From Deltaproteobacteria bacterium (lineage in GTDB: Bacteria > Myxococcota_A > Polyangia > Polyangiales > JADJMO01): a DNA stretch of 50,934 bases. Below the pieces are notes generated by a model. That model ran no database searches. It had not been told where the DNA came from and was given only the letters and a program-made list of their open reading frames with translations. The translations under genes were made by a program, and so were the position numbers. The stretch lies in NCBI GenBank assembly GCA_025363655.1, contig JANYDK010000039.1, forward strand, positions 1 through 50,934. The letters run 5' to 3'. Positions 1 to 50,934 of this stretch are shown piece after piece (position 1 is the stretch's first letter; each line of letters starts with the position of its first letter).

Positions 1-119
1 GCAACCGAAACAGACCTCGAGGCCGCCGCCGAGCGTCATGCCGTAGGGGGCAGCGACGACCGGAACGTGCGCGTACTTGAGGCGCTGCGTCGCCGCTTGG
101 TAGCCCTGCACCATCGAGC
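1..119. repeat. Left arm of a 119-bp perfect inverted repeat (probable fold-back)
   Basis: Bases 1-119 are the exact reverse complement of bases 1048-1166, which lie inside the FadB-like gene. Similarity of the plus-strand reading frame to the FadB family begins at the codon at 120-122 (Phe-Arg-Thr-Ala-Asp), immediately after the repeat ends. The inverted copy therefore replaces the true 5' part of the gene. A fold-back or chimeric join at a contig end explains this better than a biological repeat. Confidence 0.95.
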
Positions 120-1769
120 TTCCGCACCGCCGACATGGTCGGTCTCGACACCTTCGTCCACGTCGCCGACAACTGCTTCGCCTCGCTGACGCAAGACGAA
201 GAGCGCAAGGTGTTCGAAGTTCCCGCGTTCATCCGCGCGATGACCGAGAAGAAGCTCCTCGGCGACAAGACCAAGGGCGGCTTCTACAAGAAGACCAAAG
301 GCGAAGGCGCCGGCGTCGAGACGTTCGATCCGAAGACGCTCGCCTACCGTCCCAAGGGCGGCGACGAGACCATCGCGAAAACGTGTAAATCACTCGGAAA
401 AATCGAAGATCCGAAGGCCCGCGTGAAGGCGCTCGTCGCCGATGGCGGCAAGGCCGGCGCGTTCGCGTGGAAGGTGCTTTCGCGATCGCTCGCGTACTCG
501 GCGCGTCGCATCGGCGAGATCACCGACGACGTCTTCGCCGTCGATGAAGCGATGAAGTGGGGCTACAACTGGGAGCTCGGACCCTTCGAAGTGTGGGACG
601 CGCTCGGCTTCGTCGAGACGACCGATCGCATGGTGAAGGACGGCATCGCCCTCCCCGCGTCGATCACCAAAATGAAGGCAAGCGGCGCCAAATCGTTTTA
701 TCGGGAAGACGGCGCGATCTTCGATCTGAAGAAGGGCGAGTACGTCCCGCGCGCGGTCGATCCGCGCAACGCGACGTTCCAAATCCTCAAGCGCGGCGCC
801 GCACCCGTCCTCAAGAACGACGGCGCCGAAGCGTGGGACCTCGGCGACGGCGTCCTCGGCCTCACGTTCAAGACCAAGGCCAACAGCATCGACCCCGACG
901 TCATCTCGATGATCAGCAAGTCGGCCGAGAAGGCCGAGACCGACTTCCGCGCGCTCGTCATCGCCAACGACGGCGAGCACTTCTGCGTCGGCGCCAACCT
1001 CTTCTTGGTGGTGATGGCCGCCTCGCAGGGCGAATTCGGCCAGATCCGCTCGATGGTGCAGGGCTACCAAGCGGCGACGCAGCGCCTCAAGTACGCGCAC
1101 GTTCCGGTCGTCGCTGCCCCCTACGGCATGACGCTCGGCGGCGGCCTCGAGGTCTGTTTCGGTTGCGACGCGGTGCAAGCGTCGGCCGAGACCTACAGCG
1201 GCCTCGTCGAGGTCGCCGTCGGGCTCATTCCGGGCGGCGCGGGCACGATGAACATGCTCTTCCGCGCGCTCGAGAACATCCCCGAGGGCACCACGGTGAA
1301 CACCTACGACGTGGTCACGAACGTGTTCAAGAACATCGCCTTGGCGAAGGTCGCGACCAGCGCCGAAGAGGGAAAGACCTTCGGCTACTTCCGTCGCACC
1401 GACGGCGTCAGCTTCGATCGCGCCCGTCAGGTCGTCGAAGCCAAGCGTCGCGCCATCGGCCTCGCCGAGGCTGGGTATCACCCGCAGGCGCCGCGCAGCT
1501 TCACGCTGCCTGGTGAGAGCGGCATCGCCACCCTCTCGATGATGGTCGACACGCTCGTCGCCGGCGGACACGCCAGCGAGCACGACGCCAAGATCGCGAA
1601 GAAGCTCGCCACCGTCCTCTGCGGCGGTCTCGGCGGCGCCTCGCGCGAGGTCACCGAAGCCGAAGTGCTCGAGCTCGAGTGCGAGGCCTTCCTCAGCCTC
1701 ACGGGCGAGCCGAAGAGCCTCGAGCGCATGCAATACATGCTGATGAACAACAAGCCGCTGCGTAACTAA
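120..1769 (+). CDS. 3-hydroxyacyl-CoA dehydrogenase / enoyl-CoA hydratase (FadB/FadN-like), 5' truncated
   Basis: Bifunctional beta-oxidation enzyme that hydrates trans-2-enoyl-CoA and oxidises the 3-hydroxyacyl-CoA product. The 549 visible residues start within the dehydrogenase part ([16 protein letters not shown], typical of the C-terminal dehydrogenase domain) and run into a complete crotonase domain. That domain shows HFCVGANL near residue 285, GGGLEV near 339 and the [13 protein letters not shown] segment. The dehydrogenase-first order is that of FadN-type proteins, which are near 750-800 residues, so the N-terminal NAD-binding domain is missing. The ATG at 135 is internal and not a real start; the frame is cut at 119/120 by the inverted repeat. 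It lies 11 bases before the thiolase gene, and the two should form the trifunctional fatty-acid oxidation complex. Confidence 0.9.
1048..1166. repeat. Right arm of the 119-bp inverted repeat
   Basis: This is the native copy of the segment repeated in inverse orientation at 1-119. It encodes part of the enoyl-CoA hydratase domain of the FadB-like protein, including the GGGLE oxyanion-hole segment. The arms are identical and are separated by 928 bases. Confidence 0.95.
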
Positions 1770-1780
1770 GGAGTAGGACC

Positions 1781-2965
1781 ATGAGCACCACGAATTTGAA
1801 CGACATCGTGATTGCCGAGGCCGTGCGCTCCGCAGTGGGCCGCGGCATCAAGGGCTCGCTCGCCTTCAAGCGCCCGGACGACCTCGCTGGTGAGGTCATC
1901 CGCGCTCTCATGGCGCGCGTCCCGCAAGTGAAGCCGAGCGACGTCGAAGACGTCATCCTCGGATGCGCCATGCCCGAAGGCGAGCAAGGCCTCAACATCG
2001 CCCGCGTCGCCGGCGTCCTCGGCGGGCTCCCCGACGAGACCAGCGCGATGACGATCAACCGCTTTTGCTCGAGCGGATTGCAAGCGCTCGCCCTCGCGGC
2101 CGGCGCCATCAAGATGGGCAGCAACGACATCGTCGTCGCCGGCGGCGTCGAGTCGATGTCGATGGTCCCGATGACCGGCAACAAGCTCTCGGCCTCGGCC
2201 GAAGCGATGCGCACCCACGCGTCGGTCTACACGCCGATGGGCATCACCGCCGAGAACGTCGCGACGCGCTTCAACATCGCCCGCGCCGATCAAGACGCCT
2301 TCGCCGTCGCGAGCCACCAGAAGGCCAGCGCCGCCCGCGAAAAGAAGGTGTTCGAGGCAGAGGTCGTGACCGTGAAGGCCGTCCGCTACGAGGGTGACAA
2401 GCACGTCGAGTTCGACTTCCGCACCGACGAGCTCGTTCGCCCTGACACCACGCTCGAGGGCCTCGCCGGCCTCAAGCCTGCGTTCTCGACCAAGGGCAGC
2501 GTCACTGCCGGCAACAGCTCACCGCTCAGCGACGGCGCCGCCGCCGCGCTGCTCATGAGCAAGGCGAAGGCCGACAGCCTCGGAATCAAGGGCCTCGGCT
2601 ACTTCCGCGCCTTCACCACCGCCGGCGTCGACCCTTCGATCATGGGCATCGGCCCCATCCCCGCCGTGCGAAAGCTCTTCGCCCGGACGGGCCTCTCGAT
2701 GAAGGACATCGACCTCATCGAGCTCAACGAAGCGTTCGCGTCGCAAGCCGTGTACGTCTCCCGCGAGCTCGGCATCCCGAGCGAAAAGCTCAACGTCCAC
2801 GGCGGGGCGATCGCTCTCGGCCACCCCTTGGGGTGCACCGGCGCGAAGCTGACGGCGACTGCGCTCCACGAGCTCCGTCGTCGCGGCGGGAAGTACGCCA
2901 TCGTCACGATGTGCATCGGCGGAGGCATGGGAGCCGCGGGGTTGTTGGAGTCGATTCCGGCTTGA
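1781..2965 (+). CDS. fadA: Acetyl-CoA C-acyltransferase (thiolase), FadA-like
   Basis: Thiolase of 394 residues, the usual family length, which cleaves 3-ketoacyl-CoA with CoA in the last step of beta-oxidation. The catalytic residues are visible: nucleophile Cys96 in NRFCSSGLQ, His348 in GHPLGCTG and Cys378 in CIGGGMGAAG. A Shine-Dalgarno AAGGAG lies just before the ATG, 11 bases after the stop of the FadB-like gene, so the two form an operon. The stop is followed by a clear intrinsic terminator. The fadA symbol reflects the pairing with a FadB-like partner; the protein could equally be named by its enzyme class. Confidence 0.93.
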   Translation: MSTTNLNDIVIAEAVRSAVGRGIKGSLAFKRPDDLAGEVIRALMARVPQVKPSDVEDVILGCAMPEGEQGLNIARVAGVLGGLPDETSAMTINRFCSSGLQALALAAGAIKMGSNDIVVAGGVESMSMVPMTGNKLSASAEAMRTHASVYTPMGITAENVATRFNIARADQDAFAVASHQKASAAREKKVFEAEVVTVKAVRYEGDKHVEFDFRTDELVRPDTTLEGLAGLKPAFSTKGSVTAGNSSPLSDGAAAALLMSKAKADSLGIKGLGYFRAFTTAGVDPSIMGIGPIPAVRKLFARTGLSMKDIDLIELNEAFASQAVYVSRELGIPSEKLNVHGGAIALGHPLGCTGAKLTATALHELRRRGGKYAIVTMCIGGGMGAAGLLESIPA

Positions 2966-2984
2966 AAATAGGCTGATTCGTAGG

Positions 2985-3024
2985 AGGGCCCTTTCTCCGA
3001 TGGAGAGAGGGCCTTCGTGTTTTT
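2985..3024 (+). terminator. Rho-independent terminator after the beta-oxidation operon
   Basis: GGCCCTTTCTCC (2987-2998) pairs with GGAGAGAGGGCC (3002-3013) across a 3-base loop, with one G-U pair. A T-rich tract (TTCGTGTTTTT) follows. It begins 20 bases after the thiolase stop. Confidence 0.85.
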
Positions 3025-3103
3025 GGGGCACGGGAGCGGGTGCGGGTGCGGGCCGCTTGGGCTCCGCCTCGTCCATTTAATCTTCTTCGTCCAACCGGTC
3101 GTT

Positions 3104-3109
3104 TACCCT
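3104..3109 (+). promoter_or_regulatory. -10-like TACCCT, 6 nt before ATG 3116
   Basis: TACCCT lies 6 bases before the chosen start, and no Shine-Dalgarno is visible. This is one member of the recurring TAnnCT pattern that suggests leaderless transcription. Confidence 0.5.
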
Positions 3110-3115
3110 CCGCAC

Positions 3116-3520
3116 ATGCGAAACCACCTGATGCTTGCGGCGGTCGCGCTGTCGCTGACGATGGGTTGCGGCAAGAGCGAGAAGGCGATGAAGGCCGTCG
3201 GCGAGGTCGCCGATTGGGTGAAGAGCAACTACAAGAAGGACAAGTGCGAGGACGTCGTGAAGAAGGGAAGCGAGTTCGCGAACGATCGCGGTCACCTTCT
3301 CGTGCTCTTTCCCTTCGAGCCCGACGACGCGCGCTGGAAGGACTTCGACACGGTCGGCGGCGTCGGTGGCCAGTGCAAGGGCATGGCGAAGGCGGTCGAC
3401 GACTGCATGCTCGACGGCCACGGCGGCATCAGCGGTCACTTCCAGATGGTCATCACCGTCTGCAAGCGCCAACTCGGGCTGGACCCGAAGAAGAAATGGG
3501 GCGGTCGCGACGACGAGTGA
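3116..3520 (+). CDS. Small lipoprotein of unknown function
   Basis: Encodes 134 residues beginning MRNHLMLAAVALSLTMGCGK, a short lipoprotein signal with Cys near residue 18. The ATG at 3116 is preferred over the upstream in-frame start at 3017 because it gives a proper signal peptide and has a -10-like TACCCT 6 nt upstream; the longer form would start inside the preceding terminator. The mature part is charged with several Cys (KCEDVV, GGQCKGMA, DDCMLDG, TVCKRQL) and ends in a Lys/Asp-rich tail. I do not recognise the family. Its location between fatty-acid oxidation genes and mmsA gives no clear hint of function. Confidence 0.8.
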   Translation: MRNHLMLAAVALSLTMGCGKSEKAMKAVGEVADWVKSNYKKDKCEDVVKKGSEFANDRGHLLVLFPFEPDDARWKDFDTVGGVGGQCKGMAKAVDDCMLDGHGGISGHFQMVITVCKRQLGLDPKKKWGGRDDE

Positions 3521-3592
3521 GCGACAGCTCGCGGCTCCCAGGCCACGGCCGCGCTCGCCCCCACTCCCTCGATGTGGAAAGATTCGCCCCCC

Positions 3593-5098
3593 ATGTCAGA
3601 CCTCCCCATCATCGGCCACTGGATCGACGGCAAGACCGTCCTCGGATCGACTCGCTCGCAGGAGGTCTGGAATCCTGCGCTCGGCAAGGCCGAGAAGCGC
3701 GTGCTCCTCGCCGACACTGCCACGGTGCAGGCGGCGGTCGCGTCGGCGGAGAAGGCCTATCCGGCGTGGCGCGCGACGCCGCCGCTGAAGCGGGCGCGGG
3801 TGATGAGCAAGCTGAAGATCCTCCTCGAGCAGCACGCCGAGCAGATCACCTCGTTGCTCACCGCCGAGCACGGGAAGGTCGCGGGCGATGCGATGGGCGA
3901 GCTGCAGCGCGGCATCGAGAACGTCGAGTACGCCTCGTACGTCACCGAGCTCTTGAAGGGCGAGTACACTCGCAACGTCGGTCCGAACATCGACTCCTGG
4001 AGCGAGCACCAGCCGCTCGGGGTCACGGCCGGCATCACGCCCTTCAATTTCCCGGCGATGGTGCCGCTGTGGATGTGGCCGATGGCGGTCGCGTGCGGCA
4101 ACACCTTCGTGCTCAAGCCGTCCGAGCGTGATCCGTCGAGTGCGCTCTTGATCGCCCAGCTCGCCTTCGAGGCCGGGCTCCCGCCGGGCGTGCTCAATGT
4201 CGTCAACGGTGACAAAGAAGCGGTCGACGCGCTGCTCGACGACGCGCGCGTCCAGGCGCTCAGCTTCGTCGGATCGACGCCGATCGCCGAGTACATCTAC
4301 TCGCGCGGCTGTGCTCGCGGAAAACGCGTGCAGGCGCTCGGCGGCGCGAAGAACCACGCGGTCGTGATGCCCGACGCCGACATCGGCAACGCCGTCAGCG
4401 CGCTGATGGGCGCCGCCTACGGCTCGTGCGGCGAGCGTTGCATGGCCATCCCGCTGGTGGTCGCGGTCGGAGACGCCGCCGCTGACGCCATCGTCGCCGG
4501 GCTCACGGCGGAGATCGCCAAGATGAAGGTCGGCCCCGGCACCGATCCGAAGAACGACATGGGCCCGCTCGTCACCAAGCAACACTTCGAGAAGGTGAAG
4601 GGCTACGTCGATCAAGGCGTCGCCGAGGGCGCCAAGCTCGTGGTCGACGGCCGCAATCTCAAGGTCGCCGGCCACGAGAACGGCTTCTTTCTCGGGGCGT
4701 GCCTCTTCGATCACGTCAAGCCGGAGATGGTCGTCTACCGCGAAGAGATCTTCGGACCGGTGCTCGGCGTCGTCCGCGTGAAGTCGCTGGAAGAGGCGAT
4801 GAAGCTCATCAACGAGCACGAGTACGGCAACGGCACCTGCATCTTCACCCGCGACGGCGAGGCCGCCCGCTACTTCTCCGACCACATCCTCGTCGGCATG
4901 GTCGGCATCAACGTCCCCTTGCCGGTGCCGGTCGCGTACCACTCGTTCGGCGGCTGGAAACGCTCGATTTTCGGCGATCTCCACGCCTACGGCCCCGACG
5001 CGGTGCGCTTCTACACCAAGCGCAAGACGATCACGCAGCGTTGGCCCTCGGCCGGCGTACGCGAGGGCGCGATGTTCTCATTCCCGTCGACGAAGTAA
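3593..5098 (+). CDS. mmsA: CoA-acylating methylmalonate-semialdehyde dehydrogenase
   Basis: Aldehyde dehydrogenase superfamily enzyme of 501 residues that converts methylmalonate semialdehyde or malonate semialdehyde with NAD+ and CoA to propionyl-CoA or acetyl-CoA, in valine, thymine or inositol catabolism. The family signature around the catalytic Cys283 ([13 protein letters not shown]) is present, together with [12 protein letters not shown] and the C-terminal [17 protein letters not shown]. The ATG at 3593 ([14 protein letters not shown]) matches the family N-terminus; an in-frame ATG at 3572 would add seven residues. No convincing Shine-Dalgarno is seen. The beta-oxidation pair upstream, separated by a terminator and a lipoprotein, fits a catabolic neighbourhood. 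Confidence 0.93.
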
Positions 5099-5104
5099 CT
5101 CACG

Positions 5105-5743
5105 TCAGCGCCGAACGATCCGCGCCCGACTGTGATCGCGCGGAACTATAGCCGGGCCAGCACCCGGGCCTGCGCCTGCACCCGCGCTTGTGCGCGCACT
5201 CGCGCCTGCACCCGCACTCGCGCCTGCGCCCGCACTCGGACCCGCACTCGGACTCGCACTCGCGCTCGCCTTCGCACTCACCCCCGGCCTCACCCTCTCC
5301 GTCAAACCCTTCAAGAAATTCCTCAAGAACTGATCCCCACACGCCCGATAGTTCGGATGCTGCGGCTTCCGAAACAACGCGCTCACCTCCGGCCTCCCCA
5401 CTTGGAAGCCCGCTGCGTGCATGATCGCGAGCACGTCGTCTTCCTTCAGCTCGAAGGCGACGCGTAGCTTCTTCAACACCGTGTTGTTGGTGACGTGCGT
5501 CTCCGGCTGGCGCGGCGGGGCCTTCGGATCGCGGCCGCGGCGGCGGACGATGAGGCCGTCGAGGAAGCAGCCCATCACCGAGTTGTTGCAGACCTCGTAG
5601 CCCGGCTCTTCTTCGCGTCTCAGCCAAGCGACGATGTCGGCGCGCGAGGCTCGGCCGTCACCGAGCTCGATGATTTGCGCGAGCGCCTCGTCGTCGACCG
5701 CGAGCATGAAGCGCACGCTGCGGAGCACGTCGTTGTTGATCAT
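5105..5743 (-). CDS. YehS-like DUF1456 protein with a long Ala/Gly/Ser tail
   Basis: The first ~155 residues carry the two DUF1456 repeats, INNDVLRSVRFML and TNNTVLKKLRVAF, each followed by a helical unit. The second repeat ends at CGDQFLRNFLKGL, close to E. coli YehS throughout, whose function is unknown. The protein then departs from the family with about 55 residues of low complexity (Ala, Gly, Ser, Pro) encoded by imperfect hexanucleotide repeats, ending with basic residues (RARIVRR). The stop is convergent with mmsA, with 6 bases between. The gene starts 17 bases after the stop of the probable selenoprotein on the same strand and may be cotranscribed with it. Confidence 0.85.
   Translation of the reverse strand: MINNDVLRSVRFMLAVDDEALAQIIELGDGRASRADIVAWLRREEEPGYEVCNNSVMGCFLDGLIVRRRGRDPKAPPRQPETHVTNNTVLKKLRVAFELKEDDVLAIMHAAGFQVGRPEVSALFRKPQHPNYRACGDQFLRNFLKGLTERVRPGVSAKASASASPSAGPSAGAGASAGAGASARTSAGAGAGPGAGPAIVPRDHSRARIVRR
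5160..5285. repeat. Imperfect hexanucleotide repeat tract inside the DUF1456 gene
   Basis: Variants of GCACTC, GCGCCT and GCACCC recur through this stretch. In the minus-strand gene they encode alternating Ala with Ser or Gly. Such tracts can change length by slippage. The reading frame stays open across the whole stretch. Confidence 0.75.
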
Positions 5744-5760
5744 CGCCGTGGCGAAGGAGA

Positions 5761-6486
5761 TTACAAGGAATTGATCTTCGTGAGCGCGCCCGTGTACATG
5801 CCCTTGTAGAGAATCTCCATCGTGTCGAGATCGACGACGTAGGCAGTTTCGCGGGGCGTGCCGAGGATGGTCTTGATGGAGAGTGGCGCGTCGGGAGGAT
5901 CGATCGCCATCGGGAAGGCGATCTTGCGAGAGGTAATCCAGGCGTTGAGCTGCGTTTGGGTCGCCGCTCCGTTGGGATCGCTGGCGTTCTCGACCATCAC
6001 CTCGAAGAGCAAGGCCTTCGACTCGAAACCGGGGTATTTCGCGGCCAGATCACGGGCCGCGGCCTGGCAAGCCGTTCAGAAAAAACCTACTTCGTGGATC
6101 ATCGCCCAACGCTGTGGCGCCTTCGCGCGCACGTCGGAGAGTTGGAACGCGACGTAGTCGGCCTCGGTGGTGAGGCCCGTCGCGCCGAAGTGCAGGTAAC
6201 CCTGCGCGGCGAAATTCGGCATGATCGAGCCGACTTTGTTGCCGTAGGGGCCGTCGGGATAGACGTCGCGGCCGGGCGCAGCGGTGTCGGTGCTCGTCGC
6301 GGTGTCGTCGCCGGGCGAGGCGGTGTCGGAGCCTCCGCCAGGTGTCGTGTCGGCGACCGTGCCTCCGGTGTCGTCGCCTCCCTTCACGGGGTTCGAACCA
6401 TCGCCGCTGCTGGAGCAGGCGACGGCCGCCGCGAGGGCGAGGCCGGTGAGCCAAGGAATGGGGTGAAGGGGCGCGCGTCGCATCAT
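5761..6486 (-). CDS. Probable selenoprotein: thioredoxin-fold lipoprotein with in-frame UGA (Sec) in a UxxC motif
   Basis: Read through the UGA at 6076-6078, this frame gives 241 residues. It starts MMRRAPLHP and has a lipobox ending at Cys24 (AAAVAC). A linker rich in Asp, Thr and Gly follows (about residues 28-65), then a thioredoxin/AhpC-TSA-like domain. Where such domains carry CxxC, the sequence reads HEVGFF-UGA-TAC, giving Sec137-Thr-Ala-Cys140. It continues in the same frame with AARDLAAKYPGF and ALLFEVMVENA, and ends with PMAIDPPDAPL and TAYVVDLDTMEILYKGMYTG, all expected of this fold. A hairpin suitable as a bacterial SECIS follows the UGA (6040-6061). Treated as two genes, the second would need a TTG start inside the fold. 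An in-frame start at 6585 is possible but would bury the signal peptide. The likely role is a membrane-anchored thiol oxidoreductase or peroxidase; the substrate is unknown. Confidence 0.8.
6040..6061 (-). promoter_or_regulatory. Candidate bacterial SECIS element
   Basis: On the mRNA, the arms CGCGGCC (6061-6055) and GGCCGCG (6046-6040) form a perfect 7-bp stem closing an 8-nt loop, CGUGAUCU. Fourteen nt separate the UGA from the stem and 21 nt separate it from the loop. A G within the first two loop positions followed by U, and this spacing, agree with what is known of bacterial SECIS elements read by SelB. GC-rich DNA forms hairpins easily, so this is supporting evidence rather than proof. 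Confidence 0.6.
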
Positions 6487-6618
6487 CGGGAGATACGATG
6501 AAGCATGGCGGAATGTTGCGCTAAGTAAATACGAACGTTCGCGCGTCGGGCATACGACCCGAACGACATAATCGGTCTCGGGCACACGGCGGACATGGGT
6601 GCCAGGCTCGCCAGAAGC

Positions 6619-7641
6619 TCAGGGCGTGAGCAGCACCTTGCCGATGGCCTTGCGATCGTGAATCCAGTGATGCGCCGCGGCTGCTTCGTCGAAGCTGAAG
6701 GTCTTGTCGACGCGCGGGCGAATTTTGCCGGCTTCGTAGAGCGCGATGAGCGCTTCGAACTGTGGCGTCAGCAAGTCGAGGCGGCTGAACATGTGGCCCA
6801 TGTTGCAGCCGCTGATCGTCTTGTTGTCGTCCATCAGCTTCATGGGGTTGTACTTGCGGATCTTCAGCACCTGCATCGCGGCGTGCCAGAGGCTGCGCTT
6901 CTTCCCCGACGAGGCGGCCGACAAGCCGAAGGCGACGATGCGACCCGTGGGCTGCAAGAGATCGTAGCCTTTGCCCCACGAGTCGCCGCCGACCGCGTCG
7001 AGGATGAGGTCGAGACCGTCCGCCTTCTCGGCGGCGAGGATCTCTTTCACGGCCGCCGCCCAATCGGCGCCAGAGTCGATGGGGTGGTGCACGCCCTTCT
7101 TCTTCAGGAAGTCGTGTTTTCCCGGGGAAGCGGTGCCGAAGATGATGCAGTTCTTCGTCTGCGCGAGCTCGATGGCGGCGAGCCCGACGCCGCCCGCGAC
7201 CGAGTGGATGAAGACGCGCGAGCCTTCGCGGAGCGTGCCGGTGAAGCACATCATGTTGTAGGCCGTGAGGTAGACGACGGGGAGCGCAGCGGCCTCCTCG
7301 AACGTCATTTTCTCGGGCATTTTGAAGACTTGATCGGCGTTGATGGCGAGCGTGTCGGTGTACCCGCCGAAGCGCGGCATGCCGAAGACCTTGTCGCCGA
7401 CGGCGAGCTTGGTGACGCCTTCGCCGACCTCGTCGACCACGCCCGAGACCTCGTAGCCGACGACGCAGGGGATTTTTGGAGCGTCTGGATAGAGACCGAC
7501 GCGCGCCATCAGATCGGCGAAGTTGATGCCCGCCGCCTTCACCCGAATGCGCACCTCACCAGCCCCGGCCGTCGGATCGGGCGCCTCGCGCACTTGGAGA
7601 ACTTCGGGGGGGCCGGCTTTGGTGATCCAGACTTGGCGCAT
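6619..7641 (-). CDS. Zinc-independent medium-chain oxidoreductase (quinone oxidoreductase / VAT1-like)
   Basis: MDR-superfamily NAD(P)H oxidoreductase of 340 residues. The N-terminal GroES-like fold has the quinone-oxidoreductase signature (AAGINFADLMARVGLYP, GYEVSGVVDEVG). The Rossmann domain has SVAGGVGLAAIELAQ. The LWHAAMQVLKIRKYNPMKLM and ISGCNMGHMF segments resemble the VAT-1 homologue branch. The structural zinc-site cysteines of alcohol dehydrogenases are absent, as expected for this branch. The substrate cannot be told. It is divergent from the small gene at 7695, and TAGCCT lies 7 nt before the ATG. Confidence 0.87.
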   Translation of the reverse strand: MRQVWITKAGPPEVLQVREAPDPTAGAGEVRIRVKAAGINFADLMARVGLYPDAPKIPCVVGYEVSGVVDEVGEGVTKLAVGDKVFGMPRFGGYTDTLAINADQVFKMPEKMTFEEAAALPVVYLTAYNMMCFTGTLREGSRVFIHSVAGGVGLAAIELAQTKNCIIFGTASPGKHDFLKKKGVHHPIDSGADWAAAVKEILAAEKADGLDLILDAVGGDSWGKGYDLLQPTGRIVAFGLSAASSGKKRSLWHAAMQVLKIRKYNPMKLMDDNKTISGCNMGHMFSRLDLLTPQFEALIALYEAGKIRPRVDKTFSFDEAAAAHHWIHDRKAIGKVLLTP

Positions 7642-7648
7642 GCTGAGG

Positions 7649-7654
7649 AGGCTA
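7649..7654 (-). promoter_or_regulatory. -10-like TAGCCT, 7 nt before the ATG at 7641
   Basis: On the minus strand TAGCCT is followed by 7 bases and then the start codon of the VAT1-like gene. No Shine-Dalgarno could fit in between. Confidence 0.5.
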
Positions 7655-7683
7655 TCCGATGCCCCACCTGCGCGTGGCCCTGG

Positions 7684-7689
7684 TAAGGT
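7684..7689 (+). promoter_or_regulatory. -10-like TAAGGT, 5 nt before ATG 7695
   Basis: TAAGGT lies 5 bases before the start codon. It matches TAnnnT but has G in place of the usual C at position 5. Confidence 0.4.
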
Positions 7690-7694
7690 GAGGC

Positions 7695-8111
7695 ATGGCG
7701 AACGAAGCGCTGGTGACGGCGGTGAAGCAGATCATGGCCCTCGGCAAGGCGGGCAAGGCCGACGAGGCCTACGCGGGATACAAAGCGCTCTTCGAGAGCC
7801 CCGAGTTTCGCACCTACACGCCGGCCGAGCAGCGCCAGGCAATCAAGCTCGTCATCAATCACAAGGTGCCGCCGCACTTTCCGCCGGCGTCGATGGTCGA
7901 AGCGCACCGCGCCGCGCTCGGCCCGCTCAGCGACCTCCTCGCGGCGCACAACGATCCGGTCGACTACGAGCTCCTCGGCATCGCGCACGTGGTCGTCGGC
8001 AACGAGGCAGCGGCGGGCAACATGTTCCGCACCGGCCTCCAGCTCGAGCGCGAGCGCGATCCGGGCTCGAATTTGTGTGGTTCGCTGATGAAGTGGGTCG
8101 CGGCAGTCTGA
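7695..8111 (+). CDS. Small helical protein of unknown function
   Basis: Encodes 138 residues with no signal peptide, mostly predicted helix. The N-terminal part (MALGKAGKADEAYAGYKALF) and the C-terminal part (ELLGIAHVVVGNEAAAGNMF) look like TPR-style helix pairs, but the repeat is not clean. No catalytic motif is evident. It is divergent from the VAT1-like gene and convergent with the next lipoprotein. I do not recognise the family. Confidence 0.75.
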   Translation: MANEALVTAVKQIMALGKAGKADEAYAGYKALFESPEFRTYTPAEQRQAIKLVINHKVPPHFPPASMVEAHRAALGPLSDLLAAHNDPVDYELLGIAHVVVGNEAAAGNMFRTGLQLERERDPGSNLCGSLMKWVAAV

Positions 8112-8126
8112 GTCCCGGCGGCCGTC

Positions 8127-8762
8127 TCAATCGGTAGCAGCGTCGGCGTCGCCGCCGTCCACTTCGGGTGGATTGCAGCTGACCGGCGTCGACTTCCAAT
8201 CGCGCAAGAGCTCGTCCGCCGTCTGGCAATCGAAGTAGACGCGATCGAGTCCTTCGCAGGTGCCGAAGAGACACGCGACGTAGAGCATGTGCGGGCTACA
8301 GGGGCATGCGGCGCGGTCGCTCGGCATGATCGTCGGGCAGGTCGCGACGTAGTCGTCGATCAGCGTCCAGCGTCCGCCGCTGCCGGGATCGTCGCAGCGA
8401 TAGACGTTGAAGGGCGCGCCCGCGTCTGCCGGGCGAAACGCACAACCGTCGGGATACGAGCAGAGAATCGACGCCGGCGCCGAGCACGGATTCGTTCGTG
8501 GGCCGAAGCCGGGATCGTCCTTCGGGCATGCCGACGGATTGGCGTCGCCGTCTGCGCCAGCGTCACTGGATGCATCGGCAGTCGATTTCGAATCGACCGC
8601 GTCGGCCACATCGGTCACGCTGGTCGCATCGAACGTGTCGTGGAAGGCGTCGTTGAAGGCGTCGTCGTTCGATCGAACGGCGCCGCCATCGGTACATCCG
8701 CCGAGCGCGCCGAGCGCGAAGGTGACCACGAACGGTGCGCGCATCGCAGCTGATGCTCGCAT
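8127..8762 (-). CDS. Cys-rich lipoprotein of unknown function
   Basis: Encodes 211 residues. The signal sequence (MRAPFVVTFALGALGGCTDG) ends in a lipobox with Cys. An Asp/Ala/Val-rich linker follows (about residues 30-75), then a domain with at least ten Cys (for example FGPRTNPCSAP, CSYPDGCAF, ACPCSPHMLYVACLFGTC). A short acidic tail closes the protein. The start could be the ATG at 8762 or, more conventionally for the signal peptide, the ATG at 8744. The layout of lipobox, acidic linker and Cys-rich domain recurs at 18250-18987, suggesting outer-membrane surface proteins of this lineage. It is divergent from the di-haem gene. Confidence 0.75.
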   Translation of the reverse strand: MRASAAMRAPFVVTFALGALGGCTDGGAVRSNDDAFNDAFHDTFDATSVTDVADAVDSKSTADASSDAGADGDANPSACPKDDPGFGPRTNPCSAPASILCSYPDGCAFRPADAGAPFNVYRCDDPGSGGRWTLIDDYVATCPTIMPSDRAACPCSPHMLYVACLFGTCEGLDRVYFDCQTADELLRDWKSTPVSCNPPEVDGGDADAATD

Positions 8763-8825
8763 GCTCGCACCGCCTTCGCGCGGGCCGCTCGGGTGGCGGC
8801 GGGGACGTTCTTACGATATTTTCCC

Positions 8826-8854
8826 TTGATCGAGTCGCGCCGCCGGCGTAGGAA
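8826..8854 (+). promoter_or_regulatory. Predicted promoter of the di-haem / ferritin-like run
   Basis: TTGATC (8826-8831) and TAGGAA (8849-8854) are separated by 17 bases, a good spacing for the housekeeping sigma factor. The start codon follows only 8 bases after the -10, so the transcript would be nearly leaderless. Confidence 0.5.
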
Positions 8855-8862
8855 ACCGCAAC

Positions 8863-10131
8863 ATGAAAACGACTTTCAACTTCAGCTTCAAATTTGTGCT
8901 GGGGCTGACTGTCGCCTGTAGTGCGGCGGCCGCGGCGTGCTCTTCGGCGAGCAACCCGGCGGCGACGACGGACGCTGGCGACGCACGTGAGGAAACTCCG
9001 GCGAGCTTGATCAACGCCGCCGACGTCCCCATCGACGGCTCCGACTCCGAGTCGGTGCGTCTCTTCAACGATGGTGACGGGCTCTTCGACCTCCCGTTGC
9101 GTGAGCCCGATGGGCTCGGTCCGCTCTTCATCCGCACCTCGTGCGGCGCATGTCACGATGGCGGCGCGCGCGGACCGGGTCTCGTGCAGAAGATGTCGAT
9201 CGTCGGGCCCGACGGCTTCACCGCGGCTGCCGATCAAACTCCGCTCACCTTCGGCCACACCATCCGCCTCGGGCTCGCCGCCGGTGCGACGACGCCGATC
9301 GTCGCACCGACCGGTGATTTCAAGCTCAAGGTGTCGACGCGCCTCGGGCCTCCCGTCCTCGGACGCGGCTACATGGAGGCCATCGCCGACGCCGAAATCG
9401 AGCGCGTCGAGGCCGAGCAGAAGCTCCGCACCGACGGCATCCACGGCCACATCAACCGCGTCGTCTATGGCTCGGAGCAGAACAGCGACACCTCGTTCTA
9501 CGCCTACAAAAAGGGCGATGCGAACCTCATCGGCCGCTTCGGGGTGAAGGCGCGCGTCGCCACGATCGACGACTTCGTCGCCGACGCGTACCAAGGCGAC
9601 ATGGGGCTGACGACGCCGATGCGTCCAGTCGAATTGGTCAATCCCGACGGTCTCGTCGACGACAAGAGGCCGGGCGTCGATCTCGGAATCGATCACGTCA
9701 ATCGCGTCGCCTTCTATCTCCGCCGCATCGCCATCCCGCGTCGCGTCGGGCTCGACGAGCAGGGCAAGAAGCTCTTCGCCTCGACCAACTGCGCCGTCTG
9801 CCACGCGCCGACGATGAAGACGCGCACCGACTACCCAATCGCCGCGATCGCCGGGATCGACGCCGCCGTCTACACCGACATGCTCTTGCACGACATGGGA
9901 CCCGACCTCGCCGACGGGATGACCGACGGCAGCGCCGGCTCGGGCGACTTCCGCACCACGCCGCTCATCGGTGTGCGCTTCTCCAAGACCTTCCTCCACG
10001 ACGGCCGCGTCACGTCGATCGCCGATGCGATCTTGGCGCACGGTGGCGAAGCAAAGGGTTCCGCCGACGCCTTCCGTGCCCTCTCGGTCGCCGATCAAGA
10101 GGCTCTCGTCGCTTTCGTCGAGGCACTTTAG
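8863..10131 (+). CDS. Di-haem c-type oxidoreductase lipoprotein (DUF1111 type)
   Basis: Exported protein of 422 residues with a lipoprotein-like signal (cluster of Ala and Cys near residues 20-28). Two CxxCH haem-c sites are visible: CGACH near residue 93 in FIRTSCGACHDGGARGPG and CAVCH near 309 in FASTNCAVCHAP. FNDGDGLFDLPLREPDGLGP and the C-terminal DFRTTPLIGVRFSKTFLHDGR are typical of the DUF1111 di-haem oxidoreductase family, related to cytochrome c peroxidases. The substrate is unknown. It is the first gene of a same-strand run: 6 bases separate its stop from the first ferritin-like lipoprotein, which suggests a shared extracytoplasmic redox or iron role. Confidence 0.88.
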   Translation: MKTTFNFSFKFVLGLTVACSAAAAACSSASNPAATTDAGDAREETPASLINAADVPIDGSDSESVRLFNDGDGLFDLPLREPDGLGPLFIRTSCGACHDGGARGPGLVQKMSIVGPDGFTAAADQTPLTFGHTIRLGLAAGATTPIVAPTGDFKLKVSTRLGPPVLGRGYMEAIADAEIERVEAEQKLRTDGIHGHINRVVYGSEQNSDTSFYAYKKGDANLIGRFGVKARVATIDDFVADAYQGDMGLTTPMRPVELVNPDGLVDDKRPGVDLGIDHVNRVAFYLRRIAIPRRVGLDEQGKKLFASTNCAVCHAPTMKTRTDYPIAAIAGIDAAVYTDMLLHDMGPDLADGMTDGSAGSGDFRTTPLIGVRFSKTFLHDGRVTSIADAILAHGGEAKGSADAFRALSVADQEALVAFVEAL

Positions 10132-10137
10132 GCATAT

Positions 10138-11358
10138 ATGAGCGTCCTTTCCTCGAGGTTGCGACGCGCGGTGCTCGTCGCCCTCGCGACACCACTGGCT
10201 GCTTGCTCGAGCAACTCGGAGGCGCCCCCTCTCGACACCGGCTCGTCGGCCGACAGCGCGCTCGGCGACGGCACCGTCTCCCCGCACGACGCCGATGTTT
10301 CCATCGACGCGAGCGACGCGCGCGACGTGCGCGACGCCGACACCGCCATCGACCCCGCGTGCCAGCCGGTCTTCGACTACGACCTCTCCGACGACTGCAC
10401 GTTCGTCTACACGTATCCCTGCGGATTTCCCGACGGCGTGCCGCTCGGGTTCCTCGACTCGCTCGACTGCGTCAACGTCTGTCCGCCGGCCGAGAGCGGG
10501 GTTCCCTTCCTCTGCAACACCGGGATGGTGGTGCCCGAGGCAGAGGTCGGCGTGACCGACGCGACCGATGCGACCGATGCGACCGATGCGACCGAGGGCA
10601 CCGACGCCCTCTCGTCCGACGTTTCGCCGAGCGATGCCGGCCTCATCGCGAGGCTCGCATGCACACATTGCTCGACCGGTCGTCGGCCTCCGGGGCTCGT
10701 GCGCGATCCAGGCGCGCGCCCGCGAAAAGCGACGCGCGCTGCCGGTGTGCTCTTCGCGCAGGTCGCCGAGCTCGAAGCTGCGTCGATCGTGGCGTTCGCC
10801 ACGCTCGGTCGCGAGCTTCGCGTGCACGGGGCGCCGCGAGGGCTCCTCGAGGAAGTCGCTCGTGCGAAACGCGACGAGGTCCGTCATGCGATGGCGATGG
10901 GACAGCTCGCGAGGCGCCTCGGGGGTGCCCCGCGACTTCCGCGCGTGCGCCGCCTCGCCCCGCGTGATCTCGCGACGCTCGCCGCCGACAACGTCGTCGA
11001 GGGTTGCGTTCGCGAAACTTACGGGGCGGCGGTAGCTCTCTTTCAAGCCGTGCGCGCACGCGAGCCACGAATGCGTGCCGTGCTTCGGCGCATTGCCGCC
11101 GACGAAACGCGTCACGCCGAAGTGTCGGCGCGCATCGCTGGATGGACCCGTCGGAGGCTCGGCGCCGATTCCCAGCGACGCATCGACGACAGCGAACGGG
11201 CTGCGATCGCCGCGTTGCGCGCGGAGATCGTCGCCGGAGAGACGCCGGCCGGGCTCCGTGAAGTGTCCGGTTTACCTTCACGAGCTGCCGCGCTCCGCCT
11301 CTTCGACGTGCTCTTCGCCGAGACCGCAGACGATGGCCGAGGTAAACTGCGGGCATGA
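10138..11358 (+). CDS. Lipoprotein with C-terminal ferritin-like domain (tandem copy 1)
   Basis: Encodes 406 residues. The lipobox ends at Cys23 (ATPLAACSS). An acidic linker follows, then a short Cys-containing region (ACQPVFDYDLSDDCTFVYTY). Next comes a run of TDA repeats near residues 140-155 and the motif CTHCSTGRRPPGL. The C-terminal ~170 residues form a predicted four-helix bundle with spaced carboxylate/His motifs: ELEAASIVAF, RDEVRHAM, EGCVRETYGA and DETRHAEVS. This is the E...ExxH...E...ExxH pattern of ferritin-like di-iron proteins. No classical exported ferritin has this architecture, so iron binding is inferred. The gene lies 6 bases after the di-haem gene and overlaps the next paralogue by 4 bases. 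Confidence 0.8.
   Translation: MSVLSSRLRRAVLVALATPLAACSSNSEAPPLDTGSSADSALGDGTVSPHDADVSIDASDARDVRDADTAIDPACQPVFDYDLSDDCTFVYTYPCGFPDGVPLGFLDSLDCVNVCPPAESGVPFLCNTGMVVPEAEVGVTDATDATDATDATEGTDALSSDVSPSDAGLIARLACTHCSTGRRPPGLVRDPGARPRKATRAAGVLFAQVAELEAASIVAFATLGRELRVHGAPRGLLEEVARAKRDEVRHAMAMGQLARRLGGAPRLPRVRRLAPRDLATLAADNVVEGCVRETYGAAVALFQAVRAREPRMRAVLRRIAADETRHAEVSARIAGWTRRRLGADSQRRIDDSERAAIAALRAEIVAGETPAGLREVSGLPSRAAALRLFDVLFAETADDGRGKLRA
10555..10600. repeat. 9-bp tandem repeat encoding Thr-Asp-Ala units
   Basis: About four to five copies of GCGACCGAT lie in frame, encoding TDATDATDAT in the linker of the ferritin-like lipoprotein. Changes in copy number would keep the frame and only alter linker length. 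Confidence 0.8.
11343..11348 (+). promoter_or_regulatory. -10-like TAAACT, 6 nt before ATG 11355
   Basis: TAAACT sits inside the 3' end of the preceding gene, 6 bases before the next start codon. It could give the second ferritin-like gene its own leaderless transcript, in addition to ATGA coupling. Confidence 0.45.
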
Positions 11359-12554
11359 GACGTCGGGCTTCGAGCCTGCTCGCCACGCGCCTGCGCCACG
11401 CCGTCATGTTGGCGATGGCCATTCCCGCCGCGGCTTGCGGCGGTAGCAACGCGACCCCCAATCCTCTCGAGCTAGGCACCGACGCCACGTTGGGTGACGT
11501 CGGCGACGGCAGCAGCGCAGGCGACACGACGAAGGATGGCGACGTGGCAGACGCCGTCGACTCGCACGCACGCGCCGACGCACCTCCGCTCTGGGACGCC
11601 GGCTGCGAGCCCGTGCGAAATCCGGCGATGGGTGACGAGTGCAACGACAGCTACGTCTTGCCGTGCGGGCTCCCGAAAGACTTTCCCGTCGGCGTCGTCG
11701 AACCGATCGGTTGCCTGATCATTTGCCCGCCGCCATGGGCTGGGGTGGTCTTCACCTGCGCGACCGCGCTCATCGATGGCGACGCCGGCGCTTCTCTCGA
11801 CACGGGTGACCCTGGCGACGCCGGCGACGCTGGTGAAGTGGGGGACGCGGTGGCGCTCCCCGAAGGAGGCGCGCTCCTCGTCTGCACGCACTGCGCGAGT
11901 GGCCGGAGGCCGAACGGGCTCGTCGAGAGCGCGCCGCCGGCGTCGTCGTCGGAGGTCGGGCTCCTCTTCGCGCGCGTGGCCGAGCTCGAAGCCGCATCCA
12001 TCGACGCCTTCGCGATCCTTCGACGCGATCTTCGTGCGCACGGTGCACCGACCTCGCTCGTCCGTCGCGCGGCGCGGGCACGACGCGACGAAGTCCGCCA
12101 CGCGCGTTCGATGGCCTCTTTGGCCCGTTTGCACGGCGGACGTCCGCGTCTTCCTCGTGTCTCGCGGCCCGGCTCACCACGAAACTCACGCCGAAGCTTG
12201 CTCGACGTGGCGCGCGAGAACCTCGTCGAAGGGTGCGTGCGCGAGACCTTCGGCGCGGCGGTGGCGACCTTCCAGGCCGAGCGCGCCGCGACGCCGCAGG
12301 TCCGTGCTCGCCTCCGCGCGATCGCGGCCGACGAGATCACCCACGCCGAGCTGTCACACGATCTCGCGCGCTGGCTTTGGCGACGGGTCGGAGCTCGCGC
12401 GCAGATCGAGCTCACCCGCCTCGCTACCGAGAGCGTCCGCGAGCTGCGCCGCGAAATCACGCGATCGCACGTCGCGCCATCCACGCTCGCGGCTTCTGGC
12501 CTGCCGACGAAGCACGAATCGCTGCGTATCCTCGACGCGCTCTTCCCGGCGTAA
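11355..12554 (+). CDS. Lipoprotein with C-terminal ferritin-like domain (tandem copy 2)
   Basis: Paralogue of the preceding gene (399 residues) with the same order: lipobox Cys28 (IPAAACGGS), acidic linker, Cys segment (CEPVRNPAMGDECNDSYVLPCG), CTHCASGRRPNGL, and a di-iron-type bundle. The bundle motifs are ELEAASIDAF, RDEVRHARSM, EGCVRETFGA and DEITHAELS. The spacing of the four carboxylate/His motifs matches copy 1, while signal and linker have diverged strongly. Selection therefore seems to act on the Cys and bundle regions. Its ATG overlaps the previous stop (ATGA). A recent tandem duplication is unlikely given the divergence. Confidence 0.8.
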   Translation: MRRRASSLLATRLRHAVMLAMAIPAAACGGSNATPNPLELGTDATLGDVGDGSSAGDTTKDGDVADAVDSHARADAPPLWDAGCEPVRNPAMGDECNDSYVLPCGLPKDFPVGVVEPIGCLIICPPPWAGVVFTCATALIDGDAGASLDTGDPGDAGDAGEVGDAVALPEGGALLVCTHCASGRRPNGLVESAPPASSSEVGLLFARVAELEAASIDAFAILRRDLRAHGAPTSLVRRAARARRDEVRHARSMASLARLHGGRPRLPRVSRPGSPRNSRRSLLDVARENLVEGCVRETFGAAVATFQAERAATPQVRARLRAIAADEITHAELSHDLARWLWRRVGARAQIELTRLATESVRELRREITRSHVAPSTLAASGLPTKHESLRILDALFPA

Positions 12555-12557
12555 GCT
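12552..12557 (+). promoter_or_regulatory. -10-like TAAGCT, 6 nt before ATG 12564
   Basis: TAAGCT overlaps the stop codon of the upstream gene and lies 6 bases before the start of the first cNMP-binding gene. No Shine-Dalgarno is apparent. Confidence 0.5.
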
Positions 12558-12563
12558 GGCGAG

Positions 12564-13082
12564 ATGTCTGCAGGAGGCAACGACAAGCGCGCGCTGATTC
12601 GGCGAGTGCCGATGTTCGCCGCGCTCGACGATGTCGACGTCGACGCGGTGCTGGCGGTGATCAAGGCGCGAAGAGGTGCGCCCGGCGACGTGCTCTTCCG
12701 TCAAGGAGACGTCGGCAGCACGCTCATCTTCATCGAGAGCGGGCAGCTCGCGGCGATCGTTCGTCAGCCGAGCGGAAGTGACCTGGAAATTGCGCGTTTC
12801 GGGCCGGGAGAAGTGGTCGGCGAGATGGCGCTGCTCGATCCGGCGCCGCGCTCGGCGACGGTGACGGCGGTGAAGGCGACGCTCGTCTACGAGTTCTCGC
12901 GCGATGCGCTCGTCCGTCTTCGGCAGGAGGCACCGCGCGCCGCCGCCGGTCTCGTACGCGCCGTCATTCGCGACGTCACCCGCCGTCTCCGCGAGATCAA
13001 CAAGCGCATCGAGGCCCAGCTCGACGGCGCCGACAAGAGCCGCATGCGCGAGCTCGTCTCGCGCGTGCGAGGGGGCGGCTGA
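12564..13082 (+). CDS. Cyclic-nucleotide-binding domain protein 1
   Basis: Encodes 172 residues made almost entirely of one CNB (Crp/Fnr sensor-type) domain. Visible elements are LIRRVPMFAALDDVDVDAVL, the glycine turn GDVLFRQGDVGSTLIFIESG, and the phosphate-binding-cassette region FGPGEVVGEMALLDPAPRSATV. A helical tail (RRLREINKRIEAQL) follows. There is no DNA-binding HTH or catalytic domain, so it may sense a nucleotide or act as a partner or regulatory subunit. The stop overlaps the start of a second CNB gene (TGATG), indicating translational coupling and perhaps a heteromeric pair. Confidence 0.87.
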   Translation: MSAGGNDKRALIRRVPMFAALDDVDVDAVLAVIKARRGAPGDVLFRQGDVGSTLIFIESGQLAAIVRQPSGSDLEIARFGPGEVVGEMALLDPAPRSATVTAVKATLVYEFSRDALVRLRQEAPRAAAGLVRAVIRDVTRRLREINKRIEAQLDGADKSRMRELVSRVRGGG

Positions 13083-13651
13083 TGACGAGCCCCGTCCAAC
13101 GACTGCGTACGTTTCCTGCGTTGCGCGAGTACGCCGAGGCCGATCTCGAGCTCCTCGCGCGTCTCGCCGTGCCACGCGAGTTTCCGGCGGGCTCGACGCT
13201 CTTCGCGCAAGGTGCGGTGGGCGCGTCTTGCTTCTTGCTCCTCGACGGCGAGGTCGAGGTGATGCGCGCGCACGGCGACAAAATCCGGGTGCTGGCGACG
13301 CTTCGAGCGGGAGCCATCGTCGGGCAAATCGCGCTCGTCGATCGCGCGCCACGTTCGGCGTCGGTGCTCGCGAGCAAGCCGACCCAGACGCTCGAGCTCG
13401 GGCACGACGTCTTCGATCGGCTCATCCAATCGGCGACGCCGCTCGCGCTCCGGTTTCAGGAGCAAATCGCGGTCGCCGGCATTCGTCAGCTACGCGCGGC
13501 GACGGAACGGCTGTCGGTGCTCGCCGACCAGCGCGCCGAAGCGAACGAGTACCTCTACATGCAGGGCGCGCTCGAAGAGTGGGATCTCGACATCAGCGAC
13601 AAGACGCCCGAGGTGCTCGAGCTCGCTTCCGATCCGCGAAGACGTCCGTAG
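13082..13651 (+). CDS. Cyclic-nucleotide-binding domain protein 2
   Basis: Encodes 189 residues with one CNB domain: PALREYAEADLELLARLAVP, then FPAGSTLFAQGAVGASCFLL and GAIVGQIALVDRAPRSASVL. The phosphate-binding cassette has GQIAL where canonical cAMP-binding sites have GE(L/I)AL. The conserved Glu is replaced by Gln, so ligand binding may be weakened or altered. Partner 1 keeps GEMAL. A helical C-terminal part follows, with no HTH. The start overlaps the stop of partner 1 by one base. Its 3' end is convergent with the SDR gene. Confidence 0.85.
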   Translation: MTSPVQRLRTFPALREYAEADLELLARLAVPREFPAGSTLFAQGAVGASCFLLLDGEVEVMRAHGDKIRVLATLRAGAIVGQIALVDRAPRSASVLASKPTQTLELGHDVFDRLIQSATPLALRFQEQIAVAGIRQLRAATERLSVLADQRAEANEYLYMQGALEEWDLDISDKTPEVLELASDPRRRP

Positions 13652-13656
13652 TCCGC

Positions 13657-14343
13657 TCAGCCGGCAACCGGCACGCGCGCGCCGCTGATGATGCGCGCGT
13701 CGGGACCGACGAGGAAGCGAATGACGTTCGCGATCGCGTCCGGAGAGACGCCGCCCGTCATCCCGGCGCGCCGATTGGCCTCGGTGTCGATGAGGCTTGG
13801 AAACACGGCATTTGCGGTGATCCGGTGATCGTGCAGCTCGACGGCGAGCGTCTCGGTGAAGGCGACGAGCGCGCTCTTCGAGGTCGCGTAGGCCGCCGTG
13901 CCGGGGCTCGGTCCGGTCGCGGCGCGCGAGGCGATGTTGACGATCGACCCTCCGCCGGCGGCGATGAGGTGCGGCGTGGCGGCCCGACAGGAGATGACCG
14001 CCGTGCGAAGGTTGAGATCGAGCTGCTTCTGCCAGACGCTCCAAGGCGTCTCGTGCGCGGGCTTGCCGCCATCCCAGCCTCCCGCACAGTTGACCAGCGC
14101 GACGAGCGGGCCGTGCTCGGAGACGAAGGCCGCGTAGGCCGCCGACACCGACTCTTCTTCGGTGAGCTCGACGACGCGACCGACGAGCTTGGCCTCCGGG
14201 GAGGTCGCGAGCTGTGCGCGCAGGCGATCGAGGTCGCCCTCGCGTTGGTAGGGAACGGCGACGGCGTGACCGGCGGAGACGAGCGCGCGGACGACCGATG
14301 CACCGAGTGCCCCGGCGCCCCCCGTGACGATGGCGAGTGACAT
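13657..14343 (-). CDS. Short-chain dehydrogenase/reductase (SDR)
   Basis: Classical SDR of 228 residues. The cofactor motif is TGGAGALGASV, followed by NCAGG, the catalytic Ser in SIVNIASRAA and the YATSK active-site motif. The end GPDARIISGARVPVAG is typical. The substrate is not evident. The ATG at 14343 places the Rossmann motif at the usual position (MSLAIVTGGAG). An upstream in-frame start at 14412 would add 23 residues overlapping the divergent kinase. TACGCT lies 7 nt before this ATG. Confidence 0.87.
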   Translation of the reverse strand: MSLAIVTGGAGALGASVVRALVSAGHAVAVPYQREGDLDRLRAQLATSPEAKLVGRVVELTEEESVSAAYAAFVSEHGPLVALVNCAGGWDGGKPAHETPWSVWQKQLDLNLRTAVISCRAATPHLIAAGGGSIVNIASRAATGPSPGTAAYATSKSALVAFTETLAVELHDHRITANAVFPSLIDTEANRRAGMTGGVSPDAIANVIRFLVGPDARIISGARVPVAG

Positions 14344-14350
14344 GCGGGGG

Positions 14351-14356
14351 AGCGTA
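14351..14356 (-). promoter_or_regulatory. -10-like TACGCT for the SDR gene
   Basis: TACGCT on the minus strand is followed by 7 bases and the SDR start codon. Its terminal TA (14355-14356) is shared with the -10-like element of the divergent kinase. Confidence 0.5.
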
Positions 14357-14360
14357 CACT
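14355..14360 (+). promoter_or_regulatory. -10-like TACACT for the kinase gene
   Basis: TACACT is followed by 8 bases and GTG 14369. It overlaps the SDR -10-like element by the dinucleotide TA, forming a symmetric bidirectional promoter. Confidence 0.5.
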
Positions 14361-14368
14361 CGTCACGA

Positions 14369-17300
14369 GTGACCCGAGAGCGGCCGGCGAAGGAGCCACG
14401 ATTTCGCGGCACGCAGCGCTTCCAGGTGCTCCGCCGCCTCGGCGCGGGCGGCGCGGGAGTCGTCTTCGAGGTCTACGATCGCGAGCAAGGCGGTCGCGCC
14501 GCGCTGAAGACCCTGCAGGCGCTGACACCGAACGCGCTGCTGCGTTTCAAGCACGAGTTCCGCTCGCTCGCCGACGTCCGTCATCACAACTTGGTGCGCC
14601 TCGGCGAGCTCTTCGAGGACGCCGGTCGCTTCTTCTTCACGATGGAGTACGTCGAGGGCATCGACATCCTCCGTTGGGTGCGGCGCGATGCCGAGGAGGA
14701 CGAGCCGACCGTGGAGACGCAGCGCACCACCGCCACCGTCGCCGCGCCGATCCGCGAGCCGAGCGCGGTGCTGGAGCGACGCGAGCGACGCGAACGAGGC
14801 GAGCGGCGCGAGCGCCCGCCGATGCCGGCGATGCCGACGCCACGCGCGAGACCCGACGCCGAGAAGAGCCGCTTCGATTTGCCTCGTCTGCGCGACGTAC
14901 TCTCGCAGCTCGTCGAAGGCCTGTGGGCCTTGCACACGGCGGGTAAGGTGCACCGCGACGTCAAGCCGTCGAACGTGCTCGTCGATCTCGGCGGACGCGT
15001 CGTCATCCTCGATTTCGGGCTCGTTTTGGAGATCGATGGCAACCGCGGCGGCGCGCCAGTGACCCAGGTCGACGAGGTCGTCGGCACCGTTGGTTACATG
15101 GCGCCCGAGCAGGCCGCGGCGAGACCGATTGGTCCGCCCGCCGATTGGTACGCGGTCGGCGTCATCCTCTATCGCGCGCTCACCGGTCGGCTCCCCTTCC
15201 GCGGCGACACGCACGAGGTGCTGGTCGACAAGCGCACCTTCGAGCCCCCGCCGCCGAAGGCCGTCGCGCCCGGCGTGCCCGAAGATTTGAACGACTTGTG
15301 CGTCGAGCTGCTCCGCATCGAGCCCGCGCAGAGGCCGAACGGCGCCGACATCTTGCGAAGACTCGCAGCGCGTCGCTCGGCCGGTGACGACGAACCGCGT
15401 TCGTTGCCACCAGCGCCGCGCGCCGCGCCCTTCGTCGGTCGCGATCGGGAGATGACGATGCTCGAGGAGGCCTTCCTCGAGACGCGCTCGGGCAAGGCGG
15501 TGACCATCGTCATCCTCGGCGAGTCCGGCCTCGGCAAAAGCGCGCTCGCGCGACAGTTCGGCGAACGGGCGGCGCAACGCTTCGGAGCCATCGTCCTCCA
15601 CGGTCGTTGCCATGAACGCGAATCGGTGCGCTTCAAGGGCGTCGACGGCGTGCTCGACGCTCTCGCCCACGTGCTCGTCAAACTGCCTAAAATCGAGGTC
15701 GCCGCGCTGTTGCCGCGTCGAGCGTCGCTCCTGCCGCAGACCTTCCCCGTGCTCCGTCGGGTCGAGGCAATCGCCGAAGCGCCGGCGCCGATGCACGACG
15801 TCGTCGATCCGAAAGAGCTGCGCAGTCAGGTCTTCGCGGCGGTGCGCGAGCTCTTGCAACGGCTCGCCGAACGGAGACCGCTCGTCCTCGTCATCGACGA
15901 CTTGCACTGGAGTGACGCCGACAGCTTGGCGCTGCTGCGTGACGTCATGCGATCTCCCGATGCGCCGCCGCTCCTCCTCATCGGTACGTCGCGTGACGGT
16001 GTGCCGCCCGATCCGCGCGACGTGGTGAAGGACGCGCGCGTCTTCTCGCTGCAACCGCTCGCGCCCGAGGCCGCGCAAGATCTCGCCGATCGGCTCCTCG
16101 CCGGCGCCATCACCTCGGCCAACGCCACCACCATCGCCAAGGAGGCTGGCGGGCATCCGTTCTTCATCGACGAGCTCGTCCGGCACAACGTCGCGCTCGG
16201 GCTCACCGAGACGGGGCCGACGAGCAAACGTCTCGCGCTCGACGAGGCCATTTGGTCGCGCGTCGAGCGGCTCGAGCAGGTCGCGCGTGACATCGTCGAG
16301 GTGACGGCGGTCGCCGATGCGCCGCTCAGCCAACAGCTCATCGCCGAGGCGGTCAACGTCGAGTTCGGCGAGCTCGCGCGGCGGGTCTGGACGCTGCGGC
16401 TCGACAACCTGGTGCGCATCGGCGGCGTCCGGCGCAGCGACTCGATGGAGCCCTACCATGATCGGGTCCGTGCCTCGGTGCTCGCGCATCTCTCGGAAAA
16501 AACGCTGCGCGCGTGGCACGAGCGGCTCGCGCGGGTGCTCGAAAAGACGCTCGAAGGGAGCGGCGTCGCCGACTGTGCGCTCCTCGCGTTGCATTGGAAG
16601 GGCGCAGGGGACGCGACGCGTGCGGCGAAGTATGCCGAGGTCGCGGCGGCGCAGGCCGAAGGACTCCTGGCGTTCGATCGCGCGGCCACGCTCTACCGGA
16701 TGGCGCTCGATCTACTGCCCACGGGCGGTGATGCCGAGACCACGCGACGCGTACTCGTGAAGCTCGGTGGCGCCCTGGTCGACGCGGGTCGTGGAGCCGA
16801 GGCGGCGACGGCATTCTTGCGCGCCTCGGAGGGAGCGTCGGCCTTCGATTCGCTCGATTTGCGTCGTCGCGCCGCGGAGAACCAGCTCGTCAGCGGCTAC
16901 ATCGACGCTGGGCTGGGGACGCTCCAATCGGTCCTCTCCGAGCTCGATCTCAAGCTGCCGAAGACGCCGCGCGCCGCCCTCGCCTCGCTCGCCCTTCGTC
17001 GCACGCAGATTCGTCTGCGCGGGCTCGGGTTCGTCGAGCGTTCGGAGGACGAGGTGCCGCGCGAGGTCCTCCAGCGCATCGATCTCTGTTGGGCGGCGGC
17101 GAGCGCGCTCGGCATGGTCGACACCATCCGCGGCGCCGACTTCCAGACACGACATCTCCTTCTCGCGCTCGACGCCGGTGAGCCCTTCCGCGTGCTGCGT
17201 GCGCTCACCCTCGAGGCCGCATTCTCGGCGAGCGGTGGCGGCGAGAACCGCATTCGTACCGCTGCGCTGACGAAATTGGCGGAAGAGCTCGCTCCTCGCG

Positions 17301-18241
17301 TATCTCACCCACAGGCTCCCGCGTACATCCAAACCGGAGGAATTTCCGCATTTCTCGAGGGACGTTGGCGCACCGGCTGCGAGCGGCTCTCGACGTCGGA
17401 GGAGTTTCTCCGCGAACGATGTCGCGGGGTCACCTTCGAGCTCGACAGTGTCCAGCTCTACCTCATCGCCTGTCTCCTCTATCTCGGAGAAATTCGCGAG
17501 CTCAAGCGACGACTTCCCGAGCTCGCGAAGGCCGCGAAAGAGCGCGGCGATCTCTATGCGAGCACGCACCTCGGCAGCGGTCTCATGACCCTCACGCGCC
17601 TCGCCGACGAAGACGTGGAGAACGCCCGACATGACGCCGACGCGGCGATCGCCCAGTGGTCGCACGCCGGGACCCACGTCGCGCACTTCCTCGATACGCA
17701 AGCGCAAGCGCAGATCGATCTCTACGTCGGCGACTCGTATCGCGCGGTCGATCGCGTGCGCGCGCGCTGGAAATCGTTCGACGAAGCGCTGCTCCTGCGC
17801 GTGCAGTACATCCGCATCAGCTTGCTCTCCCTCTGGGCGCGCGCCGCGCTCGCCGCTGCGACCCGTGAAGCGCGTCCCGATCCCGTGCTCCTCGACGAGG
17901 CCCTCGCCAAAGCACGCGCGCTCGAACGCGAGCACATGCCGTGGGCCGCCGGCTTCGTCCATCAGACGCGCGCTGGCGTGGCGATGGCGCGCGGCGACGT
18001 GAGCAAGGCCCTCTCGCTCCTCGACAGCGCGATCGACGCGTTTGCAGCGGCCGACATGATGCTCTTCGTCGCCAGCGCGAGGCGCAGACGCGGCGAGGTG
18101 ATGGTGCACGAAGGACTGGGGCTCGGCGAGGAGGGCTCCGCGCTGATCGACGCTGCCGACGGCTGGATGCGCGGACAAGACATCGGCAACCCCGCGCGCC
18201 TCTGCGACTGCCTCACGCCGATGCCGCGGAAAACGCGGTAG
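14369..18241 (+). CDS. Large Ser/Thr protein kinase with AAA ATPase and helical-repeat region
   Basis: About 1290 residues. The N-terminal Hanks-type kinase has RRLGAGGAGVVFEVYD, the ATP-binding Lys in RAALKTL, HRDVKPSN near residue 196, DFGLV near 216 and GYMAPEQ near 245. A basic Arg-rich insert (near residues 130-155) lies between the kinase lobes. From ~355 an AAA_16-type ATPase follows, with Walker A GESGLGKSALAR near 385 and Walker B LVLVIDDLHWSDADS near 506. The remaining ~550 residues are helical, TPR-like repeats. This matches the large signalling ATPase-kinases of myxobacteria; targets are unknown. The GTG at 14369 is preferred (TACACT 8 nt upstream); an ATG at 14324 is possible but overlaps the SDR start. 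Confidence 0.87.
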   Translation: MTRERPAKEPRFRGTQRFQVLRRLGAGGAGVVFEVYDREQGGRAALKTLQALTPNALLRFKHEFRSLADVRHHNLVRLGELFEDAGRFFFTMEYVEGIDILRWVRRDAEEDEPTVETQRTTATVAAPIREPSAVLERRERRERGERRERPPMPAMPTPRARPDAEKSRFDLPRLRDVLSQLVEGLWALHTAGKVHRDVKPSNVLVDLGGRVVILDFGLVLEIDGNRGGAPVTQVDEVVGTVGYMAPEQAAARPIGPPADWYAVGVILYRALTGRLPFRGDTHEVLVDKRTFEPPPPKAVAPGVPEDLNDLCVELLRIEPAQRPNGADILRRLAARRSAGDDEPRSLPPAPRAAPFVGRDREMTMLEEAFLETRSGKAVTIVILGESGLGKSALARQFGERAAQRFGAIVLHGRCHERESVRFKGVDGVLDALAHVLVKLPKIEVAALLPRRASLLPQTFPVLRRVEAIAEAPAPMHDVVDPKELRSQVFAAVRELLQRLAERRPLVLVIDDLHWSDADSLALLRDVMRSPDAPPLLLIGTSRDGVPPDPRDVVKDARVFSLQPLAPEAAQDLADRLLAGAITSANATTIAKEAGGHPFFIDELVRHNVALGLTETGPTSKRLALDEAIWSRVERLEQVARDIVEVTAVADAPLSQQLIAEAVNVEFGELARRVWTLRLDNLVRIGGVRRSDSMEPYHDRVRASVLAHLSEKTLRAWHERLARVLEKTLEGSGVADCALLALHWKGAGDATRAAKYAEVAAAQAEGLLAFDRAATLYRMALDLLPTGGDAETTRRVLVKLGGALVDAGRGAEAATAFLRASEGASAFDSLDLRRRAAENQLVSGYIDAGLGTLQSVLSELDLKLPKTPRAALASLALRRTQIRLRGLGFVERSEDEVPREVLQRIDLCWAAASALGMVDTIRGADFQTRHLLLALDAGEPFRVLRALTLEAAFSASGGGENRIRTAALTKLAEELAPRVSHPQAPAYIQTGGISAFLEGRWRTGCERLSTSEEFLRERCRGVTFELDSVQLYLIACLLYLGEIRELKRRLPELAKAAKERGDLYASTHLGSGLMTLTRLADEDVENARHDADAAIAQWSHAGTHVAHFLDTQAQAQIDLYVGDSYRAVDRVRARWKSFDEALLLRVQYIRISLLSLWARAALAAATREARPDPVLLDEALAKARALEREHMPWAAGFVHQTRAGVAMARGDVSKALSLLDSAIDAFAAADMMLFVASARRRRGEVMVHEGLGLGEEGSALIDAADGWMRGQDIGNPARLCDCLTPMPRKTR

Positions 18242-18249
18242 TTGGTGCG

Positions 18250-18987
18250 CTACGGCGAGCAGGTCGACGGATAGAACGAGGCCGAGCCTGTCTTGATGAC
18301 GTCGCATTCGCGCGAGCACTTGGTGACGTCGCCGCAATCGGTGACCGCGACGATGCCGGGGCCGCCGCCTGGGGGACAGACGAGATCGGGGACGTCGGGA
18401 AAGCGCCAACACTGACCACTGCTGGTGAGGCACCCGGCGACCGACGAGTGGCGGTGGATGCACTTGAACGTGCACGACGGGTCGCAGCCTAGACCTTCGC
18501 CGACGCCGTCGCAGGGGCCGCTGTGTCGCACGCGAATGCCGTTGTTCGCCGCCGTCAGCGCGCTCCAGTAGCTGACGCGGTCGCAGCCGCAGCTTGGCGC
18601 GTAGTTGGCGATGCCGGTCAGCGAGACGCAGGTGCCCGTGGTGGTCGCGTCGCAGCCGGTGACCACGCAGGCCTGACCGCTCGGGCAGCCGGTGAGCGCG
18701 GTGCAGCCCGGCGGCCCTGCATCGATGCCGACCGCGTCGACGGAGACCGCATCGGCGCCACCTTCGCTGCCGATCGTGCCATCGCTCGGCGCGTCGACCT
18801 TGGCTCCATCGGTGCCGCCGTCGACGCCGACGTCGCCGCCATCGACGACGGTGCCATCGACGGCCGCGTCGCTTCCAGCGTCGATCGTCCCGCTGTCGTC
18901 GTCAGGAGCGACGGAGAAGTCGGCGCTCGAGCAACCGAGCACGAGAATGGGTGCGACGAGCGCGCGCGCGAAGAAGCGAGCAAGCAT
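18250..18987 (-). CDS. Lipoprotein with Kazal-like Cys-rich domain
   Basis: Encodes 245 residues. The lipobox is at Cys19 (VAPILVLGCSS). A linker rich in Asp, Val and Gly follows to about residue 95. A Cys-rich region then starts at GCTALTGCPSGQACVV. The segment CGCDRVSYWSALTAANNGI resembles a Kazal-type fold (usual CGCDG-TY-N-C-A-GV). Where Kazal domains carry the Cys after the Tyr there is Leu, so the inhibitor fold may be altered. More Cys follow (DPSCTFKCIHRH, CSRECDVIK). A surface-exposed role is inferred. TATGCT lies 6 nt before the ATG. The 3' end is convergent with the kinase gene. Confidence 0.78.
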   Translation of the reverse strand: MLARFFARALVAPILVLGCSSADFSVAPDDDSGTIDAGSDAAVDGTVVDGGDVGVDGGTDGAKVDAPSDGTIGSEGGADAVSVDAVGIDAGPPGCTALTGCPSGQACVVTGCDATTTGTCVSLTGIANYAPSCGCDRVSYWSALTAANNGIRVRHSGPCDGVGEGLGCDPSCTFKCIHRHSSVAGCLTSSGQCWRFPDVPDLVCPPGGGPGIVAVTDCGDVTKCSRECDVIKTGSASFYPSTCSP

Positions 18988-18993
18988 GAGCTG

Positions 18994-18999
18994 AGCATA
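18994..18999 (-). promoter_or_regulatory. -10-like TATGCT, 6 nt before the ATG at 18987
   Basis: TATGCT on the minus strand is followed by 6 bases and the start codon. It is one of the best matches to the TAnnCT pattern. Confidence 0.5.
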
Positions 19000-19050
19000 G
19001 GTCCGACGACCGAGCGAAGCGAGAACGGCCGGAGCGAAGCGAGACAGTCG

Positions 19051-20958
19051 TCAGGAGTCCGTGGCTCCACCGGGCGCGCGCGGTCGACGAATGCCGTACG
19101 TCTTCAGCCTTTGAATGAGCGTGTTGCGTGAGATTCCGAGGAGCTTGGCGGCGCGACTCTGGTTGCCAGCGCATTGCTCGAGCGCGTCGAGGATGCGTTG
19201 CCGCTCGAAGTCGTCGACGACGTTCTTCAGGGAAAATCCGGGCGTTCCGAGGCCTGACGGTGCCGACGAGGGCGAGGGTGACGCGGCAGCGATGGAGGAA
19301 GACGTCGTCGATCCTGGCGGCATCGTCGCGCGGCTCATCGCCGAGGCCGACATCGGCGCTTGGGGCGGCATGACGGCGGCGTAGGACACGCCGAGCGGCG
19401 GCGCATCGACGGTGACCATCGACTGCATCTTCTCCAGCGGCAGGCAGTCGGGGAGGATGACGTCGTCGCTGCAGAGGAGCACGGCACGCTCGACGACGTT
19501 GCGGAGCTCGCGGACGTTGCCCGGCCACGCGTAGCGCTGCATCACCGAGAGCGCCTCGGGAGAGAGATACGGCGCCGGCCGCTTCTCGCGACGCGAGGCC
19601 TCGGCGATGAAGCTCCTGGCGAGGTCTTCGATTTCGGCGGCGCGTTCACGAAGCGGTGGGATGACGAGGGCGACGCCGTTGAGACGGAAGAAGAGATCTT
19701 GTCGGAAGCGACCGGCGGCGACCTCGGCCTCGAGATCGCGGTTGGTGGCCGAGACGAGGCGCACGTCGATGGGGATCGATTTGAGTCCACCGACGCGGCG
19801 CACCGCTCGTTCTTCGAGGACGCGGAGCAGCTTCACCTGCAACGTCATCGGCAGCTCGCCGAGCTCGTCGAGGAAGACGGTGCCCCCCTCCGCGCTCTCC
19901 AAAAGGCCTTTTTTTGCGGCCACGGCGCCAGTGAACGCTCCGCGCTCGTGACCGAAGAGCTCGCTCTCGAGGAGGTTCTCCGAGAGCGCCGCGCAGTTGA
20001 GGGCGACGAACGGGCGTTGCGCGCGAGGAGAGCTCTGATGCACGCGCGCCGCCATCACCTCTTTGCCGACGCCGGTCTCGCCGAGGAGCAGCACGTTGAT
20101 GGTGCCGAGCGCGACTCGTTCGAGCAGACGATGGAGCTGCTGCATGCGCGCGTCGCGGACGATGATCGACGGTGAGCCCGCGAGGATGGCGGCGGCCTTC
20201 GGGGGAGCTCCGTGCATGCGTGCGCTCGCGGCCTCGAGGAGCGTGAGCGCGTCGCGACCGTCGCGTTGCCAGAGGGCGAGGCCCGTCTTCGGCTCGCCGT
20301 TCTTCGCGCGCAGCTCACGTTCGAGCCGTTTCATCGCCTGTTCGGCGCGGCTGCCGACGTCGCGCCCACCGACGAAGAGAATTTCGAACGCCGCGCCGTC
20401 GTGGGCGAGCACGTCGCTCGGATCCGTGGCCGCGGCGATGGCGACGCGCAGATCGGCCTCGGCGATGGAGTCGTTGCAGGCGAGGCGGAGCACGGCGAGG
20501 CCGCTGTCGAACTTGCTCGCGCGCGCGCACTCTTCGGCGACGCGTCCTTCGAAGTAGCCGTGGTTCCACACGTGGCGCGGCGGCGCGAGCTGAGGCGGGC
20601 GCTGGACGATGAACATCGTCGTCCCCAGCTCGATCAGATCGCCAGGGGCGAAGTCGACGCTCTCGTGCGGCTCGAGCCGGACGTCGCGGACACGCGTGCC
20701 GTTGCTGCTGCCGAGGTCTTCGAGGCGGAGCAGCTTGCCGTCGACGTGGAGGAGCGCGTGCCGTCGAGAAATCGCGGCCTCGTTGACCCGCACATCGGCG
20801 GTCTCGCCACGACCGATGACCACTTGCCCTTGCTCGGGGAGCGGGTAGGTGACGACGGTGGTGCCGATGGCGAGGAGCGAGAGGCGATCGACGCGCGCCG
20901 GAGGGAGCGGTGCTTCGGCGGTTTTTTCCAGATCGTCGGAGCGTCTACGATCGACCAC
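19051..20958 (-). CDS. FHA-domain sigma54-dependent transcriptional activator
   Basis: About 635 residues. The N-terminal FHA domain ([31 protein letters not shown]) should bind phosphothreonine and so link to Ser/Thr kinases. A middle domain ([17 protein letters not shown] to [12 protein letters not shown]) resembles a degenerate nucleotide-cyclase/GGDEF-like fold without GGDEF residues. The sigma54 AAA+ domain has Walker [10 protein letters not shown], the sigma54-contacting GAFTGA loop and Walker [13 protein letters not shown] Fis-type HTH ends the protein ([20 protein letters not shown]). An in-frame GTG at 20976 also exists. The GTG at 20958 is favoured because TAGCCT lies 8 nt before it. 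Both starts lie inside the end of the S9 peptidase gene, so the genes overlap. Confidence 0.9.
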
Positions 20959-23017
20959 TGCTCGAGAGGCTATCACCTCGGGCGAGCCACTTGTCGAGCC
21001 AGTCGAAGATCTCCTGGTGCCATCGAAGCGAGTTGCGAGGCTTGAGAATCCAGTGATTTTCGTCGGGAAAATCGAGGAAACGCGAGGGCACGCCGAGGCG
21101 CTGCAGCGCGGTGAAGAGCATGTACCCTTCGCTCACCGGCACGCGGTAGTCCTTCTCGCCATGCACCACCAACATCGGCGTCACGATCTTGGTGACGAGC
21201 CGGTGCGGTGACCACGCGTCGTAGATTTTCGTATCGGTGAAGGGGTTGCCGAACTCGCGCTCCCACTCGGCGCCAGCGTCGGTGGTGCCGTGGAAGGCGG
21301 GCAGATTCCACAAGCTGGCGTGGGTGACGATGCAACGGAAGCGGCGGGTCTGCGTCGCGATCCAGTTGACCATGTAGCCGCCGAACGAGCCGCCCATCGT
21401 CGCGGTGCGCGTCGCGTCGACGTCGGGCCTTGCGCACGCCGCGTCGGTCACTGCCATCAAATCGTGGAACGGCTCGGCGCCCCAACGCGCGAAGCCTTCC
21501 TCGATGAAGGCCTGCCCATAGCCGGTGGAGATCCGCGGATTGACGAGGAGCACGCGATGCCCACGCGCGGCGAAGACGTGCGGGTTCCAACGCCAATGCC
21601 AATGATTGCCCCACGCGCCGAGCGGGCCGCCGTGCACCCAGAGGACGAGCGGCTTCGCCTCGTCGGGCTTCGCGATCGACACCGGGGGGTGGACGAGGAA
21701 GCTCTGCACCATGCGTCCGCCACCTTTGCCCGCGCTCTCGGTCGACAGCGTCTCCACGTGACCGAGCTCGACACCGACGAGCGCCGAATCGGTGAGCTGC
21801 GTGAGACGGGTCGGCGCCGAGTCGGTCCCGAGCGCATCGACGACGACGACCTCCGGCGGACGATCGAACGTCGAGTGCAGCGCATAGAGATGACGCCCGT
21901 CGGGGCTCGGACAGAGGTCGGAGTAGCCACCGTGCGCCGTCACCCGCCTCACCGCACGCGTCGTCGAATCGAAGGCAAAAATAGGTGTTTCGCCGCGTTG
22001 ATCGGCAGCGAAGAAGATGGTCCGACCGTCGCGCGAGAAGCACGGAGACGTCGGCCAGAGCTCGATGCCGTCGTGAATCGGCGCGTGGATGTCGTGCGTC
22101 GCCGCGCGGACGTCGACGATCGCCAGGAGCGAGCGACCGGTCTGGCCTTCGAGGTTCTCGTGGAAGACCGCGACCACTCGCTGGCCGTCATCGGAGAAGC
22201 GCGGCGTCGCGAACGTGTGCAGGCCGTGGGTGAGCTCACGTCGCGCGGCGTCCTTGCCGAGCCCGAGCGCCACCAGGTTCTCCTGCGAACGATGCTCGGC
22301 CCCGAGCACCGCCTCACACGCAATCACCATCCCACCATCGGGCGCGAGATCGAACGTCTGCTCGTCGTATTCGAGCCGCCCGTTCGGCGTGAGATCGCGC
22401 GGATCGTCGACACCACCCGCGCCGAGTCGACCGAGCTCGAGATGAAAGAGGTGCCGCACGCGTGGCCCGTGAAAACGGTCCCAGAAGCGAATCGGAATCT
22501 CGTCGTACGCGAGCGCCGAGTCACCCGCCTCCTTGCGCGCGTCTTCCTTCGCCCGCTGCAGCTCCTCGCTCGGCGCCTGGGGATGGACGTACCCAGCGAA
22601 CGCGAGGACGTCACCGTGCGCCTCGAGCGTCTCGACCCCGTGCGAGAGCCGCGTGATCCGTCGCGGCTCCCCACGCGGCGGCAACGCGAAGACCTGCATC
22701 GTCGTCTCGCTCGTCTCCGCCTTCGCCTTCGACGACGAATCACCTTGTTTTCGTGGCGGGTTGTTGTCGGGTCGATTGCTCAGGAAGTAGAGCGTGCCGT
22801 GACTCCCGAAGCGCGGCGCAACGTCGTTGTCGTCCCCGAAGGTGAGCCTCCGCGTCTCGCCTGTCGCCACCACGACCTCGTAGAGATCGCTCACGTACTT
22901 GCGCTGCTCGGCATCTCGACGACCGACGACGAACGCGAGCGTCGCGCCGTCGGGGGAGAGGCGGAGGTCGGAGAGGCGGGGGAGGGACAGGAGCGTGTCG
23001 GGGGTGAAGAGGGACAT
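20945..23017 (-). CDS. S9 family (prolyl oligopeptidase-type) serine peptidase
   Basis: Encodes 690 residues. The N-terminal two-thirds form a beta-propeller of WD40/PD40-like strands (LRLSPDGATLAFVV, CFSRDGRTIFFAADQ). The C-terminal alpha/beta-hydrolase domain has the nucleophile in TMGGSFGGYMVNW near residue 543. Downstream are Asp (VVHGEKDYRVP) and His (FPDENHWIL) candidates, completing the triad. It should cleave short peptides or acyl-peptides. No signal peptide is seen, so it is probably cytoplasmic. The ATG at 23017 (MSLFTPDTLLSLPRLSDLRL) is chosen; the upstream extension to 23302 is repeat-derived and overlaps the MBL gene. TACCCT lies 10 nt before the ATG. Confidence 0.9.
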   Translation of the reverse strand: MSLFTPDTLLSLPRLSDLRLSPDGATLAFVVGRRDAEQRKYVSDLYEVVVATGETRRLTFGDDNDVAPRFGSHGTLYFLSNRPDNNPPRKQGDSSSKAKAETSETTMQVFALPPRGEPRRITRLSHGVETLEAHGDVLAFAGYVHPQAPSEELQRAKEDARKEAGDSALAYDEIPIRFWDRFHGPRVRHLFHLELGRLGAGGVDDPRDLTPNGRLEYDEQTFDLAPDGGMVIACEAVLGAEHRSQENLVALGLGKDAARRELTHGLHTFATPRFSDDGQRVVAVFHENLEGQTGRSLLAIVDVRAATHDIHAPIHDGIELWPTSPCFSRDGRTIFFAADQRGETPIFAFDSTTRAVRRVTAHGGYSDLCPSPDGRHLYALHSTFDRPPEVVVVDALGTDSAPTRLTQLTDSALVGVELGHVETLSTESAGKGGGRMVQSFLVHPPVSIAKPDEAKPLVLWVHGGPLGAWGNHWHWRWNPHVFAARGHRVLLVNPRISTGYGQAFIEEGFARWGAEPFHDLMAVTDAACARPDVDATRTATMGGSFGGYMVNWIATQTRRFRCIVTHASLWNLPAFHGTTDAGAEWEREFGNPFTDTKIYDAWSPHRLVTKIVTPMLVVHGEKDYRVPVSEGYMLFTALQRLGVPSRFLDFPDENHWILKPRNSLRWHQEIFDWLDKWLARGDSLSSSGRS
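20967..20972 (-). promoter_or_regulatory. -10-like TAGCCT, 8 nt before GTG 20958
   Basis: TAGCCT on the minus strand lies within the end of the S9 peptidase gene and is followed by 8 bases and GTG. It supports the shorter start for the FHA-sigma54 regulator. Confidence 0.45.
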
Positions 23018-23027
23018 CGCGAGGGAG

Positions 23028-23033
23028 AGGGTA
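23028..23033 (-). promoter_or_regulatory. -10-like TACCCT, 10 nt before the ATG at 23017
   Basis: TACCCT on the minus strand is followed by 10 bases and the S9 peptidase start codon. The spacing is at the long end of the pattern. Confidence 0.35.
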
Positions 23034-23045
23034 CGTGGGGGAAGG

Positions 23046-23100
23046 ACCGAGGGCGAGCGAGGGCGAGCGAGGGCGAGCGGGCGCGGGCGAGCGCGGGTGA
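23046..23100. repeat. Short GGGCGAGCGA-type tandem repeat between divergent genes
   Basis: Three to four imperfect copies of a GGGCGAGCGA unit occupy most of the interval between the S9 peptidase and MBL genes. Further degenerate GCGAGCGCGGG units follow. The tract overlaps any upstream promoter elements of the MBL gene. Confidence 0.6.
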
Positions 23101-23123
23101 GCGCGTTGGCGTAAGACTTCTGC

Positions 23124-23924
23124 ATGTCTACCGATGGCACTTCGGTGCGGGTCTTCACCTCCGGCATCTGGCAGCTCTCGAGTGTCGTGCTCGAGAGTGC
23201 GGGGGAGTGTCTGATCGTCGATCCGGCCTTTTTTCCACGTGAATTGGACGATCTTCGGGCACACGTCGATGAGCGGGGGCGGGCGGTGGCGGTGGCGTTC
23301 ACGCACGTGCATTGGGATCACGTGGTGGGGTGGCAGACGTTTCCCGAGGCGGAGGTGGTGGGGAGCGAGGCGCTGGCGCGGGCGATTGCCGAGGATGGTG
23401 ATGGGGAGGCGCGGCGGAATCTCGAGAAGGCCGGCGCGTTCGATCGCGAGTGGTATGTCGAGAGGGCGTCGCCGTTGTGTTGGCCAAAGGCGATGCGGGC
23501 ACTCGGTGATGGCGACGAGGTGAAGGTGGGGACGACGACGGTGCAGGCGTTGGCGCTGCCAGGGCACAGCGCCGACGGGGTCGGGTTGGTCATCGAAGAG
23601 GCGCGCGTGCTCATCGTCGGCGATCATCTTTCGCCCTGCGAAATTCCCTTCGTCGACGATCTCGCGGCCTATCGCGCGACGTTGGCGAAGCTGATGCACA
23701 CGCTCGCTTGGATCGACGACGTCATCCCCGGGCACGGCCGACGGCTGACGCGCGACGAGGCGTTGACGATCGCCAAGGAAGACCTCGCCTACCTCGATGC
23801 GCTGGCGCAGGCGGTCGAGAAGAAGAGCTTCGCGGGCGCGAACGACATGACCCTACCGCGAGGCGACCCGGCGATCATGGGTCCGCGGCATCGCGAAAAT
23901 TGCGTCGCCGTTGGCCTGGCGTAG
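23124..23924 (+). CDS. MBL-fold metallo-hydrolase
   Basis: Metallo-beta-lactamase-fold protein of 266 residues. The metal-binding motif is THVHWDHVVG (HxHxDH) near residue 57. Further candidate metal ligands are GHSADGVGLVIEE, DHLSPCEIPFVDD and GHGRRLTRDEA. It could be a thioesterase-like, lactonase-like or other hydrolase; the substrate is not determined. A TAAGAC element 6 nt before the ATG is a near match to the leaderless pattern. A 7-bp inverted repeat (23914-23938) surrounds its stop codon. It is divergent from the S9 peptidase. Confidence 0.88.
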   Translation: MSTDGTSVRVFTSGIWQLSSVVLESAGECLIVDPAFFPRELDDLRAHVDERGRAVAVAFTHVHWDHVVGWQTFPEAEVVGSEALARAIAEDGDGEARRNLEKAGAFDREWYVERASPLCWPKAMRALGDGDEVKVGTTTVQALALPGHSADGVGLVIEEARVLIVGDHLSPCEIPFVDDLAAYRATLAKLMHTLAWIDDVIPGHGRRLTRDEALTIAKEDLAYLDALAQAVEKKSFAGANDMTLPRGDPAIMGPRHRENCVAVGLA

Positions 23925-23938
23925 GCGCGGGGCCAGGC
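23914..23938 (+). terminator. Possible hairpin at the stop of the MBL gene
   Basis: GCCTGGC (23914-23920) can pair with GCCAGGC (23932-23938) across 11 bases. There is no T-tract, so it is at most a weak or Rho-assisted terminator. Confidence 0.25.
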
Positions 23939-23947
23939 GCGTGCTGC

Positions 23948-23953
23948 TACGCT
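23948..23953 (+). promoter_or_regulatory. -10-like TACGCT, 7 nt before GTG 23961
   Basis: TACGCT is followed by GCGAGCC and the GTG start codon. There is no Shine-Dalgarno, and the hexamer helps to fix the GTG as the start. Confidence 0.5.
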
Positions 23954-23960
23954 GCGAGCC

Positions 23961-24518
23961 GTGACCGATTGGCATCGCCTCTTCGAAAAATATCAGCACG
24001 TCGCCGACCACAAAGCCGAGAGGCAGCGTCAACTCGACGCCGCCGCCACCGCGCAGAAAGAGTTCGAAGCGTGGTCGGTTCGAACGATTCCCCGCCTCTA
24101 CGCCGAGCTCGCAGTCATCGCGGGGGCTCGCGCGGACGAGCTGTCGAAAGAGGTCGGCGTGAAGGTCGAGGTCAGCATCGGGCCCAACAGCGCCCCCGAC
24201 GTCCATCAGCCTTGGCTCGGCTACCTCAAGCTCGCCCTCGGCGACGTTCGCGTCTACCTCTACGCCGCGCCGACACCACAGACGTATGTGTATCTGCACC
24301 TCCTCGCGAACCACCACGATTTGCGTGAGCGCGTGGTCACGCGGCAGGGCGCGGTGCTGAAGCGCGCTGCCGGTGACGGCTACGAGCTCGGGTATCTGGA
24401 CGGCGATCCGGCCGGTGTGGCGCATACGCAGATGCCACTCGATGCGTTGGTCTACCGCGCCTTCGAGCAGATGGCAGATGCGCAAGCGCCGCTGCTCACG
24501 CCCGCGTCGTCGCCGTAA
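23961..24518 (+). CDS. Conserved-looking protein of unknown function
   Basis: Encodes 185 residues from a GTG start with no signal peptide. The first 50 residues are charged and helical (FEKYQHVADHKAERQRQLDA), possibly a coiled coil. The rest alternates predicted strands (VKVEVSIGP, DVRVYLYAAP, TYVYLHLLANHH) with a helix at the C-terminus. No catalytic motif is recognised. It precedes the GESH-motif lipoprotein gene with 30 bases between. Confidence 0.75.
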   Translation: MTDWHRLFEKYQHVADHKAERQRQLDAAATAQKEFEAWSVRTIPRLYAELAVIAGARADELSKEVGVKVEVSIGPNSAPDVHQPWLGYLKLALGDVRVYLYAAPTPQTYVYLHLLANHHDLRERVVTRQGAVLKRAAGDGYELGYLDGDPAGVAHTQMPLDALVYRAFEQMADAQAPLLTPASSP

Positions 24519-24536
24519 ACACGCCGGCAAGCGCGC

Positions 24537-24542
24537 TACTCT
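24537..24542 (+). promoter_or_regulatory. -10-like TACTCT, 6 nt before ATG 24549
   Basis: TACTCT is followed by CCGGCG and the start codon of the GESH-motif lipoprotein. No Shine-Dalgarno is visible. Confidence 0.5.
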
Positions 24543-24548
24543 CCGGCG

Positions 24549-25490
24549 ATGGCAAACGTTCTCCTCCCGCTCGGGGTCTGCCTGGCCGTCGCCGTCGCCT
24601 GCAGCGCGAGCCCAGCGCCCAAGCCGCCTGCGCCACTCTCTCCGCCGGTCGCGAGCACGCCGACTCCCCTCGCCTCCGCGAGTACGAGCGCTCCGCCGGT
24701 CAAGCCTCGCTTCACCACCTGCGGCGCGCTCGATTGCCGTCTCTACGACGACGTCGCCACGGCCGTGCAAGACATCCTCGACGACGAAAAGCCGCTCGTC
24801 GTCGGGTTCGGGGAGTCGCACGCGCGCAAGGACAAGGGGGCGTTCCCGTCCTCGGCGCAGCGCTTCACGAACGAATTGGTGCCTGTTTTCAAGGGGCGCG
24901 CGTCGAATCTGTCGCTCGAGCTGATGTCGGCGCCGAGCGGTTGCGAGAAGGCGACGAAGACGGTGAAGAAAGACCTCGCCGAGGTCGGCAAGAATCAGAA
25001 GGTGAACGACGCCGACGAGTACGTCACGCTCGGGCTCACCGCACGCGACGCGGGCATCACGGTGACGCAGCTCGCCCCTTCGTGCGCCGAGTTCGCCGCG
25101 CTCACCAAATCGAAGAGCGTGAACCTCGACCTGATGCTGCTCATCAAGAAGCTGACGGTGAAGGAAATCGGCGCGATTCTCGCCTCACCGAAGCACCCGG
25201 CGGACAAGCTCGTCCTCGTCTACGGAGGCGCGTACCACACCGAGCCCGACGCTCCCGAAGAGCGCGCCGACTTCAGCTTCGCCAGCGACGTCGCGAAGCT
25301 GGTCGACGGGCGCTATGCGTCGATTCATCTCTTCGTGCGCGAGTTCGTCGACGCCACCTGGAACGACTGGCCGTGGTACGCAAGCTTCGACCCCAAGGCC
25401 CACCCCGACAAAGTCACGGTGTTCCACGGCAAGCCGAAGCACTGGGTGATTCTGACGTCGGCGTCGACGCCAGCTGGAAAGGCGCCTTGA
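24549..25490 (+). CDS. Lipoprotein with ChaN/erythromycin-esterase-like GESH motif
   Basis: Encodes 313 residues with a lipoprotein signal (LGVCLAVAVACSASP, Cys near 18) and a Pro/Ala/Ser-rich linker to about residue 50. The folded part begins CGALDCRLYDD and has LVVGFGESHARKDKG near residue 80. This GE(S/T)H motif recalls the ChaN/TIKI and erythromycin-esterase-like superfamily. VYGGAYHTEPDAP near 225 supplies another conserved-looking His. I have not established membership and the catalytic residues are uncertain. The product should face the periplasm or cell surface. It is convergent with the phosphoesterase lipoprotein gene. Confidence 0.72.
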   Translation: MANVLLPLGVCLAVAVACSASPAPKPPAPLSPPVASTPTPLASASTSAPPVKPRFTTCGALDCRLYDDVATAVQDILDDEKPLVVGFGESHARKDKGAFPSSAQRFTNELVPVFKGRASNLSLELMSAPSGCEKATKTVKKDLAEVGKNQKVNDADEYVTLGLTARDAGITVTQLAPSCAEFAALTKSKSVNLDLMLLIKKLTVKEIGAILASPKHPADKLVLVYGGAYHTEPDAPEERADFSFASDVAKLVDGRYASIHLFVREFVDATWNDWPWYASFDPKAHPDKVTVFHGKPKHWVILTSASTPAGKAP

Positions 25491-25503
25491 GCTAGGCGAG
25501 CGC

Positions 25504-26646
25504 TCAGGGGAACGACGAGAAGAGATCGCCGAGATCGGTCGCCGTCGCTGCGTCGCGGATGAAGGGCTTCACGCCGAAGATCGTCTGCACCGTTCGCAAG
25601 AGCGAGCTGTGCGTGTACGCCGTCGAGTTCGAGTAGCCGACCTTGGCGAAGGGCGAGAGCGCGATGAGACCGATGGGGCCGTCGCTCGAAGTGCCGAAGG
25701 TCGGCGCGGTGCCTTCGTCCCAGACGACGAAGACGGCGCCGCCTGCCTTGTAGGTAGCCGAACCGAGGATCTTCGGCAGCTCGTTCTTCAGCCAAGTGTC
25801 GCCGGTGCCGACGTCGGGGAGGATGCAGGCGGTGAACTCGCCGCCGTGCATGTCGTTGCAGAGGTTCGGCGTGATGAAGTTGTACTGCGCGACTTTGCCC
25901 GCCGTGAGATCGCCCGCCAGCTCGGTATACGGACGAACGTGGGCGATGCAGTGCGCCGACGTCGTCTTGTTGGTGTCGGTGACGTCGTCGAAGAAGATCA
26001 TCGGGTTGTGCTTCGGCCCGTAGTGATTCACTCCGGTGAGCGGGCAGGCCTTGCCGTCGATGTCTTCTTGGTACGACTTCCAGGTGATGCCGGCCGCTTC
26101 GAGCTTCGCGACGAGGTGATCGGTGGTGCTGCGATGGTTGGTGCCCGGATCGTTGTCGTCCTTGATCCCGAGGTTGTCGCCAGCTTCCATCCAGATGTAG
26201 TTCGGCTCGCTCGGGTGGTTGCCGGCGGGCGTCTTGTAGTTCTCGGCGTGCGCGCCGGTGGCGAGCAGCGAGTTGATGTACGGCGCCGACGAGCTGCCCT
26301 TGATGTCGGACCAGCTGTGGTTCTCGAAGACGATGACGAAGACGTTCTTGATTTTCCCGGTGCCGGTGGCGGTGTCGCCGCCCGTCGCGGTGTCACCACC
26401 GGTCGCCGTGTCGCCGCCGCCCGCCGTGTCGATGCCCGTGGTGTCGACGCCGATGGTGTCGCCGGGCGTGCCCGTGTCGGTGCCGCCGCCGCCGGTGTCA
26501 TCGCCCGAACCGCCGGTGTCGTCGGTGCCGCTCGAGTCTTTCTTCGTCGTCCCCGAGTCTTGCGGACCGTCAGTCTCGCCAGGCGTGGCGCCTCCGCAAC
26601 CGACGACGAGCGCGAGGAAGAAAGGAGCAAAGTGCACGAGCTTCAT
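25504..26646 (-). CDS. Phosphoesterase-family lipoprotein (acid phosphatase / phospholipase C-like), copy A
   Basis: Encodes 380 residues. The lipobox is near residue 17 (LALVVGCGG). A long linker made of Gly, Asp and Thr repeats (GDTATGGDTATG) follows to about residue 100. The catalytic domain opens with FVIVFENHSWSDIKGS and contains PSEPNYIWMEAGDN, STTDHLVAKL, DMHGGEF, VWDEGTAPTFG and GPIGLIALSPFAK. This is the alkaline-phosphatase-like phosphoesterase family that includes acid phosphatases and phospholipase C. The substrate is probably a phosphate ester outside the cell. A Shine-Dalgarno AGGAG lies ~9 nt before the ATG. It is divergent from a close paralogue at 26911. Confidence 0.87.
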   Translation of the reverse strand: MKLVHFAPFFLALVVGCGGATPGETDGPQDSGTTKKDSSGTDDTGGSGDDTGGGGTDTGTPGDTIGVDTTGIDTAGGGDTATGGDTATGGDTATGTGKIKNVFVIVFENHSWSDIKGSSSAPYINSLLATGAHAENYKTPAGNHPSEPNYIWMEAGDNLGIKDDNDPGTNHRSTTDHLVAKLEAAGITWKSYQEDIDGKACPLTGVNHYGPKHNPMIFFDDVTDTNKTTSAHCIAHVRPYTELAGDLTAGKVAQYNFITPNLCNDMHGGEFTACILPDVGTGDTWLKNELPKILGSATYKAGGAVFVVWDEGTAPTFGTSSDGPIGLIALSPFAKVGYSNSTAYTHSSLLRTVQTIFGVKPFIRDAATATDLGDLFSSFP

Positions 26647-26910
26647 TTGGGGAGTCTCCTAGCACGCTGAAGCGAGGATTGGCCGGTGGCGAAGGAATCT
26701 TGGGAACCAGCTCGTTCCCGAGGCGGGGCAGTCTAGTGTCTCGGCTGACAAAAGCAGCTCATCGATCCGCAATCGCGGATCTTTCCAACGCCATCCATCG
26801 ACATGTCACTTTCAAGTGTCTTTTGTCGAGAAAACAAGTCCAGAGGCGACCGCGTGGGTGTCGGATTGTGGTGGGCGAGCGGTGGAATTCGTCGCATACC
26901 GACGAGACCC
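26647..26910. promoter_or_regulatory. 264-bp intergenic region between the divergent phosphoesterase genes
   Basis: This is the largest non-coding gap in the window and should hold the promoters of both paralogues. An inverted repeat, GGGAAC (26702-26707) and GTTCCC (26714-26719), lies ~60 bases upstream of copy A and could be an operator. Base composition is noticeably more A/T-rich around 26755-26850 than in the flanking genes. I see no convincing sigma54 or PhoB-box sequence. Confidence 0.4.
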
Positions 26911-28026
26911 ATGCGCATCGCCCACTCGCTCCCCCGCTCGCTGGCCTCCCTGACGTTCGTGCTTCTTGCCTCCTGCAGCGGCTCGTCCGGCGACACCACG
27001 CCTGGCGACGACGCAGGCGGAGGCGACGACACCGCCAAGGGCGACACGATCACGAGCGGCGATACCAACGGGATCGACACCGCGACCGGCGCAGATACGG
27101 CGACGGGCGGCGACACCACCGGCGTCGACACCGCCACCGGGAGCGACACCACTGGCACCGACACGACCGGCACCGACACCAAGCCGGCCACCGGCGCGAT
27201 CAAGACGTTCTTCGTCATCTTGATGGAGAACCACAACTGGTCGGCGATCAAGGGCAGCGCGTCGGCGCCGTACCTCAACGGCACGATGCTGAAGAACGGC
27301 GCGCACGCCGAGCAGTACTACAACCCGCCGGGCCTCCACCCGAGCGAGCCGAACTACATCTGGCTCGAGGCCGGCGACAACCTCGGCATCACCGACGACA
27401 ACGACCCGGGCGGTTCTGGTGGCAACCACCAGTCGACGACCGACCACTTGGTGACGCAGCTGCAGGCCAAGGGCATCTCCTGGAAGAGCTACCAGGAGGA
27501 CATCGACGGCAAGACGTGTCCGCTCAGCTCGGTGAAGCAGTACGCGCCCAAGCACAATCCAATGGTCTATTTCGACGACGTCACCGACACCAACAAGACG
27601 ACTTCGGCGAACTGCATCGCCCATGTCCGCCCCTACACCGAGCTAGCCACCGACCTCACCGCGGGAAAGCAGGGTCGCTACAACTTCCTCACGCCCAACC
27701 TCTGCAACGACATGCACGGCCCCTGTCCCGGGAACGTCATCAAGGCCGGCGACGACTGGCTGGCTGCACAAATTCCGGTCATCCAGGCCTCGGCAGCCTA
27801 CAAGGACGGCGGCGTCATCCTCGTCGTGTGGGACGAGGCGGGCTCGGGCGATGGTCCGATCGGCGCCATCGTCCTCTCGCCGCTCGCCAAGGTCGGCTAC
27901 TCCTCGACGGTGAAGTACACGCACAGCTCGACCTTGCGCACGGTCGAAGAGGTCTTCGGCGTTCCCTTCCTCCGCGACGCCGCCAAGGCGACCAACCTCG
28001 CCGATCTTTTCACCAGCTATCCCTGA
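26911..28026 (+). CDS. Phosphoesterase-family lipoprotein, copy B
   Basis: Paralogue of the divergent gene with the same order: signal peptide with lipobox (MRIAHSLPRS to LLASCSGSSG), a Gly/Asp/Thr repeat linker, then the phosphoesterase domain (FVILMENHNWSAIKGS, PSEPNYIWLEAGDN, STTDHLVTQL, DMHGPCPG, VWDEAGSGDGPIGA). The ATG at 26911 is chosen because it begins the signal peptide. The in-frame extension to 26803 would add a non-signal leader. Catalytic-domain segments are nearly identical to copy A, but linker and signal have diverged. There is no clear Shine-Dalgarno. Confidence 0.86.
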   Translation: MRIAHSLPRSLASLTFVLLASCSGSSGDTTPGDDAGGGDDTAKGDTITSGDTNGIDTATGADTATGGDTTGVDTATGSDTTGTDTTGTDTKPATGAIKTFFVILMENHNWSAIKGSASAPYLNGTMLKNGAHAEQYYNPPGLHPSEPNYIWLEAGDNLGITDDNDPGGSGGNHQSTTDHLVTQLQAKGISWKSYQEDIDGKTCPLSSVKQYAPKHNPMVYFDDVTDTNKTTSANCIAHVRPYTELATDLTAGKQGRYNFLTPNLCNDMHGPCPGNVIKAGDDWLAAQIPVIQASAAYKDGGVILVVWDEAGSGDGPIGAIVLSPLAKVGYSSTVKYTHSSTLRTVEEVFGVPFLRDAAKATNLADLFTSYP

Positions 28027-28055
28027 GACGTTTTTTCGGGTACCTGCGGATCGCG

Positions 28056-29132
28056 ATGTCGCGTGTCCGCCCCCTGCTCTCTCGTCCTGGGGCGCGCTAT
28101 GCATGCCTCGGTGACGGGCTCTGTTGCACCGACGTGCACCTGCTCGGGCCGCTGACGCCGAGCGAGGTGAAGCGGCTGCACGTGCTCGCGCCCAAGCCCA
28201 AATCGAAGTCGAAGTCGAAGCGGGAGCCGAAGCTGGCGGATGCGCGCGTCGTCGTCCGCTCGGAGCTCCTCGACGCGCACGTCATCGCCACCACCGCCAA
28301 GGGCGAGTGCAGATTCCTCCTTCGCGACGCCGGTGGTTGCTACCTCCACGTGACCCACGGCGCGGCCGCGAAACCAGCGGGCTGTCGCCGTTTTCCCTAT
28401 CGCCTCGTGGCTACGCCGACCGGAGGCCGAGTCACCACCGAACATCGCTGCCCTTGTCGCACGATGGGCCCGCGCCCGCCGCTCTCGCTCGCCGACGCCG
28501 AGAACTCGCTGCGTGACGACGCGGGCCGCTTGCAAGCAGATGCGCGCGTGGGCGAGTCGGTGCGCGAACGACGCGGCAAGCGCATGACCTTCCGCGCCTA
28601 CACCACGCGCGAGGCGACGTGGATCGCGCGTCTCCTCGCCGGCGACGATCCAGGTGCCGTCCTCGACGCCGAGCCGCTCCCGCATTTGCAGGACGTCAGC
28701 TGGATCGACGTCGCCCACCAATTCCGCTCGAAAATCGACGGCAGCGCCTGCGGAGATGCGCTGGCGTGGTTCGGCGACGTTCTCCTCGGACTCGCCGACA
28801 CGCGCCATCGCTCCCGCGGACTGCGGGCCCGTCCATGGTCGCCGTCGTTCGATCGGGCCGAGAAGCGCGTCATCGATCCGGCGCGCGCCAGTGATCTCCT
28901 CGGCGACTTCGCGGCCGACGTCCTCTGGAGCCTCGAATGGGTTCAGGTCGGTAGCCTCGAAGTCGCGCGCAAAGAGCTGGTGACACGGATGCACGTCGCG
29001 CGGACGATCGTGAATGCGCTGGTGGCGGCCGGGACGCGGGAAGAGCGGGCGGCGGCCGAGGCGATTGCGATTGTCGAGTTGGCGGGGGCGTCGGGGTTGT
29101 GGGGGGCGGTGACGAAGGCGATGGAGGGTTAG
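28056..29132 (+). CDS. YkgJ-type cysteine-cluster protein
   Basis: Encodes 358 residues, starting MSRVRPLLSRPGARYACLGD. The cysteine pattern CLGDGLCCTDVHLLGPL, later FLLRDAGGCYLHVTHG, then GCRRFPYRLVA and HRCPCRTMG, is that of the YkgJ / zinc-or-iron-chelating domain family (first 140 residues). The remaining ~210 residues are helical and unassigned. A KSKSKSKR stretch lies near residue 50. Metal binding is expected from the family; the role is unknown. The start follows copy B of the phosphoesterase by 29 bases, so cotranscription is possible. Confidence 0.8.
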   Translation: MSRVRPLLSRPGARYACLGDGLCCTDVHLLGPLTPSEVKRLHVLAPKPKSKSKSKREPKLADARVVVRSELLDAHVIATTAKGECRFLLRDAGGCYLHVTHGAAAKPAGCRRFPYRLVATPTGGRVTTEHRCPCRTMGPRPPLSLADAENSLRDDAGRLQADARVGESVRERRGKRMTFRAYTTREATWIARLLAGDDPGAVLDAEPLPHLQDVSWIDVAHQFRSKIDGSACGDALAWFGDVLLGLADTRHRSRGLRARPWSPSFDRAEKRVIDPARASDLLGDFAADVLWSLEWVQVGSLEVARKELVTRMHVARTIVNALVAAGTREERAAAEAIAIVELAGASGLWGAVTKAMEG

Positions 29133-29197
29133 GGGCGGGCCGGCGGCGAGGACGAGCGAGCTCTCTCCCGAGCTTCGGAAGGTGCACTCAGATGCAG

Positions 29198-32002
29198 TCA
29201 GGTGCAGCGCGTGCCGCAGCCGCCCTTCGTGGGAGGAGGATGGTAGCCGCCACCGCTGCCACCGCTGCCCCCGCCGCCCGTGCTCGCATCCACCGGGATG
29301 ACGCCGAGCACTTCGAAGGTCGACACGGACATCTCCTGAGTGCCGACGACGACGCTGCAGCCGCTGCCGACGACCTTACCGGGATAACTGGCGAGTCCAT
29401 ACGACGCGCGGCAGACGTAGAGTGGCCGGCCGTCCGCTTCGTTCCCGCCGACGAACGCGTTCTCGGGAACCATGGGACCGGACACCCACGACGGCGCCGA
29501 CGTGTCGGACGAATGCGCGACATACGTGAGTATCTGGAAATCGAAGACCTCGACGGCAGCTCCGCCCTCCCAGAGCACACAGGGGCCATTTTGGACGCGC
29601 CCTAGCTGTTGACCCCCCGCGTACGGCGCGCGGCACAGGTACTCTGCGCCACTGATGACGTCGCTCGTCACCTCGTAACGCATGGGCGGGAATACGTTCC
29701 CCGTGGCTGGGTTCACGTGCATCGGCGTCCACTGGAACACGGGCGCGGCGGGCGGGTGGTAATTGGAGGGAAGGTTGTCGCACTCGCCGGTGCGCCTCGG
29801 GTGCATGGCATCGGAGAGGTCCAATCGGCAAGTGCCGTAGCCGGTCACTGTGATGTTTACACTACCCGTGTGTCCGACCGACGCGATAGGCCCGTTGGCC
29901 AGAGCCCAGTTGTCGGTGTTCTGATCGGGGGCAAACGCGAACGCGGATTGGACGGGGTATTCTCGGGCGAACGCCGGCGGCTGGTCATAAGGACCCCCGA
30001 CCGACTGGTGCAAGTGGGCCACGATCGTGCCACCGCGGACACTCTGGTAGTTGATGTCGAACTGGATATTCGAATTCGTGTCGAACCTCGCGTGGCCGGC
30101 GGCCGCGCCGTCGCCGCCATTGAGGCCCTTCACCCTCAGCTTGAACGTCTCGAACGAGAATCCGAAATCAGAGGCGCGCGCCCCCTCGAGGAACCCGACG
30201 GGGACCTTGGGAGAATTCTCGGTCATGCTCTTCCAGACCGCGACGTAAAATCCATTCGGATTCGTGCCGTTGCTGAAGTCGAGGAAGAGCCAGTGACCGT
30301 CCTCGCCTGGGCAGAATTGCCCCAGGCCCTCGCGCCCAGATTCCGCCCCGCCCGGGCAGAAGCTCTCCGGAATGATCGGGTTGAGACCGCACGCGAACCC
30401 CGGTGCGACGCAGGTATTGACGGCGTCGCTGCGCTGGGTGCCCTCGAAGCGAACGAGGTCCAGTCGGTTCACGGCGTTGCGTGCGTCGCCTTCCGGAAAC
30501 GCGAAGTTGGGCATCAGCACGGTCGGCAGCGCGAGGCCGCGATCTTCGGCGTTCCAGTTGGCGATCGGGGGACTCTCTCCGGCGAGCAAGTGGAGCACGC
30601 CATCGACACCCGACTTGAGCGGTATGCCGCCCGCGGCGATCGTGAATGGCCCCTCGTTGTCGTAAATCTCGACGCCGCCTGGCGCGTGGTGAAAGTCGTT
30701 CGTACCGTTCGAGTGCGTCTGAAAGTACGGATGGCCCATCTTGTTGATCGCCAGCTCCAGGATCATCGGCGGGACGCGGTAGCTCCCGGAGGCTTGGCGC
30801 GAGACGAGCTCACACCCACTCGGCACGGCGAGCTGCGCAGTTCCCGTCTGTCGTGACGGCGGAATCAGGAGGTCGTTGGTGCCCGCGTAGAGGGCGAAGC
30901 GGCACGCCTGCTCGTCCCAGTCCTGAAAGAACTTTGGGCCGCCGTGGGCGACCAAGCGCCGGAACGGAGAATTGCGGCGGTCGAGGCTCGCGGCGGTGGC
31001 GAACTTCGCGGACATGTAATCGAGCACCGCGGTCGCCGCCGTCTTGATGTCGGGATCTTGCGCCAGCTCGGCGAGGTTCTCGATCGCGTCGAGTGAGTAG
31101 CCCGCATACGGGCGCGCGTTGTACTCCTGGAAGTCGTTCTTGAGGATGCTCTGCAATCGACGGAGCCAATAGTCGCGCATGCCGTTCGTGGCATTGTCGT
31201 ACGCGCCCGAGGGGTTGGTCGCGGCGAGGCGCTCGTTGATGAGAAATCGCGTGCTGTAGATGAGTAGAAGGTGATTTTCGGTCTCCGGTATTTCGACGAA
31301 CTCCACGAGGAGCGAGGAAATCATCGCCATCGGATCGACCAGCTTCAGCAGCATCTGTGTCCATGGCATGAACTTGCTGCTGAGAACGTCGATCGAATGA
31401 TAGCTCGAGTCGTACGGACCCGAGTCGACCGACGCGATGAAAGCCTGGAGCGACGCTCGGGTGGTCGGGTCCAGCAAGGATCCGAATTGGAGGAGCAGCG
31501 GGATCAGATCCTGAAGCGCGGTGTCGAGCTCGCCCTGCCGCGCGTAGCCGGCGGTCGGTTCGATCGTCGTACCGAGCAACTGCCCGCGCGTATGCAGGTA
31601 CACGAGCGCGCTGTCGAGCATTCGAATGCGGTCGGCGCGCGTTTCGGTGCCGTTGCAGACACCCTCGTAGGCGATCATGGCGAGCGCCGTCGCCGACCAC
31701 TCCCGGCCAGGGAACATGACCGAGCTTCCGGCGCGGATGTCACGGTTCTCCGCACGGCCCGCGCACGCCCTTTGCTCGAGGAAAGCCTGGGCGCGCGCGG
31801 CGTATCCGTTGACCGCGTCCGTGACCGTCGCCGGCGTCGTGAATGGACTGAGCGTACCGCTCGTGGGGCTCAGCGCTTGCGTCGCCTCGGCGATGGCCCC
31901 TTCGGGCAGCGGCGACCCGGACGACGAAGAGCACGCGGTGGCGAGCAAAGCGACGGCTCCGACGAAGAGCGATGTCGAGGGGCGGCGAATACGGCGTTTC
32001 AT
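29198..32002 (-). CDS. Large lipoprotein with C-terminal DM9 (DUF3421) repeats
   Basis: Encodes 934 residues. The lipobox is near residue 24 (AVALLATACSSSS). The first ~450 residues are largely helical and unassigned. A central beta-rich part contains HSNGTNDFHHAPGGVEIYDN and LHLLAGESPPIANWN, possibly a carbohydrate-lyase-like or hydrolase fold, but I cannot name it. The C-terminal ~170 residues carry two DM9-type units: GAEYLCRAPYAGGQQLGRV with GPCVLWEGGAA, and RPLYVCRASYGLASYPGKVV with GCSVVVGTQEMSVSTFEVL. DM9 modules bind mannose in known animal proteins. A Gly-rich tail ends in GCGTRCT. GAGGT lies ~8 nt before the ATG. Confidence 0.8.
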   Translation of the reverse strand: MKRRIRRPSTSLFVGAVALLATACSSSSGSPLPEGAIAEATQALSPTSGTLSPFTTPATVTDAVNGYAARAQAFLEQRACAGRAENRDIRAGSSVMFPGREWSATALAMIAYEGVCNGTETRADRIRMLDSALVYLHTRGQLLGTTIEPTAGYARQGELDTALQDLIPLLLQFGSLLDPTTRASLQAFIASVDSGPYDSSYHSIDVLSSKFMPWTQMLLKLVDPMAMISSLLVEFVEIPETENHLLLIYSTRFLINERLAATNPSGAYDNATNGMRDYWLRRLQSILKNDFQEYNARPYAGYSLDAIENLAELAQDPDIKTAATAVLDYMSAKFATAASLDRRNSPFRRLVAHGGPKFFQDWDEQACRFALYAGTNDLLIPPSRQTGTAQLAVPSGCELVSRQASGSYRVPPMILELAINKMGHPYFQTHSNGTNDFHHAPGGVEIYDNEGPFTIAAGGIPLKSGVDGVLHLLAGESPPIANWNAEDRGLALPTVLMPNFAFPEGDARNAVNRLDLVRFEGTQRSDAVNTCVAPGFACGLNPIIPESFCPGGAESGREGLGQFCPGEDGHWLFLDFSNGTNPNGFYVAVWKSMTENSPKVPVGFLEGARASDFGFSFETFKLRVKGLNGGDGAAAGHARFDTNSNIQFDINYQSVRGGTIVAHLHQSVGGPYDQPPAFAREYPVQSAFAFAPDQNTDNWALANGPIASVGHTGSVNITVTGYGTCRLDLSDAMHPRRTGECDNLPSNYHPPAAPVFQWTPMHVNPATGNVFPPMRYEVTSDVISGAEYLCRAPYAGGQQLGRVQNGPCVLWEGGAAVEVFDFQILTYVAHSSDTSAPSWVSGPMVPENAFVGGNEADGRPLYVCRASYGLASYPGKVVGSGCSVVVGTQEMSVSTFEVLGVIPVDASTGGGGSGGSGGGYHPPPTKGGCGTRCT

Positions 32003-32188
32003 TTGGAGTGACCTCGTTCAGAGTTCAGAGCAGTGTTCGCGGACGAGCTCCGCCCACGTTCATGCGATAGAGCCGGCCGGTGGGGCGCTGTCCCACCGGA
32101 AAGCGACGCTCAGAAGAGCGGCCGGTTGCCTTTGCGAAACGCGCTCGGCGCTCTCCACGCCGCACAGAACCGCTATGCTGGCCCCGGC
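32003..32188. promoter_or_regulatory. 186-bp divergent region between the DM9 lipoprotein and the sensor kinase
   Basis: It carries the Shine-Dalgarno of the DM9 gene at its left edge and the TATGCT -10-like element of the kinase at its right edge. A direct repeat of GTTCAGAG (GTTCAGAGTTCAGAG) lies near 32016-32030. No gene is visible. Confidence 0.4.
32174..32179 (+). promoter_or_regulatory. -10-like TATGCT, 9 nt before GTG 32189
   Basis: TATGCT is followed by 9 bases and GTG. It supports the GTG start rather than the longer ORF that begins at 32033. Confidence 0.45.
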
Positions 32189-34846
32189 GTGGCGAAGAAG
32201 GACGATTGTCTGACGGAAGACTCCGTCGCGCGGCTACTCGAGGGGCAACTGGCCGGTGAGGCGTTGGCGAGCGCCGAGCGGCACCTCGCGCAATGCGACG
32301 AGTGCATGGAGCTCGTCGGCGCCGTCGGTGACCTCATCTCTCCGACGATCTCCGCTGCTGCGCACGCAGCGCACTCAGCCCACGCAGCGCCAGACTCGGA
32401 GCCCGCGGGCGGTGAGACGGTGGGGCGTTATCGGATACTCGCGCCGCTCGGTGCCGGGGCGATGGGACGCGTCCTTCTCGCCTACGATCCCTCGCTCGAT
32501 CGAAAGGTCGCGCTCAAGCTGCTGCACGCGCGCGCCGCCACGCCCGAGCTCGAGTCGCGTCTTCTGCGCGAGGCCAAGGCGATGGCCAAGCTGTCTCATC
32601 CGGAGGTCATCACCGTGCACGACGCAGGTCGACACGGAGAGCAGCTCTTCATCGCCATGGAGCTGGTCGACGGCGGGACCCTGCGCGAATGGCTCGCGAG
32701 CGGGCGCCGCACCTGGCGCGAGATCCTCGACGTCTACCTGCGCGCGGGGCGCGGGCTCGCGTGGGCCAACGACGCCGGCATCGTCCATCGAGATTTCAAG
32801 CCCGACAACGTGCTCATCGGGAAAGACGGCCGCGTGCGGGTCACCGACTTCGGCCTCGCCCGCAGCGTCGAAGTCGACCCATCGCCGCCGACGCGACGGC
32901 AGGGCGCGCCCGAGGGGGAGCCAGCCGACGAGCACCCCGACTCGCCTGCGCTCGAGCTCGCGCTGACCCGCACCGGGACGCTCCTCGGCACGCCCATGTA
33001 CATGGCTCCCGAGCAGCTCGCAGGGCGCCCGGCCGACGCGCGCGCGGACGTCTACGCTTTCTGCGTCTCGCTCTACGAGGCACTCTACGGCGAGCGCCCC
33101 TTCGAGGCCCGCTCGCTCTCGGCGCTCTTGCGCAAGAAGCTCGAGGGCGACGTCGCGCCGCCGAAATCGGGAAGCGAGGTGCCGAGGCGCCTGCGGCGTG
33201 CGCTCCTCGTCGGGCTCTCTCCGCGCCTCGACGATCGCTACCCCTCGATGGACGCGCTCCTCGTCGCCTTGCGAGCGGCCGTCGCCACGCGGAAGCTGCC
33301 TTGGGTCGCGGGGATCCTCGGGCTCACCGCGCTCGTCGTGTTCGGCTCGGTCGCCGGAAGGGCGGAGTGGAACCGGCGCGCGCGTCGCGACGGCGTCACC
33401 ACCGTTTCGTCGAGCTCCGGCGCCAAGGTCGGGTGCTCACGCGCGGCGTGCGTCGCCGAGAGCGGCGGATTGCCCGCGGTCTGCCGCCCCGACGGGACCT
33501 GCGCGACCATCGCCTCCGCCGATTGCACGCCGAGGTCGTCGCCGGACGATTTGCGCGACGAAGGCACCGTCTGGCTCGGCGCGATGTTCCCCACCCAAGG
33601 CCCGGGCGCGGAGGCGTTCGGCGCGATGAGCGTCGAGGGCGTCGACTTCGCGCGCGAAGAAATCGCCCGCGCGACGAGTGGAATCGTCGGCGCCGGCGCG
33701 TCTCCCCACGTGCGGCGCATCGCGCTCGCGATCTGCGACGACAGCCAGGATCCGATGCGCGCCGCCCATCACCTCGTCGACGACATCGGCGTCCCGGCGA
33801 TTCTCGGCTTCGGCTCGGGGAAGGAGATCGAAGACGTCGCCGGCAAGCTCCTCATCGATAGGCACGTCTTGACGATGGCGTCGCTCACCTCGAGCCCGCT
33901 CGTCACCCGCATCCCGCAGCCCGCCGGCTTGCCGCGAATGGTCTGGCGAACCAGCTACAGCATCGAGGCAGTTGCGGAGGCGACGGCGGCGTTTCTCCGC
34001 GACGCGCTCGAGACGCCGGCGCAGCGGGTCGCCGGAACGACGCACATCACCGTCGCCCGCGCCGACACCGGGCTCGGCGTCTGGTTCGGGGAGGCGCTCT
34101 TCCGCAAGCTCTCGTTCAACGGAAAATCGGCCGAGGAAAACGGCGCCAAGTACCAGGAGCTGACCTTCGCTTCGCCTTCCAGCGACGACGAGGTAGGGAA
34201 GCTCGCCGAGCGAATCGCGCGCACCTCACCGTCGATCGCCGTCCTTCTCGGCGCGTCCTCCGACACCTCCCGCATCGTCGCCGCGGTCGAGGCGCGTGGT
34301 GCACACCCGCGCTGGGTCCTCGCGTCGGACACCACCGACATCGTCGCGCCTTTCATCGGCAAGAGCGCCGAGCGACGGCATCGCATCTTCGGCGTCGTCT
34401 CGGTGACGCGCACGCCCGAGGCCAGGTTCGTCATTCGCTTCAACGCGGCCCACGCTCGGCAGGTCACCCGCAGCATCAACCCGGGGATGAGCTACGACGC
34501 GCTCTACGTCCTGGCGTACGCGACGTTCGCGCTCGGGGACCAGGCCGTGGACGGCCCCTCGCTCGCGGGCGCGATCGAGCGGCTCATCCCGCCGGGTCGA
34601 AGGGTCGAGAGCGGGCCGACCGATCTCTTCGACGCGCTCACCGAGCTCTCGCAGGGCAAGCACGTCGATCTCGACGGTCCGTCGGGCTCGCTCGACTTCA
34701 ATCCGAAGACCGGTGAGTCGGCCTCGGACTTCGCGCTCCTCTGCCCGGCGCTCGACGCGCAAGGCGCCGCCTCGCACGACGTCGAGTCGGGCGTCGTCTT
34801 CCGTGCGGGGGCGAAGGGCGCCGAGGGCAAGATGAAGTGCCCTTGA
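32189..34846 (+). CDS. Transmembrane Ser/Thr kinase with extracytoplasmic ligand-binding domain
   Basis: About 885 residues. The N-terminus resembles a zf-HC2/anti-sigma segment (DSVARLLEGQL to HLAQCDECMELVG). The Hanks kinase domain has GRYRILAPLGAGAMGRVLLA near 78, HRDFKPDN near 200, DFGLA near 221 and PMYMAPEQLAG. A membrane helix follows (WVAGILGLTALVVFGSVAG, ~370-391), then a Cys-containing stem. The C-terminus is a periplasmic-binding-protein-like domain from ~457 (WLGAMFPTQGPGAEAFGAMS to the end), similar to branched-chain amino-acid receptors. The order suggests a one-protein sensor that binds a small ligand outside and phosphorylates inside. A frame start at 32033 is possible, but GTG 32189 with TATGCT upstream is favoured. 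An 11-bp duplication overlaps the stop. Confidence 0.88.
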   Translation: MAKKDDCLTEDSVARLLEGQLAGEALASAERHLAQCDECMELVGAVGDLISPTISAAAHAAHSAHAAPDSEPAGGETVGRYRILAPLGAGAMGRVLLAYDPSLDRKVALKLLHARAATPELESRLLREAKAMAKLSHPEVITVHDAGRHGEQLFIAMELVDGGTLREWLASGRRTWREILDVYLRAGRGLAWANDAGIVHRDFKPDNVLIGKDGRVRVTDFGLARSVEVDPSPPTRRQGAPEGEPADEHPDSPALELALTRTGTLLGTPMYMAPEQLAGRPADARADVYAFCVSLYEALYGERPFEARSLSALLRKKLEGDVAPPKSGSEVPRRLRRALLVGLSPRLDDRYPSMDALLVALRAAVATRKLPWVAGILGLTALVVFGSVAGRAEWNRRARRDGVTTVSSSSGAKVGCSRAACVAESGGLPAVCRPDGTCATIASADCTPRSSPDDLRDEGTVWLGAMFPTQGPGAEAFGAMSVEGVDFAREEIARATSGIVGAGASPHVRRIALAICDDSQDPMRAAHHLVDDIGVPAILGFGSGKEIEDVAGKLLIDRHVLTMASLTSSPLVTRIPQPAGLPRMVWRTSYSIEAVAEATAAFLRDALETPAQRVAGTTHITVARADTGLGVWFGEALFRKLSFNGKSAEENGAKYQELTFASPSSDDEVGKLAERIARTSPSIAVLLGASSDTSRIVAAVEARGAHPRWVLASDTTDIVAPFIGKSAERRHRIFGVVSVTRTPEARFVIRFNAAHARQVTRSINPGMSYDALYVLAYATFALGDQAVDGPSLAGAIERLIPPGRRVESGPTDLFDALTELSQGKHVDLDGPSGSLDFNPKTGESASDFALLCPALDAQGAASHDVESGVVFRAGAKGAEGKMKCP

Positions 34847-34856
34847 AGTGCCCTTG
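34835..34856. repeat. 11-bp tandem duplication spanning the kinase stop codon
   Basis: GAAGTGCCCTT occurs twice in a row, and the stop TGA of the kinase lies across the junction. The unit is not a multiple of three. A 12-bp palindrome, GAACGCGCGTTC (34856-34867), follows immediately. Confidence 0.85.
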
Positions 34857-34881
34857 AACGCGCGTTCGTCGGGGCGGCGAA

Positions 34882-35469
34882 TCAGGGGCCCGCGAGCCGG
34901 GAGCAACCCCCGCCGCAGTTGGTGCCGATGCTGATGTTGCCGACGGGGTATTCGTAGATGTACGTGTACCCGGGCGGCGCGTTGCCGACGCACGACGCCG
35001 ACAGCAGCGGCGTCGCGCCCGTCGCGGCGCAGTAGCTTCCGTCGGTGGGCTTCACCGGCAGCCCGCCGACGTACGCGCAGGGCGGGAGTCCGAGGACGCC
35101 GATCGACGGCGGGACCGTCGCGCTCGCCAGACACTCCCAGATCGGAATCGAGCCGATGTTCTCGAGCTTGATCCAGGTGCCGGCCGTGCAGCCCTTGCCG
35201 GCGAGGGAGATGGGAACCGGAATCGCGCCCGTACACGCGGTCGCGATCGGACCGATCGGCGCGAGGTCTTCGCAGACGCACACGAGCGAGCCGCCGTGGC
35301 CCTCGTTGGTGCACTCCTTCACCTTGTTGAACCCGCCACACACGACGACGGAAGCGGATGAGCTCTCGGTCGGGTCGGCCGAGTCACCGACCTGCGCCGA
35401 GCAGCCGACGACGAGCGAGCCCGCGAAAGTACCGACGAAGAGAGCGGAGCGGATGCGGCGAAGCGACAT
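34882..35469 (-). CDS. Small Cys-rich lipoprotein of unknown function
   Basis: Encodes 195 residues: MSLRRIRSALFVGTFAGSLV then a lipobox (VVGCSAQ). The mature part is beta-rich with many Cys (VVVCGGFNKVKECTNEG, SLVCVCEDLAP, IATACTGAIPVP, IWECLASATVPP, NCGGGCSRLAGP). The even spacing suggests disulfides outside the cell. A strong Shine-Dalgarno GGAGG lies ~7 nt before the ATG. It is convergent with the sensor kinase and downstream of the ECF sigma gene on the same strand (77 bases between). I do not recognise the family. Confidence 0.8.
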   Translation of the reverse strand: MSLRRIRSALFVGTFAGSLVVGCSAQVGDSADPTESSSASVVVCGGFNKVKECTNEGHGGSLVCVCEDLAPIGPIATACTGAIPVPISLAGKGCTAGTWIKLENIGSIPIWECLASATVPPSIGVLGLPPCAYVGGLPVKPTDGSYCAATGATPLLSASCVGNAPPGYTYIYEYPVGNISIGTNCGGGCSRLAGP

Positions 35470-35546
35470 GTGAATCCTCCCAGATGCCTGAGGGCGATGG
35501 GCCCTCGCCTACTAGAGCCGGCGACTCGCAGCTAGTCCCATCGCCA

Positions 35547-36341
35547 TCACTCCTTGGGGTCGAGGAGCCGCAGGAGGCTCACCTCGAGATTGCTCTGCAG
35601 CAACACGACGAGGCTGTCGAGCTCCGTCGAGGTCAGCTGGACGCGCTCCTTCATGAGGCGCTTCGTCTCGGCCAGGAGCGCGCTGCGAGCGCTCGCCACC
35701 CACCGCGCTGCCGTCGAGCGACCGATCGAATAGAAGGCCCCGAGTCGATCGACCGACCAGCCCTGGGCGTGGTGGAGGCGAAGGAGCACGACCTGCCGCG
35801 GCTCGAGTCGAGCGAGGGCGTCGCGGAGGGAGCCTTCGAGCTCCTGCGCGTATCGGGTCTTGGCGAAGGCGAGCTCGGGCTCGGAGTCGACGACCGCGGC
35901 CGACACTGCGCTGAGCGACTCGTGGGGACGATCGTCGAGGTTGCGGCGGAGTCGGTGTGCCGCACGCATCGCCACCGTAGTCAGCCAGGTACGCATCGCC
36001 GCGCGGCCGCTGTAGCTGCTGATGCGCGGCGCGCGATCGCCTTGTCGCACGAGCAGCGAGACGAGCGCGGTCTGCGTGGCGTCCTCGACGACGCTGCGAT
36101 CGACCCGGGCCACGGCGCGCTCGAGGGTGCTGCGAAACACGCGCTCGAAGGAGGCGGCCGCGCCCGTGACGCCGAGGGCGCAGGCGCAGGCGATCCAGAG
36201 GTCGGCGGCGTGCTCGAGCGGAGGAACGCCGGCCTCCGGCAGCGCTTCGAGGTAGCTCGCGAAGTCTTCGTCGCGGAGCGCGAGCTCCGGCCACGCCGCG
36301 CGCCCGCGCTCGATGTGCTCGCGCAACTCGTCGATCGTCAT
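35547..36341 (-). CDS. ECF-type sigma-70 factor
   Basis: About 264 residues. Region 2 is visible as DATQTALVSLLVRQGDRAPR with ISSYSGRAAMRTWLTTVAMR (the W-containing DNA-melting part). Region 4 is DALARLEPRQVVLLRLHHAQ with WSVDRLGAFYSIGRSTAARW. The long N-terminal part (~90 residues) is atypical. The start at ATG 36341 (MTIDELREHI) is chosen; a GTG seven codons upstream is possible. No anti-sigma gene adjoins it, but the zf-HC2-like N-terminus of the nearby kinase could serve such a role. It is divergent from the metalloprotease. Confidence 0.83.
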   Translation of the reverse strand: MTIDELREHIERGRAAWPELALRDEDFASYLEALPEAGVPPLEHAADLWIACACALGVTGAAASFERVFRSTLERAVARVDRSVVEDATQTALVSLLVRQGDRAPRISSYSGRAAMRTWLTTVAMRAAHRLRRNLDDRPHESLSAVSAAVVDSEPELAFAKTRYAQELEGSLRDALARLEPRQVVLLRLHHAQGWSVDRLGAFYSIGRSTAARWVASARSALLAETKRLMKERVQLTSTELDSLVVLLQSNLEVSLLRLLDPKE

Positions 36342-36485
36342 TCCGCGGCGAAGGTGGTGCACCGGCGCGCACGCGGCAAGGGCGGCGGCCGCGCGCGAGG
36401 TCCGCGCGATCTATTTCGTCGAGCGCGTTGGGACGAGGCGACAGGCGCGGTCTCTATCGGGCGTAACCCCAAAGGAAGGTTCCCC

Positions 36486-38075
36486 ATGCGTCGCATTCAT
36501 CGTTCCGCCTACACCCTCTCGGTCTTCGCCCTCCTCGCCGCCGCAGGCTGCGCCGTCGACGGCACGTCCCCCGCGCCGGGCGAGGTCGAGAAGACCGCCA
36601 AGTCCGCCAACGAGCTCTACGTCGACAACAACGCCACGTGGTCGAGCCATCACGTCAAGGTCTGCTGGGACTTCGGCGATTGGGGGAAGGAGAAGGGCTG
36701 GGTGCAGGACGCCGTGAATTCGTCGTGGGCCTCGGTCACCAACGTCACCTTCGAGTTCGCCTCGAACTGCGACGACGGCGGCATTCCGCTCGACGAGCAC
36801 GACGACAACCCGCACACCAACGGGCTCGGTTACCACGCCGGCCGCATCGACCTCAACTTCGTCTTCAAGGCCTGGGCGCCCGACTGCAGCACCAGCGAGA
36901 GCAAGCGCGAGTACTGCATCCGCGCGATCGCCGTCCACGAGTTCGGTCACGTCCTCGGCTTCGCGCACGAGCAGAACGAGGGGCAGACCCCGGCGTGGTG
37001 CAAGGAGGCGCAGGGCGCCAACGGCACCGCCGTGATGACGCTCTGGGATTTTCGCTCGGTCATGAACTACTGCAACAACTGGAAGTTCACGCCCGGGTTC
37101 CTCAGCCCGCTCGACATCCAAGGTGCGCAGAAAGTCTATGGACGACGCGGCGCCGGAGACCTCGTCTGGGAGAGCACCCCCGGTCAGATTTCCATGTGGA
37201 AAATGGCGACCAACGGCACGATTGCCAACTATGAATACGAGGGTATTCCGGTGGCGGGCCGCAACGTCGTCGCCGTCTCCGACTTCGACGGCGACTTCGA
37301 CACCGACATCCTCTGGCGCGACGCAGCCAACAACGTCGGCGCCTACTTCTTCAATGGCGGGCGCGTGGTCGGCTCGGCCGAATACGGCTTCGTCGATCCG
37401 GCCTGGCAGGTGAAGGGCACGGGCGACTTCGACGGCGACGGCTTCGGCGACGTTCTCTGGCGCAACGGCTCGACCGGCGACGTGCAGATTTGGCGAATGG
37501 ACGACTCGCGGCACGTCATCGGCTGGGATTTTCCCGGCCGAGGCGTCGAGTCCTTCTGGCAGATCCAGGGGACCGGCGATTTCGACGGCGACGGGCACAC
37601 CGATGTCCTCTGGCGCGACTCGCGCAACGGCGACGTCGGCATCTGGCTGATGACCGCACCGCTCGCGGGAGCCTCTGGATTCACCACCGGCGTGACCATC
37701 GCCAACTTCGTCTATCCGGGGCGCGGGGTCGACGCTGCTTGGGGCATTCAAGGCGTCGGTGACGTCGACGGCGACGGCAAGAGCGACATCGTCCTGCGCA
37801 ACTCCACCACGGGCGACGTCGGCATCTGGCACATGAAGGGCGGCACCATCGCCGACTATTGGTATCCGCAGCGCGGCGTCGAGGCGTTCTGGCGCATGCA
37901 GGCTGTCGGCGACGTCGACAACGACGGCAAAGCCGACATCGTCTGGCGCAACGCCAGCAACGGTGACGTCGGCGTCTGGCGCATGAACGCCGGCACGATC
38001 GCCGCCTATTGGTACCCGCAGCGCGCGGTCGACGCCTCGTGGCAGATCAAGGGGATCGGTCGGCAGCTTCAGTAA
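36486..38075 (+). CDS. Secreted zinc metalloprotease with C-terminal FG-GAP/VCBS propeller
   Basis: Encodes 529 residues. The signal with lipobox is near residue 20 (FALLAAAGCAVDG). The catalytic domain has HEFGHVLGFAHEQNE near 151, an HExxHxxGxxH zinc site of metzincins. SVMNYCNNW near 192 serves as the Met-turn. From ~220 there are about five repeats of some 50 residues, each with a DFDGDGxxD or DVDGDGKxD calcium-binding-like loop followed by (I/V)LWRN and GDVGIW(R/L)M. These form a beta-propeller-like domain. It is likely a surface or secreted protease. A Shine-Dalgarno AAAGGAAGG precedes the ATG. The long in-frame extension upstream is not coding. Confidence 0.88.
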   Translation: MRRIHRSAYTLSVFALLAAAGCAVDGTSPAPGEVEKTAKSANELYVDNNATWSSHHVKVCWDFGDWGKEKGWVQDAVNSSWASVTNVTFEFASNCDDGGIPLDEHDDNPHTNGLGYHAGRIDLNFVFKAWAPDCSTSESKREYCIRAIAVHEFGHVLGFAHEQNEGQTPAWCKEAQGANGTAVMTLWDFRSVMNYCNNWKFTPGFLSPLDIQGAQKVYGRRGAGDLVWESTPGQISMWKMATNGTIANYEYEGIPVAGRNVVAVSDFDGDFDTDILWRDAANNVGAYFFNGGRVVGSAEYGFVDPAWQVKGTGDFDGDGFGDVLWRNGSTGDVQIWRMDDSRHVIGWDFPGRGVESFWQIQGTGDFDGDGHTDVLWRDSRNGDVGIWLMTAPLAGASGFTTGVTIANFVYPGRGVDAAWGIQGVGDVDGDGKSDIVLRNSTTGDVGIWHMKGGTIADYWYPQRGVEAFWRMQAVGDVDNDGKADIVWRNASNGDVGVWRMNAGTIAAYWYPQRAVDASWQIKGIGRQLQ

Positions 38076-38201
38076 GCGTCGCCGGACGGCGTGGCGCTCG
38101 ACGCGCGAGCAGCTCGAGATCTCGGCTGTCCGCGCGAGCGCGCGCGCGCTTGGTACACGCGCAACGGCTTCACGCCGGCGAATGGCACGCAGAGCGCGTG
38201 A
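38076..38201 (+). pseudogene. Possible remnant of a GNAT acetyltransferase C-terminus
   Basis: In frame and immediately after the metalloprotease stop, about 40 codons end in RARAWYTRNGFTPANGT and a TGA (38199-38201). The RAR-x-(W/L)Y-x-R-NGF pattern is that of the last helix and strand of GNAT acetyltransferases. There is no start codon and no N-terminal part, so it would be a decayed fragment. The match is short and may be chance. Confidence 0.3.
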
Positions 38202-38222
38202 TGACCCCCGACCACGTAGCGG

Positions 38223-40334
38223 TCAGATCGTCACCGAGCAGATGTCGGCGAGCATCCGGAGAACGCGCTTGGGGTCGAACGGCTTGTCGAGCCTGCGGTT
38301 GGGTACCGACGCGAGAAACTGCTGGGCGCGCGGCGTGAACGCACCGCCGGTCGTGAAGATGAACGACGGCCGCTGCTCGGGGCGAACGCGCTCGAAGAGA
38401 TCCATGCCGCTCATTCCGGGCATCATCAGATCGCAGAACACGACGTCGAAGCTCGCCGAGGCCAGCGCGGCGAGCGCCGCTTCGCCGCTCGCCGCGACCG
38501 TGATCTGGTTGCCGCGCAGCACGCGCGTCAGCGCCTTGGCGACCAAGGGCTCGTCGTCGACCACGAGGATTCGAATGGGACCACGAAGGGGCGCCAAGCT
38601 CGGCCGAATCGAGCGCGGCGGCAGTGCCTCCTCTTTCGCGCGGAGCAGCAGGACGCGCACGGTCGTGCCTTTTCCGAGGACACTCTCGACGACGATGGTG
38701 CCACCCATCGCCGTCACGATCGTGTGGCACACCGTCAGGCCGAGGCCGGTGCCGACGCCGAGCTGCTTCGTCGTGAAGAACGGCTCGAAGATCCGCGCCA
38801 AGTTCTCGGGGGCGATGCCGGTACCGGTGTCACGCACTTCGATCGCTACGCGTCCGCCGTCGGCGCGCGCGGCAACTCTGATCTCATTGTCTTCGACGTG
38901 ACCTTCGGGGATCGCGTGCGCGGCGTTGATGAGCAGGTTCAGGAACACCTGACTGAGGCGCGATGCGTTGCCGACTACGAGCGGAACGGCCTCGAACTCG
39001 AAGACCAGCCTTGCGCGTTGGCGAATCTCGCTCGCGGCGATGCGCGCTGTCGACTCGAGGGTCGCGCAGATGTCGAGCGGCCCGAGGACATCGGCCTCGA
39101 CTCGCGAGAACGTCTTCAGGTCGCGAACGATCACCTCGACGCGCTCGGCGCCGCCCGCCGCCTCCGCGGCCATCTGCGCAAGGTCTTCGCGCGCCACCGT
39201 CGACGTCGCCGAGGAGAGCGCTTCCCGGAGGCTGCGTAGGTTGTCCGTCACGTAGGTGAGCGGGTTGTTGATCTCGTGCGCCACGCTGGCCGCGATCGTT
39301 CCGATGGACGCCATGCGCTCGGCGAGCGCCGCCTTCGCGTGCAGCTCCTTCTTCTCGGTCACGTCGTGGGCGACGAGCACGGACGATGGCGACCCGTCGA
39401 AGTCGACGTCCTTCGCCGGGTAGACCTCGAGGGTCACGACGTGTCCGTCGGCACATCGAAACTCGATCTCCGGCCTGGCATCGTCGCGCGCCGCGCCCGC
39501 CACGATCAGCGCCTCGAATCCATCCCGCGCCGACGCGACGACGAGGTCGCTGACCCGACGACCCACCGGATCGAAGCCGAGCGTCGTGCTCCAACTCGGG
39601 TTCGCATAGAGAATCACGCCAGCGCGGTGGATCATCACGCCGTTCGGCACGCTGTCGATGACGACGCGGAAGTCACGGCGCGAGTCGAGCAGCGCTTGGT
39701 AGCTCGCGCGCAGCAGATCTTGCTGCTCGGAGAGCTCGACGATCGCGCGGCGCGCCCCGAGCGCTGCCTTCACGGCCCGCCGGACGCGCGCGAGGAGCGT
39801 GAGATCCGGCGGCGGCGAGATCGTGTAGATCGCGCGGGCCACCTCGAGGCGCATCTCGACGATGGCGTCGCGCTGACCGAGCAGCCGCGGTGCGGCACGG
39901 TACGAGCCGAGCGTGAGGTGGAAGAACGCCAGCGATGGACGGTGCGGCGGCGGCACCTCCACGATGATTCGTGCGCGACCGTCCGGTAGGTCTTCGTAGG
40001 AGGCCAAGAGATTCTCGATCGCGGCCGGTGCGAACCAGCGGACGATTGCTCTGTAGAGCACGCGGCTCGACGCGAAGGCGCCGGCGATGACGCGAATCGA
40101 CTCGGCGAAGGCGTCGTCGGCAGTGCGCGCACCGGCCTCTTCGACCGCGCGCATGCCGACCCTCGCCGCGAAGCGATCGAGGAGGGTCGCGAAGACGTCC
40201 CAGTCGACGCGCCCGGCTTTGGCATCGAACGAACCGAGACCATTGAGCCCTTGGGCGATCTCGTCGAACGCGACGCCCTCGCGCTCGCAGGCATCCCGCA
40301 AGAAGAGTACGGACTTGTGTGAGACCTCACGCAT
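38223..40334 (-). CDS. Hybrid sensor histidine kinase with PAS domain and receiver
   Basis: About 703 residues. An unassigned N-terminal sensor region (residues 1-180) precedes a coiled helix. A PAS domain follows (RVVIDSVPNGVMIHRAGVIL, YANPSWSTTLGFDP). HisKA has the phospho-acceptor in SVAHEINNPLTY near 348. HATPase has NLLINAAHAIPEGH, DTGTGIAPENL, FFTTK and GTGLGLTVCH. A C-terminal REC domain carries the acceptor Asp in DVVFCDLMMPGMSGMD near 634. The substrate response is unknown. The start at ATG 40334 is favoured over in-frame extensions. TACTCT lies 12 nt upstream, a loose match to the promoter pattern. There is no response-regulator partner nearby. Confidence 0.9.
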   Translation of the reverse strand: MREVSHKSVLFLRDACEREGVAFDEIAQGLNGLGSFDAKAGRVDWDVFATLLDRFAARVGMRAVEEAGARTADDAFAESIRVIAGAFASSRVLYRAIVRWFAPAAIENLLASYEDLPDGRARIIVEVPPPHRPSLAFFHLTLGSYRAAPRLLGQRDAIVEMRLEVARAIYTISPPPDLTLLARVRRAVKAALGARRAIVELSEQQDLLRASYQALLDSRRDFRVVIDSVPNGVMIHRAGVILYANPSWSTTLGFDPVGRRVSDLVVASARDGFEALIVAGAARDDARPEIEFRCADGHVVTLEVYPAKDVDFDGSPSSVLVAHDVTEKKELHAKAALAERMASIGTIAASVAHEINNPLTYVTDNLRSLREALSSATSTVAREDLAQMAAEAAGGAERVEVIVRDLKTFSRVEADVLGPLDICATLESTARIAASEIRQRARLVFEFEAVPLVVGNASRLSQVFLNLLINAAHAIPEGHVEDNEIRVAARADGGRVAIEVRDTGTGIAPENLARIFEPFFTTKQLGVGTGLGLTVCHTIVTAMGGTIVVESVLGKGTTVRVLLLRAKEEALPPRSIRPSLAPLRGPIRILVVDDEPLVAKALTRVLRGNQITVAASGEAALAALASASFDVVFCDLMMPGMSGMDLFERVRPEQRPSFIFTTGGAFTPRAQQFLASVPNRRLDKPFDPKRVLRMLADICSVTI

Positions 40335-40540
40335 GAGCCGGCACCGAGAGTAGCGCTCGCGGACTGCGCCGCCATGGAGCGCAGCGCTGGCAACGGGGTC
40401 GGTCCCTCCCGACCGGATTCCCAAGTACCTGGGCGGCAATCTCGACCCGGTGATGGACGAGCCGAAAAAGACGTAGCGTCGTTCGCCGCGTCGAGCGTGC
40501 GCCGTGAGCACGCGACCAGGCCGAACTTCTCGAATCTGGA

Positions 40541-40546
40541 TAGGCT
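40541..40546 (+). promoter_or_regulatory. -10-like TAGGCT, 6 nt before ATG 40553
   Basis: TAGGCT is followed by CGCCGC and the start codon. No Shine-Dalgarno is present. Confidence 0.5.
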
Positions 40547-40552
40547 CGCCGC

Positions 40553-41155
40553 ATGACGACCTCGTTCCTCTCGCTTCGCCGACGGCTCGCCGTCGTCGCC
40601 AGCGCGTGCGCCGCATCGTTCGCCTCGAGCGTGGCACTTGCCGAAGGCGCACCGCCACCGGCCGCCGTCCCTGAGCCCGTAGCTGCACCCGCGCCTCCGA
40701 CGACGACGAGCCATTGGTATGGCTGGCAGAACCTCCTCGCCGATGGGGGAAGCATCGTCGGCGGCTTGGGCGCGGCCGGCGCAACGCAAAGCGCTGACCT
40801 CTTGTGGATCGGCGTCGTCGGCTATTTTCTCGGCAGCCCGGTCGTCCACGTGGTGCATGGCCGCGCCGTGCCGGCCGTCGTCAGCCTGGCGATGCACGTC
40901 GGTCTGCCCTACGCAGGCGTGCGGCTCGGCGCCAAAGCCGAAGACTGCCCAGCCCACGAATACGCCGATGGCTGCGGCTTCGGCGGCGCGCTGATCGGCC
41001 TCGGGATCGGCGTCCTCGCCGCCACGGCGATCGACGCGGCGGCGCTCGCCTACGAGGACGTCCCGCCTCCGACGAAGTCGAGCTCGTTCGGCGTCGCCCC
41101 GACCTTCGCGTTCGATCGCGGGCGCACCACGCTCGGCCTCGTCGGCACATTCTGA
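40553..41155 (+). CDS. Predicted exported membrane protein of unknown function
   Basis: Encodes 200 residues with a signal peptide (LAVVASACAASFASSVALAEG), a Pro/Ala-rich stretch to about residue 50 and then Trp/Tyr (SHWYGWQNLLADGG). Three to four Gly/Ala-rich hydrophobic segments follow (LWIGVVGYFLGSPVV, VSLAMHVGLPYAGV, FGGALIGLGIGVLAAT). The C-terminal SSSFGVAPTFAFDRGRTTLGLVGTF resembles an outer-membrane strand ending in Phe. It is divergent from the hybrid kinase. I do not recognise the family. Confidence 0.75.
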   Translation: MTTSFLSLRRRLAVVASACAASFASSVALAEGAPPPAAVPEPVAAPAPPTTTSHWYGWQNLLADGGSIVGGLGAAGATQSADLLWIGVVGYFLGSPVVHVVHGRAVPAVVSLAMHVGLPYAGVRLGAKAEDCPAHEYADGCGFGGALIGLGIGVLAATAIDAAALAYEDVPPPTKSSSFGVAPTFAFDRGRTTLGLVGTF

Positions 41156-41176
41156 GCGCAGCCGGCGGGCCGAGGC

Positions 41177-41563
41177 TCACTTGTCGTCGTCGTCGTCGTC
41201 CTTCGACTTCTTCTTCTTGGCCTTGTCGTCGTCGTCGTCCTTCGACTTCTTCTTGGCCTTGTCGTCGTCGTCGTCGTCCTTCGACTTCTTCTCGTCCTTC
41301 GTCTTGCAGGTCTTCTCGCAGGCATCGAGCGACTTCTCGTCGTCGGCCTTCATCACGCACGGAGCGAGGCACTTCCAGGCCTCGGGATCTTTCTCTGCCT
41401 TCTTGGCCACGTCCTTGGCGCAGCCCTCGACCCACTTGTCCTTCTTCTTGAGGACTTCGCCGACGTGCTTGCAGACCTTCTCCGGGCTGGGCGTCCCGCA
41501 TCCGACGAGCGATGCGGAAGCGACGACGACGGCAGCGGCGAACACGAGCTTCTGAACGAACAT
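41177..41563 (-). CDS. Small lipoprotein with Lys/Asp repeat tail
   Basis: About 128 residues from the ATG at 41563: MFVQKLVFAAAVVVASASLV followed by the lipobox GCGTPS. A Cys-containing helical part comes next (VCKHVGEV, EGCAKDVAKK, WKCLAPCVMK, DACEKTCKTK). The last ~35 residues are three KKSKDDDDDD-type units. A Shine-Dalgarno AGGAGG lies close (about 4 nt) before the ATG. The acidic-basic tail is encoded by GTC-rich repeats on the plus strand. It is convergent with the predicted membrane protein gene. Confidence 0.8.
   Translation of the reverse strand: MFVQKLVFAAAVVVASASLVGCGTPSPEKVCKHVGEVLKKKDKWVEGCAKDVAKKAEKDPEAWKCLAPCVMKADDEKSLDACEKTCKTKDEKKSKDDDDDDKAKKKSKDDDDDKAKKKKSKDDDDDDK
41181..41292. 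repeat. Three tandem units encoding KKSKDDDDDD
   Basis: Three units of alternating TCGTCG runs and TTCGACTTCTTC blocks lie on the plus strand. They encode the Lys-Ser-Lys-Asp tail of the minus-strand lipoprotein. Unit lengths differ by whole codons. Confidence 0.8.
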
Positions 41564-41683
41564 CCGACCTCCTCGATGTGGAGGCCGATCATCGCCCAAG
41601 CTGCGCGCGCCCGCCACGACTCAATCGGCGTCGCCAGGCGTCTTGTCGGCCCCTTTCGGCGCCAAAGGCGTCGGCGCGAGCCG

Positions 41684-42145
41684 CTACTTGATCACCGGCA
41701 TCTTCACCTTGGCCACGTCGAGGGCCTGGGTGAGCGTCTGCTCTTCGGTGCGCGCCGCGGACATCCGTTGGGCCGCTTTTTTCGGCTCGCCGCGCACGGT
41801 GGCGTCGAAGGAAGCGCTGGTGCTTTCGATGACCATCAAGAGGTGCATGTGCGCCTGCTTCAGCGCTGCAGGTGCGGCGATGGCAGCCGCCGACTCGGCG
41901 CGGGCCGTCGAGAGCTCGAGGGCGAGGGCGGCGAGGCCGAGGTCACCGGGATGGGCGCCGACCCAATCCTGCGAACGTCGGGTCTCGTCGAGAAGGAGCG
42001 CCGCGCGCGCGAGGTAGTCGGGAACGGTGAGCACGCCGGCCCCCGCCTTCCCCTTTTGCGCACGCGCCTCGCCCGCTGCGGCCAAGGTGCCGAGCGCGAC
42101 GAGACCCGAAAGCACGGACCGCCGATGCATCGAGCGCCGAAGCAT
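41684..42145 (-). CDS. Exported helical protein of unknown function
   Basis: Encodes 153 residues with an N-terminal signal (MHRRSVLSGLVALGTLAAAG to EARAQ), which may begin at ATG 42145 or 42130. The initial RRSVL is short of a full Tat consensus. The mature part is mostly helical with repeated Ala (ALALELSTARAESAAAIAAP) and Lys/Glu. There is no Cys and no catalytic motif. It lies 37 bases downstream of mtnA's neighbouring 3' region and shares its strand, so cotranscription is possible. Confidence 0.7.
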   Translation of the reverse strand: MLRRSMHRRSVLSGLVALGTLAAAGEARAQKGKAGAGVLTVPDYLARAALLLDETRRSQDWVGAHPGDLGLAALALELSTARAESAAAIAAPAALKQAHMHLLMVIESTSASFDATVRGEPKKAAQRMSAARTEEQTLTQALDVAKVKMPVIK

Positions 42146-42182
42146 GCGCCGGCACCCTGGGGAACGCCAACGCCCGCGCCCC

Positions 42183-43250
42183 TCACACCATCAACGTCCC
42201 CGCATCCACCCCTTTCACCGCTCCCCTCTCCGTCACGAGCCACGTCACATACCTCGCCGGCGTCACATCGAACCCCGGATGCCGCGCCCTCACCCCGAGC
42301 GGCGCAATCGTCATCTCCCCGATCCGCGTCACTTCCTCACTCGACCGCTCTTCGATCGGAATCGCCGCGCCATCGGGCGTTCGCGGATCGAGGGTCGACA
42401 TCGGCGCGGCGACGAGGAATGGGCGCGCGTGCAGGTGAGCGAGACAGGCAACGCCGTAGGTGCCGATCTTGTTGGCGACGTCGCCGTTGCGCGCGACGCG
42501 GTCGGCGCCGACGACGACCACGTCGATTTCACCACGCGCCAAGAAGTGCCCGCACATGCCGTCGGTGATGATCTCGACGTCGATTCCATCGCGCATGAGC
42601 TCCCACGCCGTGAGCCGTGCGCCCTGCAAATAGGGGCGCGTTTCGTCGGCGAGGACGCGGACGCGTTTGCCGGCGTCGCGGGCGGCGCGGACGATGCCGA
42701 GTGCGCTGCCGTAGCCGCCGGTGGCGAGCGCGCCTGCGTTGCAATGCGTCAGCACCGTCGCGCCATCGGGGATGTGGATGGCCCCGAAGACGCCGAGGGC
42801 ACGACACGCAGCGACGTCGTCGCGGTGGAGCTTGCGCGCGGCATCGGCGAGCACGTCGACGCGATGTCCGCCCGGCGTCTCGGCGATTCGCCTGGCGAGG
42901 ACGAGCATGCGGTCGACGGCCCAGGCGAGGTTCACTGCGGTCGGGCGGGCGGCGACGAGCACCGAGGCGGCGGCGGTCATTCCGTCGACGAAGCCCCGCG
43001 CGTCGGCGCCGCGAATGACCTGGGCCGCGAGCACCATTCCATAGGCCGCGCCGATGCCGATCGCCGGCGCGCCCCGGATGACCATCGAGCGAATCGCCGC
43101 GGCCGTCTCGGCGGCCGTGCGGATGGTCACGTACTCTTCGACGAGCGGCAATTTCCGCTGTTCGAGCATCACCATCGCGTCGTTGCCCTCGAGCAGCTCG
43201 ACGGACGAATAGGACGCGCCACTGAGCGGCGACGGGTGCGGGACGGCCAT
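42183..43250 (-). CDS. mtnA: S-methyl-5-thioribose-1-phosphate isomerase
   Basis: Encodes 355 residues, the usual length. It converts methylthioribose-1-phosphate to methylthioribulose-1-phosphate in the methionine salvage pathway. Family signatures are [14 protein letters not shown] near 65, [14 protein letters not shown] near 160 (catalytic Cys) and [20 protein letters not shown] near 240 (catalytic Asp). The N-terminal [17 protein letters not shown] also fits. No other salvage genes are in this window. TAGAGC lies 6 nt before the ATG, a near match to the promoter pattern. Confidence 0.93.
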
Positions 43251-43297
43251 GCCAACGCTCTAGCGCGCGAAGGTGCGCGCCGCAGCGCTGGCGCACG

Positions 43298-45256
43298 TCA
43301 CGCGTGAAGCATGGCGATGCGTCGCGCCATGGCGAGGATGGTGAGCATCGGGTTGACGCCGCTGGCGCAGGGGAACGTCGACGCGTCGGTGACGAGGAGA
43401 CCTCGGACGCCGTGCACCTCGCCGCGTTCGTCGACGACGCCATCACGGGCGCGCGCGTGCATCCTCGCCGAGCCCATCTGATGTGCCGAAAAAATGGCCA
43501 AACGGTGCGGTGCGTGGCCGGCGCGGGCGATCGTCTCGTCGAGCCGGCGAAGCCCCGATTCGCTCGCGTCCTTGCGCTCGAGCCGGACCCAAGGCGTGTG
43601 CGCGGTGTAGATTTCGCGAGCACCGGCGGCGAAGAGAATGCGCGCGGCGCCGGAGAGGCCGGCGAGCAGGTGCGCGCCGTCGTGACGCGAGACGCGATAC
43701 CGAATGGTCGGCGGCGTGCCGGGGCGAACTTCCCCCGTATCGCGATCGCGGGCGATGGCGACGAGGCAGGCCGTACGTGAGAGCTCTTGCATCGAGCGTG
43801 CGTGCTGCGCGGCGCTCATCCACGGAATGGCGACGCTGGCGAGCCCCGGGTGAAGCGGCGCGGCCTCGACGACGACGCCGTGCGAGCCACGTTCTTTCGC
43901 CCAGTGTTTGGTCACCGTCGTCATCGGCGGTCCGTGCCAGGGCTCGATCGCCTCGTCGAAGACGCCGAAGGTGCACGACGCAGGATGTAGATGAAGCCCG
44001 GCGCCGAGCATGCGCGCGCGCACCCCCGACTGCGTCAGGAGCTGCGGCGTGCGCAGCGAGCCTGCAGCGACGACGACCATTTTGGCGCGGAGGGTCCTCG
44101 TGCGACTGGTCGCATCAGTCGCGACGATCCCGACCGCACGACCACGCTCGAGGATCACCTTGTCGACCCGCGCACCGGCGATCACCTGCGCACCGTCACG
44201 AACGGCATCACGCAGGTAGGTGCGCGGCATGTCTTGTTTCTTCCCGTATCCGCAGCCGAACGTGCAGTACCCACAACCTTGGCCGCAGCCGGACGCGTTG
44301 CGCGGGATGACGTCGCAGGCGAGCCCGAGCTTCTCACAGCCACGACGAAGCGCGCCGTTGTTGGCGTTGTCGGGGCTCGCCGCGAGTCCGAGGCGCGCGG
44401 CCACGGCGTCGTAGTGAGGCGTGAGCGAGGCCGCGAGGCCATCGAGGCCCGAGGCTGCGTCCCAGTCCGCGCCGACCGCGTCGCTCACGCGCAGCGAAGC
44501 ATTCCAGTTCACCACCGTCCCACCCCCGACGGCGCGCCCCGAGAGAATGCCGATCGCGAGGTCTTCCGTGGCCGTGCCGCCGCGATCGAGGAAGAGCTCG
44601 CGATAGCCGGCGAGCTCGCGTTGATCGACGCGCGCGGGCGGCCGATAGGAGCCCTCTTCGAGCACCAGCACCGAACGGCCGGCGGCGGCGAAGACGGCAG
44701 CGGCGATGCTCCCTCCCGGCCCCGAACCGACGACGATGACGTCGACCTCGTCGGGCGCGTCGACGAGCGCGCCGATCGGGAGCTCGTCTTCACGCGCGTT
44801 CGTCATCGTGAGGGCGTGGCGATCGGCGCGTGGACCGGGATACGACATCGGTGGCCAGAGGGGGTTCGTTCCACCCGGCTCGCTGCGGCCGTAGCCGATG
44901 AAGGCAAGGCCGCGACGTATGGCCTGCATCGCACCGCGCAGCTGCGGCAGACGTTGCTTGGAGAGCCGCGCGAAGAAGCGCTCGACGTCCTCCGGCGACT
45001 GATGCTGAAGCGGGGTGAAGCGGCCGCCGAGGAGCGCGACCACCGCGCGTCGATCGAGCACGTCGAGCAACCCGCCGAGCCCAGTTTGCGCAGCTTCCGG
45101 AGCAGCCGCGACCTCTTGCATGAAGTCGTCGACGATCGCCGCGCGGGTCGCCTCGTCGAGCGCAGGCGGGAGAAGGGCGCGGGCCGCGGCGAGCAACGTC
45201 GCGCGGCGAGCGCCACGATCGAATCCTTGGCGAGTGGAAACGGACGACGAAGGCAT
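43298..45256 (-). CDS. GMC family FAD-dependent oxidoreductase (long-chain alcohol oxidase-like)
   Basis: Encodes 652 residues. The N-terminal ~150 residues are helical (FMQEVAAAPEAAQTGLGGLL), of the type seen ahead of long-chain alcohol/sterol oxidases. The FAD fold follows with DVIVVGSGPGGSIAAAVFAA near 172 and LVLEEG. The Cys-rich GCGQGCGYCTFGCGYGKKQD and YLRDAVRDGAQV are typical of this subgroup. The C-terminus has SAHQMGSARMH and LVTDASTFPCASGVNPMLT, carrying the GMC active-site His/Asn region. The substrate may be a fatty alcohol or sterol. It is divergent from a TetR gene, with two operator-like sites between them. Confidence 0.88.
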   Translation of the reverse strand: MPSSSVSTRQGFDRGARRATLLAAARALLPPALDEATRAAIVDDFMQEVAAAPEAAQTGLGGLLDVLDRRAVVALLGGRFTPLQHQSPEDVERFFARLSKQRLPQLRGAMQAIRRGLAFIGYGRSEPGGTNPLWPPMSYPGPRADRHALTMTNAREDELPIGALVDAPDEVDVIVVGSGPGGSIAAAVFAAAGRSVLVLEEGSYRPPARVDQRELAGYRELFLDRGGTATEDLAIGILSGRAVGGGTVVNWNASLRVSDAVGADWDAASGLDGLAASLTPHYDAVAARLGLAASPDNANNGALRRGCEKLGLACDVIPRNASGCGQGCGYCTFGCGYGKKQDMPRTYLRDAVRDGAQVIAGARVDKVILERGRAVGIVATDATSRTRTLRAKMVVVAAGSLRTPQLLTQSGVRARMLGAGLHLHPASCTFGVFDEAIEPWHGPPMTTVTKHWAKERGSHGVVVEAAPLHPGLASVAIPWMSAAQHARSMQELSRTACLVAIARDRDTGEVRPGTPPTIRYRVSRHDGAHLLAGLSGAARILFAAGAREIYTAHTPWVRLERKDASESGLRRLDETIARAGHAPHRLAIFSAHQMGSARMHARARDGVVDERGEVHGVRGLLVTDASTFPCASGVNPMLTILAMARRIAMLHA

Positions 45257-45278
45257 GCTCCACCCTTACCCAATCTGT

Positions 45279-45292
45279 CGACTCACGGGTAG
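45279..45292. promoter_or_regulatory. Operator-like site 1 (near the GMC gene)
   Basis: CGACTCACGGGTAG matches the reverse complement of the TetR-proximal palindrome at 12 of 14 positions. It lies 23-36 nt before the GMC ATG, where it could block or modulate transcription. Confidence 0.5.
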
Positions 45293-45313
45293 GTGTAGGC
45301 TCCTCCCCTACCC
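45287..45313. repeat. 7-bp inverted repeat GGGTAGG / CCTACCC
   Basis: GGGTAGG (45287-45293) and CCTACCC (45307-45313) flank 13 bases and overlap operator-like site 1. It may be part of the regulatory region or a hairpin. Its role is unknown. Confidence 0.4.
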
Positions 45314-45369
45314 TGCGATTCTCGACGCGGAGCGACATTTGTTCTCGAGAATTCGAGGGACGGCCGCCC

Positions 45370-45397
45370 TTGCCCTCTACTCGTGAGTAGATACGCT
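45370..45397 (+). promoter_or_regulatory. Predicted promoter of the TetR / diiron operon
   Basis: A -35-like TTGCCC and a -10 TACGCT are separated by 16 bases. The ATG at 45406 follows 8 bases later, so the transcript would be nearly leaderless. Confidence 0.55.
45377..45390. promoter_or_regulatory. Operator-like site 2, palindrome in the TetR promoter
   Basis: CTACTC-GT-GAGTAG is a near-perfect palindrome. It fills the spacer between TTGCCC (45370-45375) and TACGCT (45392-45397). Binding of the TetR protein here would block its own promoter. Confidence 0.65.
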
Positions 45398-45405
45398 CGG
45401 CGCAC

Positions 45406-46158
45406 ATGGCCGAAGAGGTGACGAAGGGCGAGGTCACGAAGAGCGCCACCGTCGAGCGGCTCCTCGAAGCCGCCGAGGCCGAGTTCGCCACCCGTGGCTA
45501 CGCCGAGGCGCGCCTCGAGGACATCGCCGCCGCAGTGGGCGTGCGTCGCGCGTCGCTCCTCTACCACTTCGCGACCAAGATGGACCTCTACGAGCGCGTG
45601 CTCGAACGTGCCTTCGGCGATCTGCGCGCGCTCCTCGTCGCCGCCATCGGAAGGCCAGCGGCGACGTACGCCGAGCGTCTCGACGACGTGGTCGCGCGTT
45701 CGGTCGACATCTTCACCCGTCGCCCGCTCTTCTCGCGACTGCTCCTTCGCGACGCCATCGATCATCATCCGCAGGCCGCCGAGCGCACGCGCATCTACGT
45801 CCTGCCGCTCCTCGAAATCGGCGAGGCGTTCCTTCACGGAGGTCGAGCCGCCAAGGAGTTCCGCGAAGAGGTCGAGCCGCGGCAGCTGCTCCTCTTCTTC
45901 ACCGGCGCCATCATCTTCCACGCCTCGACCAGCGAAGGCGCGCGCGACGTCCTCTGGGGACAAGGACGCGCCAGTGGCCGCGGCCTCCGCGCCTACCGCG
46001 ACGGCGTGCGCGCGATGGTGCGTCAGCTCGCGGTCATCGAGAGCCCCACTCGTCTTTCTCCTGCGCAAACGTCTCGACCGTCGCCCATGGCACGCGCCAA
46101 ACGCGCGAGCGCGTCTTCCCTCGTCTCCCCACGACAAGCTCCCCGGAGGTCTTCATGA
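45406..46158 (+). CDS. TetR/AcrR family transcriptional regulator
   Basis: Encodes 250 residues. The N-terminal HTH is typical of TetR: TVERLLEAAEAEFATRGYAE, ARLEDIAAAVGVRRASLLYH and FATKMDLYERVLERAF. The C-terminal ligand-binding part is helical (DDVVARSVDIFTRRPLFSRL, PRQLLLFFTGAIIFH). It probably senses an acyl-CoA or related lipid, judging from the divergent GMC oxidoreductase and the diiron protein downstream, but this is inference. The palindrome at 45377-45390 inside its own promoter indicates autorepression. The stop overlaps the start of the diiron gene (ATGA). Confidence 0.88.
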   Translation: MAEEVTKGEVTKSATVERLLEAAEAEFATRGYAEARLEDIAAAVGVRRASLLYHFATKMDLYERVLERAFGDLRALLVAAIGRPAATYAERLDDVVARSVDIFTRRPLFSRLLLRDAIDHHPQAAERTRIYVLPLLEIGEAFLHGGRAAKEFREEVEPRQLLLFFTGAIIFHASTSEGARDVLWGQGRASGRGLRAYRDGVRAMVRQLAVIESPTRLSPAQTSRPSPMARAKRASASSLVSPRQAPRRSS

Positions 46159-47237
46159 GCACGCGCCACTACACGCTCCCCGTCGAACAGACCGAGTGGA
46201 AGCTCCAAGGCAACCAGGCCGAGACGATCTTCACGTGGAACTACGACGAGGGGCGCGACAAGCTCCTCGCGCTCTACGAAAAGGGCAAAGACAAGCAGTG
46301 GAACGCGACCCATCGCATCGACTGGTCGCACGAAATCGACCTCGACGATCCGCTGAAGGCTCCCAAGGAGTACGTGCCGATCTACGGCTCCGAGATGTAC
46401 GAGAAGATGAACCAGAAGGAGCGCAACGAGCTCAGCCGGCACCTCACCGCTTGGCAGTTCTCGCAGTTCCTCCACGGCGAGCAGGGCGCCCTCATCTGTA
46501 CGGCGAAAATCGTGCAAACGGTGCCGCAGCTCGACAGCAAGTTCTACGCGGCGACGCAGGTCATCGACGAGGCGCGCCACGTCGAGGTCTACGCGCGCTA
46601 CCTCGCCGAGAAGCTGAAGATGTACTACCCGATCAACAAGCACCTGAAGTCGCTGCTCGACGACGTCGTGCAGGACACGCGTTGGGACGTGACCAACCTC
46701 GGGATGCAAATCATCATCGAGGGCCTCGCGCTCGCCGCCTTCGGGATGGTGCGCGACATGGCCGGCGATCCGCTGGCAAAATCGCTCACCGCCTACGTGA
46801 TGCAGGACGAGGCACGTCACGTCGCCTTCGGTCGCATGGCGCTGCGCGACTACTACCCGCAGCTGACGGCCAAGGAGCGCGACGAGCGTGAGGAGTTCGT
46901 GGTCGAAGCGAGCTACCTCATGCGCGATCGCTTCATGGCCGCCGAGGTGTGGGAGCGGCTCGGCCTCGACGTGAAGAAATGCCTCGATTTCGTCGAGAAA
47001 TCGCAGCCGATGCAGGACTTCCGGAAGATGCTCTTCTCGCGCATCGTCCCCACGATCAAGGACATCGGGCTCTGGGGTCCGAAGGTGCAGAAGGCGTACA
47101 CCGACATGGGCGTGATCGCCTTCGCCGACTTCGACGTCGACGGGCTCTCGGCCAACGACGAGCGCGTCGGCGACGAATTCGACGAGGCGCGCCAGGCCGG
47201 CATCGACAAGGTCGTCGCGCTCGGGGCCGCGGAGTAG
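46155..47237 (+). CDS. Ferritin-like diiron protein (R2/AurF-like oxygenase or desaturase)
   Basis: Encodes 360 residues. Two carboxylate/His motifs are spaced about 80 apart: QVIDEARHVEVYARY near 139 and YVMQDEARHVAFGRM near 218. Each is preceded by a helix carrying Glu (FLHGEQGALICTAK and IIIEGLALAAFG). This is the four-helix diiron arrangement of ribonucleotide-reductase R2-like oxidases and AurF-type N-oxygenases. The reaction is unknown, but with a GMC oxidoreductase and TetR regulator it may act on a lipid or alcohol. Coupling is through the ATGA overlap, and a Shine-Dalgarno GGAGG lies 6 nt before the ATG. Confidence 0.87.
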   Translation: MSTRHYTLPVEQTEWKLQGNQAETIFTWNYDEGRDKLLALYEKGKDKQWNATHRIDWSHEIDLDDPLKAPKEYVPIYGSEMYEKMNQKERNELSRHLTAWQFSQFLHGEQGALICTAKIVQTVPQLDSKFYAATQVIDEARHVEVYARYLAEKLKMYYPINKHLKSLLDDVVQDTRWDVTNLGMQIIIEGLALAAFGMVRDMAGDPLAKSLTAYVMQDEARHVAFGRMALRDYYPQLTAKERDEREEFVVEASYLMRDRFMAAEVWERLGLDVKKCLDFVEKSQPMQDFRKMLFSRIVPTIKDIGLWGPKVQKAYTDMGVIAFADFDVDGLSANDERVGDEFDEARQAGIDKVVALGAAE

Positions 47238-47251
47238 CGCCTTCGACTCGA

Positions 47252-48577
47252 CTACGGCGCGCCGGTGACGATGGCGCTGTTGCGAGTCGAGAAGGCGATG
47301 GTGTCCGACGCGAGCTTGGCGACGGGGACCGACTCGGAGTAGCAAATCTTCGCCGCGTCGCTGAAGGTGCCACCACCGACGGCCGGGCCGATGGTGCCGA
47401 AGACGTCGGCGATGTGCGGCGCGAGCGCCTTCGTCGCCAAAACGGCGGTGGCGATCGCGGCTGCGCGTGAGTTGAGCGCCGACCAGAGGATGGCATCACC
47501 GCTGATGACGTAGCGCGCGAGGCCGGTGCAGTTCGAGTCGGCAAAGCCGGAGGCGACGCAGCCAGCCGTGCAATTGGCGTCGATCGAACAGTCGAGCTTG
47601 CCGAGGCAGCGCACCGGCGCGTCGGCGGTGTCGCAGCTGCCGTGACAGGTGCCGACGCAGCGCGCGGTGCTCGTCGGGTTGTAGCAAGTGCCGTAACAAG
47701 CGCCGTTGCAGACGGTCGCGAGGCTGCGCGCGCAGGTGCCGGTGCAGGTGCCGGCACAGGTTCCGTGGAAACGATCGGTGGTGACCCTGGGCAGGAGGCA
47801 CCTCGCGCCGCACTTGCCGCTCGCGTTCTTGTCGCAGCTTCCGAGGCAGTGCCCCGGGCATTGCACGCCGGCGGTAGGTGTCGCCGTCCCATCGCACGTG
47901 CCGACGCAGGCGCTGGCGCAGCTCCCATCGAAACCGGCGGTGCATCCGCCATCGCAGATGCCGCTCCACGTGGTCGAATCGCACGAGCCGTCGCATCGCC
48001 CAGCGCACGTGCCGCTGCTCGGCGCGCCGCAGAGACCGGCGCAGAGGCCGCTGCAGATCGTCGCCGAGGTCGGGTTGCGGACGTCGCAGGGGCCCGTGCA
48101 CTCACCGCTGCACTCGGTCACCAGTTGGCCAGCCTCGCACCGGCTAGAGAGGTCGCACGAAGCCCCGCTCGCGCAGTCCTCTTCGCAGCGCGCCTCGGTG
48201 GTGAGATCGAGCGCGCAGCCCCCTTCGACGTCGAACGCGATGCTGATGCCCTTTGCAAGATCGGTCTGCAAATACACGGCGAGCGCGCTGCAAGCGACCT
48301 CGGACTTGGTGGCCGCTTCGAAGGTCGGTTGCACGTCCCGCATGACGCCGTTGCAGATGGAGAGGAACTGTTGATCGACCTGGTACGCGGCGACGTAGAG
48401 GCGCGCCGCCGCGTCGGCGTACGCCTTGACCGTGGCGTCCGACGCGCTCGTCTTCGCGCTCAAGGCCGCGCAACCTGAGACGGGCTGCGCCGAATCGTTG
48501 CAAGCGACGAAGGGGCCGGCGAGCACGAGCGCGCCGAGAAAGCCGGCGAACGGCCCACGGAGGAAGCGCGCGCTCAT
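47252..48577 (-). CDS. Cys-rich lipoprotein with CxGxC repeats
   Basis: Encodes about 441 residues starting at MSARFLRGPFAG. The lipobox is at GPFVACNDS. A helical region of ~110 residues follows (VKAYADAAARLYVAAYQVDQ). The next ~200 residues consist of short units of the form C-x(2-3)-C-x-G-x-C (for example GECTGPCDV, CSGLCAGLCGA, CAGRCDGSC, CVGTCDGTA, CPGHCLGSC). A helical C-terminal part follows (ILWSALNSRAAAIATAVLAT). An ATG at 48586 is also possible; the longer frame to 48649 is unlikely. The Cys spacing suggests disulfide-rich or metal-binding surface repeats. It is convergent with the diiron gene. Confidence 0.78.
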   Translation of the reverse strand: MSARFLRGPFAGFLGALVLAGPFVACNDSAQPVSGCAALSAKTSASDATVKAYADAAARLYVAAYQVDQQFLSICNGVMRDVQPTFEAATKSEVACSALAVYLQTDLAKGISIAFDVEGGCALDLTTEARCEEDCASGASCDLSSRCEAGQLVTECSGECTGPCDVRNPTSATICSGLCAGLCGAPSSGTCAGRCDGSCDSTTWSGICDGGCTAGFDGSCASACVGTCDGTATPTAGVQCPGHCLGSCDKNASGKCGARCLLPRVTTDRFHGTCAGTCTGTCARSLATVCNGACYGTCYNPTSTARCVGTCHGSCDTADAPVRCLGKLDCSIDANCTAGCVASGFADSNCTGLARYVISGDAILWSALNSRAAAIATAVLATKALAPHIADVFGTIGPAVGGGTFSDAAKICYSESVPVAKLASDTIAFSTRNSAIVTGAP

Positions 48578-48605
48578 CACACTCATCACGCTCGAGAATG
48601 CACCG

Positions 48606-49715
48606 TCACGCGCGGCGCGCGAAGTCGTCCATGAAGTCGACCAGCGCACGCACGGACTCTTCGCTGACCGCGTTGTAGAGCGAGGCGCGGATGCCGCCGG
48701 TGATGCGATGCCCCTTGAGGCCGACCATGCCCGACTTCTGCGCCTCGGCGACGAACTTCGCCTCCAGCTCTTTGGTCGGCAGGTTCCACACCACGTTCAT
48801 CAGCGAGCGGCTCTCGCGCTCGACCGGACAACGGTAGAAGTCGGCGCGCGCGTCGAGCGCCTGGTAGAGAATCGCGCCTTTTTTCTCGTTCCGGCTCGCC
48901 ATTCCGGCGGCGCCGCCGTTCGCTTTCACCCAGCGGAGCACGTTGCGGATGAGGTAGATGCTGAAGGTCGGCGGCGTGTTGTAGAGCGAGTTGTCCTTCG
49001 CCGCCGTCGAGTAACGGAAGATGCGCGGGATGTCGGTGCGCCCACCAGCGACGACGTCCTTGCGCGCGATGACGACGACGATGCCGCTCGGGCCGATGTT
49101 CTTCTGCGCCCCGGCGTAGATGAGCGCGAAGCGTGCGACGTCGATCGGCTTCGAGAGGAAGTCGCTCGACATGTCGGCGACGAGCGGCCGGGAGATGACC
49201 TCGCGCGAAGGAAAGCTCGCCCACTGCGTCCCATAGAGCGTGTTGTTGGAAGTGAGGTGCACGTACGCCGCCTCGGGATCGAGCGTCAGCTCCTTCTGCT
49301 TGGGAATCCGGCGATAGATCTTCGAGCCAGGCTCGGCGCCGTCGATCGCCGTGGTCGCCGCGATGCGCGCCTGTCCGACGGTCTTGGCCTCCTCGAAGGC
49401 CTTCTCCGACCATCCGCCGGTGATGACGTAATCGGCGCTTTTTCCCGCCGGAAGGAGGTTCATCGGCACCATCGCGAACTGCTGACTTCCGCCGCCCTGC
49501 AGGAGCAAGACGTCGTAGTCGTCGGGCACGCCCGCGAGCTCGCGAATCAGCCCGAGCGCTTCTTGGTGCACGCGATCGAAATCTTTTCCTCGATGCGAGT
49601 GCTCGAGGATGGACATGCCGGTGCCCTCGAAGTCGAGGAGCTCGTCACGGGCGAGCTCGAGGGCGGAGACGGGCATGGCCGCGGGGCCGGCGTTGAAGTT
49701 GTGGGCGCGGGGCAT
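48606..49715 (-). CDS. serC: Phosphoserine aminotransferase
   Basis: Encodes 369 residues. It transaminates 3-phosphohydroxypyruvate to phosphoserine in serine biosynthesis and also serves pyridoxine synthesis in some bacteria. It starts [20 protein letters not shown], as in the family. [31 protein letters not shown], the PLP-binding Lys in [13 protein letters not shown] and the C-terminal [18 protein letters not shown] are all present. The ATG at 49715 is used; the upstream in-frame start at 49808 overlaps the neighbouring gene. No serA or serB is in the window. Confidence 0.94.
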
Positions 49716-49750
49716 GGCGGCAGTAGGACTAGTAGCACGCAGCGCGGGAG

Positions 49751-50934
49751 TCAGCGTTTTCTGCGGCCGATCAAGCCCACGAGCGCGCTGAGCACCAGGA
49801 TCGGCCATGTGCCACTGGTGTCACGGTTGCCGCTAGTGCCGCCGGTGCTCGACGTCGCGCAACCGCCGCCTTGGTCGACCGCGCCGTCGGGAGGATCGAC
49901 ACAGGCCGTGCCGTCGCAAATCTTGGGGCTGACGCAGTCGCTCGAGCTCGCGCAGGTGGTCTTGCACTTGCCGGAGCTCTCGCAAATGTAGGCACCGCAG
50001 TCGGTGGTGGTGCCATCGACGTGGGTGACGAGACTGACCGCGCACTTGTCGCCGGCGGTGCAGGAGCCGGTGGCGGTGTTGCAGACGAAGCCGGCTTTGC
50101 AATCGCTGTCGGCGGCGCAGGCTTTCTTGCAAGCGTCGGTGCCGCACGCGAACGGCTGACAGGGGCGCGATGCTGCCGCCGGACACGTGCCCGAGCCATC
50201 GCACGTCGTAGGGAGCGACTCGACGCCATCGATGCAGGTGCCGGCGCTGCACGTCACCTCGGCGCCCGCCTTCTTCGCGCAGCTCGCGCGCTCGGCCCCG
50301 TCGCAAGCAGCTGCGCTGCAGGGATTTCCAGGCTCTCCGGCGGCGCAGGCGGGGTGACCGAGGCGAGGCTTGCCGGTGACCGCGGTGCAGGTGCCTTTGG
50401 TGCCGGGTTGATCGCACGCCTCGCACGAACGATCGCAGCGCGCGTTGCAGCAGGTACCATCGGCGCAGAAGCCGGAGAGGCACTGCGTGTCGAGGCTGCA
50501 CTTGTCGCCAGCGGTTGCTCTCTTCTTGCAAACGCCGCCGGTGCAGTAGCCGTCGGTGGCACAGTCGGTGTCGGTGATGCACGAGGTTTTGCATGCGCCA
50601 TCGACACAACGCGCGGGCGAGCAAGGCGTGCCGGCGGTGTCGAGGATGCATGCGCCGAGGCCGTCGCAGGTCTGGCCTTTGACGCTGTCGCCGACGCAGC
50701 TGGTCGTGCCCGTCGCCCCACAAGCGGTGCCTGCGACATAGACCGCGCACGAGCCGGCGGCGTCGCAGGTGCCGCTCGAGCCGCAGGTCGTGACCGCCGA
50801 TTTGAGGCACTTTGCGCCTGGATTCGTGCCTTCCGCAGCCGGTCCGCACTCACCGCTCTTGTCGCCCGATTGTTTGTTCAGCGCCGAGCAAGCTTGGCAG
50901 GCGCCGTTGCAAGTCGCGTTGCAGCAGACGCCGT
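49751..50934 (-). CDS. Cys-rich surface protein with C-terminal MYXO-CTERM-like anchor, 5' partial
   Basis: The frame is open from the right edge of the window (50932) to a stop at 49751, 394 residues visible. It consists of successive Cys-rich units of some 20-30 residues, such as [65 protein letters not shown] and [14 protein letters not shown]. The C-terminus has a GGGC motif, a Ser/Thr/Gly stretch, a hydrophobic segment ([14 protein letters not shown]) and RRKR, a tail resembling MYXO-CTERM sorting signals. An internal GTG at 50257 is not the start. The product is probably anchored at the cell surface; its N-terminus lies outside the window. Confidence 0.87.

Follow-up and report, generated by a model that had tools for sequence, protein, structure and literature searches.

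Gene content of the locus

Strand reading and translation of the window (the whole 50,934-nucleotide stretch of DNA analysed here) placed a Sec-redoxin lipoprotein gene on the minus strand at positions 6486-5761. The initial annotation had located this interval and its single UGA (6076-6078) correctly and had given no strand. The plus strand of the interval was considered as the coding strand and rejected, as its translation revealed no gene. The gene starts with ATG (6486-6484), contains one in-frame TGA (6078-6076) and ends with a TGA stop codon (5763-5761). When the internal codon is read through, the product is 241 residues long with Sec as residue 137 (residue 138 in P0002, the version of the window protein with one additional leading codon), and homologues align on either side of the UGA.

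The N-terminal part of the product, encoded by 6486-6415, reads as a signal peptide with the lipobox AVAC, which comes after a hydrophobic stretch and includes the putatively lipidated Cys (codon 6417-6415), with Ser at +2. The lipobox claimed initially is thus present in the translated product, and by the same kind of motif reading most homologues carry a lipobox-like motif upstream. Judged by these motifs, the product is probably exported and lipid-anchored in the cell envelope. The following linker, described earlier as an Asp/Thr linker, is rich in Asp, Thr, Ser and Gly. The active site reads HEVGFF-U-TAC-QAAARDL, so that both the HEVGFF strand before the UGA and the Thr-Ala-Cys after it were recovered, and ~100 in-frame residues follow where 80+ had been expected. 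The UGA codon (6078-6076) supplies the U of U-T-A-C, and the resolving Cys at +3 is encoded by 6069-6067.

The DUF1456 gene reported downstream lies at 5743-5105 on the minus strand (PF07308, 167.9 bits), 17 nt from the end of the Sec-redoxin gene; the two are possibly co-transcribed. Searching the window for UGAs that might be read through gave five sites flanked by coding-like sequence; at candidates 3518 and 6619 the frame continues towards the next gene, and the homologue follow-up was limited to 6078-6076. Elsewhere in the window, a lipoprotein gene at 8863-10131 encodes a di-haem oxidoreductase (putative peroxidase, 155.5 bits). It is followed by two adjacent, similar-looking lipoprotein genes of ~400 residues (10138-11358 and 11355-12554), for which Pfam gave no match.

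UGA and Cys at the active-site column

The in-frame UGA raises a key question: is it decoded as Sec, or does it have a more trivial origin? Searching 38 related genomes in six frames yielded alignments spanning one in-frame UGA together with UGA-free paralogues. The fetched loci contained 18 UGA forms, the window counted; every UGA occupied the first position of UxxC on the correct strand, and the UGA-free homologues had Cys there. A phylum sample of 284 genomes added UGA forms from family f12, one UGA form from f25 and close Cys forms, UGA forms at ~30-45 bits in this sample being left out of the membership count. Overall, the column holds UGA in 25 homologues (window counted), distributed over families f1, f6, f12 and f25 of the phylum, and Cys in 7 further members of this clade as well as in 18 paralogues from the outgroup. 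Cys in place of the UGA, which had been named as a check, therefore does occur in relatives. The +3 Cys is present in all 50 aligned homologues, and the clade's site is read as a dithiol-type UxxC.

Sec and Cys forms of one orthologue were found within a single genus (g78, family f25): G175 carries AWWUGKC, whereas G145 and G246 carry AWWCGKC, with 74-81% identity around the site. In close pairs, dN was lower than dS downstream of the UGA as well as upstream (past the UGA, 0.055 vs 0.554 for L032/L035 and 0.017 vs 0.251 for L076/L077); in these pairs, purifying selection acts on the sequence beyond this codon. In the tree of the 50 homologues, a split with 100/100 support separates the 18 outgroup paralogues, all with Cys, from a clade in which 25 members have Sec and 7 have Cys. 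The Sec/Cys label changes about five times on this tree, at least four of the changes being forced by well-supported branches, with a direction that is not readable from the tree. The change from Sec to Cys has been described as rare and mostly confined to FdhA and SelD (PMC13188914).

The window protein shares only ~30-40% identity with any homologue found, and a search of genome contigs with P0002 as the query found no relative. Alignment A1 was dropped as a query for the pattern scan, being too diverse. An alignment of closer relatives identified nine loci in named Deltaproteobacteria/Myxococcales MAGs, at least five of which are genomes already counted; all nine carry the UGA and all nine form seven of seven stem pairs of the hairpin described below. 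A search of plasmids for the Sec redoxin gave no match.

A candidate bSECIS hairpin downstream of the UGA

The initial annotation had noted a 7-bp hairpin with a GU-containing loop 21 nt past the UGA. On the minus strand this candidate bSECIS element occupies 6061-6040, with 6061-6055 pairing with 6046-6040 around the 8-nt loop CGUGAUCU; the stem begins 14 nt and the loop 21 nt past the UGA codon. Published limits for bSECIS elements are a loop of 3-9 nt, a stem of 4-16 bp, a spacing of 16-37 nt and an MFE of -7.5 kcal/mol or lower, and the model also asks for a G within the first two loop positions (PMC13188914). The window hairpin lies within all of these limits (8 nt, 7 bp, a CGU loop start, 21 nt and -13.7 kcal/mol when folded alone), which answers the SECIS check suggested earlier. 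In comparison with synonymous-codon shuffles, it exceeds chance only weakly (p = 0.065), because the Ala and Arg codons of the region are GC-rich; single-gene p values were mostly near 0.05, and several genes, the window gene among them, fail.

The comparison across the family is more informative. In the alignment of the window's subtype (13 sequences), 96.7% of the cells pair and three of the seven pairs have changed on both sides. When the partner strand was slid by 1-3 columns, pairing fell to 25-43%, a control biased towards the hairpin because the structure was read from the same 13 sequences. The covariation score was reached in 0 of 500 shuffles, although related sequences can give such scores without structure. 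In the second subtype, the stem keeps its position and encloses a 5-nt loop, xGUxx. The Cys paralogues form 1-4 of the seven stem pairs, i.e., the hairpin is absent, and Sec sites exceed Cys sites against synonymous-codon shuffles (Mann-Whitney p 1e-4). At the level of the family, these alignments provide strong evidence for the predicted hairpin.

Selenocysteine machinery in the genome

Another important question is whether the genome encodes the means to insert Sec. Contig C66 carries a tRNA-Sec gene (62.5 bits, above the cut-off; anticodon tca according to ARAGORN), and it alone was counted, ten further places being below the cut-off. SelB (651 aa, with SelB winged-helix domains) and SelD (340 bits, with a UGA of its own) are also encoded. 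A Pfam profile search of the window's genome for SelA gave no match; SelA was found in all four other members of the genome's family and in the 11 other phylum-sample genomes holding strong UGA forms. This absence was at first counted against Sec and then rejected, as the selA N-terminus was located at a contig end, in the spot predicted by synteny. The gene order in G003 is aroKB - SDR - lipoprotein - selA; the window's genome has aroKB and the same lipoprotein at C95:25745-28342, and contig C95 ends at 28530. The final codons of C95, PALPAIGRLLARDDTRALVDRYGKDGVTEALRRAVADAREGSREL, match the beginning of the G003 SelA with 62% identity across 42 residues. Owing to this synteny and the N-terminal match, we consider selA present but truncated where the contig stops, visible only as ~49 codons in the last ~150 bases of C95 (L105). 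Thus, of the genes whose presence had been proposed as a check, selB, selC and selD are present and selA is represented by a fragment.

The window's assembly consists of 150 contigs, and in the relatives G001 and G002 a contig also ends at or near selA. The selA case is a warning that a sel gene missing from a draft genome may be a mere contig break. In the window's genome, an integrase-like gene (L001:1558-3012), identified by eye, directly adjoins the tRNA-Sec gene (L001:1501-1600), which suggests that an element may have integrated at selC.

Identity of the UGA codon

Taken together, the homologues, the sel machinery and the conservation of the hairpin across the family support the candidate selenoprotein proposed initially, and we regard the window gene as almost certainly a genuine bacterial selenoprotein; that it is one and has a general redox role, leaving its substrate aside, is very probable. 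One could suppose that the gene is an ordinary Cys redoxin gene in which TGC or TGT became TGA, either by a nonsense mutation in a pseudogene or by a sequencing error, and that no read-through takes place. TGA is indeed one base from either Cys codon, and the closest homologues are only moderately similar. However, the recurrence of UGA at the same column in the 25 homologues, from many independent assemblies, the constraint past the codon in close pairs, and a Sec machinery that is complete with selA as a contig-end fragment, together with the conserved hairpin, make this explanation highly improbable. Genome-wide recoding of UGA to Trp or Gly has a still smaller, nearly negligible probability: the Sec-redoxin gene and most of its homologues terminate in TGA, as does the neighbouring gene at 6619, and the column in UGA-free relatives is Cys, never Trp or Gly.

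Fold of the Sec redoxin and comparison with known systems

The window protein reached 25.5 bits with the AhpC-TSA profile (PF00578), 0.5 bit short of the cut-off of 26, and 11 of 18 members matched the profile at E 0.01 or better (best 1.6e-6). NCBIfam selenoprotein models gave no match to the 18 members at E 0.01. The AlphaFold model contains a confident domain at residues 80-242, mostly with pLDDT > 90. In a fold comparison of this model, ResA, BCP-type peroxiredoxins and deiodinase 2 tie at Z 15-16, and ResA was the sole match in a sequence search of solved structures (E 0.00022).

The clade departs from the usual thioredoxin pattern at the cis-proline position, which was assigned by sequence alignment, without a solved structure. 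Pro occupies this column in all 18 outgroup Cys paralogues and in 0 of the 32 members of the Sec-using clade; the latter have R or K before the position (32/32) and mostly E or D at it (27/32). In the window, the pair is Arg-Glu, encoded by 5853-5848 (R213-E214 of P0002). At -3 from the catalytic position, the window protein has Gly, and among the 25 Sec members Thr occurs in none and Ser in one.

Among the closest known systems are the Prx-like thiol:disulfide oxidoreductase selenoproteins (PF00578, UxxC; PMC13188914 Table 1; Prx-like 1, PMC2398784), which share the AhpC-TSA-type thioredoxin fold, the UxxC site, a UGA with a downstream bSECIS and Cys homologues. In a comparison based on descriptions, the window clade differs in its lipoprotein signal, its Asp/Thr/Ser linker, R/K-E/D in place of cis-Pro and its occurrence in Myxococcota. 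ResA and CcmG resemble the clade as membrane-anchored proteins outside the cytoplasm and as the best sequence match among solved structures (Z ~15), but the clade has Sec for the first Cys, no cis-proline and a lipobox instead of a transmembrane anchor, and none of the ten scanned window neighbours of the Sec redoxin is a cytochrome-maturation gene. The peroxiredoxins BCP, AhpE and AhpC (Z 14-16) have a basic residue beside the cis-Pro position as well, whereas the clade lacks Thr/Ser at -3, has its resolving Cys at +3 and would be exported. The mouse iodothyronine deiodinase (Dio2 core, 9h48), which with the bacterial deiodinase-like selenoproteins represents another thioredoxin-fold selenoenzyme, was the top fold match (Z 15.8, 13% identity); since it is tied with ResA and BCP, this score is no evidence of membership, and no Pfam deiodinase match was found in the 18 members.

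A CGxxC lipoprotein near the Sec genes

Within 1.5 kb of many redoxin genes lies a gene for an undescribed lipoprotein of ~300 residues with a CGxxC motif. With flanks of this length, on which the counts depend, it was found beside 11 of the 25 Sec genes (families f1, f6 and f12), 2 of the 7 Cys genes in the clade and 2 of the 18 Cys genes in the outgroup. Both Cys residues of the motif are invariant in 14 sequences. Examples are L096:6686-7675 (G000:C25), L093:4379-5317 and L094:12311-13240. The window itself contains no such gene, and the window's genome has one beside the Sec paralogue on C25. Pfam gave no match to the lipoprotein, and its model is confident and mostly beta without a clear fold match. 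In G001 (C17), a peroxiredoxin gene (L093:11431-11925; AhpC-TSA, 119 bits) begins at the extreme end of a Sec redoxin gene, which may point to a connection with peroxides. Multicopper oxidase genes lie near two Sec redoxin genes of different genomes (L094:9470-11035 and L096:8434-9999).

Proposed mechanism and possible roles

From the UGA at the catalytic Cys column, the machinery, the conserved hairpin and the predicted fold, all of which are observed, we infer the following route. The standard SelB pathway, directed by the hairpin (6061-6040), would insert Sec at the UGA (6078-6076), and the product would be exported and lipidated, presenting a thioredoxin-fold domain intermediate between ResA/TlpA-type oxidoreductases and peroxiredoxins. 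The Sec selenolate would attack an oxidised substrate, the oxidised Sec would be resolved by the Cys at +3 as an Se-S bond, and a thiol donor of the envelope would reduce this form again.

The product is thus probably an exported reductase that depends on a selenol, with peroxides as possible substrates. Which substrate would be reduced is a separate matter, for which the initial annotation had inferred a reductase or peroxidase. The exchange of cis-proline for Arg/Lys-Glu/Asp in the clade favours small oxidised substrates, e.g., peroxides, over protein disulfides, and in peroxiredoxins an Arg at the cis-Pro position activates the nucleophile (PMC2757866). A peroxidase role is weakened by the missing Thr at -3, and from sequence features a peroxide-type role may be put forward tentatively, somewhat short of an even chance. 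Alternatively, the protein could be a true selenoprotein acting as a thiol:disulfide reductase of the ResA/TlpA/CcmG kind on envelope proteins such as apocytochromes c. The correspondence of UxxC to the CxxC of that group, the absence of the peroxiredoxin Thr, the sole structural sequence match to ResA and fold scores of ResA chains equal to those of peroxiredoxins speak for it. Against it stand the lack of cytochrome-maturation genes among the ten neighbours and the loss, throughout the clade, of a cis-proline that is common to thioredoxins and cytochrome maturation proteins (PMC2757866) and is reported essential in DsbA, where its replacement abolishes turnover (PMC13269488). We consider this role less likely than not and rank it close behind the peroxide-type one. 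It is also conceivable, and in our estimation unlikely, that the clade redoxin and the adjacent CGxxC lipoprotein form an exported redox pair, in which the redoxin would reduce or oxidise the Cys pair of its partner and the partner of the window copy would be encoded elsewhere, e.g., on C25. The recurrence of the lipoprotein near Sec genes in several families and its invariant Cys residues suit such a pair, but the window has no copy, the partner has no recognised fold or family, its Cys residues may form a structural disulfide, and the neighbour counts hang on the chosen flanks.

Novelty and significance

UxxC redoxin selenoproteins, both Prx-like and thiol:disulfide types, are already known, so that the initial description of such proteins as little described holds for the Myxococcota type only: our search of the open-access literature yielded no account of selenoproteins of the window type from Myxococcota. 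For Anaeromyxobacter dehalogenans, 11 selenoproteins are listed (PMC1794560), and the phylum Myxococcota goes unmentioned in a 2026 review of prokaryotic selenoproteins. The new parts are the exported, expanded clade lacking cis-Pro and its frequent CGxxC neighbour; no curated family model matched the clade or the partner lipoprotein. That these form a Myxococcota-specific, two-part exported selenium redox system, composed of envelope-anchored selenoenzymes without cis-Pro and a dedicated CGxxC lipoprotein, is a speculative reading to which we give a low probability.

Ordinary annotation of the window gene would produce a truncated lipoprotein and a stray fragment. The family represents repeated use of Sec in exported proteins of the phylum, and it offers close Sec/Cys orthologue pairs within one genus and at least four well-supported Sec/Cys changes in a field that calls such a change rare. 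The clade is also a natural test of a thioredoxin-fold enzyme that works without cis-proline when the nucleophile is selenium.
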